Source: Chitiniphilus purpureus (GTDB lineage: Bacteria; Pseudomonadota; Gammaproteobacteria; Burkholderiales; Chitinibacteraceae). From it: a DNA stretch of 64,000 nt. Under the pieces are notes generated by a model. That model was not told where the DNA came from and did no database searches. It saw only the letters and a list, made by a program, of their open reading frames with translations. The translations under genes were made by a program, and so were the position numbers. Within the stretch, counting starts at the first letter, position 1, and every line of letters starts with the position of its first letter. The stretch covers positions 953,501 through 1,017,500 of the forward strand of contig NZ_CP106753.1 of assembly GCF_025642115.1 (NCBI RefSeq), given 5' to 3'. Below, in pieces: positions 1 through 64,000 of the stretch.

Positions 1-87
1 CTGGCCCCTGGTTCGATTGGGCGCGCGTCCATGCTGCATTGCCGCAACTGCGGACCACGTTTTCGGCGCTTCCGGGGACCCCGACGC

Positions 88-93
88 TATAAT
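88..93 (+). promoter_or_regulatory. -10 element of the kup promoter
   Basis: A perfect TATAAT lies 27 bases before the kup ATG at 121. No convincing -35 is visible at the usual distance. If used, transcription would begin near 100. That rules out the in-frame ATG at 31 as the translation start and supports the ATG at 121. Confidence 0.5.
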
Positions 94-120
94 CCGGCCA
101 CCCTGTTCGACCCGAGCCAA

Positions 121-2016
121 ATGAATCCATCCAACCCCGGCGCCGCGCCTTCCGGCAAGGCTGCGATCACGCTGGCCGCATTGGGCGTCGTCTACGGCGA
201 CATCGGCACCAGCCCGCTCTACACGCTCAAGGAATGCCTGAACGGCCACGTGCCGCTGCCCATCGTGGCCGAGAACGTGCTCGGCATCCTGTCCATGGTG
301 TTCTGGGGGCTGATGCTGGTGGTGTCGGCCAAGTATGTGGTGCTGATCCTGCGCGCCGACAACCGTGGCGAAGGCGGCGTGCTGGCGCTGATGGCGCTGG
401 CGTTGCGCGAAGCCGGCGCCGGCACCCGGCGCGCCTTGCTGTACACAGTGCTGGGCATCTTCGGCGCGGCGCTGTTCTACGGCGACAGCATCATCACGCC
501 GGCGATCTCGGTGCTCTCGGCGCTGGAGGGCATCGGCGTGGTGTCCCACCGCTTTGACCCTTATATCGTGCCGCTGACCATCGGCATCCTGATCGCGCTG
601 TTCCTGCTGCAGATGCGCGGCACTGCCAGCGTCGGCCGGCTGTTCGGGCCGATCATGGTGCTGTGGTTCGTGACGCTGGGTGCGCTTGGCCTGTGGCAGA
701 TCATCAAGATGCCGGAGGTGCTGGCGGCCATCAATCCGCTCTACGCCTGGCGCTTCGTCACCCACCATGCCTGGCAGGCCTTCGTGCTGCTCGGCGCGGT
801 GGTGCTGGCGTTGACCGGTGCCGAGGCGCTGTATGCCGACATGGGCCACTTCGGGCGCCCGGCGATCCGGCGCGCCTGGTTCGGCCTGGTGCTGCCGGCA
901 CTGGTGCTCAATTATTTCGGCCAGGGCGCGCTGCTGCTCTCCAATCCGGCGGCGATCAAGAACCCGTTCTTCCTGCTGGCGCCGTCCTGGGGCGTGCTGC
1001 CGCTGGTGGTGTTGGCGACCCTGGCGACGGTGATCGCGTCGCAGGCAGTGATCTCGGGCGCGTATTCGGTGACCAGCCAGGCGATCCAGCTGGGATTCGC
1101 CCCGCGCATGGACATCGAGCACACCTCCGATACCGAGATCGGCCAGATCTACATGCCCGGCATCAACTGGTTCCTGCTGGTCTCGGTGATCGTGCTGGTG
1201 CTGCTGTTCCGCACTTCGGGCAATCTTGCCTCCGCGTACGGCTTCGCCGTCACCTGCACCATGGTGATGACCACCCTGCTGGCCTTCGTGGTGCTGGGCC
1301 GGCGTTTCAGCGGCCCGTGGCGCATCGGCATCTTCGCGCTGCTGGGGGTGATGCTGGTGATCGATCTGCTGCTGTTCTCGTCCAATGCGCTCAAGATCCA
1401 CGAGGGCGGCTGGTTCCCGCTGCTGGTGGGGATGATCGCCTTCACGCTGATGATGACCTGGAAGCGCGGCCGGGTGATGCTCAACGAGCGCCTGCACCAG
1501 GGCGAGCTGCCGCTGGAGGGCTTCGTCGAGATGCTGGAGGCGAGCCCGCCGCAGCGGGTGGAGGGCACGGCCATCTTCATGACCGGCAGCGCCGAGCGGG
1601 TGCCGCATGCGCTCCTGCACAACCTCAAGCACAACAAGGTGCTGCACGAGCAGGTGGTGCTGATGACGATCCAGAGCGCGGACATTCCCTACGTGACCAC
1701 GCGCGAACGGGTGGCGGTGCGCCGGCTGGGGGCCACCTTCTACCAGATCGTCGCCACCTATGGCTTCAAGGAAGAGCCCAGCGTGCCGGCCATCCTGCGG
1801 CAGGTGGCCGAGCTGCAGCCGGAACTGGACCTCGATCCGATGCAGACCTCGTTCTTCCTGTCACGCGAGACCATCGTCGCGGCCAAGTATCCGGAAATGG
1901 CGCTCTGGCGGCGCAAGCTGTTTGCGCTGATGAACCGCAATGCGTTGCGGGCCACCACCTTCTTCAAGATCCCGCCCAACCGCGTGGTGGAGATGGGGAT
2001 GCAGGTGGAGCTGTAG
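121..2016 (+). CDS. kup: Kup-family potassium uptake permease
   Basis: Low-affinity potassium uptake across the inner membrane, driven as K+/H+ symport in this family. The 631-residue protein has the Kup signature GDIGTSPLYT at residues 26-35, about twelve hydrophobic segments up to roughly residue 450, and a C-terminal cytoplasmic domain ending NRVVEMGMQVEL as in E. coli Kup. Length is normal for the family. The ATG at 121 was preferred over the upstream in-frame ATG at 31 because the added residues look non-coding and a TATAAT sits between the two. It appears to be a single-gene transcription unit; the next gene is on the opposite strand. Confidence 0.96.
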   Translation: MNPSNPGAAPSGKAAITLAALGVVYGDIGTSPLYTLKECLNGHVPLPIVAENVLGILSMVFWGLMLVVSAKYVVLILRADNRGEGGVLALMALALREAGAGTRRALLYTVLGIFGAALFYGDSIITPAISVLSALEGIGVVSHRFDPYIVPLTIGILIALFLLQMRGTASVGRLFGPIMVLWFVTLGALGLWQIIKMPEVLAAINPLYAWRFVTHHAWQAFVLLGAVVLALTGAEALYADMGHFGRPAIRRAWFGLVLPALVLNYFGQGALLLSNPAAIKNPFFLLAPSWGVLPLVVLATLATVIASQAVISGAYSVTSQAIQLGFAPRMDIEHTSDTEIGQIYMPGINWFLLVSVIVLVLLFRTSGNLASAYGFAVTCTMVMTTLLAFVVLGRRFSGPWRIGIFALLGVMLVIDLLLFSSNALKIHEGGWFPLLVGMIAFTLMMTWKRGRVMLNERLHQGELPLEGFVEMLEASPPQRVEGTAIFMTGSAERVPHALLHNLKHNKVLHEQVVLMTIQSADIPYVTTRERVAVRRLGATFYQIVATYGFKEEPSVPAILRQVAELQPELDLDPMQTSFFLSRETIVAAKYPEMALWRRKLFALMNRNALRATTFFKIPPNRVVEMGMQVEL

Positions 2017-2221
2017 CGGCCGGGAGGCGGAAGCAGACCCAGGGCGTCAACTGACACCCCGGGTCTTGAGACACCGGGGGCACAGAGCAGGACAGCGGTG
2101 GACGGAAGGCGCACTGCACCTGTCTTCAATGGGGCGGAGCCGCTGTAGGCCACACCGATCTGCCTCTCTGCTTCGGTTTTTCCCGTGGAACCCGGTGCCC
2201 CTGTGTTTCAGGGTCCAGGGT

Positions 2222-2866
2222 TCAGCGCTGCCGACCCAGCCGGCCTGGCAACTGGTGCAAGCCGGTCAAGAGGTAGTCCACCGCCGCATGGCCGCGCCGA
2301 TGGGGGCGCAGCCAGACGGTGCGCATGCGCAGGCGCTTGGCCGTCGTCAGATTGTCCACACTGTCCTCCACCATCACGCAGCGGCGCGGGTCGAGCCGGT
2401 AGCGTGCCAGCAGTTGCCGATACCCCGCGGCGAAGGGCTTGGGGGTCAGCCGCAATGCATCCACGCCGACCACCGCATCGAAGTGCCGCGACACCCCGAG
2501 CGCGGCCAGCATTGCCCGGCCGTACGCGGTCGAGCCGTTGGTGAACAGGATCTTGCGCCCTCGCAACCGCCGCAGCGTGCGCGCCAAGCCCGGCACCGGG
2601 TGCACGGTTTCGAGCAGGCGCGGCAGCGGGTGGGCGGCGGCAAGGAAGTGATGCGGGTCAAGCTGCGGATGGTGCCGCTTCAGCCCGAGGATGGTGGCGC
2701 CGTAGCGCTGCCAGTAACGGCGACGCAGCTCGTCTGCCGCATGCGGCGCAATGGCGAGATTGGCGGCGATCCAGGCGGTCATCTCGGCATCGATGATGGG
2801 GAACACGTGCCTGTGCGCGTGGTGCAGCGTGTTGTCCAGGTCGAACAGCCAGATCGGATGCGGCAT
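2222..2866 (-). CDS. HAD-superfamily pyrimidine 5'-nucleotidase
   Basis: A 214-residue HAD hydrolase. The N-terminus MPHPIWLFDLDNTLHHA holds motif I (DLDNT), motif II is ILFTNGS, the conserved lysine is in the LTPKPF region and motif III is MVEDSVDNL. This pattern matches the SDT1-like pyrimidine 5'-nucleotidase group, which dephosphorylates UMP/CMP-type nucleotides in the cytoplasm. Start at 2866 places the DxDNT motif at the expected distance from the N-terminus; the longer frame to 3091 runs antisense through the CBS gene. It follows argB and the CBS gene on the same strand, a common betaproteobacterial arrangement, but an intrinsic terminator lies just upstream of its start. Precise substrate is inferred. 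Confidence 0.85.
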   Translation of the reverse strand: MPHPIWLFDLDNTLHHAHRHVFPIIDAEMTAWIAANLAIAPHAADELRRRYWQRYGATILGLKRHHPQLDPHHFLAAAHPLPRLLETVHPVPGLARTLRRLRGRKILFTNGSTAYGRAMLAALGVSRHFDAVVGVDALRLTPKPFAAGYRQLLARYRLDPRRCVMVEDSVDNLTTAKRLRMRTVWLRPHRRGHAAVDYLLTGLHQLPGRLGRQR

Positions 2867-2884
2867 ACGGGCGCGGTGGATATG

Positions 2885-2907
2885 AAAAAAGCCGGCCGGG
2901 CCGGCTT
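2885..2907 (-). terminator. Intrinsic terminator after the CBS gene
   Basis: Read on the minus strand this is AGCCGGC-CCG-GCCGGCT followed by a run of T, a perfect 7-bp stem with a 3-base loop and U-tract. It lies 22 bases past the CBS stop codon and 18 bases before the ATG of the nucleotidase gene, so it should separate the two transcripts or allow only readthrough into the latter. Confidence 0.85.
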
Positions 2908-2928
2908 GCGGTGCGGGGGCCTTGGCGG

Positions 2929-3366
2929 CTAGCGCGGGCCGTAGATGTAATGCGAGAGCTGATCGATGGTGAACTGCTGGTCGGCCATCTTCTCGCGCAC
3001 CAGGTCGCCGATCGACAGCACGCCGCACACCCGCTCGCCATCCAGCACCGGCAGATGGCGGATGCGCTTCTCGGTGATCAGGCCCAGACACGTATCGACC
3101 GGTGTATCGGGCGCCACCACCACCAGCTTGCGCGTCATGATCTCCGAGACCGGCGTGCCGGCCGAGGTCTTGCCCATCAGCACCACCTTGCGGGCATAGT
3201 CGCGTTCGGAAAAGATGCCCACCAACTGTTGCCCCTCCATCACCAGCACGGCGCCGACGTTCTTTTCCGCCATCAGCTGCAATGCCTGGTAGACCGTGGC
3301 CTGCGGCGAGATCGAGATCGTGTCGCGCAGGGATTTCTCATCCAGCAAATGACGTGCGGTCTTCAT
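2929..3366 (-). CDS. Tandem CBS-domain protein
   Basis: A 145-residue protein made of two CBS motifs (roughly residues 10-65 and 75-135), including VGAVLVMEGQQLVGIFSERDYARKV and the second-repeat segment IRHLPVLDGERVCGVLSIGDLV. Stand-alone CBS pairs (a Bateman module) usually bind adenine nucleotides and sense energy charge or regulate a partner enzyme; no partner is evident here. The ATG at 3366 is preceded by a TTGCAA/TAGATT promoter and the gene is closed by a strong intrinsic terminator, so it is probably transcribed on its own between argB and the nucleotidase. Function beyond nucleotide sensing cannot be assigned. Confidence 0.9.
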   Translation of the reverse strand: MKTARHLLDEKSLRDTISISPQATVYQALQLMAEKNVGAVLVMEGQQLVGIFSERDYARKVVLMGKTSAGTPVSEIMTRKLVVVAPDTPVDTCLGLITEKRIRHLPVLDGERVCGVLSIGDLVREKMADQQFTIDQLSHYIYGPR

Positions 3367-3403
3367 CGGAGCGGCCTCGCGGGGGTGGATGGACGGTCAT
3401 TCC

Positions 3404-3431
3404 AATCTAGCCAGCCGGGTAAAACTTGCAA
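3404..3431 (-). promoter_or_regulatory. Sigma-70-type promoter of the CBS gene
   Basis: On the minus strand TTGCAA is followed by a 16-base spacer and TAGATT. The start codon at 3366 lies about 30 bases downstream of the expected transcription start. Both hexamers match consensus at four or more positions; this is a by-eye call. Confidence 0.5.
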
Positions 3432-3483
3432 GCGGGCGGACGGCAGCGCCGGCTAGGGATTTTCCCTGCCGCCGCGGCGCGGC

Positions 3484-4508
<1,025 letters not shown>

Positions 4509-4521
4509 ACTTGCTGCCACG

Positions 4522-5166
4522 ATGCATGACTGCCCGTTCGCCAAGCGCTGGTCCCGGCGCAAGGCCGCGCGGCCCCAGGAGATCCTGGAGGCGGCGCTTG
4601 ATCTGTTTGCCGAGAAGGGATACGCCGCCACCAAGATGGGCGATATCGCCAAGCGTGCCGGGGTCACCTGCGGCACGCCCTATCGCTACTTCAAGAGCAA
4701 GGAGGAGATCTTCGCCTCGCTGATCCGTGAGCTGGTGCTGCCCAAGCTCGCGCTGGGCGAATCCTTGCTGGCCGAGCCGGACGTGGGCGCCGCGGCGCGC
4801 CTGCGCACCTTCCTCTTCACCTGGTGGACGCAGATCGGCGAGAGCCGGTTGTCCGCGCTGCCCAAGCTGATGGTCGCCGAGGCGAAGAACTTTCCCGAGG
4901 TGGCCGAGCTGTACCAGAAGGAATTCATCCAGCCGGGCCAGGCGCTGTTGAAGCGTGTGGTCGAGGACGGCATCGCCCGCGGCGAGTTCCGTGCCGTGCC
5001 AGTCGAGCATGCGGTGCAGACGCTGATGTCGCCCGTGGTGATGCTGATGATCTGGCAACACTCGCTTGTGCCCTGTTTCGACCCCGATGCCGATCCGCGC
5101 AGCTACCTGGAGGCCATGCTGGACCTCGTGCTGCACGGCCTGATGCCCCGTTCCGCCATTGCCTGA
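4522..5166 (+). CDS. TetR/AcrR-family repressor of the RND efflux operon
   Basis: A 214-residue regulator. The N-terminal helix-turn-helix occupies about residues 17-63, with RPQEILEAALDLFAEKGY and the recognition segment AKRAGVTCGTPYRYFKSKEEI. The C-terminal half is a variable helical ligand-binding and dimerisation domain. It is the first gene of a four-gene operon and lies just downstream of a palindrome overlapping its own promoter, so it most likely represses itself and the pump until an effector binds. No Shine-Dalgarno is obvious before the ATG; the operator and promoter position make this start the sensible one. The effector is unknown. Confidence 0.93.
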   Translation: MHDCPFAKRWSRRKAARPQEILEAALDLFAEKGYAATKMGDIAKRAGVTCGTPYRYFKSKEEIFASLIRELVLPKLALGESLLAEPDVGAAARLRTFLFTWWTQIGESRLSALPKLMVAEAKNFPEVAELYQKEFIQPGQALLKRVVEDGIARGEFRAVPVEHAVQTLMSPVVMLMIWQHSLVPCFDPDADPRSYLEAMLDLVLHGLMPRSAIA

Positions 5167-5176
5167 AGGAATCAAG

Positions 5177-6280
5177 ATGAACCGCATATCATGGTCTGTC
5201 CCCACCGGTACGTTGCTGCTGGCCCTGTCGCTGGCGGGCTGCGGCAAGCCGCCGCAGGAAAAGGAAGCGCTGCGCCCGGTGCGGGTGATGCAAGTCGCCG
5301 CGCCGGGGGCTGCCCCCGGTGTGGAATTGAGCGGCACGGTACGTGCCGACGTGGAGACACCGCTGGCGTTCCGCATCGGCGGCAAGCTACTGGAGCGTCA
5401 GGTGGAGGTCGGTGCGGTGGTGCGGCGCGGGCAGGTCATCGCCCGCATCGACCCGCGCGACGTGGCGCTGGGCGCCACTGCCGCCTCGGCCGAAGCGGCC
5501 GCCGCCGCGGCACGGCTGGCGCAGGCGAAGATGGATTACGAGCGCGCGCAGCAGTTGTTCTCCCGCAAATTCGTGAGCCAGGCCGAGGTCGACAACCGCA
5601 AGACCGCGCTCGATGCCGCGCAGGAGGCGGTACGGCAGGCCAATGCCCAGCGCGTGTTGGCGCAGAACCAGGCGAGCTATGCCGCCTTGACCGCCGATGC
5701 CGATGGCGTCATCACCGAGGTCGCCGCCGAGCCGGGGCAGGTGTTGGCCGCCGGCCAGCCGGTGGCGACGCTGGCCCGCAACGGCCTGCGCGAGATCGCC
5801 GTGAACGTGCCCGAACAGCTGCGCGGCTCGGTCCAGCTGGGTCAGCCGGTGCAGATCCGGCTGTGGGCGCTGCCCGGGCAGACACTGAAGGGCCGGATCT
5901 CCGAATTGTCGCCGGCGGCCGATCCGGTGGCGCGCACCTACCCGGCGCGGGTGACTTTCGATGGCGGCGGCGAGGGCGTGCAACTCGGGATGAGCGCCAG
6001 CGTCACGATCGCGAACGGCAGCGTGGCCGTCGGCAAGGAGGTGCGTGTACCGTTGACCGCCCTCTTTGGCGAGACCGGACGGCAGCAGGTCTGGCGCTTT
6101 GACCCGGCGCAGGGGGTGGTGCGCGCCATGCCGGTCAAGGTACTGGGCGTGGCCGACGAGGCGGCGCTGGTGAGCGGTGTGCCGGTCGGCGCGCTGGTGG
6201 TCACCGCCGGCGCGCATCTGCTGCGCGAAGGACAGCAGGTCAAGCGCCTGGCCGAGCGCAGCCAGGGGGCCGGCGCATGA
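5177..6280 (+). CDS. RND efflux periplasmic adaptor (membrane fusion) lipoprotein
   Basis: A 367-residue HlyD/AcrA-type adaptor that joins the inner-membrane pump to the outer-membrane channel. The signal sequence ends in lipobox LAGC, with Cys22 as the lipidated residue. A barrel-sandwich/lipoyl segment (GKLLERQVEVGAVVRRGQVIARID) is followed by an alpha-helical hairpin at about residues 95-160, the second lipoyl half (ADADGVITEVAAEPGQVL), and a beta-barrel and membrane-proximal domain. The ATG at 5177 is chosen because the frame upstream lacks signal features and overlaps the regulator. It overlaps the pump gene by four bases (ATGA). Confidence 0.93.
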   Translation: MNRISWSVPTGTLLLALSLAGCGKPPQEKEALRPVRVMQVAAPGAAPGVELSGTVRADVETPLAFRIGGKLLERQVEVGAVVRRGQVIARIDPRDVALGATAASAEAAAAAARLAQAKMDYERAQQLFSRKFVSQAEVDNRKTALDAAQEAVRQANAQRVLAQNQASYAALTADADGVITEVAAEPGQVLAAGQPVATLARNGLREIAVNVPEQLRGSVQLGQPVQIRLWALPGQTLKGRISELSPAADPVARTYPARVTFDGGGEGVQLGMSASVTIANGSVAVGKEVRVPLTALFGETGRQQVWRFDPAQGVVRAMPVKVLGVADEAALVSGVPVGALVVTAGAHLLREGQQVKRLAERSQGAGA

Positions 6281-9200
6281 ACGAGCATCAAAACCATCCG
6301 GCGGCCTATGCCACGCATTTCAACCTGTCGGCATGGGCATTGCGGCATCGCTCGCTGGTGCTGTACCTGATGATCGTGCTGTCGCTGGCCGGCCTGTTGT
6401 CCTATTCCCGGCTGGGGCAGAAGGAAGACCCCGAGTTCACGTTCAAGTCCATGGTGGTGCGCGCGTTCTGGCCCGGCGCCTCCGCCAGCGAGGTGGAACG
6501 GCAACTGACCGATCCGCTCGAGAAGTCGTTGCAGGGCATCACCACCATCCAGTACATGCGCAGCTATTCACGCGCCGGCGAGGCGCTGATCGTCATCAGC
6601 CTGGAGGAGTGGATCCGCGGCCACCAGGTGGAGGGCGCCTGGTACCAGATCAGGAAGCGCGTCAACGACCTGCAGCGCAGTGGCGGTTTGCCGCAGGGCG
6701 TGGCGGGCCCGTTCTTCAACGATGAATTCGGCGAAACCTTCGGCAACCTGTACGCCTTTACCGGCGACGGGTTCACCATGCCGGAGCTGAAGCGCTACGT
6801 GGAAGGCGTGCGCCAGGAGCTGCTGCGGCTGAAGGATGTGAACAAGGTCGAGCTTTTCGGCGAGCAGGCGCAGAAGATCTATGTGGAATATGCCTCCGCC
6901 AAGCTGGCGGCGCTTGGCGTATCGCCGCTGCAGATCAATGACGTGCTGGCGGCGACCAACGCACTGTCGGCTGCCGGCGTGGTCGAGGGCCGCGACGAGC
7001 GGGTGTTCCTGCGGGTGACCGGGAATTTCGACGCGGCGGCGCAGGTCCGCGACACGGTGCTCGACATCGGCGGCAAGCGCTTCCGGCTTGGTGACGTGGC
7101 CAATGTCTACCGTGCCACCATCGATCCGCCCGAGATCGGCATGCGCTACATGGGTCGCCCGGCGCTGGGGCTTGGCGTCTCGATGAAGCGGGGCGGCGAT
7201 GTGCTGGCACTGGGCGAGCAGCTGGACACCACGCTGGCACGGATCAAGAGCGACCTGCCGGTGGGCGTGGAATTCCATACGGTGTCGAACCAGCCGGCGG
7301 TGGTGAAGAACGCGGTCGGCATTTTCATGCGCTCGCTGCTCGAAGCCGTCATCATCGTGCTGGCGGTGAGTTTTCTGAGCCTGGGCTGGCGCACCGGCAT
7401 CGTGGTGGCGTTGTCGATTCCGCTGGTGCTGGCGCTCACCTTCCTTGGCATGCAGCTGGCCGGCATCGATCTGCAGCGCATCTCGCTGGGGGCGCTGGTG
7501 ATCGCACTCGGCCTGCTGGTCGACGATGCCATCATCGCGGTCGAGATGATGGCGCTCAAGCTGGAGCAGGGCTGGGACCGCTTCAGCGCCGCCACCTTCG
7601 CCTATTCCAGCACCGCGATGCCGATGCTGACCGGCACGCTGATCACCGCGGCGGGCTTCCTGCCGGTGGGGCTGGCCAAGTCCAATGCCGGCGAATACAC
7701 CTTCTCGATCTTCGCCGTCGTCGGCATCGCGCTGATCCTGTCGTGGATCGTCGCGGTGGTGTTCACCCCGTACCTGGGCTACCAGCTGTTGCCCGAGAAG
7801 ATGAAGCAGCACACGCACGACGTGTATCAGGGGCGCTTCTACCGGCGGTTCCGCAGCCTGGTCACCTGGTGCATCACCTGGCGCAAGACGACCATCGGCG
7901 TCACGGTCCTCGCGTTCGTGCTGTCGATGGTGCTGTTTTCCACCGCGGTGCAAAAGCAGTTCTTCCCGGCGTCGAGCCGGCCCGAGCTGATGGTCGATCT
8001 GTGGCTGCCCTATGCCGCGTCGTACGAGGCCACCGAGCGCGAGGCCAAGAAGCTCGAAGCGATCCTGATGCGCGATCCGGATGTGCAGAGCGTCACCAGC
8101 TATATCGGCACCGGCTCGCCGCGCTTCTACCTGCCGCTCGATCAGCAGCAGCCGAACCTGAACTACGCCCAGCTCATGGTGATGACCAAAAGCGAGAAGG
8201 TGCGCGACAACGTCTACCGGCGGGTGGCCAAGCTGTTCACCAATGATTTCCCGCAGGTGCGTGGCCGCGTCACCCGGCTGGAGAACGGTCCGCCGGTGGG
8301 TTATCCGCTGCAGTTCCGGGTGCTGGGCAAGGACCCGGCCGTGCTGCGCCAGGTGGGCGAGCAGGTGGCGGCGGTGATGCGCAGCAACCCGCATGCCCGT
8401 GAAGTGCATTTCGACTGGGGCGAAAAGGTGAAGGTGCTGCGCATCCACGCCGACCAGGACAAACTGCGTGCGGTCGGGCTGACCACCCAGCAGCTGGCGC
8501 AATACCTGCAGCTGGCGGTCTCCGGCGTGACCGCCACCCAGTACCGCGAACACAACGAGATGATCGACGTGGTGGCGCGGCTGGTGCCGGGCGAGCGTGC
8601 CTCGCTCGCCGCGGTGCGCAACCTGCCGGTGAAACTCGCCAACGGCGCCACCGTGCCGCTGTCGCAGCTGGGCGAGGTGCGGCTGGAGGCCGAGGAAAGC
8701 CTGATCTGGCGACGCAACCGGGTGCCCACCCTGTCGGTGCGCGCGGATGTTGCCGGCGCCCAGCCGCCGGACGTGGCGACGGCGCTGCAACCGGAAATCG
8801 ATGCATTGGCCGCGAAACTCCCGGCCGGTTACCACATCGAAGTCGGCGGCACGCTGGAGGCGTCCAAGGTCGGGCAGCGTTCGATCTCGGCGGTGATGCC
8901 GTTGATGCTGCTGGTGGTGACCACGCTCTTGATGATCCAGCTCAACAGCATCCGGCTGACGGTGATGGTGTTGCTGACGGCGCCGCTCGGGCTGATCGGG
9001 GTGACGATGACGCTGCTGTTGTTCAATGCGCCGTTCGGCTTCGTGGCGCAGCTCGGCGTCATTGCGCTCTCCGGTATGATTATCCGCAACTCGGTGATTC
9101 TGATGGACCAGATCAAGCAGGACATCAGCCACGGCCACGATCCGTGGACCGCCGTGATCGAATCGGCGGTGCGGCGCTTCCGGCCCATCATGCTCACGGC

Positions 9201-9381
9201 CGCCGCGGCCATCCTGGCGATGATCCCGCTGACCCGGGATACCTTCTGGGGGCCGATGGCGATCGCCATCATGGGCGGGCTGTTCGTCGCGACCTTGCTG
9301 ACCCTGTTGTTCCTGCCTGCGTTGTACGTGGCCTGGAACCGCGTTGCTCCCACCCCTGCGCCGGCGCAGGGAACCCATTGA
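6277..9381 (+). CDS. RND multidrug efflux transporter, inner-membrane permease
   Basis: A 1034-residue HAE1/AcrB-superfamily pump, full length, with the twelve-TM, two-large-periplasmic-loop layout. TM4 contains the proton-relay acidic pair in LGLLVDDAIIAVEMM, and the second half carries the matching TM10-12 region. Sequence character, such as an N-terminus reading LSYSRLGQKEDPEFTFK, resembles the TriC/MexK branch more than AcrB itself. It uses the proton gradient to drive export; substrates cannot be read from sequence. It overlaps the adaptor gene by ATGA and is followed 16 bases later by the channel gene, so the three parts are made together. Confidence 0.95.
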   Translation: MNEHQNHPAAYATHFNLSAWALRHRSLVLYLMIVLSLAGLLSYSRLGQKEDPEFTFKSMVVRAFWPGASASEVERQLTDPLEKSLQGITTIQYMRSYSRAGEALIVISLEEWIRGHQVEGAWYQIRKRVNDLQRSGGLPQGVAGPFFNDEFGETFGNLYAFTGDGFTMPELKRYVEGVRQELLRLKDVNKVELFGEQAQKIYVEYASAKLAALGVSPLQINDVLAATNALSAAGVVEGRDERVFLRVTGNFDAAAQVRDTVLDIGGKRFRLGDVANVYRATIDPPEIGMRYMGRPALGLGVSMKRGGDVLALGEQLDTTLARIKSDLPVGVEFHTVSNQPAVVKNAVGIFMRSLLEAVIIVLAVSFLSLGWRTGIVVALSIPLVLALTFLGMQLAGIDLQRISLGALVIALGLLVDDAIIAVEMMALKLEQGWDRFSAATFAYSSTAMPMLTGTLITAAGFLPVGLAKSNAGEYTFSIFAVVGIALILSWIVAVVFTPYLGYQLLPEKMKQHTHDVYQGRFYRRFRSLVTWCITWRKTTIGVTVLAFVLSMVLFSTAVQKQFFPASSRPELMVDLWLPYAASYEATEREAKKLEAILMRDPDVQSVTSYIGTGSPRFYLPLDQQQPNLNYAQLMVMTKSEKVRDNVYRRVAKLFTNDFPQVRGRVTRLENGPPVGYPLQFRVLGKDPAVLRQVGEQVAAVMRSNPHAREVHFDWGEKVKVLRIHADQDKLRAVGLTTQQLAQYLQLAVSGVTATQYREHNEMIDVVARLVPGERASLAAVRNLPVKLANGATVPLSQLGEVRLEAEESLIWRRNRVPTLSVRADVAGAQPPDVATALQPEIDALAAKLPAGYHIEVGGTLEASKVGQRSISAVMPLMLLVVTTLLMIQLNSIRLTVMVLLTAPLGLIGVTMTLLLFNAPFGFVAQLGVIALSGMIIRNSVILMDQIKQDISHGHDPWTAVIESAVRRFRPIMLTAAAAILAMIPLTRDTFWGPMAIAIMGGLFVATLLTLLFLPALYVAWNRVAPTPAPAQGTH

Positions 9382-9397
9382 AATTCAGGGGATTTGC

Positions 9398-10720
9398 ATG
9401 AAGAAGACCATGATCGCCGCAGCGCTGGCCCTGCTGGCGCAGGCAGGCGCGGCGGCGGACCTGCTGCAAAGCTGGCGTGCAGCGCAGCAGTACGATGCCA
9501 CCTACCAGGCGGCGCGCCATGCGCTCGACGCGGGGCGGGAAAAGAACAACCAGGCACGCGCGTTGTGGCTGCCCAAGGTCACGCTCGATGGCTCGGCCCA
9601 GAAAAGCCGCGAGCAATACCATGCGGGCAGCGAGACGCTGCCCGATAGCTCGGCCAACGGCGAACAGTACAGCGCCGCGGTCTCGGCGGCGCAGCCGATC
9701 TACCGTGCCGATGTGATGGTCGGCTCGGACCAGCTCAGAAAGCAGGCCGACCTTGCCGAGGTGCAGTTCCGCGACGCCGAGCAGCTCCTGATCCTGCGTA
9801 CGGCGCAGGCGTATTTCGAAGTGCTGGCGGCACAGGAGCGGGTGCAGCTCGCGGTCTCGCAGAAGGAGGCGATTTCGCAGCAGCTGGCGCAGGCCAGGAA
9901 ATCGTTCGAGGTCGGTGTGGCCACCATCACCGACACCAACGAGGCGCAGGCACGGTATGACGCGATCCTCGCCAGCGAGATCGCCGCGCGCAACGATCTG
10001 GAGATCAAGCACAACGCCTTCCAGCTGCTGACCGGCCTTGACCCGGCTGCATTGGCCACCATCAGCGAGGACCTGCGTCCCACCGGGCCGCAGCCCGCGG
10101 CGCTGGAGTCGTGGGTGGAGCGTGCGCAGAACGAGAACCTCGCGGTCAGAAGCCAGGGGCTCAACCTGGACATCAGTCGCCGCGAGATCGACCGTTACCG
10201 CGTCAGCACCGCACCCACGCTGGACCTGGTCGCCAAGTACGGCAACACCTGGGCCAGCGAGGAGCTTTCCCGCTCGGGCGGGCGTGACCGCACCGAGAAC
10301 ACCACCATCGGCCTGCAACTGTCCATTCCGCTCTACACCGGCGGCGAACGCAGCTCCAAGTATCGCGAGGCGATCGCCAACCGCGACCGGGAAAGCCTGA
10401 CGCTGGAAGCGGCCAAGCGCGACAGCGTCAAGCAGGTGAAGCAGGCTTTCCTTGGCGTGCAAAGCGGGGCGGCGCAGATCGAGGCGTTGGAGCAGGCGCA
10501 GAAATCCAGTCTGTCCTCGCTGGAATCGACCAAGCTGGGACGCGAAGTGGGCGTGCGGACCACGGTGGATGTCCTCGACGCCGAGCAAAAGTACTATCAG
10601 ACCCGATACGATCTGGTGGTGGCGCGCTATCAATACCTGTATGCACGGCTGCAGCTGGCCTATGCGGTGGGTGATCTGGATGAGGCGGACCTGCTCGAAG
10701 TCAATGAGTGGTTGCAATAG
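9398..10720 (+). CDS. TolC-family outer-membrane efflux channel
   Basis: A 440-residue outer-membrane factor with signal peptide MKKTMIAAALALLAQAGAAA and two copies of the TolC helical/beta repeat (roughly residues 22-220 and 225-435). The ending DLDEADLLEVNEWLQ is typical of TolC rather than NodT/OprM lipoproteins, and no lipobox cysteine is present. AGGGGA precedes the ATG at 9398. It completes the tripartite pump with the two upstream genes; a strong terminator follows. The family is sometimes annotated as type I secretion outer-membrane protein, but context favours drug efflux. Confidence 0.93.
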   Translation: MKKTMIAAALALLAQAGAAADLLQSWRAAQQYDATYQAARHALDAGREKNNQARALWLPKVTLDGSAQKSREQYHAGSETLPDSSANGEQYSAAVSAAQPIYRADVMVGSDQLRKQADLAEVQFRDAEQLLILRTAQAYFEVLAAQERVQLAVSQKEAISQQLAQARKSFEVGVATITDTNEAQARYDAILASEIAARNDLEIKHNAFQLLTGLDPAALATISEDLRPTGPQPAALESWVERAQNENLAVRSQGLNLDISRREIDRYRVSTAPTLDLVAKYGNTWASEELSRSGGRDRTENTTIGLQLSIPLYTGGERSSKYREAIANRDRESLTLEAAKRDSVKQVKQAFLGVQSGAAQIEALEQAQKSSLSSLESTKLGREVGVRTTVDVLDAEQKYYQTRYDLVVARYQYLYARLQLAYAVGDLDEADLLEVNEWLQ

Positions 10721-10738
10721 CCGACTGGTGCATTGGAT

Positions 10739-10767
10739 AAAAAAGCCCGGAATGCCGGGCTTTTTTT
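10739..10767. terminator. Intrinsic terminator of the efflux operon
   Basis: AAAGCCCGG-AATG-CCGGGCTTT with T-runs on both strands, starting 18 bases after the channel stop codon. The A-run before the stem makes it potentially bidirectional. Confidence 0.9.
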
Positions 10768-11096
10768 ATTTCCGGGAGCAGTGGATTGTGGCACCTGTTT
10801 GCAACAGCAATTGGCAATACGTTGCCGGCCCAAAGCCGCAGGCGCGCCGTATCGTCCATGCCCGATCCGGCACCTGGATGGCCGGGATGCAATCGCCAGG
10901 CCAAGGATGGATGCCGCCTGCGACGGGATCAGGACGCAGGCTTGCATTTGGCCTACACTGCACTGCGTGAATATCTACCGGAATGGTTGCCGAATCGGAA
11001 TTCGCCCCGCCTTGTCTGGGCAAATAGCCCGGCGCATAATGCGCGCGTGGTTTTGCAAGAATCGATCGTCACCCGACATTCTCCAAGGAGAAAATA
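10768..11096. other. Intergenic stretch upstream of the H-NS-like gene
   Basis: About 330 bases with no believable gene on either strand. The only clear content is the promoter at 11012-11040 and a good ribosome-binding site (CAAGGAGA) just before 11097. The unused part is less GC-rich than neighbouring genes, as is common upstream of nucleoid-protein genes. Confidence 0.6.
11012..11040 (+). promoter_or_regulatory. Promoter of the H-NS-like gene
   Basis: TTGTCT (11012-11017), 17-base spacer, CATAAT (11035-11040). The predicted start near 11047 gives a leader of about 50 bases before the ATG. Confidence 0.6.
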
Positions 11097-11423
11097 ATGG
11101 ATTTGTCCTCGCTCAGCCTGCCGCAACTGTATCAACTGCAAAAAGATCTCGACCGCGAGATTGTCCGCCGCAAGGAAACCGATAAGCAGGATCTGCTGAA
11201 CCAGTTGCAGAACCTCGCTGCCGCCAAGGGATTCTCGCTCAATGAAGTGTTGGGCCTGGACAAGAAAGGCGCCAAGAAGACCACCGCCGCCGCGCCGGCC
11301 ACCAAGGCCCAGTTCCGCAATCCCGCCGATCCGAACCAGACCTGGTCCGGCCGTGGCCGCAAGCCGCAATGGGCATTGGATTGGATCGGTGCCGGCAAAT
11401 CGATTGACGATCTGCGTATCTGA
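11097..11423 (+). CDS. H-NS family nucleoid-associated protein
   Basis: A 108-residue H-NS-like protein of the short beta-proteobacterial (BpH3/HvrA) type. Residues 1-55 form the N-terminal coiled-coil oligomerisation segment, a short alanine/lysine-rich linker follows, and the C-terminal DNA-binding core contains TWSGRGRKPQWALDWIGAG, matching the family core motif WSGRGRxPxW. It binds AT-rich, curved DNA and silences acquired genes; such DNA exists in this window (4.48, 26.5, 54-57 and 59.4 kb). It has its own promoter and terminator. Confidence 0.93.
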   Translation: MDLSSLSLPQLYQLQKDLDREIVRRKETDKQDLLNQLQNLAAAKGFSLNEVLGLDKKGAKKTTAAAPATKAQFRNPADPNQTWSGRGRKPQWALDWIGAGKSIDDLRI

Positions 11424-11440
11424 GGTGCGCATCGCGATCA

Positions 11441-11472
11441 AGGGCAGCCCATGGGCTGCCCTTTGTTTTTTA
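11441..11472 (+). terminator. Intrinsic terminator of the H-NS-like gene
   Basis: AGGGCAGCCC-AT-GGGCTGCCCT followed by TTGTTTTTTA, a perfect 10-bp stem and a U-rich tail, 18 bases after the stop codon. Confidence 0.93.
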
Positions 11473-11559
11473 GGGCCATCCGCCGTCGGCATGGCCGGTC
11501 TTGCGCCTTCGCGGCAGCGCACCGAGCGCCGCACACCGGCAACCGACCTGCGCACGCCT

Positions 11560-11589
11560 TTGCGGTCGGGGAACGCGCCCTAGTACAAT
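11560..11589 (+). promoter_or_regulatory. Promoter of uvrD
   Basis: TTGCGG (11560-11565), 18-base spacer, TACAAT (11584-11589). The predicted transcript starts near 11596, some 27 bases before the uvrD ATG. Confidence 0.55.
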
Positions 11590-11622
11590 CGTTCGGTTTG
11601 CACTTCCTAGCGGCGGCTCGCC

Positions 11623-13749
11623 ATGTCCCATCCCCTTACCGCCTATCTCAACCCGCAGCAGGCGCTGGCCGTGCAGCTGCCGGACGAGCACGCGCTGATC
11701 CTGGCTGGTGCCGGCAGTGGCAAGACGCGCGTGTTGACCACGCGGATCGCCTGGCTCTTCGCCACCGGCCGGGTGGGCCCGGCCGCGCTGCTGGCGGTCA
11801 CGTTCACCAACAAGGCTGCCAAGGAAATGCTGGCACGCATCACCGCGATGATGCCGCTCAATCCACGCGGGCTGTGGATCGGCACCTTCCACGGGCTGTG
11901 CCACCGGATGCTGCGGCTGCATCATCGCGATGCGGGCCTGCCGGCCACCTTTGTCATTCTCGACAGCCAGGATCAGTTGGCGGCGGTCAAGCGGGTGCTC
12001 AAGGCGCTCACTCTGAACGAAGAGCGCTATCCGCCCCGCGCCGTGCAGCATTTCATCAACGGGCACAAGGAAAACGGCGTGCGTGCCGCGCAGGTGCAGG
12101 CGCGCGACGAATACACGCGTCATCTGCAGCAGGCCTATCTCGAATACGAGGTGCAATGCCGCCGTGAAGGCGTGGTCGATTTTGCCGAGCTGCTGTTGGC
12201 AAGCTATGAATTGCTGCAAGGCAATGAGGCGTTGCGTGCCCATTACCAGCAGCGTTTCAAGCATATCCTGGTCGATGAATTCCAGGATACCAACCGCCTG
12301 CAATACGCCTGGCTCAAGCTATTGGCCGGGCCGCAATCGTCGTTGTTCGCCGTGGGTGATGACGATCAGTCGATTTACGCTTTCCGCGGCGCCAACGTAG
12401 GCAATATGCAGGATTTCCAGCGCGATTATGCGGTGCGCCATGTGATCCGGCTGGAACAGAATTACCGCTCGCACGGCAATATCCTTGAAGCGGCCAATGC
12501 CGTGATCAGCCACAACCGGGAACGGCTGGGCAAGAATCTGTGGACCGAGGAAAGCGCGGGCGAACCGATCCGGGTATTCGAGGCGCTGAGCGACCATGGC
12601 GAGGCCGACTTTCTTGTCGACGAGATCGGGCAATTGCGGCGCGATGGCATCGAACTGGGCGATGTGGCGGTGTTGTATCGCTCCAACGCGCAATCGCGCC
12701 TGATCGAGCATGCATTGGTCCAGGCCGGCCTGCCCTACCGGGTCTATGGCGGACTGCGTTTTTACGAACGGCAGGAAATCAAGCACGCGCTGGCCTATCT
12801 GCGGCTGGTGGCCAATCAGGAAGACGACAGCGCCTTGCTGCGCATCATCAATTTCCCCACGCGTGGCATCGGCAACCGCACGCTCGACATCCTGCAGGAA
12901 ACCGCGCGCGGCACCGGCACCAGCCTGTGGCAGGCCGCCTGCTCGGGCGGGGCCGGCCGCAGTGCGGCCGCCGTCGGCCGGTTCGTGCAGCTGGTCGAAC
13001 GGATGCGCCAGCTCGGCCAGGGCATGCCGCTGCCCGAACTGGTCAGCCTGGTGCTCGACCAATCGGGGCTGCGCGAGCACTACCGCAGCGAGAAGGAAGG
13101 CGAGGAGCGCCTTGCCAACCTGGACGAACTGATCAACGCCGCGGCCGGTTTCGTCTCCGAGGACGAGAACGACCTGCAGGCCTTCCTGGCCAATGCCAGC
13201 CTGGAGGGCGGCGAACACGAGGCCCGCCCCGGCGAGACCGCGGTGCAGCTGATGACGGTGCACGCCGCCAAGGGGCTGGAGTTCCACAGCGTGTTCCTCA
13301 CCGGGGTGGAGGAAGGGTTGTTCCCGCACGAGAACAGCGTCAGCGAACCCAAGGGCCTGGAGGAGGAGCGTCGCTTGATGTATGTGGCGATCACCCGGGC
13401 ACGCCGGCGCCTGTATCTGTCGCTCGCGCAAAGCCGGATGCTGCATGGCCAGACCCGCTATTCGATTGCCAGCCGCTTTCTCGATGAAATCCCGCAGCAG
13501 CTGCTCAAGTTCCTCAACCGCGGCTACGCCCCGCAGACCTTCGCCGCCCAGGCCACGGCCCCGGCACGGGCCCAGGCTCCCGCGCATGGGCTGGCGCTGG
13601 GCATGAGCGTGCGCCATCCCAAGTTCGGCATCGGCGTGGTCACCGACCATGAGGGGGGCGCCACCGGCAACGTCCAGGTCAATTTCCGCGAGCATGGCCC
13701 CAAGTGGCTGGCCGTGGCCTACGCCAAGCTCGAACCGTTGCCGGACTGA
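11623..13749 (+). CDS. uvrD: DNA helicase II (UvrD)
   Basis: A 708-residue superfamily 1A helicase unwinding DNA 3' to 5' during nucleotide excision and mismatch repair. Walker A is AGAGSGKT at residues 28-35; motif Ib is TFTNKAAKEM, motif II VDEFQDTN, motif III GDDDQSIYAFRGA, motif V TVHAAKGLEF and motif VI YVAITRARRRL. The end of the protein carries the Tudor-like tail (MSVRHPKFGIGVVTDHEGG onwards) that distinguishes UvrD/PcrA from Rep and contacts RNA polymerase. Length is slightly short of E. coli UvrD (720). Its own promoter precedes it; mutL is elsewhere in the window. Confidence 0.94.
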   Translation: MSHPLTAYLNPQQALAVQLPDEHALILAGAGSGKTRVLTTRIAWLFATGRVGPAALLAVTFTNKAAKEMLARITAMMPLNPRGLWIGTFHGLCHRMLRLHHRDAGLPATFVILDSQDQLAAVKRVLKALTLNEERYPPRAVQHFINGHKENGVRAAQVQARDEYTRHLQQAYLEYEVQCRREGVVDFAELLLASYELLQGNEALRAHYQQRFKHILVDEFQDTNRLQYAWLKLLAGPQSSLFAVGDDDQSIYAFRGANVGNMQDFQRDYAVRHVIRLEQNYRSHGNILEAANAVISHNRERLGKNLWTEESAGEPIRVFEALSDHGEADFLVDEIGQLRRDGIELGDVAVLYRSNAQSRLIEHALVQAGLPYRVYGGLRFYERQEIKHALAYLRLVANQEDDSALLRIINFPTRGIGNRTLDILQETARGTGTSLWQAACSGGAGRSAAAVGRFVQLVERMRQLGQGMPLPELVSLVLDQSGLREHYRSEKEGEERLANLDELINAAAGFVSEDENDLQAFLANASLEGGEHEARPGETAVQLMTVHAAKGLEFHSVFLTGVEEGLFPHENSVSEPKGLEEERRLMYVAITRARRRLYLSLAQSRMLHGQTRYSIASRFLDEIPQQLLKFLNRGYAPQTFAAQATAPARAQAPAHGLALGMSVRHPKFGIGVVTDHEGGATGNVQVNFREHGPKWLAVAYAKLEPLPD

Positions 13750-13843
13750 GGCGGGCGGGGTGATACGCAGGCAATCCCCCGCAGCGCGGCGGATCGCGGA
13801 ATAATGTGCTGAAGTTGAAGCGGACTGGAACAGGAACGCCCTT

Positions 13844-15517
13844 ATGGCTGAACAGGCTCCCACGCTGGCCGGTTGCCGCGCGCTGATCATCGATCGCGCC
13901 AGTGAGATGCGTTCGGCGCTGGGCCAGGGGCTGAGTGCCTGTGGCGTCACCCAGATCGACTACGCCATGCGCATCAGCGACGCGCTGGCACGGATCAACC
14001 AGTCCGGATACGACGTGGTGCTGTGCGAATACGATCTGGGCCAAGGCTTCGACGGCGTGCACCTGTTCGAGACCTGTCAACGGCACCAGCTGCTCAAGCC
14101 TTCGGCCATCTTCATGGTGGTGACCGGCGAGCGCCGGCTGGCCCAGGTGATGAGCGCTGCCGAGCTTGCGCCGGATGGCTATCTGCTCAAGCCGTTCTCG
14201 GGCGGCGAGTTTGTCGCCCGCATCGAACGGGCGCTGGGGCGCAAGGGCCGCTTCCGGCGCATCGACGACGCGGTGCGTGCGGGCGACTACCTGGCTGCGA
14301 TCGCCGCGTGCGACAAGGCAATCGCCGATGCGCCGCCCGACATGATCGATTTCCGGCGCATGAAAGGCCGGCTCCTGGCCCAGGTCGGCGAGCATGCGGC
14401 CGCACGCGATCTGTACCGCGAGCTGCTCGCCGAGCGCGATGCCCCGTGGGCGCTGCTGGGGCTGGGGCGCGCGCAGTTCGCGCTGCGGCAGTTCGACGAG
14501 GCGCGCCTGTGCTTCCAGCAGGTCAGGGAGGCGCACGAACTGGTGATCGAAGCCTACGACTGGCTGTCGCGCACGCTGGCGGCCCAGGGCGATGCCAAGG
14601 CGGCCCAGGCCGTGCTGCAGGAGGCGGTCAGGCGCTCCCCACTGGTGGCGCAACGGCAGCGTGCACTGGGACGGCTCGCGCATCGCAATGGCGACCTGGC
14701 CGGCGCCGAGCAGGGCTTGTCGCAGGCGATCGAGCTGGCCCGCAATTCGTTCTGGCGCGACCCGGCGGTGTATGGCGAGCTGGCGCGCATCCAGCTCGAA
14801 CGCGGCGACCTGGGCGCCGCCCGCCGTACCGGCACCCGGCTCAAGCATGATTTCCGCGGCGATGTCGCGGCCGACGTGGTGGTGCAGCTGGTCGACGCCG
14901 CTGTCTCGCAACAGCTGGGCGACGACAACAAGGCCGAACGCGACAAGGCCCGCGTGCTGCTCACCCAGGCCTGCGAGCAGCTGGACGGGTGGGTCGATGC
15001 CCCGGCCGGCGTGTTGCTGGAGGCGGCACATGCCTGCTGTGCCGCACGCCTGCGCGACCTGGGCGAGGGCTATATCCGCAAGGCGCTGCGCGCCGATCAC
15101 GACAATCTGGAACTGGTCGCCAGCGTCGAAGGCCTGTTCCAGGCGCTGGGTGACGCCGAAGCCGGCCGTGCACTGATCGCCGCCGCGACGCAGGATATCC
15201 TGGAGCTGAACAACCAGGCGGTGCGTGCAGCGCAGGCAGGCGATCTGGCGGGCGCCGCCGAGCGCTTCGTGCAGGCGCTCGGTTCGCTGCCGGGCAATGT
15301 CCAGGTGCTGCTCAACGCGGTGCATGCCATCCTGGCACTGGTCAACCGCGACGGCTGGCATCCGCAGTACATGGTGCTGGCCGAGCAGTACCTGGTGCGG
15401 GCAAAGCAATTGGACCCGGCCAACGGCCGTACCCGGCAGTTGATCGATGCATACCGCCGTACCCAGCGTCGCTACGGTGTCGACGCCCCCACTGCCGCCG
15501 GCGATTTGGCGGCCTGA
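13844..15517 (+). CDS. Response-regulator receiver protein with TPR repeats
   Basis: A 557-residue protein. Residues 10-135 form a CheY-like receiver with acidic residue Asp17 (LIIDRAS), the likely phospho-acceptor Asp64 (CEYDLGQGFDG) and the conserved lysine Lys116 (GYLLKPF). The rest is a long run of TPR-like helical repeats with no DNA-binding or enzymatic output. The family is found in gammaproteobacteria and betaproteobacteria next to chemotaxis or signalling genes and presumably docks partner proteins according to phosphorylation. Here it is followed on the same strand by a STAS protein. The cognate kinase is not evident in the window. Confidence 0.87.
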   Translation: MAEQAPTLAGCRALIIDRASEMRSALGQGLSACGVTQIDYAMRISDALARINQSGYDVVLCEYDLGQGFDGVHLFETCQRHQLLKPSAIFMVVTGERRLAQVMSAAELAPDGYLLKPFSGGEFVARIERALGRKGRFRRIDDAVRAGDYLAAIAACDKAIADAPPDMIDFRRMKGRLLAQVGEHAAARDLYRELLAERDAPWALLGLGRAQFALRQFDEARLCFQQVREAHELVIEAYDWLSRTLAAQGDAKAAQAVLQEAVRRSPLVAQRQRALGRLAHRNGDLAGAEQGLSQAIELARNSFWRDPAVYGELARIQLERGDLGAARRTGTRLKHDFRGDVAADVVVQLVDAAVSQQLGDDNKAERDKARVLLTQACEQLDGWVDAPAGVLLEAAHACCAARLRDLGEGYIRKALRADHDNLELVASVEGLFQALGDAEAGRALIAAATQDILELNNQAVRAAQAGDLAGAAERFVQALGSLPGNVQVLLNAVHAILALVNRDGWHPQYMVLAEQYLVRAKQLDPANGRTRQLIDAYRRTQRRYGVDAPTAAGDLAA

Positions 15518-15685
15518 ACCTGATTGCCTTACAGTAAAAGCCTGCGGTCCGGAACGTGCGCCTGCCGGCGGCGACAGGCAAGGCTGGTGGCGTTGAACCG
15601 GACGACCGCATGCAAGGTCGGATACCGGCAGCCGGTGCGGCAACCGGCGCAGAAGTTTATTTCACCTGCAACAGGAGACACATGC

Positions 15686-15985
15686 ATGCAAGCCCAGTGG
15701 TCGATCGAATCGACGTATGCCTGGATCAAGCTCACCGGCAACTTCACGTTTGAAGGCCACCGGCAGTTCAAGGAGGCGACGACGGCCGTGCTTGCGGCAA
15801 AAGGAGTCGAGACCATCGAGATCAATTTTGCCAAGGTCGACTACCTCGATTCCGCGGCGCTGGGCATGCTGCTGCTGCTCAACGAGCGTGCCGGGGAACG
15901 CAGGATCGTGCTGACCGAGGCCACCGGCACGGTGCGCGCCGTGCTCGATATCGCCAACTTCGGCAAGCTGTTCGAGATCCGCTGA
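15686..15985 (+). CDS. STAS-domain anti-sigma-factor-antagonist-like protein
   Basis: A 99-residue single STAS domain. The typical phosphorylatable serine lies in YLDSAALGMLLLL (Ser56). SpoIIAA/BtrV-like proteins of this kind are switched by phosphorylation and bind partner kinases or anti-sigma factors. The ATG at 15686 follows AGGAGA by seven bases. It is 168 bases downstream of the receiver-TPR gene on the same strand, so the two may be one signalling unit; no serine kinase or PP2C phosphatase is present in the window. Confidence 0.9.
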   Translation: MQAQWSIESTYAWIKLTGNFTFEGHRQFKEATTAVLAAKGVETIEINFAKVDYLDSAALGMLLLLNERAGERRIVLTEATGTVRAVLDIANFGKLFEIR

Positions 15986-15995
15986 GCCGGGCGGC

Positions 15996-17393
15996 TCACA
16001 CGCTGTCGTCCAGCCCCAGTTCCTGGATCTTGCGCGTCAGCGTGTTGCGGCCCCAGCCCAGCAGCTCGGCCGCTTCGATGCGCTTGCCGCCGGTGTGCGC
16101 CAGTGCGCGCTCGATCACGGTGCGCTCGAAGGCCGGCACGATATCGTCCAGCACCCGGGCTTCGCCGCGCGCCAGCCGTGCCCCGAGTTCCGCGGCCAGC
16201 AACAACTTCCAGTCCCCCCCGCCGGTCGGACCGGCCGCGGCGGGTTCCTTGATCTCCGGCGGCAGGTCGTCCGCCTTCACCGTCGCCCCGGGGGCCATCA
16301 CCGTCAGCCAGTGGCACAGGTTTTCCAGTTGCCGCACATTGCCCGGGAAGGCAAAGCCGGCAAGCCGGGCCATCGCGTCCTCGGACAGGCGCTTCGGTTC
16401 CACCCCAAGCTCCGCCGCCGATCTGGCGAGGAAATGGCGCACCAGCAGCGGGATATCTTGGCGCCGCTCGCGCAAGGGCGGCAGACGCAGCCGGATCACG
16501 TTCAGCCGGTGGAAGAGATCCTCGCGAAAGCCGCCGGCCTTGACCCGTTCCTCCAGGTTCTGGTGGGTGGCGGCAATCACGCGCACGTTGGCCTTGAGCG
16601 GTGCATGTCCGCCCACCCGGTAGTAGAAGCCGTCCGACAGCACCCGCAGCAGCCGGGTCTGCAGCTCGGCCGGCATGTCGCCGATCTCGTCCAGGAACAG
16701 CGTGCCGCCCTCGGCCTGCTCGAAGCGACCTTGCCGGCGTGCCTCCGCGCCGGTGAAGGCACCGCGCTCGTGCCCGAACAGTTCCGATTCGAGCAATTCC
16801 TTCGGGATGGCCGCGGTATTGATGGCCACGAAGGGCTTGCCGGCGCGCGGGCTGTGGCGGTGCAGCGCACGCGCCACCAGCTCCTTGCCGGTACCCGACT
16901 CGCCGGTGATCAGCACGGTGGCCGCCGACTGGCTCAGGCGGCCGATGGCGCGGAACACATCCTGCATCGCCGGCGCCTGCCCCAGGATATCGGGGGCGGC
17001 GGGCGCTGATTCGGCCTGCCCCTGCTGGCGCCCGCCTTCGGCCAATGCACGCTGCACCAGGGCCACCGCAGCATCCACATCGAACGGCTTGGGCAGGTAT
17101 TCGAACGCGCCGCCCTGGAACGCGGCCACTGCGCTTTCCAGATCGGAATGCGCGGTCATGATGATGACCGGCAGGCCGGGGTGCTCGCGCTTGACGATCT
17201 CAAGAAAGCCCAGCCCCGACTCCCCCGGCATCCGGATATCGCAGACCACCGCCTGCGGCATCCCGTGTGCCATGTTTGCCAGCGCCTCGGTGGCCGAGGC
17301 AAAGGTCTGGTGCGCGATCCCTTCGCGCTGCAGTGCCTTTTCGAATACCCACCGGATGGAGCGGTCATCGTCGATGATCCAGACAGTGCTCAT
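15996..17393 (-). CDS. ntrC: Nitrogen regulator NtrC (NR-I), sigma-54 activator
   Basis: A 465-residue NtrC/GlnG. The receiver domain (1-120) has acidic residues Asp8-Asp10, phospho-acceptor Asp52 (CDIRMPGESG) and Lys100. The AAA+ domain (about 135-375) has Walker A GESGTGKE at 162-169 and the sigma-54 contact loop GAFTGA at 209-214. The Fis-type helix-turn-helix lies at about 435-462 (KRIEAAELLGWGRNTLTRKIQEL). Phosphorylated by NtrB under nitrogen limitation, it activates sigma-54 promoters such as that of glnA. The start overlaps the ntrB stop (ATGA). Receiver and linker features and the partner gene make ntrC much likelier than another family member. Confidence 0.95.
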   Translation of the reverse strand: MSTVWIIDDDRSIRWVFEKALQREGIAHQTFASATEALANMAHGMPQAVVCDIRMPGESGLGFLEIVKREHPGLPVIIMTAHSDLESAVAAFQGGAFEYLPKPFDVDAAVALVQRALAEGGRQQGQAESAPAAPDILGQAPAMQDVFRAIGRLSQSAATVLITGESGTGKELVARALHRHSPRAGKPFVAINTAAIPKELLESELFGHERGAFTGAEARRQGRFEQAEGGTLFLDEIGDMPAELQTRLLRVLSDGFYYRVGGHAPLKANVRVIAATHQNLEERVKAGGFREDLFHRLNVIRLRLPPLRERRQDIPLLVRHFLARSAAELGVEPKRLSEDAMARLAGFAFPGNVRQLENLCHWLTVMAPGATVKADDLPPEIKEPAAAGPTGGGDWKLLLAAELGARLARGEARVLDDIVPAFERTVIERALAHTGGKRIEAAELLGWGRNTLTRKIQELGLDDSV

Positions 17394-18472
17394 GCGTGAT
17401 CCTTGGCATGCGGAAGGGCCGGCCAGCCGTTGAGTGGCAGGTGCAGCGTGAAGCAGGTGTGCCCCGCACGGCTTTCGAACTCGACCGTGCCGTGGTGCTG
17501 GGTGATGAAGGTATGCGCCAGATGCAGCCCGATGCCGGTGCCACCGGGCCGGCCGGAGACCAGCGGATAGAACAGCGTCTCCTTGAGCGATTCGGGAATC
17601 CCCGGGCCGTTGTCGACGATCTGCACCATGATGGCGAGCGCAAAGCGCCGCCGGTTGAGCGTCACCTGCCGCGCGATCCGGGTCCGCAGCACGATCTCGC
17701 CGACCCCCGCCATCGCCTGCACCGCGTTGCGCACGATATTGAGCGTGGCCTGGATCAGTTGCTCCCGATCGCCGATCAGGTGGGGCACGCTGGTGTCGTA
17801 GTCCCGCTTGACGGCCAGGCCATTGGGTGTTTCCGCCAGCACCAGGCTGCGTACGCGTTCGAGTACCTCATGCACGTTCAGCTCGGAGAGCCGTGGCAGC
17901 CGGTGCGGTGTCAGCAGCCGGTCGAGCAGGGTCTGCAGCCGTTGCGATTCCTCGATGATCACCTGGGTGTATTCGCGCATGTGCGGCTCGGTCAGCTCGT
18001 GCTCCAGCAACTGCGCCGCGCCGCGGATGCCGCCGAGCGGGTTCTTGATCTCGTGCGCCAGATTGCGGATCAGTTCGCGGTTGGCCTGCTGCTGCGCCTG
18101 CAGCCGCTCCTCGTTGGCGATGCGCCGCTGCTGGTCGATCTGGCGGATCTCTACCAGCGCCACCGCGGTCCGGTGTTCGATCGGGCTGGCGGTGAGCGAG
18201 ACATAGGCCTCACCCTGCAGCGTATGCAGCAGGATCTCGTGTTCGGTGATCGACAGGTTGTCGCGGCAGGCGGTACGCGCCGCCTGCACGATCACGTGCT
18301 CCGCTCCGAGGCAGGCTTCGAGCGGCAGGCCGATCTGCTCGTCCCGTAGGCCCAACAGGTCGGCGGCGGCCGGATTGTGATGGACGAGCGTGCCGTCGGC
18401 AGCAAGGGCCAGGATGGCGGCGTCCAACAGGTCGAGGCCGTTGAAGGCGGTAAGGGGCATGACGGTGGACAT
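17390..18472 (-). CDS. ntrB: Nitrogen sensor kinase NtrB (NR-II)
   Basis: A 360-residue cytoplasmic histidine kinase/phosphatase for NtrC, controlled by the PII protein. An N-terminal PAS domain (about 10-120) is followed by the H-box NLAHEIKNPLGGIRG with phospho-accepting His140 and the HATPase_c domain (N-box NIVRNAVQAM, G1 DNGPGIP, G2 GTGIGLHLA). The ATG at 18472 is preferred: a TTG further upstream at 18496 lies inside the sigma-54 promoter and would precede the transcript start. The in-frame ATG at 18460 is an alternative. It overlaps ntrC by ATGA. Confidence 0.94.
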   Translation of the reverse strand: MSTVMPLTAFNGLDLLDAAILALAADGTLVHHNPAAADLLGLRDEQIGLPLEACLGAEHVIVQAARTACRDNLSITEHEILLHTLQGEAYVSLTASPIEHRTAVALVEIRQIDQQRRIANEERLQAQQQANRELIRNLAHEIKNPLGGIRGAAQLLEHELTEPHMREYTQVIIEESQRLQTLLDRLLTPHRLPRLSELNVHEVLERVRSLVLAETPNGLAVKRDYDTSVPHLIGDREQLIQATLNIVRNAVQAMAGVGEIVLRTRIARQVTLNRRRFALAIMVQIVDNGPGIPESLKETLFYPLVSGRPGGTGIGLHLAHTFITQHHGTVEFESRAGHTCFTLHLPLNGWPALPHAKDHA

Positions 18473-18495
18473 GGAAAGTGCGCTTGGCGCTTGCA

Positions 18496-18511
18496 AGCAA
18501 TTAACGGACCA
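18496..18511 (-). promoter_or_regulatory. Sigma-54 (-24/-12) promoter of ntrBC
   Basis: On the minus strand TGGTCCG-TTAA-TTGCT against the consensus TGGCACG-N4-TTGCW: GG and GC are spaced correctly and only two of the twelve fixed positions differ. The expected start is about 18485, 13 bases before the ntrB ATG. Confidence 0.75.
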
Positions 18512-18561
18512 GCCACCCAGGCACGCGGCCGCTGGGCAGGCGTGGCACAGCGGGCAGCGGA

Positions 18562-18578
18562 TGCACCATTGTAGTGCA
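18562..18578. promoter_or_regulatory. NtrC-binding enhancer site
   Basis: TGCACC-ATTGT-AGTGCA matches the NtrC consensus TGCACC-N5-GGTGCA at 11 of 12 positions. Its centre is about 85 bases upstream of the predicted sigma-54 start of ntrBC, a usual enhancer distance. Confidence 0.8.
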
Positions 18579-18637
18579 TCAATTGATGGAAATTGGTGCG
18601 GGACAGGGGGCCGCGACGGCAGGCGGCGTGGTGGGGG

Positions 18638-19135
18638 TCAGCGCAGCCGTGCGAGTTCAGCGGTCAGGGCGGCGACGTTCTTCTCATGTACCACCGAAGC
18701 CTCGCGCAGCCGAGTGAGGCGCTCGACGTATTTCTGCGGATTCTGCTTTTCCTCGGTGCTGCGTGTGCTTTCCGCGTCCGCCAGCGATTGGCGTGCCAGG
18801 GCGAGGGCGCGCTGTTCGGCGGCGAGCTCTTCCTGCAGGATCAGGCGGCGGTTGCTGTCGCGCGCCTTCTGCGTGGCGCTATCCACCTTCGGGAAATTGG
18901 ATGGCGAGGTGGTGCTGGGGCGGCTGGCGCCGGGCAAGCCGGCCTTGGCACGCGGGCGCGGCGCCGGAATGACCGAGATGGAGTCCACATACACCCGCTG
19001 TGCGCCACGTTGCGGGATATTGGAAAACGTGACCCGCCCTTCCTCATCGACATACTTGTAGATATCGGCCAGGGCCGCAGGCGTCCAGGCGCAGAAAGCG
19101 AGCGTTGCAAGCAGCGTGAAACGACTTGATTTCAT
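18638..19135 (-). CDS. DUF4124-domain secreted protein
   Basis: A 165-residue exported protein. Signal peptide to about residue 23 (LATLAFCAWTPAALA), then the short DUF4124 segment DIYKYVDEEGRVTFSNIPQ, a proline-rich linker, and a coiled-coil C-terminal half (RLILQEELAAEQRALALARQ onwards). This protein type regularly precedes ntrB in betaproteobacteria, where glnA normally sits just upstream; here glnA is absent. Its role is unknown. A separate sigma-54 promoter lies between it and ntrB. Confidence 0.85.
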   Translation of the reverse strand: MKSSRFTLLATLAFCAWTPAALADIYKYVDEEGRVTFSNIPQRGAQRVYVDSISVIPAPRPRAKAGLPGASRPSTTSPSNFPKVDSATQKARDSNRRLILQEELAAEQRALALARQSLADAESTRSTEEKQNPQKYVERLTRLREASVVHEKNVAALTAELARLR

Positions 19136-19164
19136 GGCGATTACCTTACCACAGCGATATGCGC

Positions 19165-19455
19165 TCAGGACGTCCGGCGGTCGCTGTGGCCCAGCGACCT
19201 GTCCGGTGCGATCAGATCGCGCACCTTCTGCTTGAGTTCCGCCGCCTGCGGAAAACCGCCATCGCGTTTGCGTTCCCAGACCAGCTCGTCGGCGCAGTGG
19301 ATCTCGAAGATTCCACCACTGCCGGGGCACAGTGCCACTTCGGCCAGTTCCTCGCCGAAGGTGCTGAGCAGTTCCTGTGCCAGCCAGGCTGCGCGCAGCA
19401 GCCATTGGCACTGGGTGCAGTAGCGGATCTCGATCCTGGCCCCGGTCGTGGCCAT
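19165..19455 (-). CDS. SelT/SelW/SelH-like (Rdx) selenoprotein homologue, Cys form
   Basis: A 96-residue thioredoxin-like protein with the CxxC redox motif in IRYCTQCQW (Cys13 and Cys16) and the family GxFEI signature (GGIFEIHCADELVWERKRDGGFP). The selenocysteine of eukaryotic SelW is replaced by cysteine as in most bacteria. It probably reduces disulfides or binds metal; the partner is unknown. Its ATG overlaps the stop of the HAD gene by one base (TGATG), so the two are translationally coupled. Confidence 0.9.
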   Translation of the reverse strand: MATTGARIEIRYCTQCQWLLRAAWLAQELLSTFGEELAEVALCPGSGGIFEIHCADELVWERKRDGGFPQAAELKQKVRDLIAPDRSLGHSDRRTS

Positions 19456-20078
19456 CAGCAGTCCACTCCGAGCGCATGCAACCGGGCGGCGGTGGTCTGC
19501 GCGTCCAGGTGGTGGATGCCGTGCCAGCCCAGCGCGCTGGCGGCGTCGGCATTTTTCTGACTATCGTCGATGAAGACCAGTTCCGCAGGCTGCAGCGCCG
19601 GCAGGTCCTGCGCCATGCGCTGGAACAGCAGCCGATAGATCGCCGGATCCGGCTTGATCAGCTTTTCGCGGCCGGAGACGACGATATGGCGGAAACGGTG
19701 CAGTAGTGGGTAGTGTTCCCATGCATAGGGAAAGGTCTCGGCCGACCAGTTGGTCAGCCCGTACAGCGGCATGCCGGCGGCTTCGAGCCGCTCCATCAGT
19801 GCCACGCCCTCGGGCAGCAGGCCCGCCAGCGTTTCGGGCCAGCGTTCGTAGAAGGCACGGATCAGCGCTGCATGCTGCGGGTGCTCGGCCACCAGCACCG
19901 CATTGGCCTCGGCGATCGGGCGGCCTGCGTCCTGCTGCAGATTCCAGGCGGGTGAGCACACCTCGCTCAGGAAGCGCCGGCGTTCCTCGGCATCGGGAAT
20001 CAGCTGGCGGTAGAGGTGATCGGGGTTCCAGTCGAAGAGAACCCCACCAAAATCGAACACGACGGCGCGGATGGGCAT
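19455..20078 (-). CDS. HAD-superfamily hydrolase (YihX-like)
   Basis: A 207-residue HAD hydrolase: motif I VVFDFGGVLFDW (with a DxGGVL signature instead of DxD), motif II YGLTNWS, the catalytic lysine segment GREKLIKPDPAIY and motif III VFIDDSQKNADAA. The G-G-V-L variant and length match YihX/alpha-D-glucose-1-phosphate phosphatase and haloacid-dehalogenase-like members. Start at 20078 removes an upstream extension that overlaps the GGDEF gene. It is coupled to the SelW-like gene downstream. Substrate uncertain. Confidence 0.87.
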   Translation of the reverse strand: MPIRAVVFDFGGVLFDWNPDHLYRQLIPDAEERRRFLSEVCSPAWNLQQDAGRPIAEANAVLVAEHPQHAALIRAFYERWPETLAGLLPEGVALMERLEAAGMPLYGLTNWSAETFPYAWEHYPLLHRFRHIVVSGREKLIKPDPAIYRLLFQRMAQDLPALQPAELVFIDDSQKNADAASALGWHGIHHLDAQTTAARLHALGVDC

Positions 20079-20127
20079 GATGGTGACGGTGGCCAGGGTG
20101 ACAAGGCCTGCGATTGTACCGCCGCTT

Positions 20128-21603
20128 TCAGCCATCCACGGCTTCGGTGTCGATCACCACACGGTTGCGGCCTGCACGCTTGGCGGCATAGAGCGCCGCG
20201 TCGGCACGGCGCACCAGATCGTCCAGGTTCAGATCGGCGGGGCGCAGCGCGGTTACCCCGATACTGATGGTGACCTGCACCGCCGTGCCATCGTGCTGCA
20301 CGGCGGCCCTAGCGGACGCCAGACGCAGCTTCTCGGCCACCTGTGCCGCTTCGGCAAGGGCCGTGTCGGGCAGCATCACCACGAACTCCTCGCCACCCCA
20401 GCGGGCGAAATGGTCGGTGGTACGCAGGCTCCACAGGCAGGCCCGGCTCACCGCGCGCAGGATCAGATCGCCGACCAGATGGCCGTAGGTGTCGTTCACA
20501 TGCTTGAAGTGGTCCAGATCCAGCATCAGCACGCTCAGCGGCTCACCGGTGCGGCGCGCCAGCATCATCGACTCGGCGCTGCGCCGTTGCCATTCGCGCC
20601 GGTTGGTCACGCCGGTCAGCTCGTCGGTGGTGGCCATCTCGGCCAGCCGCTCGTTGGCCAGCTTCAGCTCGCGGGTGCGCGCCGCCACGTCATGCTTGAG
20701 TTCGCGCTGGTATTCCAGCAGCTGTTCGTGGCCCAGCGCCAGGTATTGCAAGGTCAGGGTCACCGAGAACAGAAACACCTGCAGATCGAAGAAGGTGACA
20801 TCCGGATCGACACCGGCGAACGTACCAGTGCCCCAGGCGGTGATCGAACCGAGCAGCAGCGCGACCAGCAGCAGTGAAAACGCCACCCCTGGAAAGCGGT
20901 AGTACACGGTCACCGCCAGCAGCACCGGCAGCAGCAGCATCAGCGCATGCCCGTGCAGCAGCAGCGCGACCCCGGTGACCAGGGGCAGCGCCAGGCCCGG
21001 CCACCAGCGCAGGCGCCGCCGTCGCCGGTACCAGCGTTGCCGGTCGCGCCAGGCGACGAGGCAAGGGGTGACCAGCAGGATGCCCAGCACATTGCCGGTA
21101 ATGTGCTGACCAAGCTGCAGCCCGGCCGCCGGCAGCGTCCACGGCTCGGGCATGGCCGCCCAGCAGGCGAGCAGCGCCGGTGGTATCCATATCAACGGCG
21201 GCAGCAGGCATACCCGGGTCCAGAAGAATCCCAGTTCGGACGGTCGCCGCAGCAACGGACGTTGCTGCGCCAGTTCGCGCTGGCGCCACCAGTGCGCCGC
21301 GAGCCAGGCTTGCCCGGTATCCAGCGCCGCCAGCACCAGGGGCAGCCAGCCCGACGTCGCGATGCCACCACCGAGCCGGTAGTGGCTCCAGCTCAAGGCC
21401 AGGTTGGCCGGCAGGCACAGCAACGCCCCCTTGGGGCCGAAGATCAGAAAGACCGCGATTCCGATGCCGGCAGGCAGCCAGTACGGTGGCGCCATGCCAG
21501 GCACCAGCCGCGCGGCCGAGCTGCCGACCGCTGCCAGCAGGAATGCAGCCAGCAGCACCGCGGCCAGACGCCAAGGTGAAGGGGGGGCGGGAAAGGTGGA
21601 CAT
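20128..21603 (-). CDS. MASE1-GGDEF membrane diguanylate cyclase
   Basis: A 491-residue c-di-GMP synthase. The N-terminal 300 residues contain about eight membrane segments with the MASE1-type WLPAGIGIAVFLIFG segment, followed by a coiled linker and a GGDEF domain. The active-site motif is GGEEF at about 403-407, and an inhibitory I-site RTTD lies five residues ahead, so it is probably active and product-inhibited. No EAL domain. The ATG is at 21603, and a terminator-like hairpin lies upstream, so the gene seems to start its own transcript with the HAD and SelW-like genes downstream. Confidence 0.93.
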   Translation of the reverse strand: MSTFPAPPSPWRLAAVLLAAFLLAAVGSSAARLVPGMAPPYWLPAGIGIAVFLIFGPKGALLCLPANLALSWSHYRLGGGIATSGWLPLVLAALDTGQAWLAAHWWRQRELAQQRPLLRRPSELGFFWTRVCLLPPLIWIPPALLACWAAMPEPWTLPAAGLQLGQHITGNVLGILLVTPCLVAWRDRQRWYRRRRRLRWWPGLALPLVTGVALLLHGHALMLLLPVLLAVTVYYRFPGVAFSLLLVALLLGSITAWGTGTFAGVDPDVTFFDLQVFLFSVTLTLQYLALGHEQLLEYQRELKHDVAARTRELKLANERLAEMATTDELTGVTNRREWQRRSAESMMLARRTGEPLSVLMLDLDHFKHVNDTYGHLVGDLILRAVSRACLWSLRTTDHFARWGGEEFVVMLPDTALAEAAQVAEKLRLASARAAVQHDGTAVQVTISIGVTALRPADLNLDDLVRRADAALYAAKRAGRNRVVIDTEAVDG

Positions 21604-21677
21604 CCATGGCCTAAAGGCGCTGCGGAAAAGGCGCCTTCAAGCCGCAGTGTAGTGAACGCAATCCGGCGCCAAACGTG

Positions 21678-21708
21678 AAAAAAACGGTCGGCCGCTACGG
21701 CCGGCTTA
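21678..21708 (-). terminator. Probable terminator between the lipid operon and the GGDEF gene
   Basis: On the minus strand GCCGGCCG-TAG-CGGCCGAC (one mismatch) and then CCG and seven T. It lies some 330 bases beyond the end of the DUF6999-type gene and upstream of the cyclase gene. Confidence 0.6.
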
Positions 21709-22034
21709 CGGTTCAACCGGTGGGGAGGGACGCCGGGCGCAGGCCCGGCTCATGCCGGCCGTTGCAACGGCGCGCGCGAAGGTGTTTTGCCGCGGGAGCA
21801 GGCTGTCTTCGCCGGTTCACGGTCTGTGCCGACGCAAAGGCAACCAACGCGGACACGCCGCCGGGCGCGTGCCCACGCTGTGATGCCTGCATCAGGCACA
21901 CCGGACAAAGCCCGGCGCCGCGGTCCTGGCAGGCCGCGCCAACCGTCCTCAATGACGATGCAGCGGGTTTGCTTCGGCCGCGGACAGCACAGGGCGTATG
22001 GCAGGTGGGTGCGGCATCGGCAGAGGGGTCCGGG
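21709..22034. other. Intergenic stretch without a supported gene
   Basis: About 325 bases downstream of the lipid operon. Open frames exist on both strands but show no domain, signal or ribosome-binding site and have the biased composition of shadow frames. No promoter or repeat was recognised. Confidence 0.5.
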
Positions 22035-22925
22035 TCAGCCGTCCGAAGCCTGTTTCCGCCGCTGCGCCACCTTCATCCGCACCAGCACCGCGTGCAGCAT
22101 CTCGGTCGACAGTCCATGCAGCACCAGCCGGTAGCCGGCGCGCAGCGTGCTCATCGGCACCAACGGGTGCTTGTTGTTCAGCAGGATCAGATGCTCGGGC
22201 TTGCCCAGCAACGTTGCCGCATACAGGCCGATGGTCTCGTCCAGCTGCAGTGAATTGGCGGCGCGCCAGAAATCGTTGTCGGTGAGGAACAGCTGGTAGA
22301 CCGGGGTGAAGCATTCGATCGCGGTCTGCAGGTCGACGAAGTTGAGCCGGCCATGCGGAAAGTCGGCGAGCGCGAGCGGCGGCTCTTCGATCATGCTGAA
22401 GTCGGGCTCGGCCACCGGCACGAGCTGCTGCTCGGCAAAGCGCAGGCCCTGACCCAGCCGGATCACGAAGTTGAACAGGTTGAGGTCATGTTTGACGAAG
22501 AGGTCGTCCTTCAGATCATCGAGCACCAAGGGCTTGAGCGGTGCGGTCTCCACCGGGACCGGGGCGTTCTTCGCGATGAATTCCAGGATCTGCGCGCCAA
22601 GGTGGAAGTGGCGCATCACCAGCCAGTTGGCCTCGGGCGAGACCAAGCGCTTGAGCCCCTCGGCCAGCAGCCAGTGCAACAGGCGCGAGGCGGCCCAGCG
22701 GCGCGGCAGGACGGCCTTGATCACCTGGATCAGCACGATGGTGGCGCGGGCCAGCGGGCGGATGAAGGGCAGCAGGAACTGACGCGAGGCGCAGCTGGAA
22801 TCGGCCAGCCAGGCCTGCTTCACGTGATCCGGCAGCGGCGTGCTCTGGTCAAGGTAAAGCGCAAGCCATGGGTTGGGGTCGCGCGGGTCGTGTTCGCGGG
22901 CGAGGAAGTCGGGCAGGCGCTTCAT
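22035..22925 (-). CDS. Uncharacterised helical protein (DUF6999-like), last gene of the lipid operon
   Basis: A 296-residue protein that I recognise only tentatively as a DUF6999-type family. It is predicted to be mostly alpha-helical, with one amphipathic or hydrophobic stretch near residues 52-80 (FLLPFIRPLARATIVLIQVI), no signal peptide and no catalytic motif I can name. Conserved-looking histidines and acidic residues (MRHFHLGAQILEFIAK, KHDLNLFNF) could bind metal or lipid, which is speculation. The start codon overlaps the stop of the ketosynthase-oxidase gene (ATGA), which argues for a dedicated role in the same pathway. Confidence 0.8.
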   Translation of the reverse strand: MKRLPDFLAREHDPRDPNPWLALYLDQSTPLPDHVKQAWLADSSCASRQFLLPFIRPLARATIVLIQVIKAVLPRRWAASRLLHWLLAEGLKRLVSPEANWLVMRHFHLGAQILEFIAKNAPVPVETAPLKPLVLDDLKDDLFVKHDLNLFNFVIRLGQGLRFAEQQLVPVAEPDFSMIEEPPLALADFPHGRLNFVDLQTAIECFTPVYQLFLTDNDFWRAANSLQLDETIGLYAATLLGKPEHLILLNNKHPLVPMSTLRAGYRLVLHGLSTEMLHAVLVRMKVAQRRKQASDG

Positions 22926-24811
22926 GCGGCGGACTCGATATGGTCGAACTGCATCAGGTAGAGCTGGGCGGTGCGGCGCGCGGTGGCAAGGATGGCGGCG
23001 GCGGCCTGCGGATCGACGGCGAGCACCAGCTCGACCGCGATCAGCCAGCGCGCGAGGTGATGCTCGTCGTTGGCGCCGTGGTATTCGAGGAAGCGGAACG
23101 CGGCGGGCGGCAGCGCCACCTGTTGACGCAGCAACGGCAGCAGCGCCGGCACGATGCGCTGGCCGGTGCCCTCGATGATGTAGATGGCGCCCAACAAACC
23201 GATCGGGTTCGGCGTGGCGGCCAGTGCGTGCAGGTAGGCGTTGAGCGCCTCGCCGCCTGGGTTGCGCCGCAGCGCCGCCAGCGGCTCGGTGCCGCCGGCG
23301 GCCTGGTAATCCTGGTAGAGGATCATGAAATCGTTCTGCTCGTCGCCGGCATGGGTTTCGATCAGCGCGGCCAGCGGTGCGTAGTCGCTGGTGAGCGAGC
23401 CCACCGCCTCGCGCATCCAGCGGCTGCCCTCGCGCACCTGCGGCACCCACTGCGCCGTCCAGTTGCGGTAGGCCGCCAGGTCAAAGCGCCCGGACACCAG
23501 CCTGTGGATCACCGGGCTGCGCCATACCTGGGAGCGGTAGTCCTGCCACAGGCTGGCCAGCTGCAACAGCAGCGGCTGCAACGGTTCCGGCGCGCCGGCC
23601 GGGTCGTGCGGCGCGGCGATGGCGCCTTCTGCCGGGGCGGGTGGGGTCACCGGCCGGTCCTCATGACGCGGCAACGAACGCGGCGCGTCGGCGGCTTCCA
23701 CCTCCAGCAGCACGTAGGCGGCGCTGATGCGGCCCGATTCCGGGATGAAGCACAGGATCTGTTCGCCCGGCCGGATGCTGCGGGTGTCGAGGAACTCGGC
23801 CAGCATCACGAAGATGGATGCCGCGCCGGTGTTGCCGCGGCTGGCAAGGTTGCTGTACCAGCGTTCCTTCGGGATGCTGAGCCCAGCCTTGTCGAGCAGG
23901 TCCTCGACCACCGGGATGAACTTGGCCGACGAGTAGTGGCACAGAAAGTGATCGATCCGCGCCGGCTGCACCCAGCCTGCCTCGACCAGCTTCACGTATT
24001 CGTGGATGGCCACATCAAACAGGTGCGGCAGCAGGCGGATGTCCTGCCGCAGCGACAGCGCCCCGGCCGCCTCGGCCTCGCTGCAGGACGGAAAGTCGAG
24101 GAAGGAGGTGCTGCGATCCTCGGTCAGCCCCAGCTGCATGCAGACCGGATAATCGCCGGCGAAGCTCTGCTGGTGGATCCACCTGAGCTTGAGCCGCACG
24201 CCGCCGCGCCCGCTCGGCGTATCGGTCAGCAGCACGGCGCCGGCGCCATCCGACAGCATCCAGCGCAGGAAGTGGGCATCGAAATCGCTGTCGTAGCCGC
24301 GCGGCGCGAAACGGCTCTTCTTGAACATGCGCGAGGGCATCTCGGCGGCCACGGTCAGCGCCTGGCGGTGCGCGCCCAGTTCGATCCCCTGCGCGGCGTG
24401 GGCCAGCGCGGTGATGCCGGCGGCGCAGATGCCCTGGCTGGAAAGCGTGCCCATCGGCGGCGCGCCGAGTTCGCCCTGGATCATGCCGGCAAAACCCGGC
24501 ATCAGCGCATCGCCGCCGCTGGAGCCCACCGCCAGCAGCGACACGTCCGCCAGCGTCGCCTGCGCGCGGTCGAGGCAATCGCGCACCGCGGCAGCGGCGA
24601 GCGCCGCGTGCGACATCGTGGTGCTGCCGTCCGGCGCGATCGCGTAGTGGCGGGTGGCAATGCCGTTCTCCGCCAGGATGCGGGCCTTGATCCGGCCGGA
24701 AATGCGGTTGAGCGGCGCGATATAGGCATCCATCTCGGCGTTGGCAATGGCCGGGCCGGGCAGGTGGTAGCCGGCGGCTTCGATGTAGACGCGGTCGAAC
24801 GCGGTAGGCAT
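22922..24811 (-). CDS. Fusion of beta-ketoacyl synthase III (FabH/OleA-like) and haem-oxygenase-like diiron oxidase
   Basis: A 629-residue two-domain enzyme. Residues 1-375 form a thiolase-fold KASIII with an intact triad: Cys129 (SSQGICAAGITA), His292 (FLCHYSSAK) and Asn327 (ASRGNTGAAS), so it should form C-C bonds between acyl-CoA/ACP units. A Pro/Ala linker (about 376-410) leads to a helical domain (411-629) resembling the haem-oxygenase-like diiron oxidases (TenA/UndA type). Its likely ligands are in LIETHAGDEQND (Glu485, His487, Glu491), YIIEGTG (Glu547) and YHGANDEHH (His578, Asp582, His585). Members of that group oxidatively cleave fatty or amino acids. It lies between desaturase/hydroxylase genes and a helical unknown with overlaps of a few bases. 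The product is unknown; a chain-elongated, oxidatively decarboxylated lipid is one inference. Confidence 0.85.
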   Translation of the reverse strand: MPTAFDRVYIEAAGYHLPGPAIANAEMDAYIAPLNRISGRIKARILAENGIATRHYAIAPDGSTTMSHAALAAAAVRDCLDRAQATLADVSLLAVGSSGGDALMPGFAGMIQGELGAPPMGTLSSQGICAAGITALAHAAQGIELGAHRQALTVAAEMPSRMFKKSRFAPRGYDSDFDAHFLRWMLSDGAGAVLLTDTPSGRGGVRLKLRWIHQQSFAGDYPVCMQLGLTEDRSTSFLDFPSCSEAEAAGALSLRQDIRLLPHLFDVAIHEYVKLVEAGWVQPARIDHFLCHYSSAKFIPVVEDLLDKAGLSIPKERWYSNLASRGNTGAASIFVMLAEFLDTRSIRPGEQILCFIPESGRISAAYVLLEVEAADAPRSLPRHEDRPVTPPAPAEGAIAAPHDPAGAPEPLQPLLLQLASLWQDYRSQVWRSPVIHRLVSGRFDLAAYRNWTAQWVPQVREGSRWMREAVGSLTSDYAPLAALIETHAGDEQNDFMILYQDYQAAGGTEPLAALRRNPGGEALNAYLHALAATPNPIGLLGAIYIIEGTGQRIVPALLPLLRQQVALPPAAFRFLEYHGANDEHHLARWLIAVELVLAVDPQAAAAILATARRTAQLYLMQFDHIESAA

Positions 24812-24812
24812 G

Positions 24813-25667
24813 TCAGGTTTCCTCGTGGCGCATCAAGGAGCGGCTGCGCCAGCGCGGCACCACGACGCTGGCGATGAAGGTGCGGAACATGTAGGGCACG
24901 AGCGGCCCGGCGTTGAGCGCCGGATGCAGCCGTGCGCGATAGCTGCGGTGCAGCGCGGGCAGTTCGGACCAATGCACCCGCGGATGCTCGTGGTGGGCCG
25001 TATGCAGGCCGATGTTGAACAGCAGCGGGTTGACCCAGCCCTCGAAGTTGCGCGCGTAGTCGAGCCTGGAGCGGCCATCGGCGTGCGCGTGCTGCAGATA
25101 GTTGGTTGCCAGCAGCCAGTGCAGGCCATGCAATTGCGGGATCAGCACCAGCAGCAGCCACTGCCGCCAGTCCAGCCAGGCAAGGCCCGCCCACAGCGCC
25201 GTCACCAGCGCGTACTGCAGCAGGCAGTAGCGCCAGGCGCCCGGGTGGTGCCGCCGCAGTCGGGAAAGCCAGCCAAGGAACAGCGGATACAGCACCCATA
25301 CCGCCTGGAACGGGTGGGCAAGGTAGCCCCACAGGTGGTTGCTGTCGCCGCCGAAGCGATAGGTGCGCGCCACGTCGCGCGGGCCATGCCGGTAGCGGTG
25401 ATGGTTGGCGACGTGGGCCGGGTAGAACACGAAGGTCGGGTGGCCCTGCAGCAGCGTCAGCCACAGGTCGGTCAGCCGGTTCAGGCGCCGGCCTCGCCAC
25501 ATCCGTCGGTGCGTATGGTGGTGATGGATCACGCCGATGCCCAGCGTGAGGAACAGCGTGACGGCGTAGGCGAACGGATGCCAGCCGTACCGCCACTGCC
25601 ACGCCACCAGCACCGGCAGCGCGACGAGGTAGGCGACGGCCTGCCAGTCGCGCCGGTTATGCAGCAT
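24813..25667 (-). CDS. Membrane fatty-acid desaturase-type protein
   Basis: A 284-residue integral-membrane diiron enzyme of the fatty acid desaturase superfamily, with histidine boxes HHHHTH (48-53), HVANHH (85-90) and HTAHHEHPRVHW (222-233), plus QHAHADG near 192. At least four hydrophobic segments flank the boxes. It should use O2 and electrons to introduce a double bond or hydroxyl into an acyl chain. The ATG at 25667 is preferred, overlapping the preceding gene by 11 bases; an in-frame ATG at 25718 would overlap by 62. One base separates its stop from the ketosynthase-oxidase start. Confidence 0.88.
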   Translation of the reverse strand: MLHNRRDWQAVAYLVALPVLVAWQWRYGWHPFAYAVTLFLTLGIGVIHHHHTHRRMWRGRRLNRLTDLWLTLLQGHPTFVFYPAHVANHHRYRHGPRDVARTYRFGGDSNHLWGYLAHPFQAVWVLYPLFLGWLSRLRRHHPGAWRYCLLQYALVTALWAGLAWLDWRQWLLLVLIPQLHGLHWLLATNYLQHAHADGRSRLDYARNFEGWVNPLLFNIGLHTAHHEHPRVHWSELPALHRSYRARLHPALNAGPLVPYMFRTFIASVVVPRWRSRSLMRHEET

Positions 25668-26436
25668 CGCGGCCCTGCTGCTGCTGGCGCCAGGCGGCGA
25701 TGCGGGCGGCGGCGGCATCCGGCGGCAGCGCGGTGCCGCACAGCCGGTCCATGAACGGGAGCATGAAGCCGTAGTTGCCGGTGAAACAGGCGTGATGCAG
25801 GTGGTGGCGCCGTGCGCCGTTCAACCACCAGCGGTCGTGGTGCGCATCGGGCAGGAAGTCGTAGTTGGAGTGGCCGATGCTGTTGAACAGCAGGCTGAAC
25901 AGCGGCACCGATGCGAGGGCCCACACCGAGAAATCGTGGAGCAGCATCGGCAGCAGGATCACATTGCCCAGCATCAATGCCTCGACCGGATGAAAGCTGT
26001 AGGTTGCCCATGGCGTCACCACCACCGAGCGATGGTGCGGCGTGTGGAAGCGCCGCAGCCAGCGCGTGTGCAGCAGCCAGTGGTTGAGATAGAAGTGCAC
26101 CTCGTTCCACACCACCAGCACGGCGATCTCGACCGCGGTGCGCCACCATGGCGGATCGACGGCGAGCCGCGCCCAGCCCAGCTGCAGCAATCCCCACGGG
26201 AACACCATGCCGCAGCCGAACAGCAGGATGGATGAGGTCGATTGCATCAACTCCCGGCGCATCTGCCCCGGTGGTACCGGGCGCGGATCGAGTGTGCCGC
26301 CATGGCCGATGGCGGGCAGCAGGTGGCGGCTCAGCAGTGTGTTGACCAGGCCGAAGGCGACATAGATGCCGCCGAAGAAGGCGCAGCCGGCCAGCATGAT
26401 TTGCCACCAGGGGGCGGCCAGGATGAATTCGCGCAT
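25657..26436 (-). CDS. Sterol-desaturase/fatty-acid-hydroxylase family membrane protein
   Basis: A 259-residue membrane diiron protein, first gene of the lipid operon. It has the family histidine pattern HFYLNHWLLH (His114, 119, 123), HTPHH (131-135), a central GHSNYDF and a C-terminal HHLHH (211-215), with three to four membrane segments. Family members hydroxylate or desaturate lipids (carotenoid, sphingolipid, fatty-acid hydroxylases). Start at 26436 gives an N-terminus of normal length; no strong ribosome-binding site is seen. It is divergent from the DUF805 gene across a 199-base AT-richer intergenic region that must hold the operon promoter. Confidence 0.87.
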   Translation of the reverse strand: MREFILAAPWWQIMLAGCAFFGGIYVAFGLVNTLLSRHLLPAIGHGGTLDPRPVPPGQMRRELMQSTSSILLFGCGMVFPWGLLQLGWARLAVDPPWWRTAVEIAVLVVWNEVHFYLNHWLLHTRWLRRFHTPHHRSVVVTPWATYSFHPVEALMLGNVILLPMLLHDFSVWALASVPLFSLLFNSIGHSNYDFLPDAHHDRWWLNGARRHHLHHACFTGNYGFMLPFMDRLCGTALPPDAAAARIAAWRQQQQGRDAA

Positions 26437-26635
26437 CGACAGAATGTTTTTTGAGGATCGGCTGGTTCTACCACGGGCGCGGCAAAGCGCGGCTGCGCAG
26501 CTGCCGGACGTAAGCATGTTCCGGTTTTTTGTTGCAATGGCAGCCGATGGGCTACGGTGGTCGGTATTTACGCTGCAGCCACGGTTGCTACTTGCTTATA
26601 CCTGAATCTTTATTTAATTTTGCCCGCCTGTCGAT

Positions 26636-27871
26636 ATGCCGATGGAAACCCGTATGCGCGATGCGGTCCGCCTGATCCTGACCGGAGAAATCCTGCCCGG
26701 CTTTGTCCGGGACGATGTGCACGCCAACCTGGCGGCGCTGCTCAAGCTCGACGCCGAGCGCAGCCGCCGCCTGCTCGATGCGGCGCCCACCGTCATCAAG
26801 CAGCAGCTGCCGCAGTCGCAGATCGACACCTATCTTGCGCTGCTGCGGCAGGCGGGCGCGGCGGTGAGGGTGGAACACCTGGACGGCCGGCCATGGCGGC
26901 AGCCGCTGGCCGATACGGCCTTCCCGGCGCTGTTCGACGAGATCCAGCCGCAACCGGCCCGGCCGACGGCACAGGCGCCACAGGCGCCACAGGCTGCGGC
27001 GCTCCCCGGGCCGGTGCCTGCCGCACCGGAACCGGCTGTGCTGGCGCTGGCCGACGCCGCGGTGCCCGAGAGCATCAAATGTCCCGCCTGCAACCTGGAG
27101 CAGCACAAGCGCACGCTGTGCTCCGGTTGCGGGACCGACATGCCGCGCATGCTGGCGGCGCAGAACCAGGCCCGGATCGAAGCGCGGCAGGCACAACCGG
27201 CGGCAGGTGGGCCGCGCACGGTATCCGGGCTCAGGCCCGGCGAGGCGACGCAGCCGGGGATCGACGAGACACCCCGGCTGTTCGGTCTCCAGCTGACCGG
27301 CCGGCTCGGCCGGATGCGCTATCTGGCCTACGGCATGCTGCTGGTGCTCGCCCTGGTCCCGATCACGCTGGTGTTCTCGCTGGCGTTGCTGTTCCTCAAG
27401 GGCTTCTGGGTGGTGTTCGGCATGGCCTGGCTGTGGCTCTTCATGCGGCTGGTGGTGTTCCGGCTGCACGACATCGGTCTGTCGGGCTGGTGGGGCGCGG
27501 CGGGGCTGGCGCTGCCGCTCGTGGTGCTGCTGATCGACACGCAGATCGGCAGCATCGTATCCATGGTGGGGCTGGTCGGCTCGATGGGGCTGTGCCTGTG
27601 GCCGGGCGATACAGGTCCCAACCGCTTCGGCCCGCCGGCCGAACCGCCGACCATGCTGATCAATGTGCTCGCGGTGGTCGGGTTCATCGCCTCGCTGCCA
27701 TCGATGTCCTGGCTGATCCAGAACGAGCACGTCATGCTGCCCGGTGCCCGGCAGGGCACGTACAGCGACGCCGAACTTGCGCAGATGGTGCAGACGATGC
27801 GTGCGCAGGGCATCGAGATCACGGTTGACGAGCTGCGCGCCCAGATGGCCAGCCAGGCCCAGAGCCGGTAG
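26636..27871 (+). CDS. DUF805-domain membrane protein with zinc-ribbon linker
   Basis: A 411-residue protein. Residues 1-80 form a helical region, residues 100-140 are Pro/Ala-rich, then a four-cysteine zinc-ribbon-like segment (CPACNLEQHKRTLCSGCG) and a DUF805 membrane domain (about 215-360) with the typical LTGRLGRMRYLAYGM start and the FRLHDIGLSGWW signature. The C-terminal 50 residues are soluble. DUF805 proteins are of unknown function. It is divergent from the lipid operon. The ATG at 26636 lies behind an AT-rich stretch (26586-26620) that may hold its promoter; the ATG at 26642 is an alternative start. Confidence 0.8.
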   Translation: MPMETRMRDAVRLILTGEILPGFVRDDVHANLAALLKLDAERSRRLLDAAPTVIKQQLPQSQIDTYLALLRQAGAAVRVEHLDGRPWRQPLADTAFPALFDEIQPQPARPTAQAPQAPQAAALPGPVPAAPEPAVLALADAAVPESIKCPACNLEQHKRTLCSGCGTDMPRMLAAQNQARIEARQAQPAAGGPRTVSGLRPGEATQPGIDETPRLFGLQLTGRLGRMRYLAYGMLLVLALVPITLVFSLALLFLKGFWVVFGMAWLWLFMRLVVFRLHDIGLSGWWGAAGLALPLVVLLIDTQIGSIVSMVGLVGSMGLCLWPGDTGPNRFGPPAEPPTMLINVLAVVGFIASLPSMSWLIQNEHVMLPGARQGTYSDAELAQMVQTMRAQGIEITVDELRAQMASQAQSR

Positions 27872-27979
27872 CCGCGGTGGCCGCCGTGACGTGATGCCGC
27901 TGTTGCCCCATGCGCCATGCCGCATTGGCGCCGCGTGCCCGCTGGCGTATCGTCCCGGGGATCGACCGGGGAGGACGGC

Positions 27980-28717
27980 ATGCGTACCAGTGAGGTGAGG
28001 TTCGACGACGACGGCGTGCCGCTGGCAGGCAGCTGCGATCTGCCCGATGCCGGCGTGGGGCGCGACATCCTGCTGCTGCAGCATGGCTTTACCGGACACC
28101 GGATCGAACTGGCGTACTACTTCGTCGACCTGGCGCGGCGGCTGACGGCGGCCGGGATCACGGTCTACCGCTTCGATTTTCGCGGCTGTGGCGAGAGCGG
28201 CGGGCGTTTCGAGGACATCACTGTGGCCGACCAGGCACGCCAGGTGGGTGCCCTGCTGGCCTGGCTGCGCACGCGCCATCCCGATGCCAGGCTGCACCTG
28301 GCAGGCTTCAGCATGGGGGGCTTGGCCGCCGCGCGCGCCGCGCAGGGGGCGGCACTCTCGTCGCTGACGCTGATTGCGCCCGCGGGCAACCTGGGCGAAC
28401 TGGTGGAGCGGGCCTGCGCCGCTGGCATCCCGCTGGCCGACGGCTGCGTCGATTTCCTGGGCCTGCGCATCGGCGGCGCCTTGCGTCAGGAGCTGGCGGA
28501 ACTCGACCCCGAGGCCGGGCTGGCGCGGATCGCAATGCCCACCCTGGTGGTGCATGGCGACCAGGACGCCGCGGTGCCACCGGCGACCGGACGACGCTTC
28601 GCCGCACGGATTCCCGGTGCCGGATGGTGCGAAGTGCGCGGCGCCGACCACGTGTTCGGCAATGGCGAGGCCCGCGCAGCGCTCGCCGCCGCCATGGTGT
28701 CCCACCTGCACGCGTGA
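27980..28717 (+). CDS. Alpha/beta-fold hydrolase
   Basis: A 245-residue serine hydrolase. The oxyanion/HG segment is LLQHGFTGHR, the nucleophile elbow GFSMGG (Ser111), the acid is in VVHGDQDAAVPP (Asp194 or Asp196) and the base is His224 (GADHVF). The fold and motif order resemble YjfP/feruloyl-esterase-like or peptidase S9-like hydrolases; there is no signal peptide, so it is cytoplasmic. GGAGG stands seven bases before the ATG at 27980. The substrate is not readable from sequence. Confidence 0.88.
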   Translation: MRTSEVRFDDDGVPLAGSCDLPDAGVGRDILLLQHGFTGHRIELAYYFVDLARRLTAAGITVYRFDFRGCGESGGRFEDITVADQARQVGALLAWLRTRHPDARLHLAGFSMGGLAAARAAQGAALSSLTLIAPAGNLGELVERACAAGIPLADGCVDFLGLRIGGALRQELAELDPEAGLARIAMPTLVVHGDQDAAVPPATGRRFAARIPGAGWCEVRGADHVFGNGEARAALAAAMVSHLHA

Positions 28718-28820
28718 GCCGGCAGGGCGAGCGTGGCGCGCCCCTGGCGGAAACTCCCGATGCCGCCGATGTTGCGCTGCGCAAAACTATTCGTTATCGA
28801 TCGCAGCGAGAGGCAGGCCC

Positions 28821-30074
28821 ATGCCCAGGAACGCGTTGTATGCCCAGTCCGGCGGCGTTACGCCGGTGATCAATGCCTCGGCCGGCGGCGTGATCGCCGC
28901 GGCCCGGCGCCATCCAGACCGGATCGGTACCATGTTCGCGGCGCAGAACGGCATCCTTGGCGCGCTGGACGAGGTGCTGATCGATACCGCGCAGCTCACC
29001 GAGACACATCTGACCCAGCTCAGGCATACCCCCGGCGGCGCGTTCGGATCATGCCGGCACAAGCTCAAGCACGGCGCCGAGCTGAAGCGGCTGTTCGAGC
29101 TGTTCGCGGCCTACGATATCGGCTACTTCTTCTACAACGGCGGCGGCGACTCGGCCGATACCTGTCTCAAGGTGGCCGAGTTCGCCCAGTACCACGGCGT
29201 CGACCTCACCGCCATCCATATCCCCAAGACCATCGACAACGACCTGCCGCTGACCGATTGCTCGCCCGGCTTCGGTTCGGTGGCCAAGTATGTGGCCACG
29301 TCGGTGAGAGAGGCGGGGCTGGATACCGCGTCGATGGCGGCCAGTTCCACCAAGGTGTTCATCCTCGAAGTGATGGGCCGGCATGCCGGCTGGATCGCAG
29401 CTGCAGCCGGGCTTGCATCGAGCGACGCCGCCAGCCCGCCGCATCTGATCCTCACGCCCGAGGTGCCGTTCGAAGCGGGGCGCTTTGTGCGGGCCATGCA
29501 GGAGACCATCGCCCGTGTCGGCTACTGCGTGGTGGTGGCGGCCGAAGGGGTCCGCGATGCGCAGGGGGTGTATCTGGCCGAATCCGGCGCCACCGATGCA
29601 TTCGGCCATGTGCAGCTCGGTGGCGTGGCGCCGGTGCTGGCGGGGCTGGTCAAACAGCACCTGGGCTACAAGTGCCACTGGGCGGTGGCCGACTACCTGC
29701 AGCGCGCGGCGCGCCACCTGGCGAGCGCCACCGATCTGGCGCAGGCCATCGCGGTGGGCGAGCACGCGGTGAGCTATGCGCTGGGTGGGTTGCGCAGCGT
29801 GATGCCGGCCATCGTGCGCGAGGACAACGAGCCGTATCGCTGGCGCATCGAGCCCGTGCCGCTCGCCGAGGTGGCCAACCGCGAAAAGCCATTGCCGCTC
29901 GAATTTCTCAACGGTGACGGGCTGCACCTGTCGCCACTGGGGCGCGAATACTTCGCCCCGCTGATCCAGGGCGAGGTGCCGCCACCCTATCGCGACGGGC
30001 TGCCGGACTACCCGCGCTGGCAGTTCGTCACCGGCGCCAAGCGCCTGCCCGCGTTCGACCCAGCGCGTGGATGA
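28821..30074 (+). CDS. Pyrophosphate-dependent 6-phosphofructokinase
   Basis: A 417-residue phosphofructokinase that, by its motifs, reversibly phosphorylates fructose 6-phosphate with pyrophosphate instead of ATP. The phosphate-binding segment is GGGDSADT (107-114). The substrate loop is PKTIDND (135-141), in which Lys replaces the Gly of ATP-dependent enzymes (PGTIDND), the accepted marker of PPi preference. MGRHAGWIA provides fructose-phosphate contacts. GAGAGG precedes the ATG at 28821; the frame open upstream runs through the hydrolase gene. It is a single gene, convergent with miaA. Confidence 0.9.
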   Translation: MPRNALYAQSGGVTPVINASAGGVIAAARRHPDRIGTMFAAQNGILGALDEVLIDTAQLTETHLTQLRHTPGGAFGSCRHKLKHGAELKRLFELFAAYDIGYFFYNGGGDSADTCLKVAEFAQYHGVDLTAIHIPKTIDNDLPLTDCSPGFGSVAKYVATSVREAGLDTASMAASSTKVFILEVMGRHAGWIAAAAGLASSDAASPPHLILTPEVPFEAGRFVRAMQETIARVGYCVVVAAEGVRDAQGVYLAESGATDAFGHVQLGGVAPVLAGLVKQHLGYKCHWAVADYLQRAARHLASATDLAQAIAVGEHAVSYALGGLRSVMPAIVREDNEPYRWRIEPVPLAEVANREKPLPLEFLNGDGLHLSPLGREYFAPLIQGEVPPPYRDGLPDYPRWQFVTGAKRLPAFDPARG

Positions 30075-30119
30075 GCTTTTGAAAACACCCCACCAGATCC
30101 TGAAACACCGTTTCAAGGT

Positions 30120-31142
30120 TCAGGGTCTGAGGGTGCCAAGGTCCAGGGTTTGCGCGAGTGCGTCCTGGGTCAGCGCGCGTACCCGCGTCACCACCTGCGC
30201 TGGCAGGTCAGGGGTGAGGCAGTCGAGCGGGGTCACGTCGTCCATGCCGCGCAGCCAGGTCAGCTGGCGCTTGGCGAGCTGGCGGGTGGCGAAGATGCCC
30301 TTGTCGCGCAGCGCGGCGGCGTCGATGTCCCCGTCCAGGTATTCCCAGGCTTGGCGATAACCGACGCAGCGCATCGATGGCAGATCCGGCGACAAGGCGT
30401 AGCGTTGGCGCAGCATCCGCACCTCGTCCACCAGCCCCTGCGCCAGCATTGCATCGAAGCGGCGTGCAATGCGGTCGTGCAGCGCGGCACGTTCGCCCGG
30501 CACCAGGGCGAGCTTGTGCAGCGCATAGGGCAACGGCGCGCCCGCCGGCCCGGCCAGCAGCGCCGACATCGGCCGGCCGGCAAGCAGGCAGACCTCCAGC
30601 GCACGTTCGATGCGCTGCTGATCGTGGGGCTGCAGCCGGGCCGCGGTCGCCGGATCCAACTGTGCCAGCCGCGCATGCAGCGCCGGCCAGCCCAGGCGTG
30701 CCGCATCGGCCTGCAGCGCGCCGCGCAGCGCCGGGTCGGCCTGCGGCAGATCGTGCAGACCGTGCTGCAGCGTGTTGAAGTAGAGCATGGTGCCGCCCAC
30801 CAGCACCGGCAACCGGCCGCGTGCGCTGATCCGGGCCATCAACCGCAGCGCATCGTCGCGGAACTGCGCGGCGGAGTACGCCTGCTCCGGGCTGATCAGG
30901 TCGATCAGGTGGTGTGGGGCGCGCGCCAGTTCCTCAGCGCCGGGCTTGGCGGTGCCGATGTCCATCTCCTTGAACACCAGCGCCGAATCGACCGAGATCA
31001 GCTCCACCGGCAGGCCGGCCTCGACCAGCGCGATGGCGCAGGCGGTCTTGCCCGAGGCGGTCGGGCCCATCAGGAACAGGGCGGGGGGCTGCCGTCGCCG
31101 GTGCCGGGCCAGCGTGTCGGGGTCGTCGCGATCGGGTTCCAC
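30120..31142 (-). CDS. miaA: tRNA dimethylallyltransferase MiaA
   Basis: A 340-residue enzyme that adds the dimethylallyl group to N6 of A37 in tRNAs reading UNN codons. The P-loop is GPTASGKT at 26-33; [16 protein letters not shown] is the variant of the substrate motif (usually [16 protein letters not shown]), and [17 protein letters not shown] and [14 protein letters not shown] are family signatures. The start is GTG at 31142, directly after the mutL TGA with no gap. mutL-miaA linkage is common; the hfq gene that often follows miaA is absent here. Confidence 0.95.
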
Positions 31143-32996
31143 TCACTGCCCCCGCATGAAGAGGCCATCGAGCTCCTTCATGCTCAGCCGGAACCAGGTC
31201 GGGCGGCCGTGGTTGCACTGGCCGGAACGCTCGGTCGCCTCCATCTCGCGCAACAGCGCATTCATCTCGGGCAGCGACAGTGCGCGATTGGCGCGCACGG
31301 CGCCATGACAGGCCATGGTGGCGAGCAGCGCGTTGCGCCGGCCGGCCAGCACCTGGCTGGCGCCGACCTCGCGGATGTCCTTGAGCACCGCGCGCGCCAG
31401 TTCGACTGCGTCGGCGTCCTTGAGCAGCATCGGCACACTGCGGATCGCCAGCTGTGTCGGCGAGGCCACCGACAGATCGAAGCCCAGCGCCGCCAGCGCC
31501 TCGGCATGGTCCTCCACCGTGGCCACGTCGAGGCGGTCGGCAGCAAAGAGATGCGGGATCAGCAGCGGCTGGGTGGGCATCTGAGCGAGGTCCAGCGCGG
31601 TCTTGAGCTTTTCGTAGACCACACGCTCGTGTGCGGCGTGCATGTCGACCACCACCAGCCCCTCGGCCGCCTGCGCCAGGATGTAGACACCATGCAGCTG
31701 CGCCAGGGCAAAGCCCAGCGGCGGGATGCCGTCCTCGTCCTCGGCTGGGAGCGCGGGCCGGTCAATGGTGGGTGCGAAGCCGCTCCAGCCGGCCGCGGCG
31801 TCATCGGCCATCGCGGCCGGTCGCTTCAGGTCGCCGAACAGGCGGTCGTACACCGCCAGGGGTTCCGCCGCCATGGGCAGCGGCATCGGCTGCTGCCGGT
31901 ACATCGCTGCGCCCGGCGGGGCGGGTGGGCGCGGGCTGCCGGCGACAAGGTGCGCCGGCGCAGCGATCTCGCCGGTTTCAGGGTCGACGCCGGCCGGCAC
32001 CGCGCCGGCGCGGGTCTCGGCCAGTGCCTTGGACAGCGATGCGAGCACGAAGCGATAGACCGCCTGGCTTTCGCGAAAGCGCACCTCGATCTTGGTCGGA
32101 TGCACGTTCACGTCCACCCCTTCCGGTTCCAGCTCCAGGAACAGGCAGTAGGCGGCGTGCCGGTCGTGGTGCAATACGTCGCGATACGCTTCGCGCAGCG
32201 CGTGCTGCACGACCTTGTCGCGCACGAAGCGGCCGTTGACGAAGAAATACTGCGCATCGCGACTGGCCTTGGAGAGCGTGGGCGACCCAGCGATGCCCCA
32301 CAGCCGCAGCGGCCCGGCGCGCTCGTCCAGCGCCACGCCGGTCTGGACGAACTCGTCGCCCAGGAGCTGCGCCGCGCGCCGCGCCAGATCGCCATGCAGC
32401 AGCCGCAGCTGGGCGCGGCCGTTGTGGCTGAGCGTGAACTGCCGCGCCGGATGCGCCAGCGCCAGACGTTTGACCGCCTCTTCGCAGTGGGCGAACTCGG
32501 TGCTGTCCGATTTGAGGAATTTGCGCCGTGCCGGCGTCTGGTAGTAAAGCTCGTGCACTTCCACCGTGGTGCCCAGCGCCAGCGCCGCCGGTTCGGGCTC
32601 GTTCAGCCCGCCGTGGTCGGCTTCGATGCGCCAGGCATGCTGGGCGCCCTCGAAGCGGCTGGTCAGCACCAGGCGCGACACCGAGGCGATCGACGCGAGC
32701 CCTTCACCACGAAAGCCCAGCGTGGCGACACGGGTCAGATCATCGAAGCTGTGGATCTTGCTGGTGGCATGCCGGTGCAGCGCCAGCGGCAGATCGTCGC
32801 GTTCGATGCCGCCGCCGTCGTCGATCACCTTGATCAGCCTGGTCCCGCCAGCCACGAGCTCCACGTTGATGCTGTGCGCCCCGGCGTCCACGCTGTTCTC
32901 CATCAGTTCCTTGAGCGCGCTGGCCGGGCGCTCGACCACCTCGCCGGCGGCGATCTGGTTGACCAGGGTGTCGGACAGGATCTGGATGCGGGGCAT
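31143..32996 (-). CDS. mutL: DNA mismatch repair protein MutL (endonuclease type)
   Basis: A 617-residue MutL. The GHKL ATPase N-terminus contains VVERPASALKELMENSVDAGA with catalytic Glu30 and Asn34, and GFRGEGLASI. After a linker the C-terminal dimerisation domain contains DMHAAHERVVYE, matching the latent endonuclease motif DxHA(x2)E(x4)E, and a late CNHGRPTWF motif. Both indicate a nicking MutL, as in organisms lacking MutH. The ATG at 32996 matches the conserved MPRIQILSD start. miaA follows immediately. Confidence 0.96.
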   Translation of the reverse strand: MPRIQILSDTLVNQIAAGEVVERPASALKELMENSVDAGAHSINVELVAGGTRLIKVIDDGGGIERDDLPLALHRHATSKIHSFDDLTRVATLGFRGEGLASIASVSRLVLTSRFEGAQHAWRIEADHGGLNEPEPAALALGTTVEVHELYYQTPARRKFLKSDSTEFAHCEEAVKRLALAHPARQFTLSHNGRAQLRLLHGDLARRAAQLLGDEFVQTGVALDERAGPLRLWGIAGSPTLSKASRDAQYFFVNGRFVRDKVVQHALREAYRDVLHHDRHAAYCLFLELEPEGVDVNVHPTKIEVRFRESQAVYRFVLASLSKALAETRAGAVPAGVDPETGEIAAPAHLVAGSPRPPAPPGAAMYRQQPMPLPMAAEPLAVYDRLFGDLKRPAAMADDAAAGWSGFAPTIDRPALPAEDEDGIPPLGFALAQLHGVYILAQAAEGLVVVDMHAAHERVVYEKLKTALDLAQMPTQPLLIPHLFAADRLDVATVEDHAEALAALGFDLSVASPTQLAIRSVPMLLKDADAVELARAVLKDIREVGASQVLAGRRNALLATMACHGAVRANRALSLPEMNALLREMEATERSGQCNHGRPTWFRLSMKELDGLFMRGQ

Positions 32997-33081
32997 GGCG
33001 GCGGGCAGGACAGGGGCGAGCCGGCAGTATATCAGCGGCAGGCTGGCGTTCCGCCGGCCGTTGGCTGCATGCCGATCCAAG

Positions 33082-34365
33082 CTAGCGCTGCGCGACCTTG
33101 GTGCCCGGCGGCACCGGGTTGGCGGCGAAATAGCGCTTGATGCCCTGGTACAGCGCATTGGCCATCCGCTGCTGATAGTCGTCGCTGACGAGCTTGCGCT
33201 CCTCGGCCGGATTGGAGATGAACGCGGTCTCGACCAGGACCGACGGGATGTCCGGCGCCTTGAGCACCGCGAAGCCGGCCTGCTCCACCTGCGCCTTGTG
33301 CAGCCGGTTGATATTGCCCAGCTCGCCCAGCATCACCTTGCCAAGCTTGAGGCTGTCGTTGATGGTGGCGGTCTGGGTCAGGTCCATCAGCGTGCGCGCC
33401 AGATGCAGGTCCCTGGTGTCGATCTTCACCCCGCCGATCAGATCGGCCTCGTTTTCCTTCTGCGCCAGCCACTTGGCCGCAGTGGAAGTGGCGCCGCGCT
33501 CGGACAGCGCGAACACCGACGAGCCGTTGGCGTCCGGGCGCACGAAGGCATCGGCGTGGATCGACACGAACAGATCGGCCTTGGCGGCGCGTGCCTTGCG
33601 TACCCGCGTACCCAGCGGCACGAAATAATCGCCGTCGCGCGTCATCACCACGCGCATGTTGCTTTCCTGCTCCAGCAGTGCCTTGAGGCGTCTGGCGATC
33701 TGCAGCACCACGGTCTTCTCGTGGTTGCCGGCAGGGCCCACCGCGCCGGGGTCCTCGCCACCATGCCCGGGATCGAGCACCACGGTGACCAGCCGGTCCA
33801 CCTTGAGGCTGTCGCGTGCCACGGTGGCGGGGCGCTGCACCGGTGTTGGCTCGGGGGTGGGCGCGGGGGAGCGTTGCTCGTCCAGAAAGGCCAGCAGTGG
33901 ATCGGCCGGCGCAGCCGGATACAGGTCGATCACCAGCCGGTGCTGATAGTCGCTGACCGGTGCCAGTGTAAAGACCTGCGGCTTGACCTCGGTCTTGAGG
34001 TCGATCACCAGCCGCACCACGCCGGGTTTGAACCGGCCGGCCCGCAGCTTCTCGATGTTGGGGTCCGCGGCGGTCAGCTTGCCGGCGAGGCTCTGCAGCT
34101 CGCTGTTGAGCTCCACGCCTTCCAGGTCGACCACCAGCCGGTCGGGATTGCGCAGCAGGAATTGCTTGAAGGTCAACGGCGCGTCCGATTCCAGCGTGAC
34201 CCGGGTATAGGCCTCGGCGGGCCACATGCGCACGGCGATCACATTGGGCGACGCGTCCGCGGCGGCGCCGACCGGTCGCACTGCCAGGACAAGGAGCGCC
34301 CCGGCGGATGCGCGCAGCAGCCGGCGGCGATCAGGGTTCACGTGAGGACAAGGCGTGCGAGGCAT
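33082..34365 (-). CDS. amiC: N-acetylmuramoyl-L-alanine amidase AmiC-type
   Basis: A 427-residue periplasmic cell-wall amidase that splits daughter-cell septa. The N-terminus has twin-arginine export features (PDRRRLLRASAG followed by a hydrophobic stretch), then an AMIN septal-targeting domain (about 40-150), a Pro-rich linker, and an Amidase_3 domain (195-415). Zinc ligands are in LDPGHGGEDPGA, NHEKTV and SIHADAF, with the catalytic Glu in VETAFISN. An EnvC/NlpD-controlled autoinhibitory helix is probable from the family. The start overlaps the end of tsaE by 28 bases, as in many proteobacteria. Confidence 0.93.
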   Translation of the reverse strand: MPRTPCPHVNPDRRRLLRASAGALLVLAVRPVGAAADASPNVIAVRMWPAEAYTRVTLESDAPLTFKQFLLRNPDRLVVDLEGVELNSELQSLAGKLTAADPNIEKLRAGRFKPGVVRLVIDLKTEVKPQVFTLAPVSDYQHRLVIDLYPAAPADPLLAFLDEQRSPAPTPEPTPVQRPATVARDSLKVDRLVTVVLDPGHGGEDPGAVGPAGNHEKTVVLQIARRLKALLEQESNMRVVMTRDGDYFVPLGTRVRKARAAKADLFVSIHADAFVRPDANGSSVFALSERGATSTAAKWLAQKENEADLIGGVKIDTRDLHLARTLMDLTQTATINDSLKLGKVMLGELGNINRLHKAQVEQAGFAVLKAPDIPSVLVETAFISNPAEERKLVSDDYQQRMANALYQGIKRYFAANPVPPGTKVAQR

Positions 34366-34814
34366 TCGGTTCCAAGCGGTGTTGCTGCGGCGATCCGGGC
34401 CCGCCGTCCCAGCCCTTCGGGTGCGAGCCCGATCACCCAGTCCGGGGATGGCAGCAGCCCTTGTGCTTTTTCAGCCCACTCGATCAGGCAGATGCTGTCG
34501 GGGTTGAAATACTCCCGAAAGCCGGCGTCTTCCCATTCGAGGGGGTCTTGAAATCGATATAAATCAAAGTGATACAAGTATAAATTCGAAACTGTATAAG
34601 GTTCAACCAGTGTATAGGTGGGGCTTTTCACGCGCCCGGGGTAGCCCAGCGCGCGCAAGATGCCACGGGTGAGGGTGGTCTTGCCCGCGCCCAGATCGCC
34701 TTCCAGGAACACGGTCATCCCCGGCGCCAGCGCGTGGGCGAGCGCGTCGCCGAGCGCGAGCGTGGCGGCTTCGTCGGGCAGGAACAGCTTTCGCGTATCA
34801 TCGGCGCTATGCAT
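34338..34814 (-). CDS. tsaE: tRNA threonylcarbamoyladenosine biosynthesis ATPase TsaE
   Basis: A 158-residue ATPase needed with TsaB and TsaD for t6A37 formation on ANN-decoding tRNAs. Walker A is [24 protein letters not shown] and HFDLYRFQDPLEWEDAGFRE are classic TsaE motifs. The ATG at 34814 gives a normal-length N-terminus. It overlaps amiC downstream (28 bases) and its start codon overlaps that of queG on the other strand. The middle of the gene (34555-34620) is less GC-rich than its surroundings. Confidence 0.95.
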   Translation of the reverse strand: MHSADDTRKLFLPDEAATLALGDALAHALAPGMTVFLEGDLGAGKTTLTRGILRALGYPGRVKSPTYTLVEPYTVSNLYLYHFDLYRFQDPLEWEDAGFREYFNPDSICLIEWAEKAQGLLPSPDWVIGLAPEGLGRRARIAAATPLGTECLARLVLT

Positions 34815-35891
34815 ATGGGACTCGACAACGGGCAGGTGGATGGGCAGGCACTGGCGGCCGACATCAAGCGCTGGGCCGCGGCGCTGGGCTTTGCGCGGGC
34901 GGCCATCACCGGCGTCGACCTGAGCCACGCCGAGGCCGGTCTGCAGGCCTGGCTGGATGCCGGGTATCACGGCGAGATGGATTATATGGCACGGCATGGG
35001 CTCAAGCGCGCGCGCCCGGCCGAGCTTGTGCCCGGCACCCGCAGCGTGATCAGCGTGTTCCTGCCCTACCTGCCGCCGGCGGCAGCGGCCAGTGAAGCGG
35101 TGCTGGCCGACGGCGCCAAGGCCTATCTGTCGCGGTACGCGCTGGGGCGGGACTACCACAAGGTATTGCGTCGCAAGCTGCAGACGCTGGCCGAGCGCAT
35201 CGGCGAGCGCATCGGGCCGTTCGGGCATCGGGTGTTCGTCGATTCCGGGCCGCTCTTGGAGGTGGAGCTGGCCAGGCAGGCGGGCCTGGGCTGGCGCGGC
35301 AAGCACACGCTGCTGCTCAACCGCGACTACGGGTCGTTCTTCTTCCTCGGCGAACTGCTGACCGATCTGGCGCTGCCGGCCGACCCGCCGTTGCCGGCCG
35401 AGCACTGCGGCAGCTGCACCCGCTGCCTCGATTTCTGTCCGACCCGCGCCATCGTCAAGCCCTATACCGTGGATGCGCGGCGCTGCATCTCGTATCTGAC
35501 CATCGAGCTCAAGGGCAGCATTCCGCCGGCGCTGCGGCCACTGATCGGCAACCGGGTCTACGGCTGCGACGACTGCCAGCTGGTCTGCCCCTGGAACCGC
35601 TTCGCCGTCCGCAGCGATGACCCCGATTTTGCCGTCCGCCATGGTCTGGACGATGCCTCGCTGTGCGAGCTGTTCGCCTGGAGCGAGGCGCAGTTCCTGG
35701 AGCGCCTGGCCGGCAGTCCCATCTACCGGATCGGCTACGCGCGCTGGCTGCGCAATCTGGCGGTTGGCCTTGGCAACGCGCCCTCGTCGCCGGCAGTGCT
35801 GGCCGCGCTGCAGGCGCGACGCGACGACACCGATGCGCTGGTGCGCGAGCACGTGGCCTGGGCGTTGCAACAGCACGGGGTGGCCGGATGA
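34809..35891 (+). CDS. queG: Epoxyqueuosine reductase QueG
   Basis: A 360-residue cobalamin-dependent iron-sulfur enzyme for the last step of queuosine synthesis in tRNA. The two [4Fe-4S] ligand sets are CGSCTRCLDFCPTRA and GCDDCQLVCPWNR, and ARHGLKRARPAELVPGTRSV and DSGPLLEVELARQAGLGW are family motifs; a short HEAT-like repeat sits at the C-terminus. The start could be the ATG at 34809 or the second ATG at 34815; both collide with the divergent tsaE start. It overlaps pxpB by ATGA. Confidence 0.94.
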   Translation: MHMGLDNGQVDGQALAADIKRWAAALGFARAAITGVDLSHAEAGLQAWLDAGYHGEMDYMARHGLKRARPAELVPGTRSVISVFLPYLPPAAAASEAVLADGAKAYLSRYALGRDYHKVLRRKLQTLAERIGERIGPFGHRVFVDSGPLLEVELARQAGLGWRGKHTLLLNRDYGSFFFLGELLTDLALPADPPLPAEHCGSCTRCLDFCPTRAIVKPYTVDARRCISYLTIELKGSIPPALRPLIGNRVYGCDDCQLVCPWNRFAVRSDDPDFAVRHGLDDASLCELFAWSEAQFLERLAGSPIYRIGYARWLRNLAVGLGNAPSSPAVLAALQARRDDTDALVREHVAWALQQHGVAG

Positions 35892-36541
35892 GTGCGGTGT
35901 CGCCGTCGATCCAGCCCCTGGGCGAATGCGCGCTGGTGCTGAACGTGGGCGCCGACCTGGCGATGCAGCGCCGGCTGTGGGCTGCCTGGCATGTGTTGGA
36001 GCATCGCCTGCCCGAGGTCGAGTGGATTCTCGGCATGGGCAACCTGACCGCGCATTTCGACCCGCTTGTCACCAAGGCACGGCTGGTGACGCGCGCGCTG
36101 GAAGGCGCGTGGGCGCGCAGCGCCGGCGTGGAGCTGGCACCGGGCAAGACCGTGACGCTGCCGGTGCGCTATGGCGGCGAGCATGGACCGGACCTGGCCT
36201 GGGTTGCCGGGCACACCGGGCTTGCGCCCGATGAGGTGGTGCGCAGGCACAGCGCCGCCAGCTATACCGTGTATTGCCTGGGTTTCCTGCCCGGTTTCGC
36301 CTATCTGGGCGGGCTCGACCCGCGGTTAGCGGTGCCGCGGCGATCCGATCCGCGCCTGGCGGTGCCCGCAGGGTCGGTGGCGATCGGCGGCGCGCAGACA
36401 GGGGTCTATCCGCTGGCCTCGCCCGGTGGCTGGCAATTGATCGGCCGCACCGACGCGCCGCTGTTCGACCCCTACCGCGAGACGCCGGGGCTGCTGGCGC
36501 CCGGTGACACGGTGCGTTTCCAGATCGAGGAGATCGCGTGA
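35888..36541 (+). CDS. pxpB: 5-oxoprolinase subunit PxpB (KipI-like)
   Basis: A 217-residue protein with the family signatures LPVRYGGEHGPDL, YTVYCLGFLPGFAYLGGLD and PAGSVAIGGAQTGVYPLASPGGWQLIGRT. With PxpA and PxpC it forms the ATP-dependent 5-oxoprolinase that opens pyroglutamate to glutamate. The ATG overlaps the queG stop (ATGA), and pxpC starts inside its last codons. Older annotations call it allophanate hydrolase subunit 1 or kinase inhibitor KipI. Confidence 0.93.
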   Translation: MSAVSPSIQPLGECALVLNVGADLAMQRRLWAAWHVLEHRLPEVEWILGMGNLTAHFDPLVTKARLVTRALEGAWARSAGVELAPGKTVTLPVRYGGEHGPDLAWVAGHTGLAPDEVVRRHSAASYTVYCLGFLPGFAYLGGLDPRLAVPRRSDPRLAVPAGSVAIGGAQTGVYPLASPGGWQLIGRTDAPLFDPYRETPGLLAPGDTVRFQIEEIA

Positions 36542-37482
36542 CCCTGCTGATCGGACGTCCCGGGCCGCAGACCACGGTGCAGGACCTGGGCCGCACCGGA
36601 TATCGGTTCCTGGGGGTGCCGGCCGGCGGCGCATGCGACAGCGTGGCGCTGCGGGTCGGCAATCTGCTGCTGGGCAACCCGGCAGAGGCGGCGGCGCTGG
36701 AGATCATGCTGGGTGGTCTGCAACTGCGGTTCGAGATGCCACGCCGGTTCGCGCTGACCGGGGCCCCGGTCGCCGCCACGCTGGATGGCAGGCCGTTGTC
36801 CGGCTGGCGGGTCTACGAGGCGGCAGCAGGCGCCGTGCTGCGGCTGGCGTTCTCCAGTGAGGGCGCGCGCATCTATCTGTGCGTGGCGGGCGGCATCGAC
36901 GTACCGCCGGTGCTGGGCAGCCGCGCCACCGGGCTGCTGGCGGGACTGGGCGGCTTTGGCGGCCGGGGACTGGCGCAGGGCGATCGGGTGCCGCTGGGGC
37001 CGTTGCCGGCATGTATGCCGCAGCCGGCTGCGGTGCTGCCGCCGCCGCGCGGCGAGGTGCTGCGGGTGCTGCCCGGGCCGGAATGGCCGCAGCTGCCGCG
37101 GGCGGCGCAGCGCGCACTGCTGACCTATCCTTGGCGGGTATCGCCGGCCAGCAACCGCATGGGTGCGCGTCTCACCGGGCCGCAGCTGGCGTTGGAGGGG
37201 CTGGCCGAGCCCGATTCGCACGCGGTGCTGCCGGGGGTGGTGCAACTGCCACCGGGCGGGCAGCCCATCCTGTTGCTGGCGGATGCACAGACGACCGGTG
37301 GCTATGCCAAGCCGCTGGTGGTGATCGAAGCCGACCTGTGGCGCGCCGGGCAGCTGCATCCGGGCGCGACGGTGCGGTTTGCCGAAATCGGGCCCGATGA
37401 GGCGTTGGCGGCACTCGCTGCGCAGCGCGCATGGCTCGCCCATATCGAGAGGAACCTGCGTTGGCACACACCATTGACCTGA
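36538..37482 (+). CDS. pxpC: 5-oxoprolinase subunit PxpC (KipA-like)
   Basis: A 314-residue partner of PxpB with the biotin-dependent carboxyltransferase-like fold. The N-terminus reads GRPGPQTTVQDLGRTGYRFLGVPAGGACD; RVSPASNRMGARLTGP and LADAQTTGGYAK are family motifs. The start is GTG at 36538, overlapping the pxpB stop by four bases. Its 3' end overlaps pxpA by 22 bases. Confidence 0.92.
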   Translation: MTLLIGRPGPQTTVQDLGRTGYRFLGVPAGGACDSVALRVGNLLLGNPAEAAALEIMLGGLQLRFEMPRRFALTGAPVAATLDGRPLSGWRVYEAAAGAVLRLAFSSEGARIYLCVAGGIDVPPVLGSRATGLLAGLGGFGGRGLAQGDRVPLGPLPACMPQPAAVLPPPRGEVLRVLPGPEWPQLPRAAQRALLTYPWRVSPASNRMGARLTGPQLALEGLAEPDSHAVLPGVVQLPPGGQPILLLADAQTTGGYAKPLVVIEADLWRAGQLHPGATVRFAEIGPDEALAALAAQRAWLAHIERNLRWHTPLT

Positions 37483-38237
37483 ACGCCGACCTTGGCGAGG
37501 GCTTTGCGCACGATCCGGTGCTGATGCCGCTGATCTCGTCGGCCAATATCGCGTGCGGCGGCCATGCCGGCGATGTGGACAGCATGCGCACCGCGGTGCG
37601 GCTGGCGCGAATCCACGGCGTGGTGGTCGGCGCGCACCCGAGTTATCCGGACCGTGAGCACTTCGGCCGGGTTTCGATGCAGCTCGAACCGATGCGGCTG
37701 GTGGAGATCCTGACCGCGCAGCTCTGGTCGCTCAAGGCGGTCTGCATCGAGGCGGGGCTGAGCGTGGCCTACGTGAAGCCGCATGGCGCGTTGTACAACG
37801 ATGCGGCGCGCGATCCGGCGCTGGCACGGCTGATCGCCGGCAGTATCCACGAAATCGATCCCGCGCTGGCGGTGATGGGGTTGTCCGGCTCGGCCCTGCT
37901 CGATGCGGCGCGCGAATGCGGGTTGACCGTGATTGCCGAAGCCTTCGTCGACCGGGCCTACCGCAACGACGGCAGCCTGGTGCCGCGCGGGGAGCCGGGC
38001 GCGGTGCTTGCCGATCCGCAGCATGCGCTGGCGCAGGCGGCCGATCTGACGCTGCGCGGCGGCGTGCGTGCGCAGGACGGCACCTGGCTGCCGTTGCAGG
38101 CCGACAGCCTGTGCCTGCACGGCGATCATCCGCACGCACTGCATTTCGCCACGCTGCTGCATGCGCATCTACGGCAGCAGGGCGTGCAGATCGCCTCCAC
38201 GCTGCAGCGTCGCGCGCAAGGGGCGGTGCAGACGTAG
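37461..38237 (+). CDS. pxpA: 5-oxoprolinase subunit PxpA (LamB/YcsF family)
   Basis: A 258-residue protein with the YcsF start IDLNADLGEGF, SANIACGGHAGD, GAHPSYPDREHFGR and VKPHGALYN. It completes the PxpABC 5-oxoprolinase. The start is taken as TTG at 37461 because GAGAGGAA stands about seven bases upstream and the IDLNADLGEG segment then begins at residue 5, as in homologues; the longer frame reads inside pxpC. Confidence 0.92.
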   Translation: MAHTIDLNADLGEGFAHDPVLMPLISSANIACGGHAGDVDSMRTAVRLARIHGVVVGAHPSYPDREHFGRVSMQLEPMRLVEILTAQLWSLKAVCIEAGLSVAYVKPHGALYNDAARDPALARLIAGSIHEIDPALAVMGLSGSALLDAARECGLTVIAEAFVDRAYRNDGSLVPRGEPGAVLADPQHALAQAADLTLRGGVRAQDGTWLPLQADSLCLHGDHPHALHFATLLHAHLRQQGVQIASTLQRRAQGAVQT

Positions 38238-38258
38238 CAATCCGTTGCATCGGGCCAC

Positions 38259-38287
38259 TTCTGGCGGCGGGACGGGGGGCGTAGAAT
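38259..38287 (+). promoter_or_regulatory. Possible murI promoter
   Basis: TTCTGG (38259-38264), 17-base spacer, TAGAAT (38282-38287), about 50 bases before the murI ATG. The -10 is good and the -35 weak. Confidence 0.4.
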
Positions 38288-38336
38288 TGCGGCTTTCTGG
38301 CCGCCTACACAGCTTGCCGCCCGGAGCCCGCGTTCC

Positions 38337-39146
38337 ATGTCCACCCCTGATCCCAGCCACGCCATCGGCGTATTCGATTCCGGCGTCGGCGGCCTCACCG
38401 TCGTGCGCGCGTTGATGGACAGGCTGCCCTTCGAACACATCACCTACTTCGGCGATACCGCGCGCGTGCCTTATGGGGTCAAGTCGGTCGCCACCATCGA
38501 GCATTTCACCCAGCAGATCGTCGATTTCCTGCTGCAGCGTCAGGTCAAGCTGCTGATCATCGCCTGCAACACCATGGCTGCGGTCGCCGCCGACCGCGTG
38601 CGCGCCAATGCGCCGGTGCCGGTGCTGGACGTGATCGAGGCCGGTGGCGCCAATGCGGTGGCATTGACCCGCTCGGGCGGCATCGGCGTCATCGGCACGC
38701 CCACCACCATCAACAGCAATGCCTACGCGCGCGCCATCCACCAGCTCAACCCCGATTGCCGCGTCTACTCGCAGGCGTGCCCGCTGTTCGTGCCGCTGGT
38801 GGAGGAGGGCTGGCTGGAGCACCCGGTCACCCGGCTGACCGCGCAGGAATACCTCAAGCCGGTGTTCGTCGAGCGTATCGATACCCTGGTCCTGGGCTGC
38901 ACGCACTATCCTTTGCTCAAGCCGCTGCTGCAGGAAGTGGCAGGCAGCCGCATGCAACTGGTCGATTCGGCCATCTCGATCGCCGACCAGGCGGCCGTGC
39001 TGCTGCAACAGCAGGGCCTGGCCAATCCCAGCCGTACGCGGCCCGTCTACCGCTATCACGTGACCGATGTGCCGGTGCGCTTCCAGACCATCGGCGAGCG
39101 CTTTCTCGGGCGCAGCCTGGGGCAGGTGGAACTGGTGCAGTGGTGA
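38337..39146 (+). CDS. murI: Glutamate racemase
   Basis: A 269-residue enzyme making D-glutamate for peptidoglycan. The two catalytic cysteines are Cys77 (IIACNTM) and Cys188 (LGCTHYPLL). The N-terminal IGVFDSGVGGLTV and FGDTARVPYG motifs bind the substrate. The length is normal. It follows pxpA after 99 bases but has a probable promoter of its own. Confidence 0.96.
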   Translation: MSTPDPSHAIGVFDSGVGGLTVVRALMDRLPFEHITYFGDTARVPYGVKSVATIEHFTQQIVDFLLQRQVKLLIIACNTMAAVAADRVRANAPVPVLDVIEAGGANAVALTRSGGIGVIGTPTTINSNAYARAIHQLNPDCRVYSQACPLFVPLVEEGWLEHPVTRLTAQEYLKPVFVERIDTLVLGCTHYPLLKPLLQEVAGSRMQLVDSAISIADQAAVLLQQQGLANPSRTRPVYRYHVTDVPVRFQTIGERFLGRSLGQVELVQW

Positions 39147-39212
39147 GCGCGGGCACGTAGCCGCCCCGTGGCGGATGCGCCCGTCCGCGTGCCAACCGTC
39201 CTGGAGATTCCG

Positions 39213-39557
39213 ATGCTGTTCGGCCTGACCGTGATCTGCGCCTTCCTGCTGGCCGGCGAGGCCGTGGGGCGGCTTCTTGGCCTGCCGGTGCCCGGCGCGG
39301 TGCTGGGCATGCTGTTGCTGACCGCCTGGCTGATGGGCCGGCGCCAAGTGCCGGCGCGCCTGGCGCGCGTGAGCGCCGGCCTGCTGCGCTACCTGCCGCT
39401 GCTGTTCGTGCCGGCCGGGGTCGGGTTGATGGCGCTGGGGCCGACGTTGGCGCGCGAGGGCATCGCCATGCTGCTGGTGCTGCTGCTGTCGAGCGCGATC
39501 ACGCTGGCGGCCACCGCGCTGACGCTGCAATGGCTGCTCAGGCGTCGTCATGACTGA
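39213..39557 (+). CDS. CidA/LrgA-family holin-like protein
   Basis: A 114-residue membrane protein with four hydrophobic segments and the family motif LGLPVPGAVLGMLLL. CidA/LrgA proteins are proposed holin-like regulators of murein hydrolase export, paired with LrgB/CidB; recent views also link the pair to small-molecule transport. The ATG at 39213 is preferred, with TGGAG eight bases upstream; the frame extends to a GTG at 39168. Its end overlaps the partner gene by eight bases. Confidence 0.9.
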   Translation: MLFGLTVICAFLLAGEAVGRLLGLPVPGAVLGMLLLTAWLMGRRQVPARLARVSAGLLRYLPLLFVPAGVGLMALGPTLAREGIAMLLVLLLSSAITLAATALTLQWLLRRRHD

Positions 39558-40269
39558 AGCGCGGGTGGTCTGGGCATGGTTGCAGACCCACCCAGGGCTG
39601 TGGCTGGTGATCACCGCGGCGGTGTACCTGCTGGCCGACAAGCTCCACCGCAGTCTGCACCGGCTGCCGCTGCTGAATCCGGTGCTGTTGACGGTGCTGG
39701 CGCTGATCGGCCTCCTGCACGCCACCGGGGTGCCGTACGGCGACTACTTTGCCCGGGTCGAGGCGATACACCTGCTGCTCGGGCCGGCCACGGTGGCGCT
39801 GGCCGTGCCGCTCTATCTCAATCTGCACCAGGTGCGCGCCTCGCTGGTGCCGTTGTCGCTCGCCCTGCTGGTGGGCGGCAGCGTGGGCATCGCCAGCGCG
39901 CTGCTGCTGGGCCGGTTGTTCGGGCTGTCGGCCGCCTCACTGATCTCGTTCGCACCCAAATCGGTGACCACACCGGTGGCGATGGCGCTGGCGGAACATC
40001 TGGGCGGCCTGCCGGCGCTGGCCGCCGGCGTGGTGATCCTGACCGGCATGTTCGGTGCCGTGGCCGGCATCCCGTTGCTGCGCTGGCTGCGCGTGCACGA
40101 GCCCATGGTGCAGGGTTTTGCGCTGGGCGTGGCCGCGCACGGCATCGGCACCGCGCGGGCGCTGCAGGTCTCCGAGACGGCGGGCGCGTTCGCCGGACTG
40201 GCGATGGGGTTGAATGCGGTGCTGACCTCGATCCTGCTGCCGCTGCTGCTGGCGATCTGGCCGCTGTAG
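39550..40269 (+). CDS. LrgB/CidB-family membrane protein
   Basis: A 239-residue membrane protein with about seven to eight segments and the LrgB signature SFAPKSVTTPVAMALAEHLGG plus GVAAHGIGTARAL. It works with the CidA-like partner encoded just upstream (eight-base overlap). No LytR/LysR-type regulator adjoins it. It is convergent with the next, minus-strand pair. Confidence 0.93.
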   Translation: MTEARVVWAWLQTHPGLWLVITAAVYLLADKLHRSLHRLPLLNPVLLTVLALIGLLHATGVPYGDYFARVEAIHLLLGPATVALAVPLYLNLHQVRASLVPLSLALLVGGSVGIASALLLGRLFGLSAASLISFAPKSVTTPVAMALAEHLGGLPALAAGVVILTGMFGAVAGIPLLRWLRVHEPMVQGFALGVAAHGIGTARALQVSETAGAFAGLAMGLNAVLTSILLPLLLAIWPL

Positions 40270-40287
40270 CGCGCCACGCCGCACGGA

Positions 40288-40788
40288 TCAGTGCACGATG
40301 ATTTCCGCGAGCTGCCAGACACAGCGGCGGTAGTACTCGGCCTGACGCAGTTCGGGATGTTGATGGAACGGGTAGATCACGAACAGCGGCCCCTTGTCGC
40401 GTACCGTCATCGGCTTGCCGTTGCGCTTGCGGGCCAGGATCACGTCGTACTGCTCGGCATCCTCAAGCGGAATGGTGATCACGTAGTCGTTGAGGGCGCG
40501 CAGCGACAGGGTCTGGCCGGCCGCACCGGCGGCGGCGAGCACGTCGCGCAGCAGTGGACCTTCGAAACGCTGCGCCCGCGGATGCCAGGGCGTCGCGACC
40601 GTGAACGTATGCTGGGGCAGTGCGCGCAGCGTGGCCTCATCGAAGACCAGTGGTGCGCGGGCCTTGCCGTGCTGCACCAGGTTGCCGCTGACCACCAGCA
40701 GTGGCGTCCCGGTCTTGTCGCGGGCCCATCCCGGTTGCGGGGCCAGCAACGCGCATCCGACAAGGAAGAAGAAAAGACGCTTGATCAT
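40288..40788 (-). CDS. Small periplasmic protein resembling a molybdopterin-oxidoreductase domain
   Basis: A 166-residue exported protein: signal peptide to about residue 22 (RLFFFLVGCALLAPQPGWA), then one domain resembling the SUOX/YedY fold in outline (GPLLRDVLAAAG, SLRALNDYVITIPLED, RDKGPLFVIYPF). The cysteine that would ligate molybdenum is not where expected, so it may bind a ligand instead of catalysing. Its ATG overlaps the stop of the sensor-kinase gene (ATGA), which suggests that it feeds a periplasmic signal to that kinase. The fold assignment is tentative. Confidence 0.72.
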   Translation of the reverse strand: MIKRLFFFLVGCALLAPQPGWARDKTGTPLLVVSGNLVQHGKARAPLVFDEATLRALPQHTFTVATPWHPRAQRFEGPLLRDVLAAAGAAGQTLSLRALNDYVITIPLEDAEQYDVILARKRNGKPMTVRDKGPLFVIYPFHQHPELRQAEYYRRCVWQLAEIIVH

Positions 40789-42920
40789 GGGGCATCCCTG
40801 GTTGTGCCTGACAGGAAATTGGTCTGGGCCAGCTCGGCGACGGCAGCGCGGGTCTGTGCGTAGCATTCGCGGACCGGGGTGGTGGGCGCCGTGTCCGGGT
40901 GCTGCTCCAGGTCGGCGAGCGCCGTGGCCAGGGCCGTGGCGCCGATCTGCAGTGCGATGCCACGGGCGCTGTGGGCATGCCGTTGCTTGTCTTGGGTATT
41001 GTCGCTGTTGGCGTAGTGGGCAAGCAAGGTCTCGACCCGGGCCAGACCGCGCTCGGCCAGCTCCAACCAGCGCTGCGGGGTGCAGCCCAGCCGGCCGCAC
41101 ATGGTTTCCAGCGATTCAAGCAGTTCGGATTGCACGGCAGCGGCAGGGGCCGCGCCTTCCTGGACCTCGCCGCGGGCGGCCTGCAGCAGGCGCAGCGCCG
41201 AGAACGGCTTGGGCAGCCATTGGTCGATGCCGGCTGCCGCCAGTTTGTCGGGCTCCGGTTGCAGCCCCGCGCTGATCATCACGATCCGCCCACTCCAGCC
41301 GCGGGCACGCAGCGCGCGGGCGGCGGCAAGGCCATCCAGCCCGGGCATGTTGTAGTCGAGCAGCACGCAATCGCAGGCCGGATCGGTGGTCAGCTCGTCC
41401 AACACCGACAGGCCGTTGTCGGTGGCACGCACCTGGGCGCCGGCCTGGGTCAGGATGTCGCGCATCAGCTCGCGGTTGATCTCCTGGTCCTCGGCGATCA
41501 CCAGCTTGAGTCCGTCCAGGCGCGGCGCATCCTTTTCATCGGCGGGCGGCGGTGCCATCGCCGGCTGGGCATGCACCGTGGCGGTGAAGGTCGAGCCCCG
41601 GCCCGGCACGCTTTCCACGGTGATGTCGCCACCCAGGTGGCGAGCGTAGTCGCGGCTGATCACGAGGCCGAGCCCGGTGCCGCCGAGCAGCTTGCCGCTG
41701 GCGGTCTGTTCGAACGGGTTGAACAGCCGTGCCTGTTCCTCGATCGAGATGCCAAGCCCGGTATCGATGACCTGCATGCGCAGCATCAGCTTGTCGGCCG
41801 GCTGCAGCGCATCGATATGCGCATGCACCGCGCCATGCTCGGTGAACTTGATGGCATTGCCGATCAGGTTGATCAGGATCTGGCGCCACTTGCCGCCGTC
41901 CAGATGTAGGTAGGGCGGTACTGCCGGGTCCAGTGTCAGCGTGAACTGCAGCCCGCGCGATGCGGCCTGCAGTTCGAAGATGCCGCGCAGGTCGGTCGCC
42001 ACCTCGGCCATGCACACGGTGTCTTCCACCACGTGCACCCGGCCCGCTTCGATCTTGGAGACGTCCAGCACATTGCCGATCAGACTGGACAGGTAGGTGC
42101 CGCTTTGCCGCACATGTTCGAGCTGCCGGCGCTGCGCGGGTGGCAGGCTGTTCAGTGCCAGCACCTGCTCGGTGTAGCCGATGATCGCGGTCAGCGGGGT
42201 GCGCATCTCGTGGCTGACACTGGCGAGGAAGCGGGTCTTGGCCGCGCTCGCATCGAGCGCCACGCGGCGGGCCTCCTCCAGCTCGCGGCTGCGGGTTTCG
42301 CTGCGCCACAGTTCGCGCAGCGCGATGAAGGCAAAGAACAGTAACAGCAGGAACTGCAGCACCAGGAGCGCGATGCGCCATTCGCCCAGCGCCACGATCA
42401 GCCGCTGGTTGCGGATCAACTGGTCGCTGAAGCGCTCCTGGATCAGTTGCACGGTCTGGTGGAACTGTGGTTCGAGCTGGTCCAGCGTCTGCGCCAGGCG
42501 CTCGATCTCGACATTGTCCAGCCCATCCTCGAACAGCGGGTCGAATTGCTGGAACAACGCATTCAGCGGCGCCAGCAACTGCCGGTACGCCTGCGTCATG
42601 CCGTAGAGGTTGTGCAGCGTACCGCTTTGCGTGGTGTGCACGCGGCTGGCCAGGATGTCGTAGCGCAGCGCCAGCTCTTCACGCTGGGTCGGATCGTAGC
42701 GGGCGAGCCGGACGACCTTGATGACGTTCATGAACTCGCGGGTCAGCGAGATGGTGTTCCACAGTTCCTCCTGCGCCGCATAGTCCGACACCCCGGACAG
42801 GTGCGCACGCAGGCGTTGCTCGAACCAGGCTGACAGGATCAGGATGCCACTGAGTACCGATACCGTGATCCAGAATGCGATGCGGACACGGCGCGGCATG
42901 GCGGTAAAGGGTGGGAGCAT
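40785..42920 (-). CDS. Hybrid sensor histidine kinase (HisKA-HATPase-REC-HPt)
   Basis: A 711-residue inner-membrane phosphorelay kinase. TM1 is at about 14-32, followed by a 150-residue helical periplasmic sensor and TM2 at about 183-203. HisKA has His237 (FLASVSHEMRTPL) and HATPase_c spans about 340-450. The receiver has Asp522 (LLDYNMPGLDG), and a C-terminal HPt has His650 (HAHSARGIALQIG). It overlaps a small periplasmic protein gene by four bases. No separate response regulator lies beside it, so the final target is unknown. An alternative start is the ATG at 42899. Confidence 0.92.
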   Translation of the reverse strand: MLPPFTAMPRRVRIAFWITVSVLSGILILSAWFEQRLRAHLSGVSDYAAQEELWNTISLTREFMNVIKVVRLARYDPTQREELALRYDILASRVHTTQSGTLHNLYGMTQAYRQLLAPLNALFQQFDPLFEDGLDNVEIERLAQTLDQLEPQFHQTVQLIQERFSDQLIRNQRLIVALGEWRIALLVLQFLLLLFFAFIALRELWRSETRSRELEEARRVALDASAAKTRFLASVSHEMRTPLTAIIGYTEQVLALNSLPPAQRRQLEHVRQSGTYLSSLIGNVLDVSKIEAGRVHVVEDTVCMAEVATDLRGIFELQAASRGLQFTLTLDPAVPPYLHLDGGKWRQILINLIGNAIKFTEHGAVHAHIDALQPADKLMLRMQVIDTGLGISIEEQARLFNPFEQTASGKLLGGTGLGLVISRDYARHLGGDITVESVPGRGSTFTATVHAQPAMAPPPADEKDAPRLDGLKLVIAEDQEINRELMRDILTQAGAQVRATDNGLSVLDELTTDPACDCVLLDYNMPGLDGLAAARALRARGWSGRIVMISAGLQPEPDKLAAAGIDQWLPKPFSALRLLQAARGEVQEGAAPAAAVQSELLESLETMCGRLGCTPQRWLELAERGLARVETLLAHYANSDNTQDKQRHAHSARGIALQIGATALATALADLEQHPDTAPTTPVRECYAQTRAAVAELAQTNFLSGTTRDAP

Positions 42921-43312
42921 GGCGAAACGGGCTGGCCTGATCAGATGCAAAACCGGCTGTCCGGATGCATCGGCAAGCACCTGCCGATGCGGTGGACACC
43001 CTGGGGCGCGGCGCGGCCGGCGGCAGGTGTGTTGCACCGGATTCCCCGCTCCGCAGATTGTATTGTCATGCAGGTATATGCATGGTTTGGTGGCCGGGTG
43101 CACTGAAGCCGGCCTGCCAGCGGCGTGGCAGGATCATGACCGCACAGGGCGGGGATTCGCTGTGGGTGGGCAGGATGACGATTCACATGCAGGCGGCTAC
43201 GGATGGCACAACTCAAGCTACCTGTTCCAATTACCGTTGGTCATGAAGTAGTGACAGCCGGTAGGCTGGGGCTGCTGACAGGCAGCGCGATTGTCGCATG
43301 GATGGGAACTCC
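42921..43312. other. Intergenic stretch between the sensor kinase and recG
   Basis: About 390 bases, less GC-rich around 43055-43085. It should contain the kinase promoter, but no pair of hexamers could be read with confidence. Open frames on both strands lack any coding support. Confidence 0.5.
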
Positions 43313-45337
43313 TTACACCTTCAGCAACGCAGCACGCCCCGGCAACCAGCGATCCAGATGGCTCAGCGCGGCCGGCCTGTCGTGGGCGAGCAGCGTATCG
43401 GCAGCCTCGCGCGCCGCCTCCACCAGATCGGCGTCCGCCTCCAGGTCGGCGAAGCGCAGCATGGGCACGCCCGACTGTTTCACCCCGGCCAGCTCGCCCG
43501 GGCCGCGGATGCGCAGGTCCTCCTGGGCGATGATGAAGCCGTCGGTGTTCTCGAAGATCACCTTGAGCCGCTCCTTGGCGGTGTCGCCAAGCGGCCCGCA
43601 ATACAGCAGCACACACAGGCTGGCATGCGTTCCGCGGCCGACGCGGCCACGCAGCTGGTGCAACTGCGCAAGACCCATGCGCTCGGCATGTTCGATCACC
43701 ATCAGGCTGGCATTGGCGACGTCCACGCCGACCTCGATCACCGTGGTGGCCACCAGGACCTGGATGCGGTTGGCAATGAAGGCCTCCATCACCGCGGCCT
43801 TCTCGTCCGGTTTCATCTTGCCGTGCAAAAGCCCGACCGCCACGCCGTCCAGCTCCTCGGCAAGCTGGGCATGGGTATCGACCGCGGTCTGCAGCTGCAG
43901 CGCCTCCGATTCCTCGATCAACGGGCAGACCCAGTAGGCCTGGCGTCCCTCGGCCACCTTGGCGGCAATGCGCGCGATCACCTCGTCGCGGCGCGCATCC
44001 GACACCAGCTTGGTCAGAATAGGCGTGCGCCCGGGGGGCAGCTCGTCGATCACGCTCACATCCAGGTCGGCATAGAAGCTCATCGCCAGCGTGCGCGGGA
44101 TCGGTGTGGCGCTCATCATCAGCTGGTGCGGGCTCTGCCCCTTGGCGCGCATCGCCAGCCGCTGCGCCACGCCGAAACGATGCTGCTCGTCGACGATGGC
44201 CAGACCCAGATTCCGGAATTCGACCTGCTGCTGGAAGATCGCATGGGTGCCGACCACCAACGGTGCGACGCCCAACGCCGCATCCTCGAGCGCGCTGCGT
44301 TTTTCCTTGGCCTTGAGCGAGCCGGCCAGCCAGACCACCTTGATGTCCAGCGGCGCGAGCCAGCCCGAGAGCTTGCGGAAATGCTGTTCGGCCAGGATCT
44401 CGGTGGGCGCAAGCAAGGCCACCTGGTAGCCGCATTCGATGGCATGGCAGGCGGCGATCGCCGCGACGATGGTCTTGCCCGAGCCCACATCGCCCTGCAG
44501 CAGCCGCTGCATCGGATAGGGCTGTGCCAGATCGCGGGCGATCTCCAGCAACACGCGGTTCTGCGCCCGGGTTAGCGCGAACGGCAGGCTGGCGACCAAT
44601 CGCGCCGCCAGCCGTCCATCCGCGGCGATCACCGGCGCGTCGCGCTCGCGCCGTGCGGCGCGCGCCAGCCGCAGGCTGAGCTGCTGCGCCAGCAACTCAT
44701 CGAACTTGAGCCGCCGCCACGCCGGATGGGTGCGGTGCTGCAGCGCCACGTTGGGAATGTCGGGCGTGGGCGAATGAAGCAGATGCACGCTATGGGCAAA
44801 GGGCGGCAGGCCATAGGCGTCGCGCATCGCCTGCGGCAGCGGATCGGCAAGGTCGCACGCACGCAGCGCCTTGCCGATCAGCTTGGCCAGCGCAGCCTGG
44901 CTGAGCCCGGCCGTGGTGGGGTAGACCGGCGTCAGCGCCTCGGACAGCGCGGCGCCGTCGCCCACGTTCCGGATCTTGGGGTGCACCATCTCGTCGCCCC
45001 AGAAGCCGCGGCGGATCTCCCCCAGCAGGCGCACCCGCTTGCCCACGGCCAACTGCTGTGCCTGATTGGGGTAGTAATTGATCAGCCGCACCACCAGCAT
45101 GCCGCTGGCGTCCGCCACCCGCGCCACCAGCTGTTTCTTCGGCCGGAACATCACGTCCAGCGTCTGCACCTCGCCCTCGACCTGCACATTGGTCCCGGTC
45201 AGTGCGTCGGCGATCGGCACCAGATGCGTTTCGTCCTCATAGCGCAGCGGCAGGTGCAGCACCAGGTCGAACAGGCGGTGGATGCCCAGCTTGGCCAGGC
45301 GCGACTGGACAGCAGGGGTGAGGGTGGCAAAATCCAT
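43313..45337 (-). CDS. recG: ATP-dependent DNA helicase RecG
   Basis: A 674-residue branch-migration helicase that remodels stalled forks and recombination junctions. The N-terminal OB/wedge domain (about 60-150) is followed by the superfamily 2 core: Walker A GDVGSGKT, LAPTEILAEQH, VDEQHRFGV, MSATPIPRTL, RIQVLVATTVIEVGVDV and HQLRGRVGRG. The C-terminal DL-RGPGEL-like segment (RIRGPGELAGVKQSG) is diagnostic of RecG. Start at 45337 gives a normal N-terminus. Confidence 0.95.
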   Translation of the reverse strand: MDFATLTPAVQSRLAKLGIHRLFDLVLHLPLRYEDETHLVPIADALTGTNVQVEGEVQTLDVMFRPKKQLVARVADASGMLVVRLINYYPNQAQQLAVGKRVRLLGEIRRGFWGDEMVHPKIRNVGDGAALSEALTPVYPTTAGLSQAALAKLIGKALRACDLADPLPQAMRDAYGLPPFAHSVHLLHSPTPDIPNVALQHRTHPAWRRLKFDELLAQQLSLRLARAARRERDAPVIAADGRLAARLVASLPFALTRAQNRVLLEIARDLAQPYPMQRLLQGDVGSGKTIVAAIAACHAIECGYQVALLAPTEILAEQHFRKLSGWLAPLDIKVVWLAGSLKAKEKRSALEDAALGVAPLVVGTHAIFQQQVEFRNLGLAIVDEQHRFGVAQRLAMRAKGQSPHQLMMSATPIPRTLAMSFYADLDVSVIDELPPGRTPILTKLVSDARRDEVIARIAAKVAEGRQAYWVCPLIEESEALQLQTAVDTHAQLAEELDGVAVGLLHGKMKPDEKAAVMEAFIANRIQVLVATTVIEVGVDVANASLMVIEHAERMGLAQLHQLRGRVGRGTHASLCVLLYCGPLGDTAKERLKVIFENTDGFIIAQEDLRIRGPGELAGVKQSGVPMLRFADLEADADLVEAAREAADTLLAHDRPAALSHLDRWLPGRAALLKV

Positions 45338-45541
45338 GAGTGGAACGGTCGTTCTGCGTGCGGCTACTTTAGCCGGTTTGGCACGGTGCGCAAAGCGGAC
45401 ACCCACGGTGAACGCCTGATCTGCAAGCAATCGTTCATGAACGAAATCGTGCAGCTGTCACGGGGCTGCGGTGCTGCGGATGCTATGTTGACACCCCAGG
45501 CTGGCTAAGCCGGCCTCAACCCGCGATTGCAAGGAGTGCAT

Positions 45542-45946
45542 ATGCAAGTGCAGAACTATCTGTTCTTCGACGGGCGCTGTGAACAGGCGCTGAATTTCTA
45601 CCAGCAGACGCTTGGCGCGCAGATCACCCAGCTGATGCGTTTCGCCGACGCCCCTGAGGAAGAACAGGGCCCGCCTGAATGGCGCGACAAGGTGATGCAC
45701 GCCAGCCTGACCATCGGCCAGACCGCGCTGATGGCCTCCGACGGCATGCCCGGGCAATCGACCCCGATGCAGGGCTTCAGCCTCGCGCTGGACCCGGCCA
45801 CGCTGGATGAAGGCCGACGCCTGTTCGACGCACTGGCACAGGGTGGCCAGATCGAGATGCCGTTCGGCCCCACCTTCTGGGCCAAGGGTTTCGGCATGCT
45901 GCGCGACCAGTTCGGTGTGCCATGGATGGTGAATGTGGAAGGGTGA
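45542..45946 (+). CDS. PhnB-like VOC-fold protein
   Basis: A 134-residue single-domain protein of the vicinal-oxygen-chelate superfamily, PhnB/YjdN type: YLFFDGRCEQALNFYQQTLGAQ, KVMHASLTIGQTALMASDG and FWAKGFGMLRDQFGVPWMVN. AAGGAG precedes the ATG at 45542. PhnB-like members are often called 3-demethylubiquinone methyltransferase-like but are uncharacterised; no function should be assumed. Confidence 0.9.
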   Translation: MQVQNYLFFDGRCEQALNFYQQTLGAQITQLMRFADAPEEEQGPPEWRDKVMHASLTIGQTALMASDGMPGQSTPMQGFSLALDPATLDEGRRLFDALAQGGQIEMPFGPTFWAKGFGMLRDQFGVPWMVNVEG

Positions 45947-46000
45947 TCAGGATGGGGCGGGCTTGGCAGTCGCTGCAGGCCCGCCGTGGCGTCTGCCCGT

Positions 46001-46318
46001 TCACTCGTCGTAATAAACCCGGAACGCCTTCAGCACCGCCGGATCAGCCCGGTACTTGCGCTTGATTGCCGCCACCTCGCGTTCGACCTGATCGCAGCGC
46101 AGCTCGGTCAGTACCTGGTTGATCTCCTGGTCGCGTGCTGAACGGTCGCCGTTGAATTCGCCGGCGAAATGATTGCAGTTGACGCCGCGATCCAGGAGGG
46201 CAGCAGCGTCTCGGGGCAGTGAGCGCCGTACCTTGTCGTAGTCGCCACAGGGATCGGAGCCGGCGGCGCAGCCGGATGCCATCAGCAACAGCAGAGATGC
46301 AAGCAGGGTGCGTTGCAT
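46001..46318 (-). CDS. Small hypothetical lipoprotein
   Basis: A 105-residue protein with a lipoprotein signal peptide; the lipobox MASGC gives Cys17 as the lipidated residue. The mature part is charged and helical, with three further cysteines (Cys23, one in NCNHFAGEFNGDR, and one in LRCDQVE). NHFAGEFNGDRSARDQEIN resembles small uncharacterised proteobacterial lipoproteins. There is no neighbour-based clue; the gene lies between two VOC genes. Confidence 0.75.
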   Translation of the reverse strand: MQRTLLASLLLLMASGCAAGSDPCGDYDKVRRSLPRDAAALLDRGVNCNHFAGEFNGDRSARDQEINQVLTELRCDQVEREVAAIKRKYRADPAVLKAFRVYYDE

Positions 46319-46416
46319 GTGGGGTCTCGAACGTGAAGGTGGGGTGCCGGTGCAGCCGTGGCCGGTCCCCAGGTGGGCAGGCGCCAGGGCGCGCGCCCAC
46401 CCGCGGACGACCGCGG

Positions 46417-46818
46417 TTACTGCCCGTTCCAGGTGAACTCGATCCTGATACCGCCCGGCTCGTAGCACATCATGTGCTTGCGCGGCCCACCGCCAAGCAG
46501 CTCCGGCGCGAATTCGATACGCGCACCGGGGAATTGCGAGAGCCGTTCGGCAAGCTCAAAAAGCCGCGATTCGGATTCGACCTCCAGTGCCAGATGATGC
46601 AGGCCCACGTTGGTGCGCCGGTTGAATTCGTGCACCGCCTGCGCATGATCGACCTGCCACAAGGTCAGCTTCACGTGGCCGTCGGTGACCATGGTCCTGG
46701 GGTACGAATCGTCCCTGCCTGATTCGGTCCAACCCAGTCCTTCGACAAAGAAGCGTGTGGTATCGGCAAGGTTGAAAACCGCCAAACCCAGGTGATGCAA
46801 GCCCTTGGTACTAGCCAT
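46417..46818 (-). CDS. VOC/glyoxalase-family protein
   Basis: A 133-residue glyoxalase/bleomycin-resistance-type protein with two beta-alpha-beta-beta-beta modules: LHHLGLAVFNLADTTRFF and VGLHHLALEVESESRLFELA, ending MMCYEPGGIRIEFTW. The possible metal ligands are His8, His74 and a late Glu in IRIEF. Substrate unknown. Start ATG at 46818. Confidence 0.88.
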   Translation of the reverse strand: MASTKGLHHLGLAVFNLADTTRFFVEGLGWTESGRDDSYPRTMVTDGHVKLTLWQVDHAQAVHEFNRRTNVGLHHLALEVESESRLFELAERLSQFPGARIEFAPELLGGGPRKHMMCYEPGGIRIEFTWNGQ

Positions 46819-46990
46819 GTGTCTCAGACTCCGGATCGAGAATGCGTAAAGAGGGTAGCCGTCACGAGGCAGGATGGACCTGCTGACGCATACGGCACGG
46901 CATGGAGCATATTGCGGGTGTGCAAATGAAGCGAGTCTGGGAACGCAGACCACGGCAGGAGTTCATCATATGGCCTGTGCGCACCCGGGT

Positions 46991-47545
46991 TCATGGGTGG
47001 GGAAGGGTCGGCGCCGTGGCCCTGGGCAGCGCACGCTGGGGAATTGCCTGGGCCGGCGCCTTGCCACCCGAGGCGATCCAGCGCAGCACCCTTACCCACC
47101 GTGACCACGCAGGCAATTGCGGTGCCAGCCCGAGCGACGCCTGGGCAGTCGCCAGTGCGTCTTCGAGCAAGGCATCGTGCAGCGGCCGGTAGACCAGCGG
47201 CCATGACAGCATCGCCCAGCCGCGCGCCTTCATCTGCAGCGTGTGCCGCAGGATGACGGCCTGCTGCGGACCGGTCAGGATTTCGAATGCATGCAGGCCA
47301 TCGAATCCGGGCGGCCCGCCAAACCGGAATCGGATTGCCCGCCCTGGCACATAGTGTTCGACCATATAGCGTATCGGCCCGTGGCCTCCCGCTGCGCCTT
47401 CGCCCAGCGGCCGGTCGAGCCGCATCCGGGGCCAGGCCTGTCCCGGCCATAGCCGATCGTCTTTCGAGGCGAGCGTATCGAGCAGGGCCCCCACTACAGC
47501 CGGGTCCATGTCGAACGTGCGCTGATGGATGTTGAGCACCTGCAT
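46991..47545 (-). CDS. SRPBCC-like (START/polyketide-cyclase fold) hypothetical protein
   Basis: A 184-residue soluble protein. The pattern GPIRYMVEHYVPGRAIRFRF, then GLHAFEIL and RHTLQMKARGWAML, resembles the helix-grip SRPBCC fold that binds hydrophobic ligands. The C-terminal 30 residues are Ala/Pro-rich. No signal peptide is seen. Family identity is tentative, but codon use and the clean ATG at 47545 support a real gene. Confidence 0.7.
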   Translation of the reverse strand: MQVLNIHQRTFDMDPAVVGALLDTLASKDDRLWPGQAWPRMRLDRPLGEGAAGGHGPIRYMVEHYVPGRAIRFRFGGPPGFDGLHAFEILTGPQQAVILRHTLQMKARGWAMLSWPLVYRPLHDALLEDALATAQASLGLAPQLPAWSRWVRVLRWIASGGKAPAQAIPQRALPRATAPTLPHP

Positions 47546-47651
47546 GCGTTGCTTCCCGATATGCCCATCGATACACGACCGGTTCAGATGCGATGCCGGT
47601 GGTCACAGCGTACCCTGTCCCGGCCAGCCGGCGCTGGCGCCGCCCGGCCGA

Positions 47652-48758
47652 TCACCCCCGCCGTGCTGGCCGCTCCCCGCGCAGCGCGTTGCGGTGATAG
47701 GCGGCCTTCAGGCGAACGGTCAGCGCCGGGCGTAGCGTGAGGCCCAACTGGTCGGCCTGGCCGCGGTAGCGCAGGTCGGGCATGCCGTAGTCGCCCTGGC
47801 TGCGCCATTGGGCTTCGTTGACCCGATATTGCGCCAGCCGCAGGTTGCAGTAGTCCCCCAGTTGGCGTGCGAGACGCGCATCGGCTGCCGGCAGGCGCCA
47901 GCCGGCGGCGACCTGGGCTTCCTTGGCGCAGGCGGACAGGGCCGTCTGGGCGCGGGCGAAGGCCGCGGTGCGTGTTGCGGGATCGGTACGCAGCCAGAAC
48001 GCGCCGAATTGATCGTAGCGCGTCATGGTGTCGACAAAGCGGATGAGGGCGGCGTCGAAGCGCAACGTATCGGTGCGCTGGCTGTACAGCAGGCCGCCCA
48101 GCAGGGCCAGCGCGCCGAGCGCGATGGCAAAGGCATCGCGGCCGGCGTGCGGGCGCCGAGCGGCCCAGGCATAGCCCCAGGCCAGCACGCCACCGCCGAG
48201 CAGGCCGCCGATATGGTTGGCATTGTCGATGCCGTCGATGATCAGGCCCAGTGCCAGGTTGAGCACGATCACCTGGCCGATCTGCCGCAGCGCCTGCCGC
48301 CCGCCCGGCCCGGCCCGGTGGCGTTCGGCCAGCAGCAGCGCAAAGCAGGCGCCAGCGAGCCCCATGATGGCGCCGGAGGCCCCGGCGCTGATGGTGGCGG
48401 CGTTCCACAGCGTGCTGGCCAGCCCGCCGGCCAGGCCGGCGACAAGGTAGAGCAGGCTGAAGCGCACCGGGCCGAGCTGACGTTCCAGCAGGGGGCCGAG
48501 GATGGCGAGCGAGTACATGTTGACCAGCAGGTGCACCACACCGATATGCAGGAACATGCTGGAAAGCAGCCGCCACGGCTCGCCACCCAGCGTCAGGCCA
48601 TGCTGGTTGGCGCCCCAGCGCACCAGTTCGCCGCCGGCCGCGCCCCACAGCGACACGCCTTGCAGCAACTGGAGCAGCATGACCAGCACATTGGCACCCA
48701 ACAGCAACAGGGTGACCGGGCTGCGGCGGAACCAGGAGGGCGGGGGCAGGATGGACAT
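47652..48758 (-). CDS. Rhomboid-family intramembrane serine protease
   Basis: A 368-residue membrane protein. The catalytic serine is in SAGASGAIMG (Ser128) and the histidine in DNANHIGGLLGG (His182); HIGVVHLLVNMYSL is the conserved TM2 histidine motif and GGEPWRLLSSMFLH the L1 region. Six core membrane segments run to about residue 195, then an extra TM and a 130-residue soluble C-terminal extension. It cleaves membrane proteins within the bilayer; substrates unknown. The ATG at 48758 sits behind AGGAGG-poor sequence, but the N-terminus is of normal length. Confidence 0.92.
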   Translation of the reverse strand: MSILPPPSWFRRSPVTLLLLGANVLVMLLQLLQGVSLWGAAGGELVRWGANQHGLTLGGEPWRLLSSMFLHIGVVHLLVNMYSLAILGPLLERQLGPVRFSLLYLVAGLAGGLASTLWNAATISAGASGAIMGLAGACFALLLAERHRAGPGGRQALRQIGQVIVLNLALGLIIDGIDNANHIGGLLGGGVLAWGYAWAARRPHAGRDAFAIALGALALLGGLLYSQRTDTLRFDAALIRFVDTMTRYDQFGAFWLRTDPATRTAAFARAQTALSACAKEAQVAAGWRLPAADARLARQLGDYCNLRLAQYRVNEAQWRSQGDYGMPDLRYRGQADQLGLTLRPALTVRLKAAYHRNALRGERPARRG

Positions 48759-48986
48759 GGTGTGCGGTCTGGCAGGGACGGGATGGGGCGGCATGCCGCC
48801 GCCGACAGGATATTACCCTTGCCGCCGCCCAGGGCGGTAGGCACAGCGCGGCTGCATTTTGCAATGCAGCATGGACACACCGGCTGGCACTGGCGACGGC
48901 ACCATTCCCACCGTGGGCCTGCGTGGCGCGTGTTATCTATTGAGACAAGAGGCCGGCAACGGTCCAACCTGTCCGGAGAAGCAGCG

Positions 48987-50765
48987 ATGGCACACGACTA
49001 CCACGGGATCGCCCGCGAGATCCTGGCCTTGCTCGGCGGCGCCGGCAATATTGCGCAACTGACCCATTGCATCACCCGGCTGCGGCTGGTGCTGCACGAC
49101 CCGTCGCTGGCGCAGACCGAGGCGTTGCAGGCGATTCCGCTGGTCAAGGCAGCCCTTGCCAGTGCCGGCGGCTATCAGATCGTGATCGGCGCGGGCGAGG
49201 TGGAGCAGGTGCATGCCGAGCTGGCCAAGCTGGTGGCAGCGGCGCCCGCTGATGCGCCGCCGCCAGCGGCGGTGCACGCAGTCCCGGCGGCAGGCGAGCC
49301 GGACTACCGCCATGTGGCCGGCGACATCCTGGCTGCGCTGGGCGGCGCCGAGAACGTGGAACAGCTGACCTACTGCCTGACCCGGCTGCGCTGCGTGCTG
49401 CGCGACGACCGTCGTGCCCAGCTCGACGTGCTGCAGGCGGTGCCGTTGGTCAAGGGCGCGCTGGCCGCGGCCGGGCTGCATCAGATCGTGATCGGCCCGG
49501 ACGAGGCCCGCCGGGTGTACGACGAGCTGACCGAACTGATCGGCGCGGCCCGGATGGCGGCGCCGCCGTCGGCGGAGCCGCGCTTGCGCGAGGTGGGCGC
49601 CCGGGCGCTGCAATCGCCGCAGCGCATCGTGCGCATGTTCGCCGATGTGTTCGTGCCCATCCTGCCCGCCATCGTCGCTGCCGGCCTGCTGATGGGCATC
49701 AACAACCTGCTGGGCGTGCGCGGCCTGTTCTTCGACGGGGAGAGCGTGCTGACCGCGTTGCCGCAGCTCGACGGCCTGTGGCGCATGATCAGCCTGATGG
49801 CCAGCACCTCGCTGGTGTTCCTGCCCGCACTGGTGGGGTGGGCGGCGGCCCGCCGTTTCGGCGGCAGCGAACTCCTGGGGTTGGTGCTGGGATTGATGCT
49901 GGTGCACCCGCAGCTGCTCAACGCCTCGCACTATGGCCGGGCCGCTGCCGGCATCAACGGCGCCGCGGTACCGTATTTCGATATTCTGGGGCTGTTCCAG
50001 GTGGAGCAGGTGGGCTACCAGGGGCAGATCCTGCCGATGCTGGTCACCGCCTGGGTGATGAGCCGGGTGGAGCTGTGGCTGCGCGCGCGGGTGGCGCCGA
50101 ACATGCAGATGCTGATCGTGCCGATCACCACGCTGGTGGTCAGCGGCGTGCTGGCGCTGGCGGTGATCGGCCCGGTGACGCGTCATGCCGGTGGCGGCAT
50201 CGCGCAGATGATCGTCTGGCTGTTCCAGAGCGCGCCGCTCCTGGGCGGGCTGCTGTTCGGGCTGCTGTACGCGCCACTGGTGGCCACCGGCATGCACCAT
50301 ATGTTCCTCGCCGCCGATCTGCAGCTGATGGCGGTGCAGGGCGGCACCTTCATCTGGCCGATGATCGCGCTGTGCAACGTCGCGCAGGGCAGCGCGGCGC
50401 TGGCGATGGCGTGGATCGCCAAGGCCGGCAACGAGCGCGGCATGGACTGGACCTCGGCGCTGTCGGCCTATTTCGGCATTGCCGAGCCGGCGCTGTTCGG
50501 GGTCAACCTGCGGCACAAGTTTCCGTTCTATGCCGCGCTGATCGGCTCGGCCATGGCCACCACACTGGTGTCGATGCACCACGTGACCGCCAGCGCCATC
50601 GGCGTGGGCGGGCTGCCGGCGGTGATCTCGGTGGTGCCGGCGCAGATCCCGGTGTATCTGGTCGGGGTGCTGATCGTGCTGCTGGTGCCGCTGGGCCTCA
50701 CCTGGTTGCTGTCCAAGCGTTATCGCCGCCTGGAAATCACCGATCCGGTGCTGGTCAGCGCGTAG
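48987..50765 (+). CDS. treB: PTS trehalose transporter subunit IIBC with duplicated EIIB
   Basis: A 592-residue PTS permease of the glucose family, likely trehalose-specific because treC follows after 12 bases. Two EIIB domains occur in tandem: residues 5-85 with phospho-Cys28 (LTHCITRLRLVL) and 105-190 with Cys130 (LTYCLTRLRCVL). They are joined by an Ala/Pro linker and followed by a ten-segment EIIC domain (about 210-585). E. coli TreB (473 residues) has only one EIIB. No EIIA is fused or adjacent, so a general EIIA-Glc must supply the phosphate. GGAGAA precedes the ATG. No TreR-type regulator is present nearby. Confidence 0.93.
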   Translation: MAHDYHGIAREILALLGGAGNIAQLTHCITRLRLVLHDPSLAQTEALQAIPLVKAALASAGGYQIVIGAGEVEQVHAELAKLVAAAPADAPPPAAVHAVPAAGEPDYRHVAGDILAALGGAENVEQLTYCLTRLRCVLRDDRRAQLDVLQAVPLVKGALAAAGLHQIVIGPDEARRVYDELTELIGAARMAAPPSAEPRLREVGARALQSPQRIVRMFADVFVPILPAIVAAGLLMGINNLLGVRGLFFDGESVLTALPQLDGLWRMISLMASTSLVFLPALVGWAAARRFGGSELLGLVLGLMLVHPQLLNASHYGRAAAGINGAAVPYFDILGLFQVEQVGYQGQILPMLVTAWVMSRVELWLRARVAPNMQMLIVPITTLVVSGVLALAVIGPVTRHAGGGIAQMIVWLFQSAPLLGGLLFGLLYAPLVATGMHHMFLAADLQLMAVQGGTFIWPMIALCNVAQGSAALAMAWIAKAGNERGMDWTSALSAYFGIAEPALFGVNLRHKFPFYAALIGSAMATTLVSMHHVTASAIGVGGLPAVISVVPAQIPVYLVGVLIVLLVPLGLTWLLSKRYRRLEITDPVLVSA

Positions 50766-50777
50766 GGGGGAGCCGCA

Positions 50778-52430
50778 ATGCAGGATTGGAAGCGCAGCAC
50801 GATCTATCAGATCTATCCCAAGAGCTTTCGCAGTGCGCGGGGCGGGTCGACCGGCGATCTGGCCGGGGTGATCGAGAAACTCGACTACCTGCAGTGGCTG
50901 GGGGTGGATTACCTGTGGTTGACGCCGATCTACGTCTCGCCGCAGCGTGACAATGGCTACGACGTGGCCGACTACCATGCGATCGATCCGCGCTACGGCA
51001 GCATGGCCGACTTCGAGCGGCTGGTGGCCGAGGCGGGCGCGCGCGGGTTGAAGATCATGATGGACATCGTGGTCAACCACACGTCGACTGACCACGCCTG
51101 GTTCCAGGCGGCGCGCCAGTCGCGCGACAACCCGTACCGGGATTACTACCTGTGGCGCGATGCGCCGAACAACTGGCAATCCAAGTTCGGCGGCCCGGCC
51201 TGGCAGTACGACGAGCGTACCGGACAGTACTATCTGCATCTCTTTGACGTGAGCCAGGCTGACCTGAACTGGGAAAACCCGGCGATGCGGCGCGATATCC
51301 ACGCGATGATGCGTTTCTGGCTGGACAAGGGCGTAGCCGGGTTCCGGCTGGATGTGATCAATCTGATCAGCAAGCCGCCCGATTTCCCCGAGGACGACAG
51401 TGACGGGCGCCGCTTCTACACCGATGGCCCGCGCATCCACGACCATCTGCAGGAAATGCACCGCGAGGTGTTCGCCGGCCGCGACGTGCTGACGGTGGGC
51501 GAGATGTCCTCCACCTCGCTGGCGCATTGCATCCGCTATTCGCATCCCGATGAGCGCGAGTTGTCGATGACCTTCAACTTCCACCATCTGAAGGTCGACT
51601 ATCCGGGCGGTGAAAAGTGGGTGGCGGTGCCGTACGACTTTGTCGCGCTCAAGCGCATCCTCTCGGAATGGCAGGAGGGCATGCACCTGGGCTGTGGCTG
51701 GAACGCGATCTTCTGGTGCAACCACGACCAGCCACGCGTGGTCAGCCGCTTCGGTGACGACGGGCGCTACCGGGTACAGTCGGCCAAGCTGCTTGCCACC
51801 GTGCTGCACGGTCTGCAGGGCACGCCCTATGTGTACCAGGGCGAGGAAATCGGCATGGCCAACCCGGGATTCGGGCACATCGAGCAATACCGCGACGTGG
51901 AGACGCTCAATGCCTGGCGCCGGCTGGTCACGGCCGGAGTGCCGGCCGAGACCGCGATGGCGGCGATCCGGCAGAAGTCGCGCGACAACGCGCGCACGCC
52001 GATGCAGTGGGATGCGGGCGCCCATGGCGGGTTTTCCAGCGCCGAACCGTGGATCGGCCTCGCGCCCGATTGGTGTGAGGTGAATGTGGCGGCGCAACGC
52101 AGCGATCCGGATTCGGTGCTGCATCACTACCGTCATCTGATCGGCCTGCGCAAGGCGTATCCGGTACTGGTGGAGGGGGCCTATCGCTGCCTGAGCCTCG
52201 ACGATCCGCGCATCTGGGCCTATCTGCGCCAATCATCCGATGCCTTGCTGCTGGTGGTGGGCAACTTCAGTGCCGAGACCGTGCGCTATACGGTCCCGGC
52301 GGGCACCGTGCCTGACGGTGCGACCGAGCTGCTGAGCGCCAACTACCCGTCGCCGCCACCACTTGCCGCGCAGATCCCGCTGCGCCCGTACGAGGCGGTG
52401 ATGTGGCATTGTCGACTGTCCGCCGGCTGA
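50778..52430 (+). CDS. treC: Alpha,alpha-phosphotrehalase (trehalose-6-phosphate hydrolase)
   Basis: A 550-residue GH13 enzyme that splits cytoplasmic trehalose 6-phosphate into glucose and glucose 6-phosphate. The nucleophile is Asp192 (GFRLDVIN), the acid/base Glu242 (TVGEMSS), and the transition-state stabiliser is in NHDQPR (Asp317); IMMDIVVNHTS is region I. The GH13 N-terminus WKRSTIYQIYPKSF is typical of the oligo-1,6-glucosidase/TreC group, and context next to treB decides for TreC. Confidence 0.94.
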   Translation: MQDWKRSTIYQIYPKSFRSARGGSTGDLAGVIEKLDYLQWLGVDYLWLTPIYVSPQRDNGYDVADYHAIDPRYGSMADFERLVAEAGARGLKIMMDIVVNHTSTDHAWFQAARQSRDNPYRDYYLWRDAPNNWQSKFGGPAWQYDERTGQYYLHLFDVSQADLNWENPAMRRDIHAMMRFWLDKGVAGFRLDVINLISKPPDFPEDDSDGRRFYTDGPRIHDHLQEMHREVFAGRDVLTVGEMSSTSLAHCIRYSHPDERELSMTFNFHHLKVDYPGGEKWVAVPYDFVALKRILSEWQEGMHLGCGWNAIFWCNHDQPRVVSRFGDDGRYRVQSAKLLATVLHGLQGTPYVYQGEEIGMANPGFGHIEQYRDVETLNAWRRLVTAGVPAETAMAAIRQKSRDNARTPMQWDAGAHGGFSSAEPWIGLAPDWCEVNVAAQRSDPDSVLHHYRHLIGLRKAYPVLVEGAYRCLSLDDPRIWAYLRQSSDALLLVVGNFSAETVRYTVPAGTVPDGATELLSANYPSPPPLAAQIPLRPYEAVMWHCRLSAG

Positions 52431-52449
52431 AGCCGGCGTAGGCCCGGCT
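52422..52449. terminator. Hairpin between convergent treC and cobW-type genes
   Basis: Two alternative hairpins overlap: GCCGGC-TGAA-GCCGGC (52422-52437) spanning the treC stop, and AGCCGG-N7-CCGGCT (52431-52449) filling the 18-base convergent gap. There is no U-tract, so termination is only likely. Confidence 0.35.
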
Positions 52450-53660
52450 CAGTCCGGTTGTGCCGCCCACGCTGGAAACGGATCGTCGAATCCGGCCGGA
52501 TCGGTGGCCTGCGCAAGTTCGGCGTCGGTCAGCAGGCAGGCGTCCAGCATGGCGCGCAATGCCGGCTCGTCCAGCCCGATACCGATCAGCACCAGCTCCT
52601 GCTGCCGATCGCCATGGCGCGGGTCCCAGTCCGCCTCGATCAGCGCGACGCTCTCCTCGTCCTGAGGCCAGTGCCGGCGCGGTACCGCGGCCCACCAATG
52701 GCCTGCGCCGCCATGGCGTGCGCTGCCGCCGGCCTGTGACCACTGGCCGACGAGCTGCGGGCGGCTTGCCAGCCAGAAATGGCCTTTCGAGCGCAGTACG
52801 CCCGGCCAGTCGGCGTGGATGCACGCCCAGAAGCGGCGCGGGTGCAATGGCCGCCGCGCGCGCCAGACCAGGCTCGTGATGCCGTAGGCCTCGGTTTCGG
52901 GCATGTGCTCGCCGCGCAGTTCGGCAAGCCAGCCGGGGGCCACCGCGGCAGCGTCGAAATCGAAACGCCCGGTGTTGAGCACGCGTGCCAGCGGCACTTG
53001 GCCAAAGCACCCACGGACGAGGTCCGCCCGTGGGTTGAGCGCACGCAGGATGCCTTCCAGGCGCTCAAGCTCGGCCGGTGCCACCAGGTCCGTCTTGTTC
53101 AAAACCAGCACGTCGCAGAACTCCACCTGCTCGATCAGCAGCTCGACCACGTTGCGGCTGTCTTCCGCCCCGAGGGCATGACCGCGTTCGGCCAGCGAAT
53201 CGCGGCTGTCGTAGTCGCGCAGGAAATGGGCGGCATCGATGACGGTGACCAGGGTATCGAGCCGGGCCACGTCAGAGAGGCTGGCGTCATGCTCGTCGCG
53301 GAAGGTGAAGGTCTCGGCCACCGGCAGTGGCTCGGAAATACCGCTCGACTCGATCAGCAGGTAGTCGAAGCGCTGTTGCGCCGCCAATTCGCGGATCTGC
53401 AGCAGCAGGTCTTCGCGCAGCGTGCAGCAGATGCAGCCGTTGCTCATGGCCACCAGCTTCTCCTCGGTGTGCGACAGCGCGGCGCCGCCTTCGCGGATCA
53501 GGCGCGCATCCACGTTCACTGCGGACATGTCGTTGACGATCACCGCCACGCGCAGCCCTTCGCGGTTATGCAGCACGTGATTGAGCAGCGTGGTCTTGCC
53601 GGCACCCAGAAAGCCGGACAACACGGTGACCGGCAGACGTGGATCGGAAACGGGATGCAT
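52449..53660 (-). CDS. CobW/COG0523-family GTPase, zinc-chaperone-like (ZigA/YeiR type)
   Basis: A 403-residue G3E GTPase. The P-loop is GFLGAGKT at 16-23, the metal-binding GCICC motif lies at residues 75-79 (Cys76, Cys78, Cys79), NKTDLV is the guanine-specificity motif, and IESSGISEP is switch II-like. A CobW C-terminal domain follows (about 270-390). Such proteins deliver zinc under deficiency; a half-conserved Zur-type sequence lies in the promoter region, which supports the zinc assignment without proving it. AGGAGG precedes the ATG at 53660. Cobalamin or nitrile-hydratase roles are less likely as no partner genes are near. Confidence 0.9.
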
Positions 53661-53671
53661 GAGGGCCTCCT

Positions 53672-53688
53672 ACGGTCGGGCCGACCGT
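53672..53688. promoter_or_regulatory. Perfect 17-bp palindrome in the cobW-type gene leader
   Basis: ACGGTCGG-G-CCGACCGT sits directly upstream of the AGGAGG ribosome-binding site of the GTPase gene. It could act as a protein operator or as an mRNA hairpin next to the ribosome-binding site. Confidence 0.45.
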
Positions 53689-53697
53689 TATATCATC
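53687..53697. promoter_or_regulatory. Zur-box-like sequence
   Basis: Minus strand GATGATATAAC matches the GTTATATAAC-type Zur core well in one half and poorly in the other. It lies at the predicted transcription start of the GTPase gene. The call is tentative. Confidence 0.3.
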
Positions 53698-53705
53698 GGC
53701 AGCCT

Positions 53706-53733
53706 CGTATAGGCAATTGAGTTGCAAAAGCAA
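53706..53733 (-). promoter_or_regulatory. Possible promoter of the cobW-type gene
   Basis: On the minus strand TTGCTT, 16-base spacer, TATACG, in a locally AT-rich patch. The predicted start is near 53699, about 39 bases before the ATG. Confidence 0.45.
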
Positions 53734-54280
53734 TTCGATTTCATAAGGCCGATACAACCGGACGATGATACTGGTCGACGCGACGGGTACCGCAGTGCGG
53801 CAATCAAAGAAGGGCGGGGGGATGCCACAGCGCGGATGGCACGATGGGCAGGATGCCCCTGGTGTTGCGGCGCAGGTGCGGATGGGCCGTGTTCCGGCCG
53901 GGCGACCTGGGAAAGTGGATGCAGCATGGCTGCGGGTAACAGGCCCGCATAGCGCCGGCAGGCGCAGACGTAGGCCTTGGCGGGCTCACGGGGCGGAGGC
54001 TGTACCTGGCAGCCCTGGTCGTGCCGGCCACAAAGGGGGGCGGTACGGATCGGTCCGATCAACGCCAATCGCCCGTGGTACGAGGTACCACGGGCGATTG
54101 GCGCTCCGCGCTTGGTTGGCAACACGATGCCGGATCGGGAAACACCCTGTCCGATATCGTGTTGCTGCTGCACAGCTCCGTTACGCGCAGGCTGTGCAAG
54201 CCGGCCCAAAGGCGGTGAAGCTGCAGGGTCTGATGTTGAAAGCGCTGCCCTGCTGGGCTTTCAGCCGCCGCCGTATGCTT
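53734..54280. other. Gene-free intergenic stretch rich in hairpins
   Basis: About 550 bases with no believable gene on either strand. It contains three consecutive inverted repeats at 54048-54165 and a further hairpin at 54237-54263 (TGAAAGC arms) just past the end of the secreted-protein gene, which may serve as its terminator although a U-tract is missing. Confidence 0.55.
54048..54165. repeat. Cluster of three inverted repeats
   Basis: The first is GATCGG-T-CCGATC (54048-54060). The second has perfect 19-bp arms, 54063-54081 (CGCCAATCGCCCGTGGTAC) and 54085-54103, around a GAG loop. The third has 10-bp arms GCAACACGAT (54119-54128) and ATCGTGTTGC (54156-54165) enclosing a nested ATCGG/CCGAT pair. 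No U-tract follows the longest, so it is not a standard terminator. It could be a structured RNA, a recombination or binding site, or the remnant of a mobile element. Confidence 0.8.
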
Positions 54281-55276
54281 TCAGGGCTGGTTTGGCTGTT
54301 TACCCTGGCCGGCCCAGCTCCAGCTGGGATAGAACACCTCGTTCACCGTGGCGTTGTTGCCGATGAACATGGCATGCGGGTTGTTCACGGTATACCACTC
54401 GGTGGCCGACGAATGATTGAGTTCAATTATCACGTTGCCATAGATACCGTACGGCCCGGATACCGACGAATTGCCGTAGGCGGCAAATTGGGTCTGCCCG
54501 CCCATGTCCAATTTGCCCACCGAGCTTTCACGGGTGATCTCGACGGAAGATTTGCCCCAGATCGCCAATGCGTCGACACGTGTCTTGTGGTCGGCGAGGA
54601 AATAGCCGTTGGCCGATGTCTGCACTGCCTTGAACCGGTTCGGCGCACTGGATTTGGCCATCGACGTATCGCGCACGTCCAGCGTGATCAGCTCGTTGCC
54701 GGCTTTGAATTCGGCGCTCGATGCGCCGATGACCAGCACGTCGTTGCCATCCGGGGCGCTGTTGAGATTGGCCAGGAACAGGCTGCTGCTGTCGGTGACA
54801 TTGAACTGGGCCAGTGGCACGTTCCAGTCCGCCTTGGCATTGGTGGTGATGCGGTCGATCTCGACGCTCGAATTGGCCTGGGCCGTCACCGCCGCCATGC
54901 CTAGGGGCACATTGATGTGGAAATTGGCCAGACGAGCCGACCCCGACTGCACCAGAATCGCACTTTGATCGCCCGTGGGTTGACTAACCCGCACCGTGCC
55001 GGGCCGGGTCGGATCGCTGATGATCTCCACACCGTGGCGGTCGATCCGCAGCGGCCCCTGGCATTCGCCGGAGATGACGAATTTCACCTTCTCGTCAGCC
55101 CAGACCTTTTTCTCCACGGCCTTCTTCAGGGCCATCGGTTCGTTGGCGCAGTTGATCCTCACCTGCGTCGCCCTGTTGTCCGCCGCGGCGGCCAGGCGGG
55201 CCTCTTCTGCCTGGGCCGGCTGCATAAGCAAGCCGGCTGCCATCGCCAGCGCCAGTGCATGGGTTGCGTGTTGCAT
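54281..55276 (-). CDS. Secreted beta-rich orphan protein
   Basis: A 331-residue exported protein of unknown function. The signal peptide ends near residue 23 (AAGLLMQPAQA). The mature chain has two cysteines (VRINCANEP, ISGECQGPL) that could form a disulfide, followed by strings of short beta-strand-forming segments with turns every 20-25 residues (SSVEIDRITT, SSLFLANLNS, SSAEFKAGNE, SSVEITRESS, SSVSGPYGIYG). This looks like a right-handed parallel beta-helix. No catalytic motif is recognised. A strong AGGAGG lies nine bases before the ATG. The gene is visibly less GC-rich than its neighbours and flanked by long gene-free stretches, which hints at horizontal acquisition. Confidence 0.82.
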   Translation of the reverse strand: MQHATHALALAMAAGLLMQPAQAEEARLAAAADNRATQVRINCANEPMALKKAVEKKVWADEKVKFVISGECQGPLRIDRHGVEIISDPTRPGTVRVSQPTGDQSAILVQSGSARLANFHINVPLGMAAVTAQANSSVEIDRITTNAKADWNVPLAQFNVTDSSSLFLANLNSAPDGNDVLVIGASSAEFKAGNELITLDVRDTSMAKSSAPNRFKAVQTSANGYFLADHKTRVDALAIWGKSSVEITRESSVGKLDMGGQTQFAAYGNSSVSGPYGIYGNVIIELNHSSATEWYTVNNPHAMFIGNNATVNEVFYPSWSWAGQGKQPNQP

Positions 55277-55918
55277 AAAAACGTCCTCCTACTTGTGGAA
55301 ATATGTTGTTGTATTTGAATCGATGCTTCGAACAGCAGCTACAGCGGTTAAACGTCCTTCAATCCGGCGGTTTGCGCTGCTCAGCGGTGCGGCCAAGCCA
55401 GACCAGGGCAGATGACCCTGACCACGACGCGGCCCGCAGACAGCAAGCAGATTCCACCACCTTGCCCGGCTACCAAAGGGGACCGTCGCCGCGGCCGCCG
55501 TGCCTTCCCACGCCACGGCGCCCGCGGTGTACGCGGCTTCGGGTAACCGCAGTTGCGTGACGGTCGGATACAGCTTGCCATCCCCAGTCGACATGCCCGC
55601 CTGCCGACCGCGTTGCCAAGATGGCGATACCGCTTGGCCAGACGTGGCCGGCACGCCTTGCCGACGATCCGAAACCGTCGGCGGTACGTCGGCCGTGTCG
55701 TGCCACAGGGCCCCTGCAATTGGCTGTTTCCGGCACACTTCGTCCAACTCACAGGCCGCCCGTGCCGTGAAGACCACTGCCAAGCCTGGAACGCCGGATC
55801 CATTCTAAGTGGGCTGCTTATGTCAGTAGAATGTCCTGTTTTTGCTTGAAATTTGTCTGATTCTGCGGCTATCCAGGCACTGTCCCGGGGCCGCTCTCGC
55901 AATGAGCAAGGCCCAGCC
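55277..55918. other. Long intergenic stretch without a supported gene
   Basis: About 640 bases between two divergent genes. Several open frames exist on both strands, but none has a ribosome-binding site, domain or coherent composition. The ends (55290-55325 and 55800-55860) are AT-richer and probably hold the promoters of the secreted-protein and AraC genes; no hexamer pair is clear. Confidence 0.5.
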
Positions 55919-56800
55919 ATGGCGACCATCTATTACGAACGTTTCGACCTTGACTTCGCCGCGGTGCACGATCCTGAGATCTCGCGCATGGTCGGCGTGC
56001 AGGCGTATCACCCCGCATCCTGTCCGGCGATGCGGCAGTACGGCCTCTATATGTGCGGCGTCGGCATTCCCAGCGGCCCGTGCGAGATCGAGCGGATCGA
56101 TGCGCCGTTTCATGTGCTGCTCGTCTTGCTGGGCGGCACGGCCGAGTTGTATGAAGGGGAGCGGCGCTGGCGGGTCGGCCCCGGGCAGTACGGCGTGCTG
56201 CCTGCGCGCGGCCATCGCGGTTACCGGCGCATCGGCGATGCCCCGATGCGCCATGCGTGGTTCCTGCTGCTGGATGATGCGCGCTGGGAATCGCTCGATC
56301 GCAGCCGACCTTCGGTCGGCAGTACCGAGCACGGTGCGCGACTGTACGACGCCGTGTCGTTGTTCCAGCGTGAAGCGCAGCTGAACAGCGAAGGGGCCGC
56401 CGATGCGTTGATGCCGCAGGCGCTGGAAATTGTGAGTCGCCAGCTGGAGCGGTTGCTGGGGCTTGCCGGCGCACGGCCGGAGCGCGAGCAGCTCCTGATA
56501 CGGCTGCTCGACGACATCCGCCGTGAGCCTGCCGCCGATTGGTCGGTGCCGATGTTGTGTGAGCGGGTCGGGCTGGGCGCCACGCAACTGTACCGGCTGT
56601 GCATGCGCCGCTACGGGCGGGCACCGGCGCAGCTGGTGTTCGATATCCGCATGCAGCTGGCACGCGATTGGCTGCTCAACGGCCGGCGGGTGGCCGACGC
56701 CGCCACTGCGCTTGGCTATCAGGAGATCGCCAGCTTTTCCCGCAGCTTCACCCGCCACTTCGGTTGTGCGCCCAGCCGGCTGGCGAAGGATATGAGCTGA
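55919..56800 (+). CDS. AraC-family transcriptional regulator
   Basis: A 293-residue regulator. The N-terminal half is a cupin-like sensor (IDAPFHVLLVLLGGTAELYEG, PGQYGVLPARGHRGYR). The C-terminal 100 residues hold the two helix-turn-helix motifs of the AraC family: SVPMLCERVGLGATQLYRLCMRRYG and VADAATALGYQEIASFSRSFTRHFGCAPS. The ATG at 55919 is chosen over a TTG 66 bases upstream. It is divergent from the secreted-protein gene, a natural though unproven target; the effector is unknown. Confidence 0.9.
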   Translation: MATIYYERFDLDFAAVHDPEISRMVGVQAYHPASCPAMRQYGLYMCGVGIPSGPCEIERIDAPFHVLLVLLGGTAELYEGERRWRVGPGQYGVLPARGHRGYRRIGDAPMRHAWFLLLDDARWESLDRSRPSVGSTEHGARLYDAVSLFQREAQLNSEGAADALMPQALEIVSRQLERLLGLAGARPEREQLLIRLLDDIRREPAADWSVPMLCERVGLGATQLYRLCMRRYGRAPAQLVFDIRMQLARDWLLNGRRVADAATALGYQEIASFSRSFTRHFGCAPSRLAKDMS

Positions 56801-56857
56801 CCTGCCTGGGCTCCCGGGCCACGCAGGCTTGCTGTTTGCGTGCCTTGGGCTGCGGTG

Positions 56858-57166
56858 TCAGCCTCTGGCTTCGTGCAATTTCTCCTCCAGGACTTTGACA
56901 AGGCTGAGTGAACAGGCAGACGAACCGGCCCACTTCCTGTCATACGCTGCCAGGAAATCCGCCCTGAGGGCGGTTTCATCGCAACGTGCCCAATCATTCA
57001 ATAGTTCCACCACCACGTGAATCGCATCTTGCAGATCTGCAATCTGTGCCACTTCCCGTCGCCTTGGGAAAATCCGTTGATTGCGATGCGCCAATGAACG
57101 GGAGGCAATAATGGCACGGTGGACAACCGCAAGGTAAGCGGTGAGATAGGGTTCGGGTGCAATCAT
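56858..57166 (-). CDS. Small hypothetical protein
   Basis: A 102-residue soluble, helical, basic protein (starts MIAPEPYLTAYLAVVHRAII). No domain recognised. The start at 57166 is supported by GGAGA six bases upstream; an ATG two codons earlier would be too close to that site. The helical segments VAQIADLQDAIHVVVELLNDW and DFLAAYDRKW read as genuine protein. It is convergent with the AraC gene and followed upstream by a gene-free stretch. Possibly a lineage-specific gene. Confidence 0.6.
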   Translation of the reverse strand: MIAPEPYLTAYLAVVHRAIIASRSLAHRNQRIFPRRREVAQIADLQDAIHVVVELLNDWARCDETALRADFLAAYDRKWAGSSACSLSLVKVLEEKLHEARG

Positions 57167-57661
57167 CACCATTCTCCGGGTGGAAATGGCCTAGCGGCAG
57201 CATTGCGTGGCATCGGAGCGGAATCGGAATGCCGCATTGGGTCGGCCGGGCGATCGAATGCCTGGCGCAAGACGGGCAAAGCACTTCCGTTGCCTGAGGC
57301 CTGAATGCCAAGACGTGGATTTCAGCGACCCTTGCGCGATGGGCTGATGCTTGGTTCTTTGAAGGCGCGGAAAATCGGATCCAGGTGATGGAGTGCTGTT
57401 GCTGAATGGCATTTCCATCGAGACAAACGCGTTTTTTGAATCAACGCACTGCAATCGATTGTCCCGCCACCCATTGTGCAGGCTATGCCCCAGGGTCGTC
57501 GCTGCCCAAATCGGTTGATCTGCCGCCCTGCTCCGCTATTGCAGCATATCCTTTCCAATAAAGCGTTCTTTGCCGCTGAACCTGGCCACCAGGGCTTCCA
57601 CTTCTTTTTTTCGGTTTTGTTTTGGCGAAAATAGACTGGCTGCGAGAAGGCGTGGAATTTA
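57167..57661. other. Intergenic stretch, possibly holding a decayed or very small gene
   Basis: About 495 bases downstream of leuA. No gene of normal size is supported. On the minus strand a 41-codon open frame (57658-57536) without ATG includes the protein-like stretch EVEALVARFSGKERF and could be a fragment or a GTG-started micro-ORF. No clear leuA terminator is seen. Confidence 0.45.
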
Positions 57662-59365
57662 TCAGGATGACGAACATAGGGCTTCTTGTTCCTGGCCTTG
57701 CACCGCGGTATCCCCTGCCGTGCGGTTCAGCCCGCTCAGTACGGCCTTGAGCGCGGCGGCGACGATGTGTTCGTCCACCCCGGCGCCAAAGCAGGTAGGG
57801 CCGTCGGCCACGCGCAACTCCACGTAGCAGGCCGCCTGCGCGGCGACGCCCTGGCCCAGTGCGTGTTCGTGGTAGTCCAGCACGGTGATCGGCACTGGCA
57901 AGGCCGCGGCCAGGGCGGCAAGCGGGCCGTGGCCGGCACCGCACACGGTCAGCGGCCGGCCCTGGTGGCGCAGCTCGACCTCGATCTGCACTTGCCCGGT
58001 GCCGTCGGCATGCGTTTCGTGCAGCCGGTGGCCCAGGTACTGCCATGGTCCGGCGCGGTCAAGGTATTCGCGGCGGAACAGGTCGAACAGCGCCTGCCCG
58101 GTCACTTCGCCGCCACTGCCGTCGGTGAGCTGCTGGATCGCGCGGGCGAACTCGATCTGCATGCGGCGCGGCAGGGCAAAGCCGTGCTCGTGTTCGAGCA
58201 GGTAGGCGACGCCGCCCTTGCCCGACTGGCTGTTGACCCGGATCACCGCGTCATAGCTGCGCCCCAGATCGGCCGGATCGATCGGCAGGTAGGGCACTTC
58301 CCAACAGCCGTCCGGCTGCTGCCGGGCCATGCCCTTCTTGATCGCATCCTGATGCGAGCCGGAAAACGCGGTGAACACCAGGTCACCTGCATACGGATGA
58401 CGCGGGTGGACCGGCAGTTGGGTGCAGTGCTCGGCCACGCTGCGGATCGCGTCGATATCGGAAAAGTCGAGCCCTGGGTGCACGCCCTGGCTGTAGAGAT
58501 TGAGCGCTAGCGTCACCAGATCGACATTGCCGGTGCGCTCGCCGCTGCCAAAGAGGCAGCCTTCGACCCGCTCGGCGCCGGCCATCAAGGCCAGCTCCGT
58601 CGCCGCCACCGCGCAGCCGCGGTCGTTATGCGGGTGTACGCTCAGGATCAGGCTGTCGCGCCGCGCCAGGTGCCGGTGCATCCACTCGATCTGGTCGGCA
58701 TAGGTGTTGGGCGTGCTCATCTCCACCGTGGCTGGCAGGTTGACGATCATCTTGCGCTGCGGCGTCGGTTGCCAGATCCCGGATACCGCATCGCACACCT
58801 CCCTGGCGAACTCGATCTCGGCAGCCGAGAAGGTCTCCGGCGAATATTGGAACACCCATTCGGTCCCGGGTCTGGCGTCGGTCAACGCCTTGATCAGCCG
58901 GGTGCCTTCGACCGCGAGACGCTTCACGCCGGCACGATCGGTGTCGAATACGAGGCGACGCCAGGCCGGCGCGATCGGGTTGTACAGGTGCACGATGGCG
59001 CGGCGGGCTCCTTCCAGTGCCGCAATGGTGCGTTCGATCAGTTCGGGGCGGGCGGCGGTCAGGACCTCGATGGTGACATCGGCCGGGATCAGCGCTTCTT
59101 CGATCAACATGCGCACGAAGTCATAGTCGGTCTGCGAGGCGGATGGGAACGCCACCTCGATCTCCTTGAAGCCGATGCGTACCAGTGTTTCGAACATCAG
59201 GCGCTTTTTCTGCACACTCATCGGCTCGATCAATGCCTGGTTGCCATCGCGCAGATCCGTGCTCATCCAGATCGGCGGCGCAGTCAGCTGCCGGTCGGGC
59301 CAACGGCGGTCGGGCAGAGCAAGGGGGGTGAACGCGTGATACTTGGCGGCAGGAGAGGTCAGCAT
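57662..59365 (-). CDS. leuA: 2-isopropylmalate synthase (long, LeuA2 type)
   Basis: A 567-residue enzyme for the first committed step of leucine synthesis (acetyl-CoA plus 2-oxoisovalerate). The TIM-barrel catalytic domain (about 30-310) has [14 protein letters not shown] and the metal motif SVHPHNDRG. The C-terminal LeuA dimer/regulatory domain (about 430-550) mediates leucine feedback inhibition. Length and the [11 protein letters not shown] start mark the actinobacterial/proteobacterial long form. The ATG at 59365 has only a weak ribosome-binding site; a good promoter lies 45-75 bases upstream. It stands alone, not with leuBCD. Confidence 0.95.
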
Positions 59366-59409
59366 ATCTTTTACAAAAAGTAGAATAATCGGTGTGTTAG
59401 ACTGAGATC

Positions 59410-59439
59410 ACTGTAGATTTCTTTGTGCTTCTCTGTCAA
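59410..59439 (-). promoter_or_regulatory. Promoter of leuA
   Basis: On the minus strand a perfect TTGACA (59439-59434), 18-base spacer and TACAGT (59415-59410). Expected start near 59403, giving a leader of about 38 bases. The surrounding 59366-59475 stretch is markedly AT-rich. The leader is too short for a classical attenuator. Confidence 0.65.
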
Positions 59440-59667
59440 ATTCTCTTTTTATTGGACTTTTTGTATAGGTGTGTGTTCGGGCAAGATTGCCAGTAGGCAA
59501 GCCGGCGGGAAGGGATTAGCCTCTGCGCTGCTGTTCTGATGCCACGGTCGTTTCATCAGGGCGGCAATATGGCGGCGCCTGCAGGCCGGGGCTCAGGCGG
59601 GCGATGCTGCGGTCGCGCCGGCCCGGGCGGAGGCAGGCAAGACCAGCAAGCGTATGGGGGCTGATGC

Positions 59668-60645
59668 TTGAACAACCAGGACAACTTCTATCCGCGCGTG
59701 GCTGCCCTTGGGGGCGGCACCGGACTTTCCGCACTGTTGCGCGGCCTTAAGCATTTTCCGCTCGATATCACCGCCATCGTCACCGTTGCCGATGATGGCG
59801 GCAGCTCCGGCGTGCTGCTGCGCCAGTTCGACATGCCGCCGCCCGGCGACATCCGCAACGTGCTGGTGGCGCTGTCCGAGGACGAAACGCTGCTGGGCAG
59901 CCTGTTCCAGTATCGATTTGCCACCGAGGATGCGCCTTACCTGGATGGCCATGCGCTCGGCAATCTGCTGATCTGCGCCATGCATGCACTTACCGGGGGC
60001 GATTTCGTGCAGGCGGTGGAGAACGTGGGTCGCGTGCTCAATATCAAAGGCCGGGTCTATCCGGTGGCTGCGTGCGCCGCGGTGCTCAAGGCGGAACTTG
60101 CAGACGGGCGCCTCGTGGCCGGCGAATCATTGTTGGCCACGCACGGCTCGCCGATCCGACGCGTGTTCTACGATGCTGTGGTGCCGGCCGTGCCGGCGGC
60201 GGTGCATGCAGTGGCGGAGGCCGACGTGATCGTGCTGGGGCCGGGCAGCCTCTATACCAGCGTGCTGCCCAATGTGCTGCTGCCGCAGGTGCGGGCGGCG
60301 ATCAACGCCAATGAACGCGCCGACGTGGTGTATGTCTGCAATATCATGACCGAGGCTGGGGAAACCGATGGCTACGACGTGGCCGACCATCTGGATGCAC
60401 TGCTGCGCCACGGCATCAGGCGGGTAGACCACGTCATCGTCAATGACGAGCCCATCCCCGACGTCATCCTGGCGCGTTACCGCGACGAGGGTGCCGCCAG
60501 CGTGCGGATCGATGCCGACCGGCTTGCCGCGTCCGGGGTCAATGTGATCCGGTCGCGCAATGCCAGTTTCCAGGACGGCATCGTGCGGCACGATCCGATC
60601 AAGACCGCCGCCAGTGTATTTGCAGTGGCGCTCGACCGGCTGTAG
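59668..60645 (+). CDS. YvcK/CofD-like gluconeogenesis factor family protein
   Basis: A 325-residue protein of the YvcK (YbhK/CofD-like) family. The nucleotide-sugar-binding start is VAALGGGTGLSALLRGLK (GGGTG at 15-19), followed by TVADDGGSSGVLLRQFDMPPPGDIRN and LGPGSLYTSVLPN. B. subtilis YvcK binds UDP-GlcNAc and is needed for cell shape on gluconeogenic substrates; enteric YbhK is related. The only in-frame start near the N-terminal motif is TTG at 59668, about ten bases after a GGGGG stretch. The 22 bases after the last coding bases can form CCGGC-TGTA-GCCGG across the stop codon. Confidence 0.9.
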   Translation: MNNQDNFYPRVAALGGGTGLSALLRGLKHFPLDITAIVTVADDGGSSGVLLRQFDMPPPGDIRNVLVALSEDETLLGSLFQYRFATEDAPYLDGHALGNLLICAMHALTGGDFVQAVENVGRVLNIKGRVYPVAACAAVLKAELADGRLVAGESLLATHGSPIRRVFYDAVVPAVPAAVHAVAEADVIVLGPGSLYTSVLPNVLLPQVRAAINANERADVVYVCNIMTEAGETDGYDVADHLDALLRHGIRRVDHVIVNDEPIPDVILARYRDEGAASVRIDADRLAASGVNVIRSRNASFQDGIVRHDPIKTAASVFAVALDRL

Positions 60646-60906
60646 CCGGCGCCGCACGCTGTCTGCCACGTGGCGCTGGCCGGCCGTTTCGGCGGTGAAA
60701 GGACGGTAGGCGTGCCATACCAATTCGAATAAGCTTGATGGTCTGGGTGTCAGCAGATGCTTACGCACGGCCCCTGGGGCCCGGGTGGCCGCCCAACGCA
60801 GGCAGCCTGACGCCGGCATGCGCCGCCTGGACGCCCTGCTTTTCGAAGGCGGCCCCGCCGCCTTCCAATGTCATTCCAACTTATCCCAACCCAGGAGGAA
60901 GGCAGC

Positions 60907-62613
60907 TTGCCTCACGACGTCAGCCTTATCACCACCATCGCCGTCGGCCTCGGACTGGCGTTGATCTTCGGTTTTCTCTGCGCCCGCCTGAAGATACCCG
61001 CACTGGTCGGTTACCTGCTTGCCGGCATGGTGATCGGGCCGGCCACCCCGGGCTTCGTCGCCGACGTGCACCTGGCTGGCCAGTTGGCGGAAATCGGCGT
61101 GATGCTGCTGATGTTCGGCGTGGGGCTGCATTTCTCGCTGGACGACCTGCTGGCGGTACGCAAGATCGCGCTGCCCGGTGCGGTGGTGCAGATCACCGTC
61201 GCCACGCTGCTGGGGATGGGCGTGGCGATGGCGTGGGGCTGGAGCCTGGGGGGGGCGCTGGTGTTCGGGCTGTCGCTGTCGTGCGCCAGCACCGTGGTAT
61301 TGCTGCGGGCGCTGGAAACGCGCGGGGTGCTCGAATCCCTGAATGGGCGCATCGCGGTCGGCTGGCTGATCGTCGAGGATCTGGCGATGGTGCTGGTGTT
61401 GGTGCTGCTGCCGGCGCTGGCCCCGATGCTGGGCGGCACCGCGCCCGCGCAGGGAGGCGGCGCCGACCTGTGGTGGACGCTGCTGCGCACACTGGGCCAG
61501 GTCGCAGTGTTCGTGGTGCTGATGCTGGCGGTGGGCCGCCGGTTGTTCCCATGGCTGCTGTGGCAGGTGGCGCGCACCGGCTCGCGCGAGCTGTTCACGC
61601 TGTGCGTGATCGCGGCCGCGCTGGGCATCGCCTACGGCTCGGCCAAGCTGTTCGGCGTGTCGTTCGCGCTGGGCGCGTTCTTCGCCGGCATGGTGATGCG
61701 CGAATCGGACCTGAGCCACCGTGCCGCCGAGGAGTCGCTGCCGCTGCGTGATGCGTTCTCGGTGCTGTTCTTTGTCTCGGTGGGCATGTTGTTCGACCCG
61801 CGGGTGCTGGTAGAGCAGCCGCTGCAGGTGGCAGTGGTGGTGCTGATCATCATGGTGGGCAAGACACTGGCGGCATTCGGGCTGGTGCTGTTGTTCCGCT
61901 ACCCGCTCAATACCGCACTGACCGTCTCGGCGAGCCTGGCCCAGATCGGTGAGTTCTCCTTCATCCTGGCCGGCATGGGCGTTGCGCTTGAGCTGCTGCC
62001 CAAGGAGGGGCAAAGCCTGATCCTGGCGGGGGCACTGATCTCGATCGCCTTCAATTCGCTGGTCTTCACCGCGATCGAACCGGCACAGCGCTGGATCCGT
62101 TCGCGCTCCAGCATCGCGCGCCTTCTGGAACGGCCGGACGATCCGCTGGCCGAGCTGCCGATGGAGACCGATCAGCAGCTGTTGAGCGGGCAGGTGGTGC
62201 TGGTCGGATACGGTCGCGTGGGCCGTCGGATCGGCGAGGCCCTGACCGCGCAAGGCGTGCCGTTCGTGGTGGCCGAGCAGAACCGCGAGATCGTCGAGAT
62301 GCTGCGTGCGCAGGGCATACCGGCGGTCTCGGGCAATGCCGTCGAGCCGGCGGTGCTGATCCAGGCGCATGTCGCGCGCGCGGCAATGCTGGTGATCGCC
62401 ACGCCCGATGCCTTCGGCGTGCGCAAGATGGTCGAGGTGGCCCGTATGCTGAATCCACCGATCGAGACGGTGGTGCGCACGCACAGCGAGGAGGAGGCCG
62501 TGCTGTTGGTCAATGAGGCGGTCGGCCGGGTATTCATGGGCGAACAGGAGCTGGCCAAGGGCATGGCCCGCCATGTGCTCGAGCGGTTCGGCCGCGTTTC
62601 GGCTGCGTCCTGA
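60907..62613 (+). CDS. CPA2 potassium/proton antiporter with TrkA-N domain (YbaL/KefB type)
   Basis: A 568-residue inner-membrane protein. Residues 5-385 hold about twelve membrane segments of the Na+/H+-exchanger fold (LKIPALVGYLLAGMVIGP, GVGLHFSLDDL, GWLIVEDLAMVL with the conserved acidic pair, LAQIGEFSFILAGMG). Residues 415-535 form a TrkA-N Rossmann domain (VVLVGYGRVGRRIGEAL). The C-terminal part resembles E. coli YbaL more than glutathione-gated KefB. The start is assigned to TTG at 60907, seven bases after AGGAGGAA and aligning with YbaL-type N-termini; an ATG at 60868 is in frame but lies before that site. Confidence 0.9.
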   Translation: MPHDVSLITTIAVGLGLALIFGFLCARLKIPALVGYLLAGMVIGPATPGFVADVHLAGQLAEIGVMLLMFGVGLHFSLDDLLAVRKIALPGAVVQITVATLLGMGVAMAWGWSLGGALVFGLSLSCASTVVLLRALETRGVLESLNGRIAVGWLIVEDLAMVLVLVLLPALAPMLGGTAPAQGGGADLWWTLLRTLGQVAVFVVLMLAVGRRLFPWLLWQVARTGSRELFTLCVIAAALGIAYGSAKLFGVSFALGAFFAGMVMRESDLSHRAAEESLPLRDAFSVLFFVSVGMLFDPRVLVEQPLQVAVVVLIIMVGKTLAAFGLVLLFRYPLNTALTVSASLAQIGEFSFILAGMGVALELLPKEGQSLILAGALISIAFNSLVFTAIEPAQRWIRSRSSIARLLERPDDPLAELPMETDQQLLSGQVVLVGYGRVGRRIGEALTAQGVPFVVAEQNREIVEMLRAQGIPAVSGNAVEPAVLIQAHVARAAMLVIATPDAFGVRKMVEVARMLNPPIETVVRTHSEEEAVLLVNEAVGRVFMGEQELAKGMARHVLERFGRVSAAS

Positions 62614-62725
62614 GCCGTGCGCTGCCACCTCGCACCAAGCCAGGGCTCGCATGCGGCCCATGCCGATTGCGATAGTGGCGTTGCCGCCCAGGCCCGTCAC
62701 AGCCGCTGCCTGGATGGCATCCCAG

Positions 62726-62759
62726 ACGCCCAGACCCGGACGTAGCCGGGTCTGGGCGT
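62726..62759. terminator. Strong hairpin between convergent genes
   Basis: Perfect 14-bp arms (ACGCCCAGACCCGG and its complement) with a six-base loop ACGTAG. There is no U-tract on either strand. Its position between the antiporter gene and the convergent solute-binding-protein gene suggests a bidirectional transcription stop. Confidence 0.55.
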
Positions 62760-62801
62760 GGCCGGCCGGCGGGGCCGGGTCAGGGACGGGACGACGCCGG
62801 T

Positions 62802-64000
62802 CTAGCGCCGGGCGGCGTCGGCAAAGCGGCGCGCGGCGTCCTGCGCGCCCATGTCGCGGCTGCCCCAATAGGCGCCGACCACGTCGAAGAACGCCGAGCG
62901 CACGTTGTCCTGTACCGCCATGTTGTGTGCCCATGACGGCACCAACACACCCTTGCTGGCGGCATTGGCGAAATCCTTGGCCGACTGCCGGGCGTAGTCG
63001 TCGTAGCGGCGCAGGTCCACGTCGGTACGTGCCGGGATGTTGCCCTTGAAGAGGTTGAACACCTCCTGCCCTTCCTGGCTCATCAGCAGGCGAACGAAAT
63101 CGCGCTGTGCTTCGAGGCGCAGCGGATCGGTCTGCTTGAACATCGTCAGGGTGTCGGCGGCAAAACTGTAGTCGCCCGCCTGCGTGGGGGCCGGCCAGCA
63201 CAGGTAGTCCGTGCCCTGCTCCTTGCCGGCCTGCACGAACTCCGCTTTCGCCCAGTCGCCCATCAGCTGCATCGCGGCGCGGCCGTTGATCACGTCGGCA
63301 GTGGCAAGGTTCCAGTCGCGGCCCACCGGGTCGGGCGTCACGTAGGGCTTGAGCCGCTTCAGGGTCTCGAGCGCGCGGGTCATCGCGGCGCTGGTCAGCG
63401 CGCCCTGGTCCAGCTTGCTGAACGCGGCGCGGTAGAAGTCGGCGCCGCCCTGGCCGAGCGCGATCGCCTCGAACACCGTCGCCACCTGCCAGCTCTGCTC
63501 GCTGTGCGCCAGCGTGGCGATGCCGGCCTGCTTGAGCTTGTCCGCCATCGCGAAGAAATCGTCCCAGGTACGCGGCGGACGCAGGCCCAGGCGGTTCACG
63601 ATCTGCGCATTCACCCACAGCATGTTGGTGCGCGCGGTCCCAAGCGGCACCGCCACATATTGTCCGTTGTGCTGGATCATCTGGTCGAACACCGCGGGCA
63701 GTACCCGCGACCAGCCTTGCTCACGCGCGATCTCGGTCAGGTCGGCGCATACGCCGTCCTTGGCCCAGTTCTGGATCTTGACCCCGCCGATCGCCGCCGC
63801 GGTGGGTGGGTTGCCGGCGTCGATGCGGCTCCTGAGCGAGGCCATCGGATTGTCGCCGCCACCATGGGCGTCCATCCAGTGATGGCCCATCCGGTTGAGC
63901 AGCGCCTTCACTTCGGAGACGGCGCGTGCCTCGCTGGAGGCAAGCCACCAGTGCAGCACCTCGATGTCGGCAAGCTTGAAGCGGCCGACCTGGTCGAGCA
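62802..64000 (-). CDS. Sugar-type ABC transporter solute-binding protein (5' end outside the window)
   Basis: The 3' 399 codons of a periplasmic extracellular solute-binding protein family 1 member; the frame stays open to the window edge, so the signal peptide is missing. Visible features include LADIEVLHWWLASSEARAVSEVKAL (start of the mature protein), LRPPRTWDDFFAMADKLKQAGI, GRAAMQLMGDWAKAEF and SQEGQEVFNLFKGNIPAR. These match glucose/mannose- and chitobiose-type binding proteins (GtsA/NgcE-like). It should deliver a sugar to an ABC importer encoded elsewhere, since none lies downstream in the window. Exact ligand unknown. Confidence 0.9.
   Translation of the reverse strand, partial: LDQVGRFKLADIEVLHWWLASSEARAVSEVKALLNRMGHHWMDAHGGGDNPMASLRSRIDAGNPPTAAAIGGVKIQNWAKDGVCADLTEIAREQGWSRVLPAVFDQMIQHNGQYVAVPLGTARTNMLWVNAQIVNRLGLRPPRTWDDFFAMADKLKQAGIATLAHSEQSWQVATVFEAIALGQGGADFYRAAFSKLDQGALTSAAMTRALETLKRLKPYVTPDPVGRDWNLATADVINGRAAMQLMGDWAKAEFVQAGKEQGTDYLCWPAPTQAGDYSFAADTLTMFKQTDPLRLEAQRDFVRLLMSQEGQEVFNLFKGNIPARTDVDLRRYDDYARQSAKDFANAASKGVLVPSWAHNMAVQDNVRSAFFDVVGAYWGSRDMGAQDAARRFADAARR

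Follow-up and report, generated by a model that had tools for sequence, protein, structure and literature searches.

A ketosynthase, diiron-oxidase and DUF6999 gene set in Chitiniphilus purpureus that may belong to a variant dialkylcyclohexanedione/resorcinol pathway

In this work we have investigated an operon of Chitiniphilus purpureus which occupies positions 22,035-26,436 of the window, that is, the whole stretch of 64,000 nt of NZ_CP106753.1 that was analysed. It consists of four tightly packed genes on the minus strand:

Gene A, 26436-25657, minus strand: 259 aa, membrane fatty acid hydroxylase family (PF04116)
Gene B, 25667-24813, minus strand: 284 aa, membrane fatty acid desaturase family (PF00487)
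Gene C, 24811-22922, minus strand: 629 aa, fusion of a StlD/DarB-like ketosynthase with a heme-oxygenase-like diiron-oxidase (HDO) domain
Gene D, 22925-22035, minus strand: 296 aa, DUF6999 (PF22523), all-helical, candidate enzyme or scaffold

The four-gene set is real and is packed as the original prediction described it, with coordinates and junctions in agreement: A and B overlap by 11 bases, a 1-base gap separates B from C, and C and D share an ATGA overlap. The families named there (a hydroxylase, a desaturase, a KASIII-diiron fusion and a helical unknown) were likewise borne out by Pfam scores above the curated cut-offs. FA_hydroxylase matches gene A with 81.9 bits (cut-off 31) and FA_desaturase matches gene B with 95.2 bits (cut-off 29.7), and the three histidine boxes which, besides the Pfam cut-off, mark these families are present in both proteins: HFYLNH (114), HTPHH (131) and HHLHH (211) in A, and HHHHTH (48), HVANHH (85) and HTAHH (222) in B. 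Gene D scores 426.1 bits as DUF6999 against a cut-off of 27. Its AlphaFold2 model is all-helical with a mean pLDDT of 86.7, and a Foldseek comparison of this model with the PDB gave no fold match at E <= 0.001. At the same E-value limit DUF6999 has 3775 homologues. The model organism Caulobacter vibrioides carries DUF6999.

The ketosynthase half of gene C (residues ~1-371) is recognized by ACP_syn_III_C with 36.0 bits, above the curated cut-off. Its best PDB match is StlD of the Photorhabdus stilbene pathway, the partner of the aromatase StlC; the solved structure 5gk0 is found with E 4e-59 by sequence and with E 4.5e-25 by fold, the latter at 35% identity across this half. Ranks 1-6 of the fold search are all StlD, and the next family in the PDB sequence search is PqsD (E 2.9e-10). 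The catalytic-type residues Cys129, His292 and Asn327 are unvarying across 32 ketosynthases, those of the system described here together with canonical ones. On sequence, StlD and DarB are thus the closest characterised relatives of this half of gene C. Both are described in PMC5515871 as making carbocyclic dialkylcyclohexanediones by fusing two acyl chains. StlD differs from gene C in being a single-domain protein and, according to the same source, in using a phenyl-pentadienoyl substrate. With the NCBIfam model PRK06816 (StlD/DarB), gene C reached 319.5 bits and five separate ketosynthases of the system 322-398, all under the cut-off of 450, whereas five canonical controls scored 562-593. 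The reaction may therefore differ from that of StlD/DarB. A tree also places the ketosynthases of the system apart from canonical DarB across a 100/99 branch.

The second half of gene C, the HDO domain (residues ~418-621), matches Haem_oxygenas_2 (PF14518) with 47.7 bits, and two separate HDO genes match it with 33.7 and 41.2 bits (cut-off 28.9). His487, Glu491, Glu547, His578, Asp582 and His585 do not vary across 25 HDO domains, fused as well as separate, and at position 461 the nine alignment rows printed show E or D. Judged by residue conservation, this pattern of three His and three carboxylates would supply the candidate metal ligands; the diiron site of CADD is reported to have the same composition (PMC11965152). 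Among solved structures we found one clear sequence relative only, the functionally uncharacterised protein 3dde (E 4.6e-14), which has the same residues at the six conserved positions in the printed alignment. The PF14518 match and the ligand pattern are shared with the HDO superfamily (CADD, UndA, SznF, BesC), from which gene C differs by the fusion to a ketosynthase, a feature of one lineage.

How far does the grouping of these genes extend? Gene content was examined in 80 of the 214 relatives found. Since A, C and D lie in order in all 80 of these loci and B is present in 79, the grouping is not due to chance (gene D is truncated by a contig end in L023, with 21 residues visible, and in L041). 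The four genes thus occur together in 79 of the 80, in many Proteobacteria, and the original prediction, which would have fallen had they not co-occurred, stands on this point. The four-gene set is, however, not the deepest unit. In 15 of 15 DUF6999 genomes examined, ketosynthase, HDO and DUF6999 are adjacent, with the first two fused in seven and encoded separately in eight, and it is these three genes that form the deeper conserved unit; A and B accompany only the fused type. We also compared the ORFs of 17 representative loci with 94 loci (some genomes counted twice). ORFs that do not overlap the four genes had homologues in 12 of the 94 at most; an ORF of L092 with homologues in 24 overlaps gene A. 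A recurrent FAAL, ACP, thioesterase or transporter, which the prediction had noted as missing, did not appear in this comparison either. The traits of polyyne and aryl-polyene clusters (FAAL, ACP, thioesterase, several ketosynthase genes) are not seen at the locus, and there is no further conserved neighbour. Where the interval between C and D is widened (12 loci, some from the same genome twice) no coding-strand ORF exceeded 43 aa, and antisense ORFs, judged by eye only, reached up to 108 aa.

Among the closest known relatives of this system are the DarA-DarB pathways to flexirubin, arcuflavin and 2-hexyl-5-propylresorcinol, with which it has in common a related ring-forming ketosynthase with unvarying Cys-His-Asn and, as we expect, the condensation of two fatty-acid units. 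It differs in that two membrane oxidases stand in the operon without aryl-polyene genes, and in that DarA is mostly absent, with HDO and DUF6999 in its stead. A search of 398 genomes for DarB-like ketosynthases (E <= 1e-40) found 21 genes, of which nine adjoin DUF6999, 12 adjoin a presumed DarA, and none adjoins both. The 'DarA' probe was named solely by its position next to DarB and has neither an NCBIfam match nor a Pfam match over the cut-off; its homologues adjoin canonical DarB in 12 of 12 loci. No DarA homologue was found in the C. purpureus genome, nor in 14 of 15 system genomes in one set and 26 of 28 in another. The three exceptions are G432, where the homologue adjoins a second, canonical DarB, and the L035 and L082 genomes. 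The mutual exclusion with a DarA-like gene, like the families, the catalytic-type residues and the gene set, is established at the level of sequence. In PMC3949708 darA is assigned to the DAR aromatase. Its absence from most of the system genomes calls for a replacement enzyme, if the product is aromatic.

We tentatively propose, at somewhat less than even confidence, that the operon is a self-contained pathway to a ring-headed, oxidised dialkyl lipid in which the HDO takes the place of DarA. The likeliest form of this is a variant dialkylcyclohexanedione/resorcinol pathway, with HDO and DUF6999 doing the work of DarA; its substrates, its products and the order of its steps are all what we infer. 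The DarB-like half of gene C would take a 3-oxoacyl thioester and a 2-enoyl acyl thioester out of fatty-acid metabolism, condense them and close the ring to a 2,5-dialkylcyclohexane-1,3-dione, possibly retaining a 4-carboxylate. The fused HDO could then use O2 to oxidise this ring to a resorcinol, whether by dehydrogenation or by oxidative decarboxylation, possibly with ring hydroxylation, and would thereby substitute for the aromatase. DUF6999 may perform or aid one more step required at this ring intermediate and, in this lineage, A and B would modify the alkyl chains, either ahead of ring closure or afterwards. Against the proposal count the ketosynthase scores under the StlD/DarB cut-off, the naming of the DarA probe by its position, the three genomes with a DarA homologue, the lack of an ACP, thioesterase or exporter in the operon, and the chemistry of HDO enzymes, which PMC11965152 portrays as very diverse.

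Could the HDO precede the ketosynthase? It would then oxidise the acyl chain, giving an enoyl or UndA-like alkene unit, and the ring, if made, would stay a cyclohexanedione. HDO enzymes include the fatty-acid decarboxylase UndA, going by titles cited in PMC11965152, and the fusion in seven of 15 genomes would suit channelling in either direction; however, this order provides no replacement for DarA should the product be aromatic, and we regard it as unlikely. In the original prediction the condensed acyl product is instead cleaved or decarboxylated to yield an alkene, ketone or aldehyde; this corresponds to a head-to-head condensation as in OleA with an oxidative step after it. OleA does have the fold of the gene C ketosynthase in the fold search, OleA and the pyrone synthase PpyS share with it the FabH-like fold and the use of two acyl substrates, and some HDO enzymes are reported to be decarboxylases, but in sequence OleA is much more distant (best entry 5vxf, E 4.1e-4, versus 4e-59 for StlD). 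The catalytic Glu stands 26 residues before the active Cys in OleA (Glu117/Cys143) and 24 before it in PpyS (Glu105/Cys129), offsets which in gene C lead, by residue counting and not superposition, to L103 and P105. Because the ketosynthase is closest to StlD/DarB, with their carbocyclic products, and not to OleA, this outcome is not supported and seems to us very improbable, although the broader idea of a short dedicated oxidative pathway directed at acyl chains is supported by the co-occurrence of the gene set.

Sorgoleone, a plant alkylresorcinol quinone, suggests a parallel in which HDO and/or DUF6999 would hydroxylate the aromatised ring to a hydroquinone or quinone, with A and B modifying the tails. 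Such a redox lipid would fit the presence of several O2-type enzymes alongside one ring-forming enzyme, and of HDO together with DUF6999 in all 15 genomes examined; the operon, though, has no methyltransferase or transporter, and we consider a quinone-type lipid quite unlikely. A bolder possibility, to which we give similarly little credence, is that ketosynthase, HDO and DUF6999 constitute an independent, widespread proteobacterial route whose product, a lipid quinone or polyhydroxylated ring, would belong to a new class of cyclic redox lipids. DUF6999 would then be an enzyme of novel fold with the ring as its substrate, DarAB a mere cousin, and the label 'resorcinol', which mining tools attach to clusters of this sort, wrong here.

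The description of the pathway as apparently undescribed has to be narrowed. Achromobacter mucicolens is already reported to have a DarB-core 'resorcinol' region, and for a Variovorax a 'resorcinol' region is described that resembles no known cluster, with no product given for either in the passages concerned; we found no paper that names DUF6999 or characterises a KS-HDO-DUF6999 pathway. Our variant dialkylcyclohexanedione/resorcinol reading points to a concrete set of three genes, ketosynthase, HDO and DUF6999, by which some clusters probably filed as 'resorcinol' may be set apart from the DarAB pathway and which gives DUF6999 its first functional context. If the HDO does replace DarA, ring aromatisation or the oxidative decarboxylation of a cyclohexanedione would join the chemistry of the HDO superfamily.

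The original prediction had described four tightly packed genes, and the packing in the window is as it claimed: A and B overlap by 11 bases, B and C are separated by a 1-base gap, and C and D share an ATGA overlap. All four families are assigned by Pfam matches over the cut-off:

26436-25657, minus strand: gene A, FA_hydroxylase, three histidine boxes
25667-24813, minus strand: gene B, FA_desaturase, three histidine boxes
24811-22922, minus strand: gene C, ketoacyl synthase III (KS) and Haem_oxygenas_2 (the diiron-oxidase domain, HDO)
22925-22035, minus strand: gene D, DUF6999

A search of genome contigs found 214 relatives of gene C. Among the best 80, which we examined as loci, all 80 have A, C and D in the same order (in L023 and L041 the contig ends within D) and 79 have B, which bears out the predicted co-occurrence of the genes elsewhere. 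The locus without B is L100 of Mesopusillimonas (7182-8001), the only such case among the 80, where A adjoins C. The hosts include Chitinimonas, Andreprevotia, Collimonas, Cellvibrio, Azoarcus, Variovorax, Bordetella and Achromobacter, the nearest named relatives being those of Jeongeupia, Chitinimonas and Andreprevotia. The host of the window, which is a stretch of one 4.19 Mb contig, therefore probably belongs to the Chitinibacteraceae. Gaps were measured by script on L001-L014 and L021-L100, a set in which some genomes are counted twice; the B-C gap is -17 to 35 bases in 92 loci and the C-D gap at most 22 bases in 81 of 93. C-D gaps of 245-478 bases, without a likely gene, were seen in Iodobacter-type loci such as L036 (9870-10291). 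When the ORFs of 17 representative loci were compared with 94 loci, none outside A-D matched more than 12. The operon is accessory: it occurs in 12 of 37 genomes of the host family and is absent from both sister genomes of the host genus.

Is the four-gene set the functional unit? We searched for DUF6999 in 398 genomes of the phylum (9 matches), in 147 genomes of the order of G281, a genome with separate KS and HDO genes (2 matches, one new), and in 240 genomes of its class (6 matches, five new), giving 15 distinct genomes. A DarB-like KS and an HDO gene or domain adjoin DUF6999 in all 15, fused in seven and as separate genes in eight (L122, L123, L134-L139). Genes A and B adjoin six of the seven fused sets; near the eight separate sets tblastn found neither in the stretch examined (5.8 kb only for L135). 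Gene B had no match anywhere in these eight genomes, and gene A had matches of at most 36% identity, distant from the set, in five. Since KS and HDO adjoin DUF6999 in all 15 genomes and neither A nor B was found beside the separate sets in the stretches examined, the unit is KS, HDO and DUF6999, a core older than the four-gene set; A and B were added to it in the fused lineage. At L124 (11461-12302, minus strand) no gene A was found and the matches to B are divided between two frames, with the reading frames of the KS-HDO fusion and of DUF6999 uninterrupted; the core may function there without A and B.

In G281 a family search identified a fused MFS/acyltransferase/AMP-binding protein about 21 bases after DUF6999 (L122:5697-9098, minus strand), an ORF divergent to the KS gene resembles, by eye, a TetR-type regulator, and DUF6999 itself has mostly Sphingomonas-like matches. 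In G421 a hydrophobic 188-aa ORF with several histidines and no Pfam match ends directly before the KS gene (L123:12441-13007, minus strand), close to ORFs resembling hisC, hisD and hisG; it might be a substitute for gene A. Of 14 control genomes, only that of Caulobacter vibrioides encodes DUF6999.

The neighbours of DarB-like ketosynthases are of two kinds. At E <= 1e-40 the 398 genomes hold 21 such genes in 20 genomes, of which nine adjoin DUF6999 and the other 12 lie directly beside a homologue of our DarA probe, none having both neighbours or neither. The probe comes from L116, where it lies upstream of DarB, and is called DarA by position; NCBIfam gave no match to the protein and Pfam none over the cut-off. 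A darB-darA pair published for Azoarcus BH72 shows the same adjacency, and its darA is termed the aromatase (PMC3949708). The probe had no match in 14 of the 15 system genomes, and in the fifteenth, G432, the homologue lies beside a second, canonical DarB. For 29 named system loci 28 genomes were searched, L092 being left out, with no match in 26 and one each in those of L035 (Parazoarcus) and L082 (Variovorax gossypii). As the probe detects homologues down to 39% identity, these absences do not stem from poor sensitivity to canonical DarA.

The ketosynthases themselves are also distinct. Of the solved structures, StlD is the closest in both sequence and fold (AlphaFold2 model, mean pLDDT 76.3; the 45-row alignment includes the query twice), and C129, H292 and N327 are invariant across 32 KS sequences. 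With the NCBIfam StlD/DarB model (cut-off 450 bits) the window KS scores 319.5 bits and five separate system KSs 322-398, all below the cut-off, and five canonical KSs 562-593. A 100/99 branch of the unrooted tree parts 25 system from 7 canonical rows of the 32, so that by sequence the system KSs form a group separate from the canonical ones; in this tree without a usable outgroup they could either branch beside DarB as a clade of their own or be the stem that gave rise to it.

In the HDO domain H487, E491, E547, H578, D582 and H585 are invariant in 25 sequences, matching in kind the three histidines and three carboxylates described for CADD (PMC11965152). Among solved structures only 3dde, which has the heme-oxygenase fold and is of unknown function, is clearly related by sequence, and it has the same six residues in alignment. 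HDO is therefore likely to be active.

Our literature search found no paper naming DUF6999 and, among the papers listed, none on this gene set. For Achromobacter mucicolens a 'resorcinol' region whose core gene is DarB has been reported (PMC9045304); because L065, from a different strain of this species, carries the operon in a genome without a DarA homologue, that label probably refers to this operon type. A study of a Variovorax describes two clusters, one labelled 'resorcinol' that resembles no known cluster and an arylpolyene-resorcinol hybrid (PMC10946135); as described there either, or neither, could be this operon.

The products described are 4-carboxy-2,5-dialkylcyclohexane-1,3-diones for DarB and a related dione for StlD (PMC5515871). 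Given the missing DarA and an O2-type diiron domain that is either part of the KS protein or encoded beside it, we propose the simplest model as the most likely, its chemistry inferred from the observed genes: the KS would form the ring, HDO would oxidise it, DUF6999 would perform an obligatory reaction, and A and B, where present, would tailor the tails.
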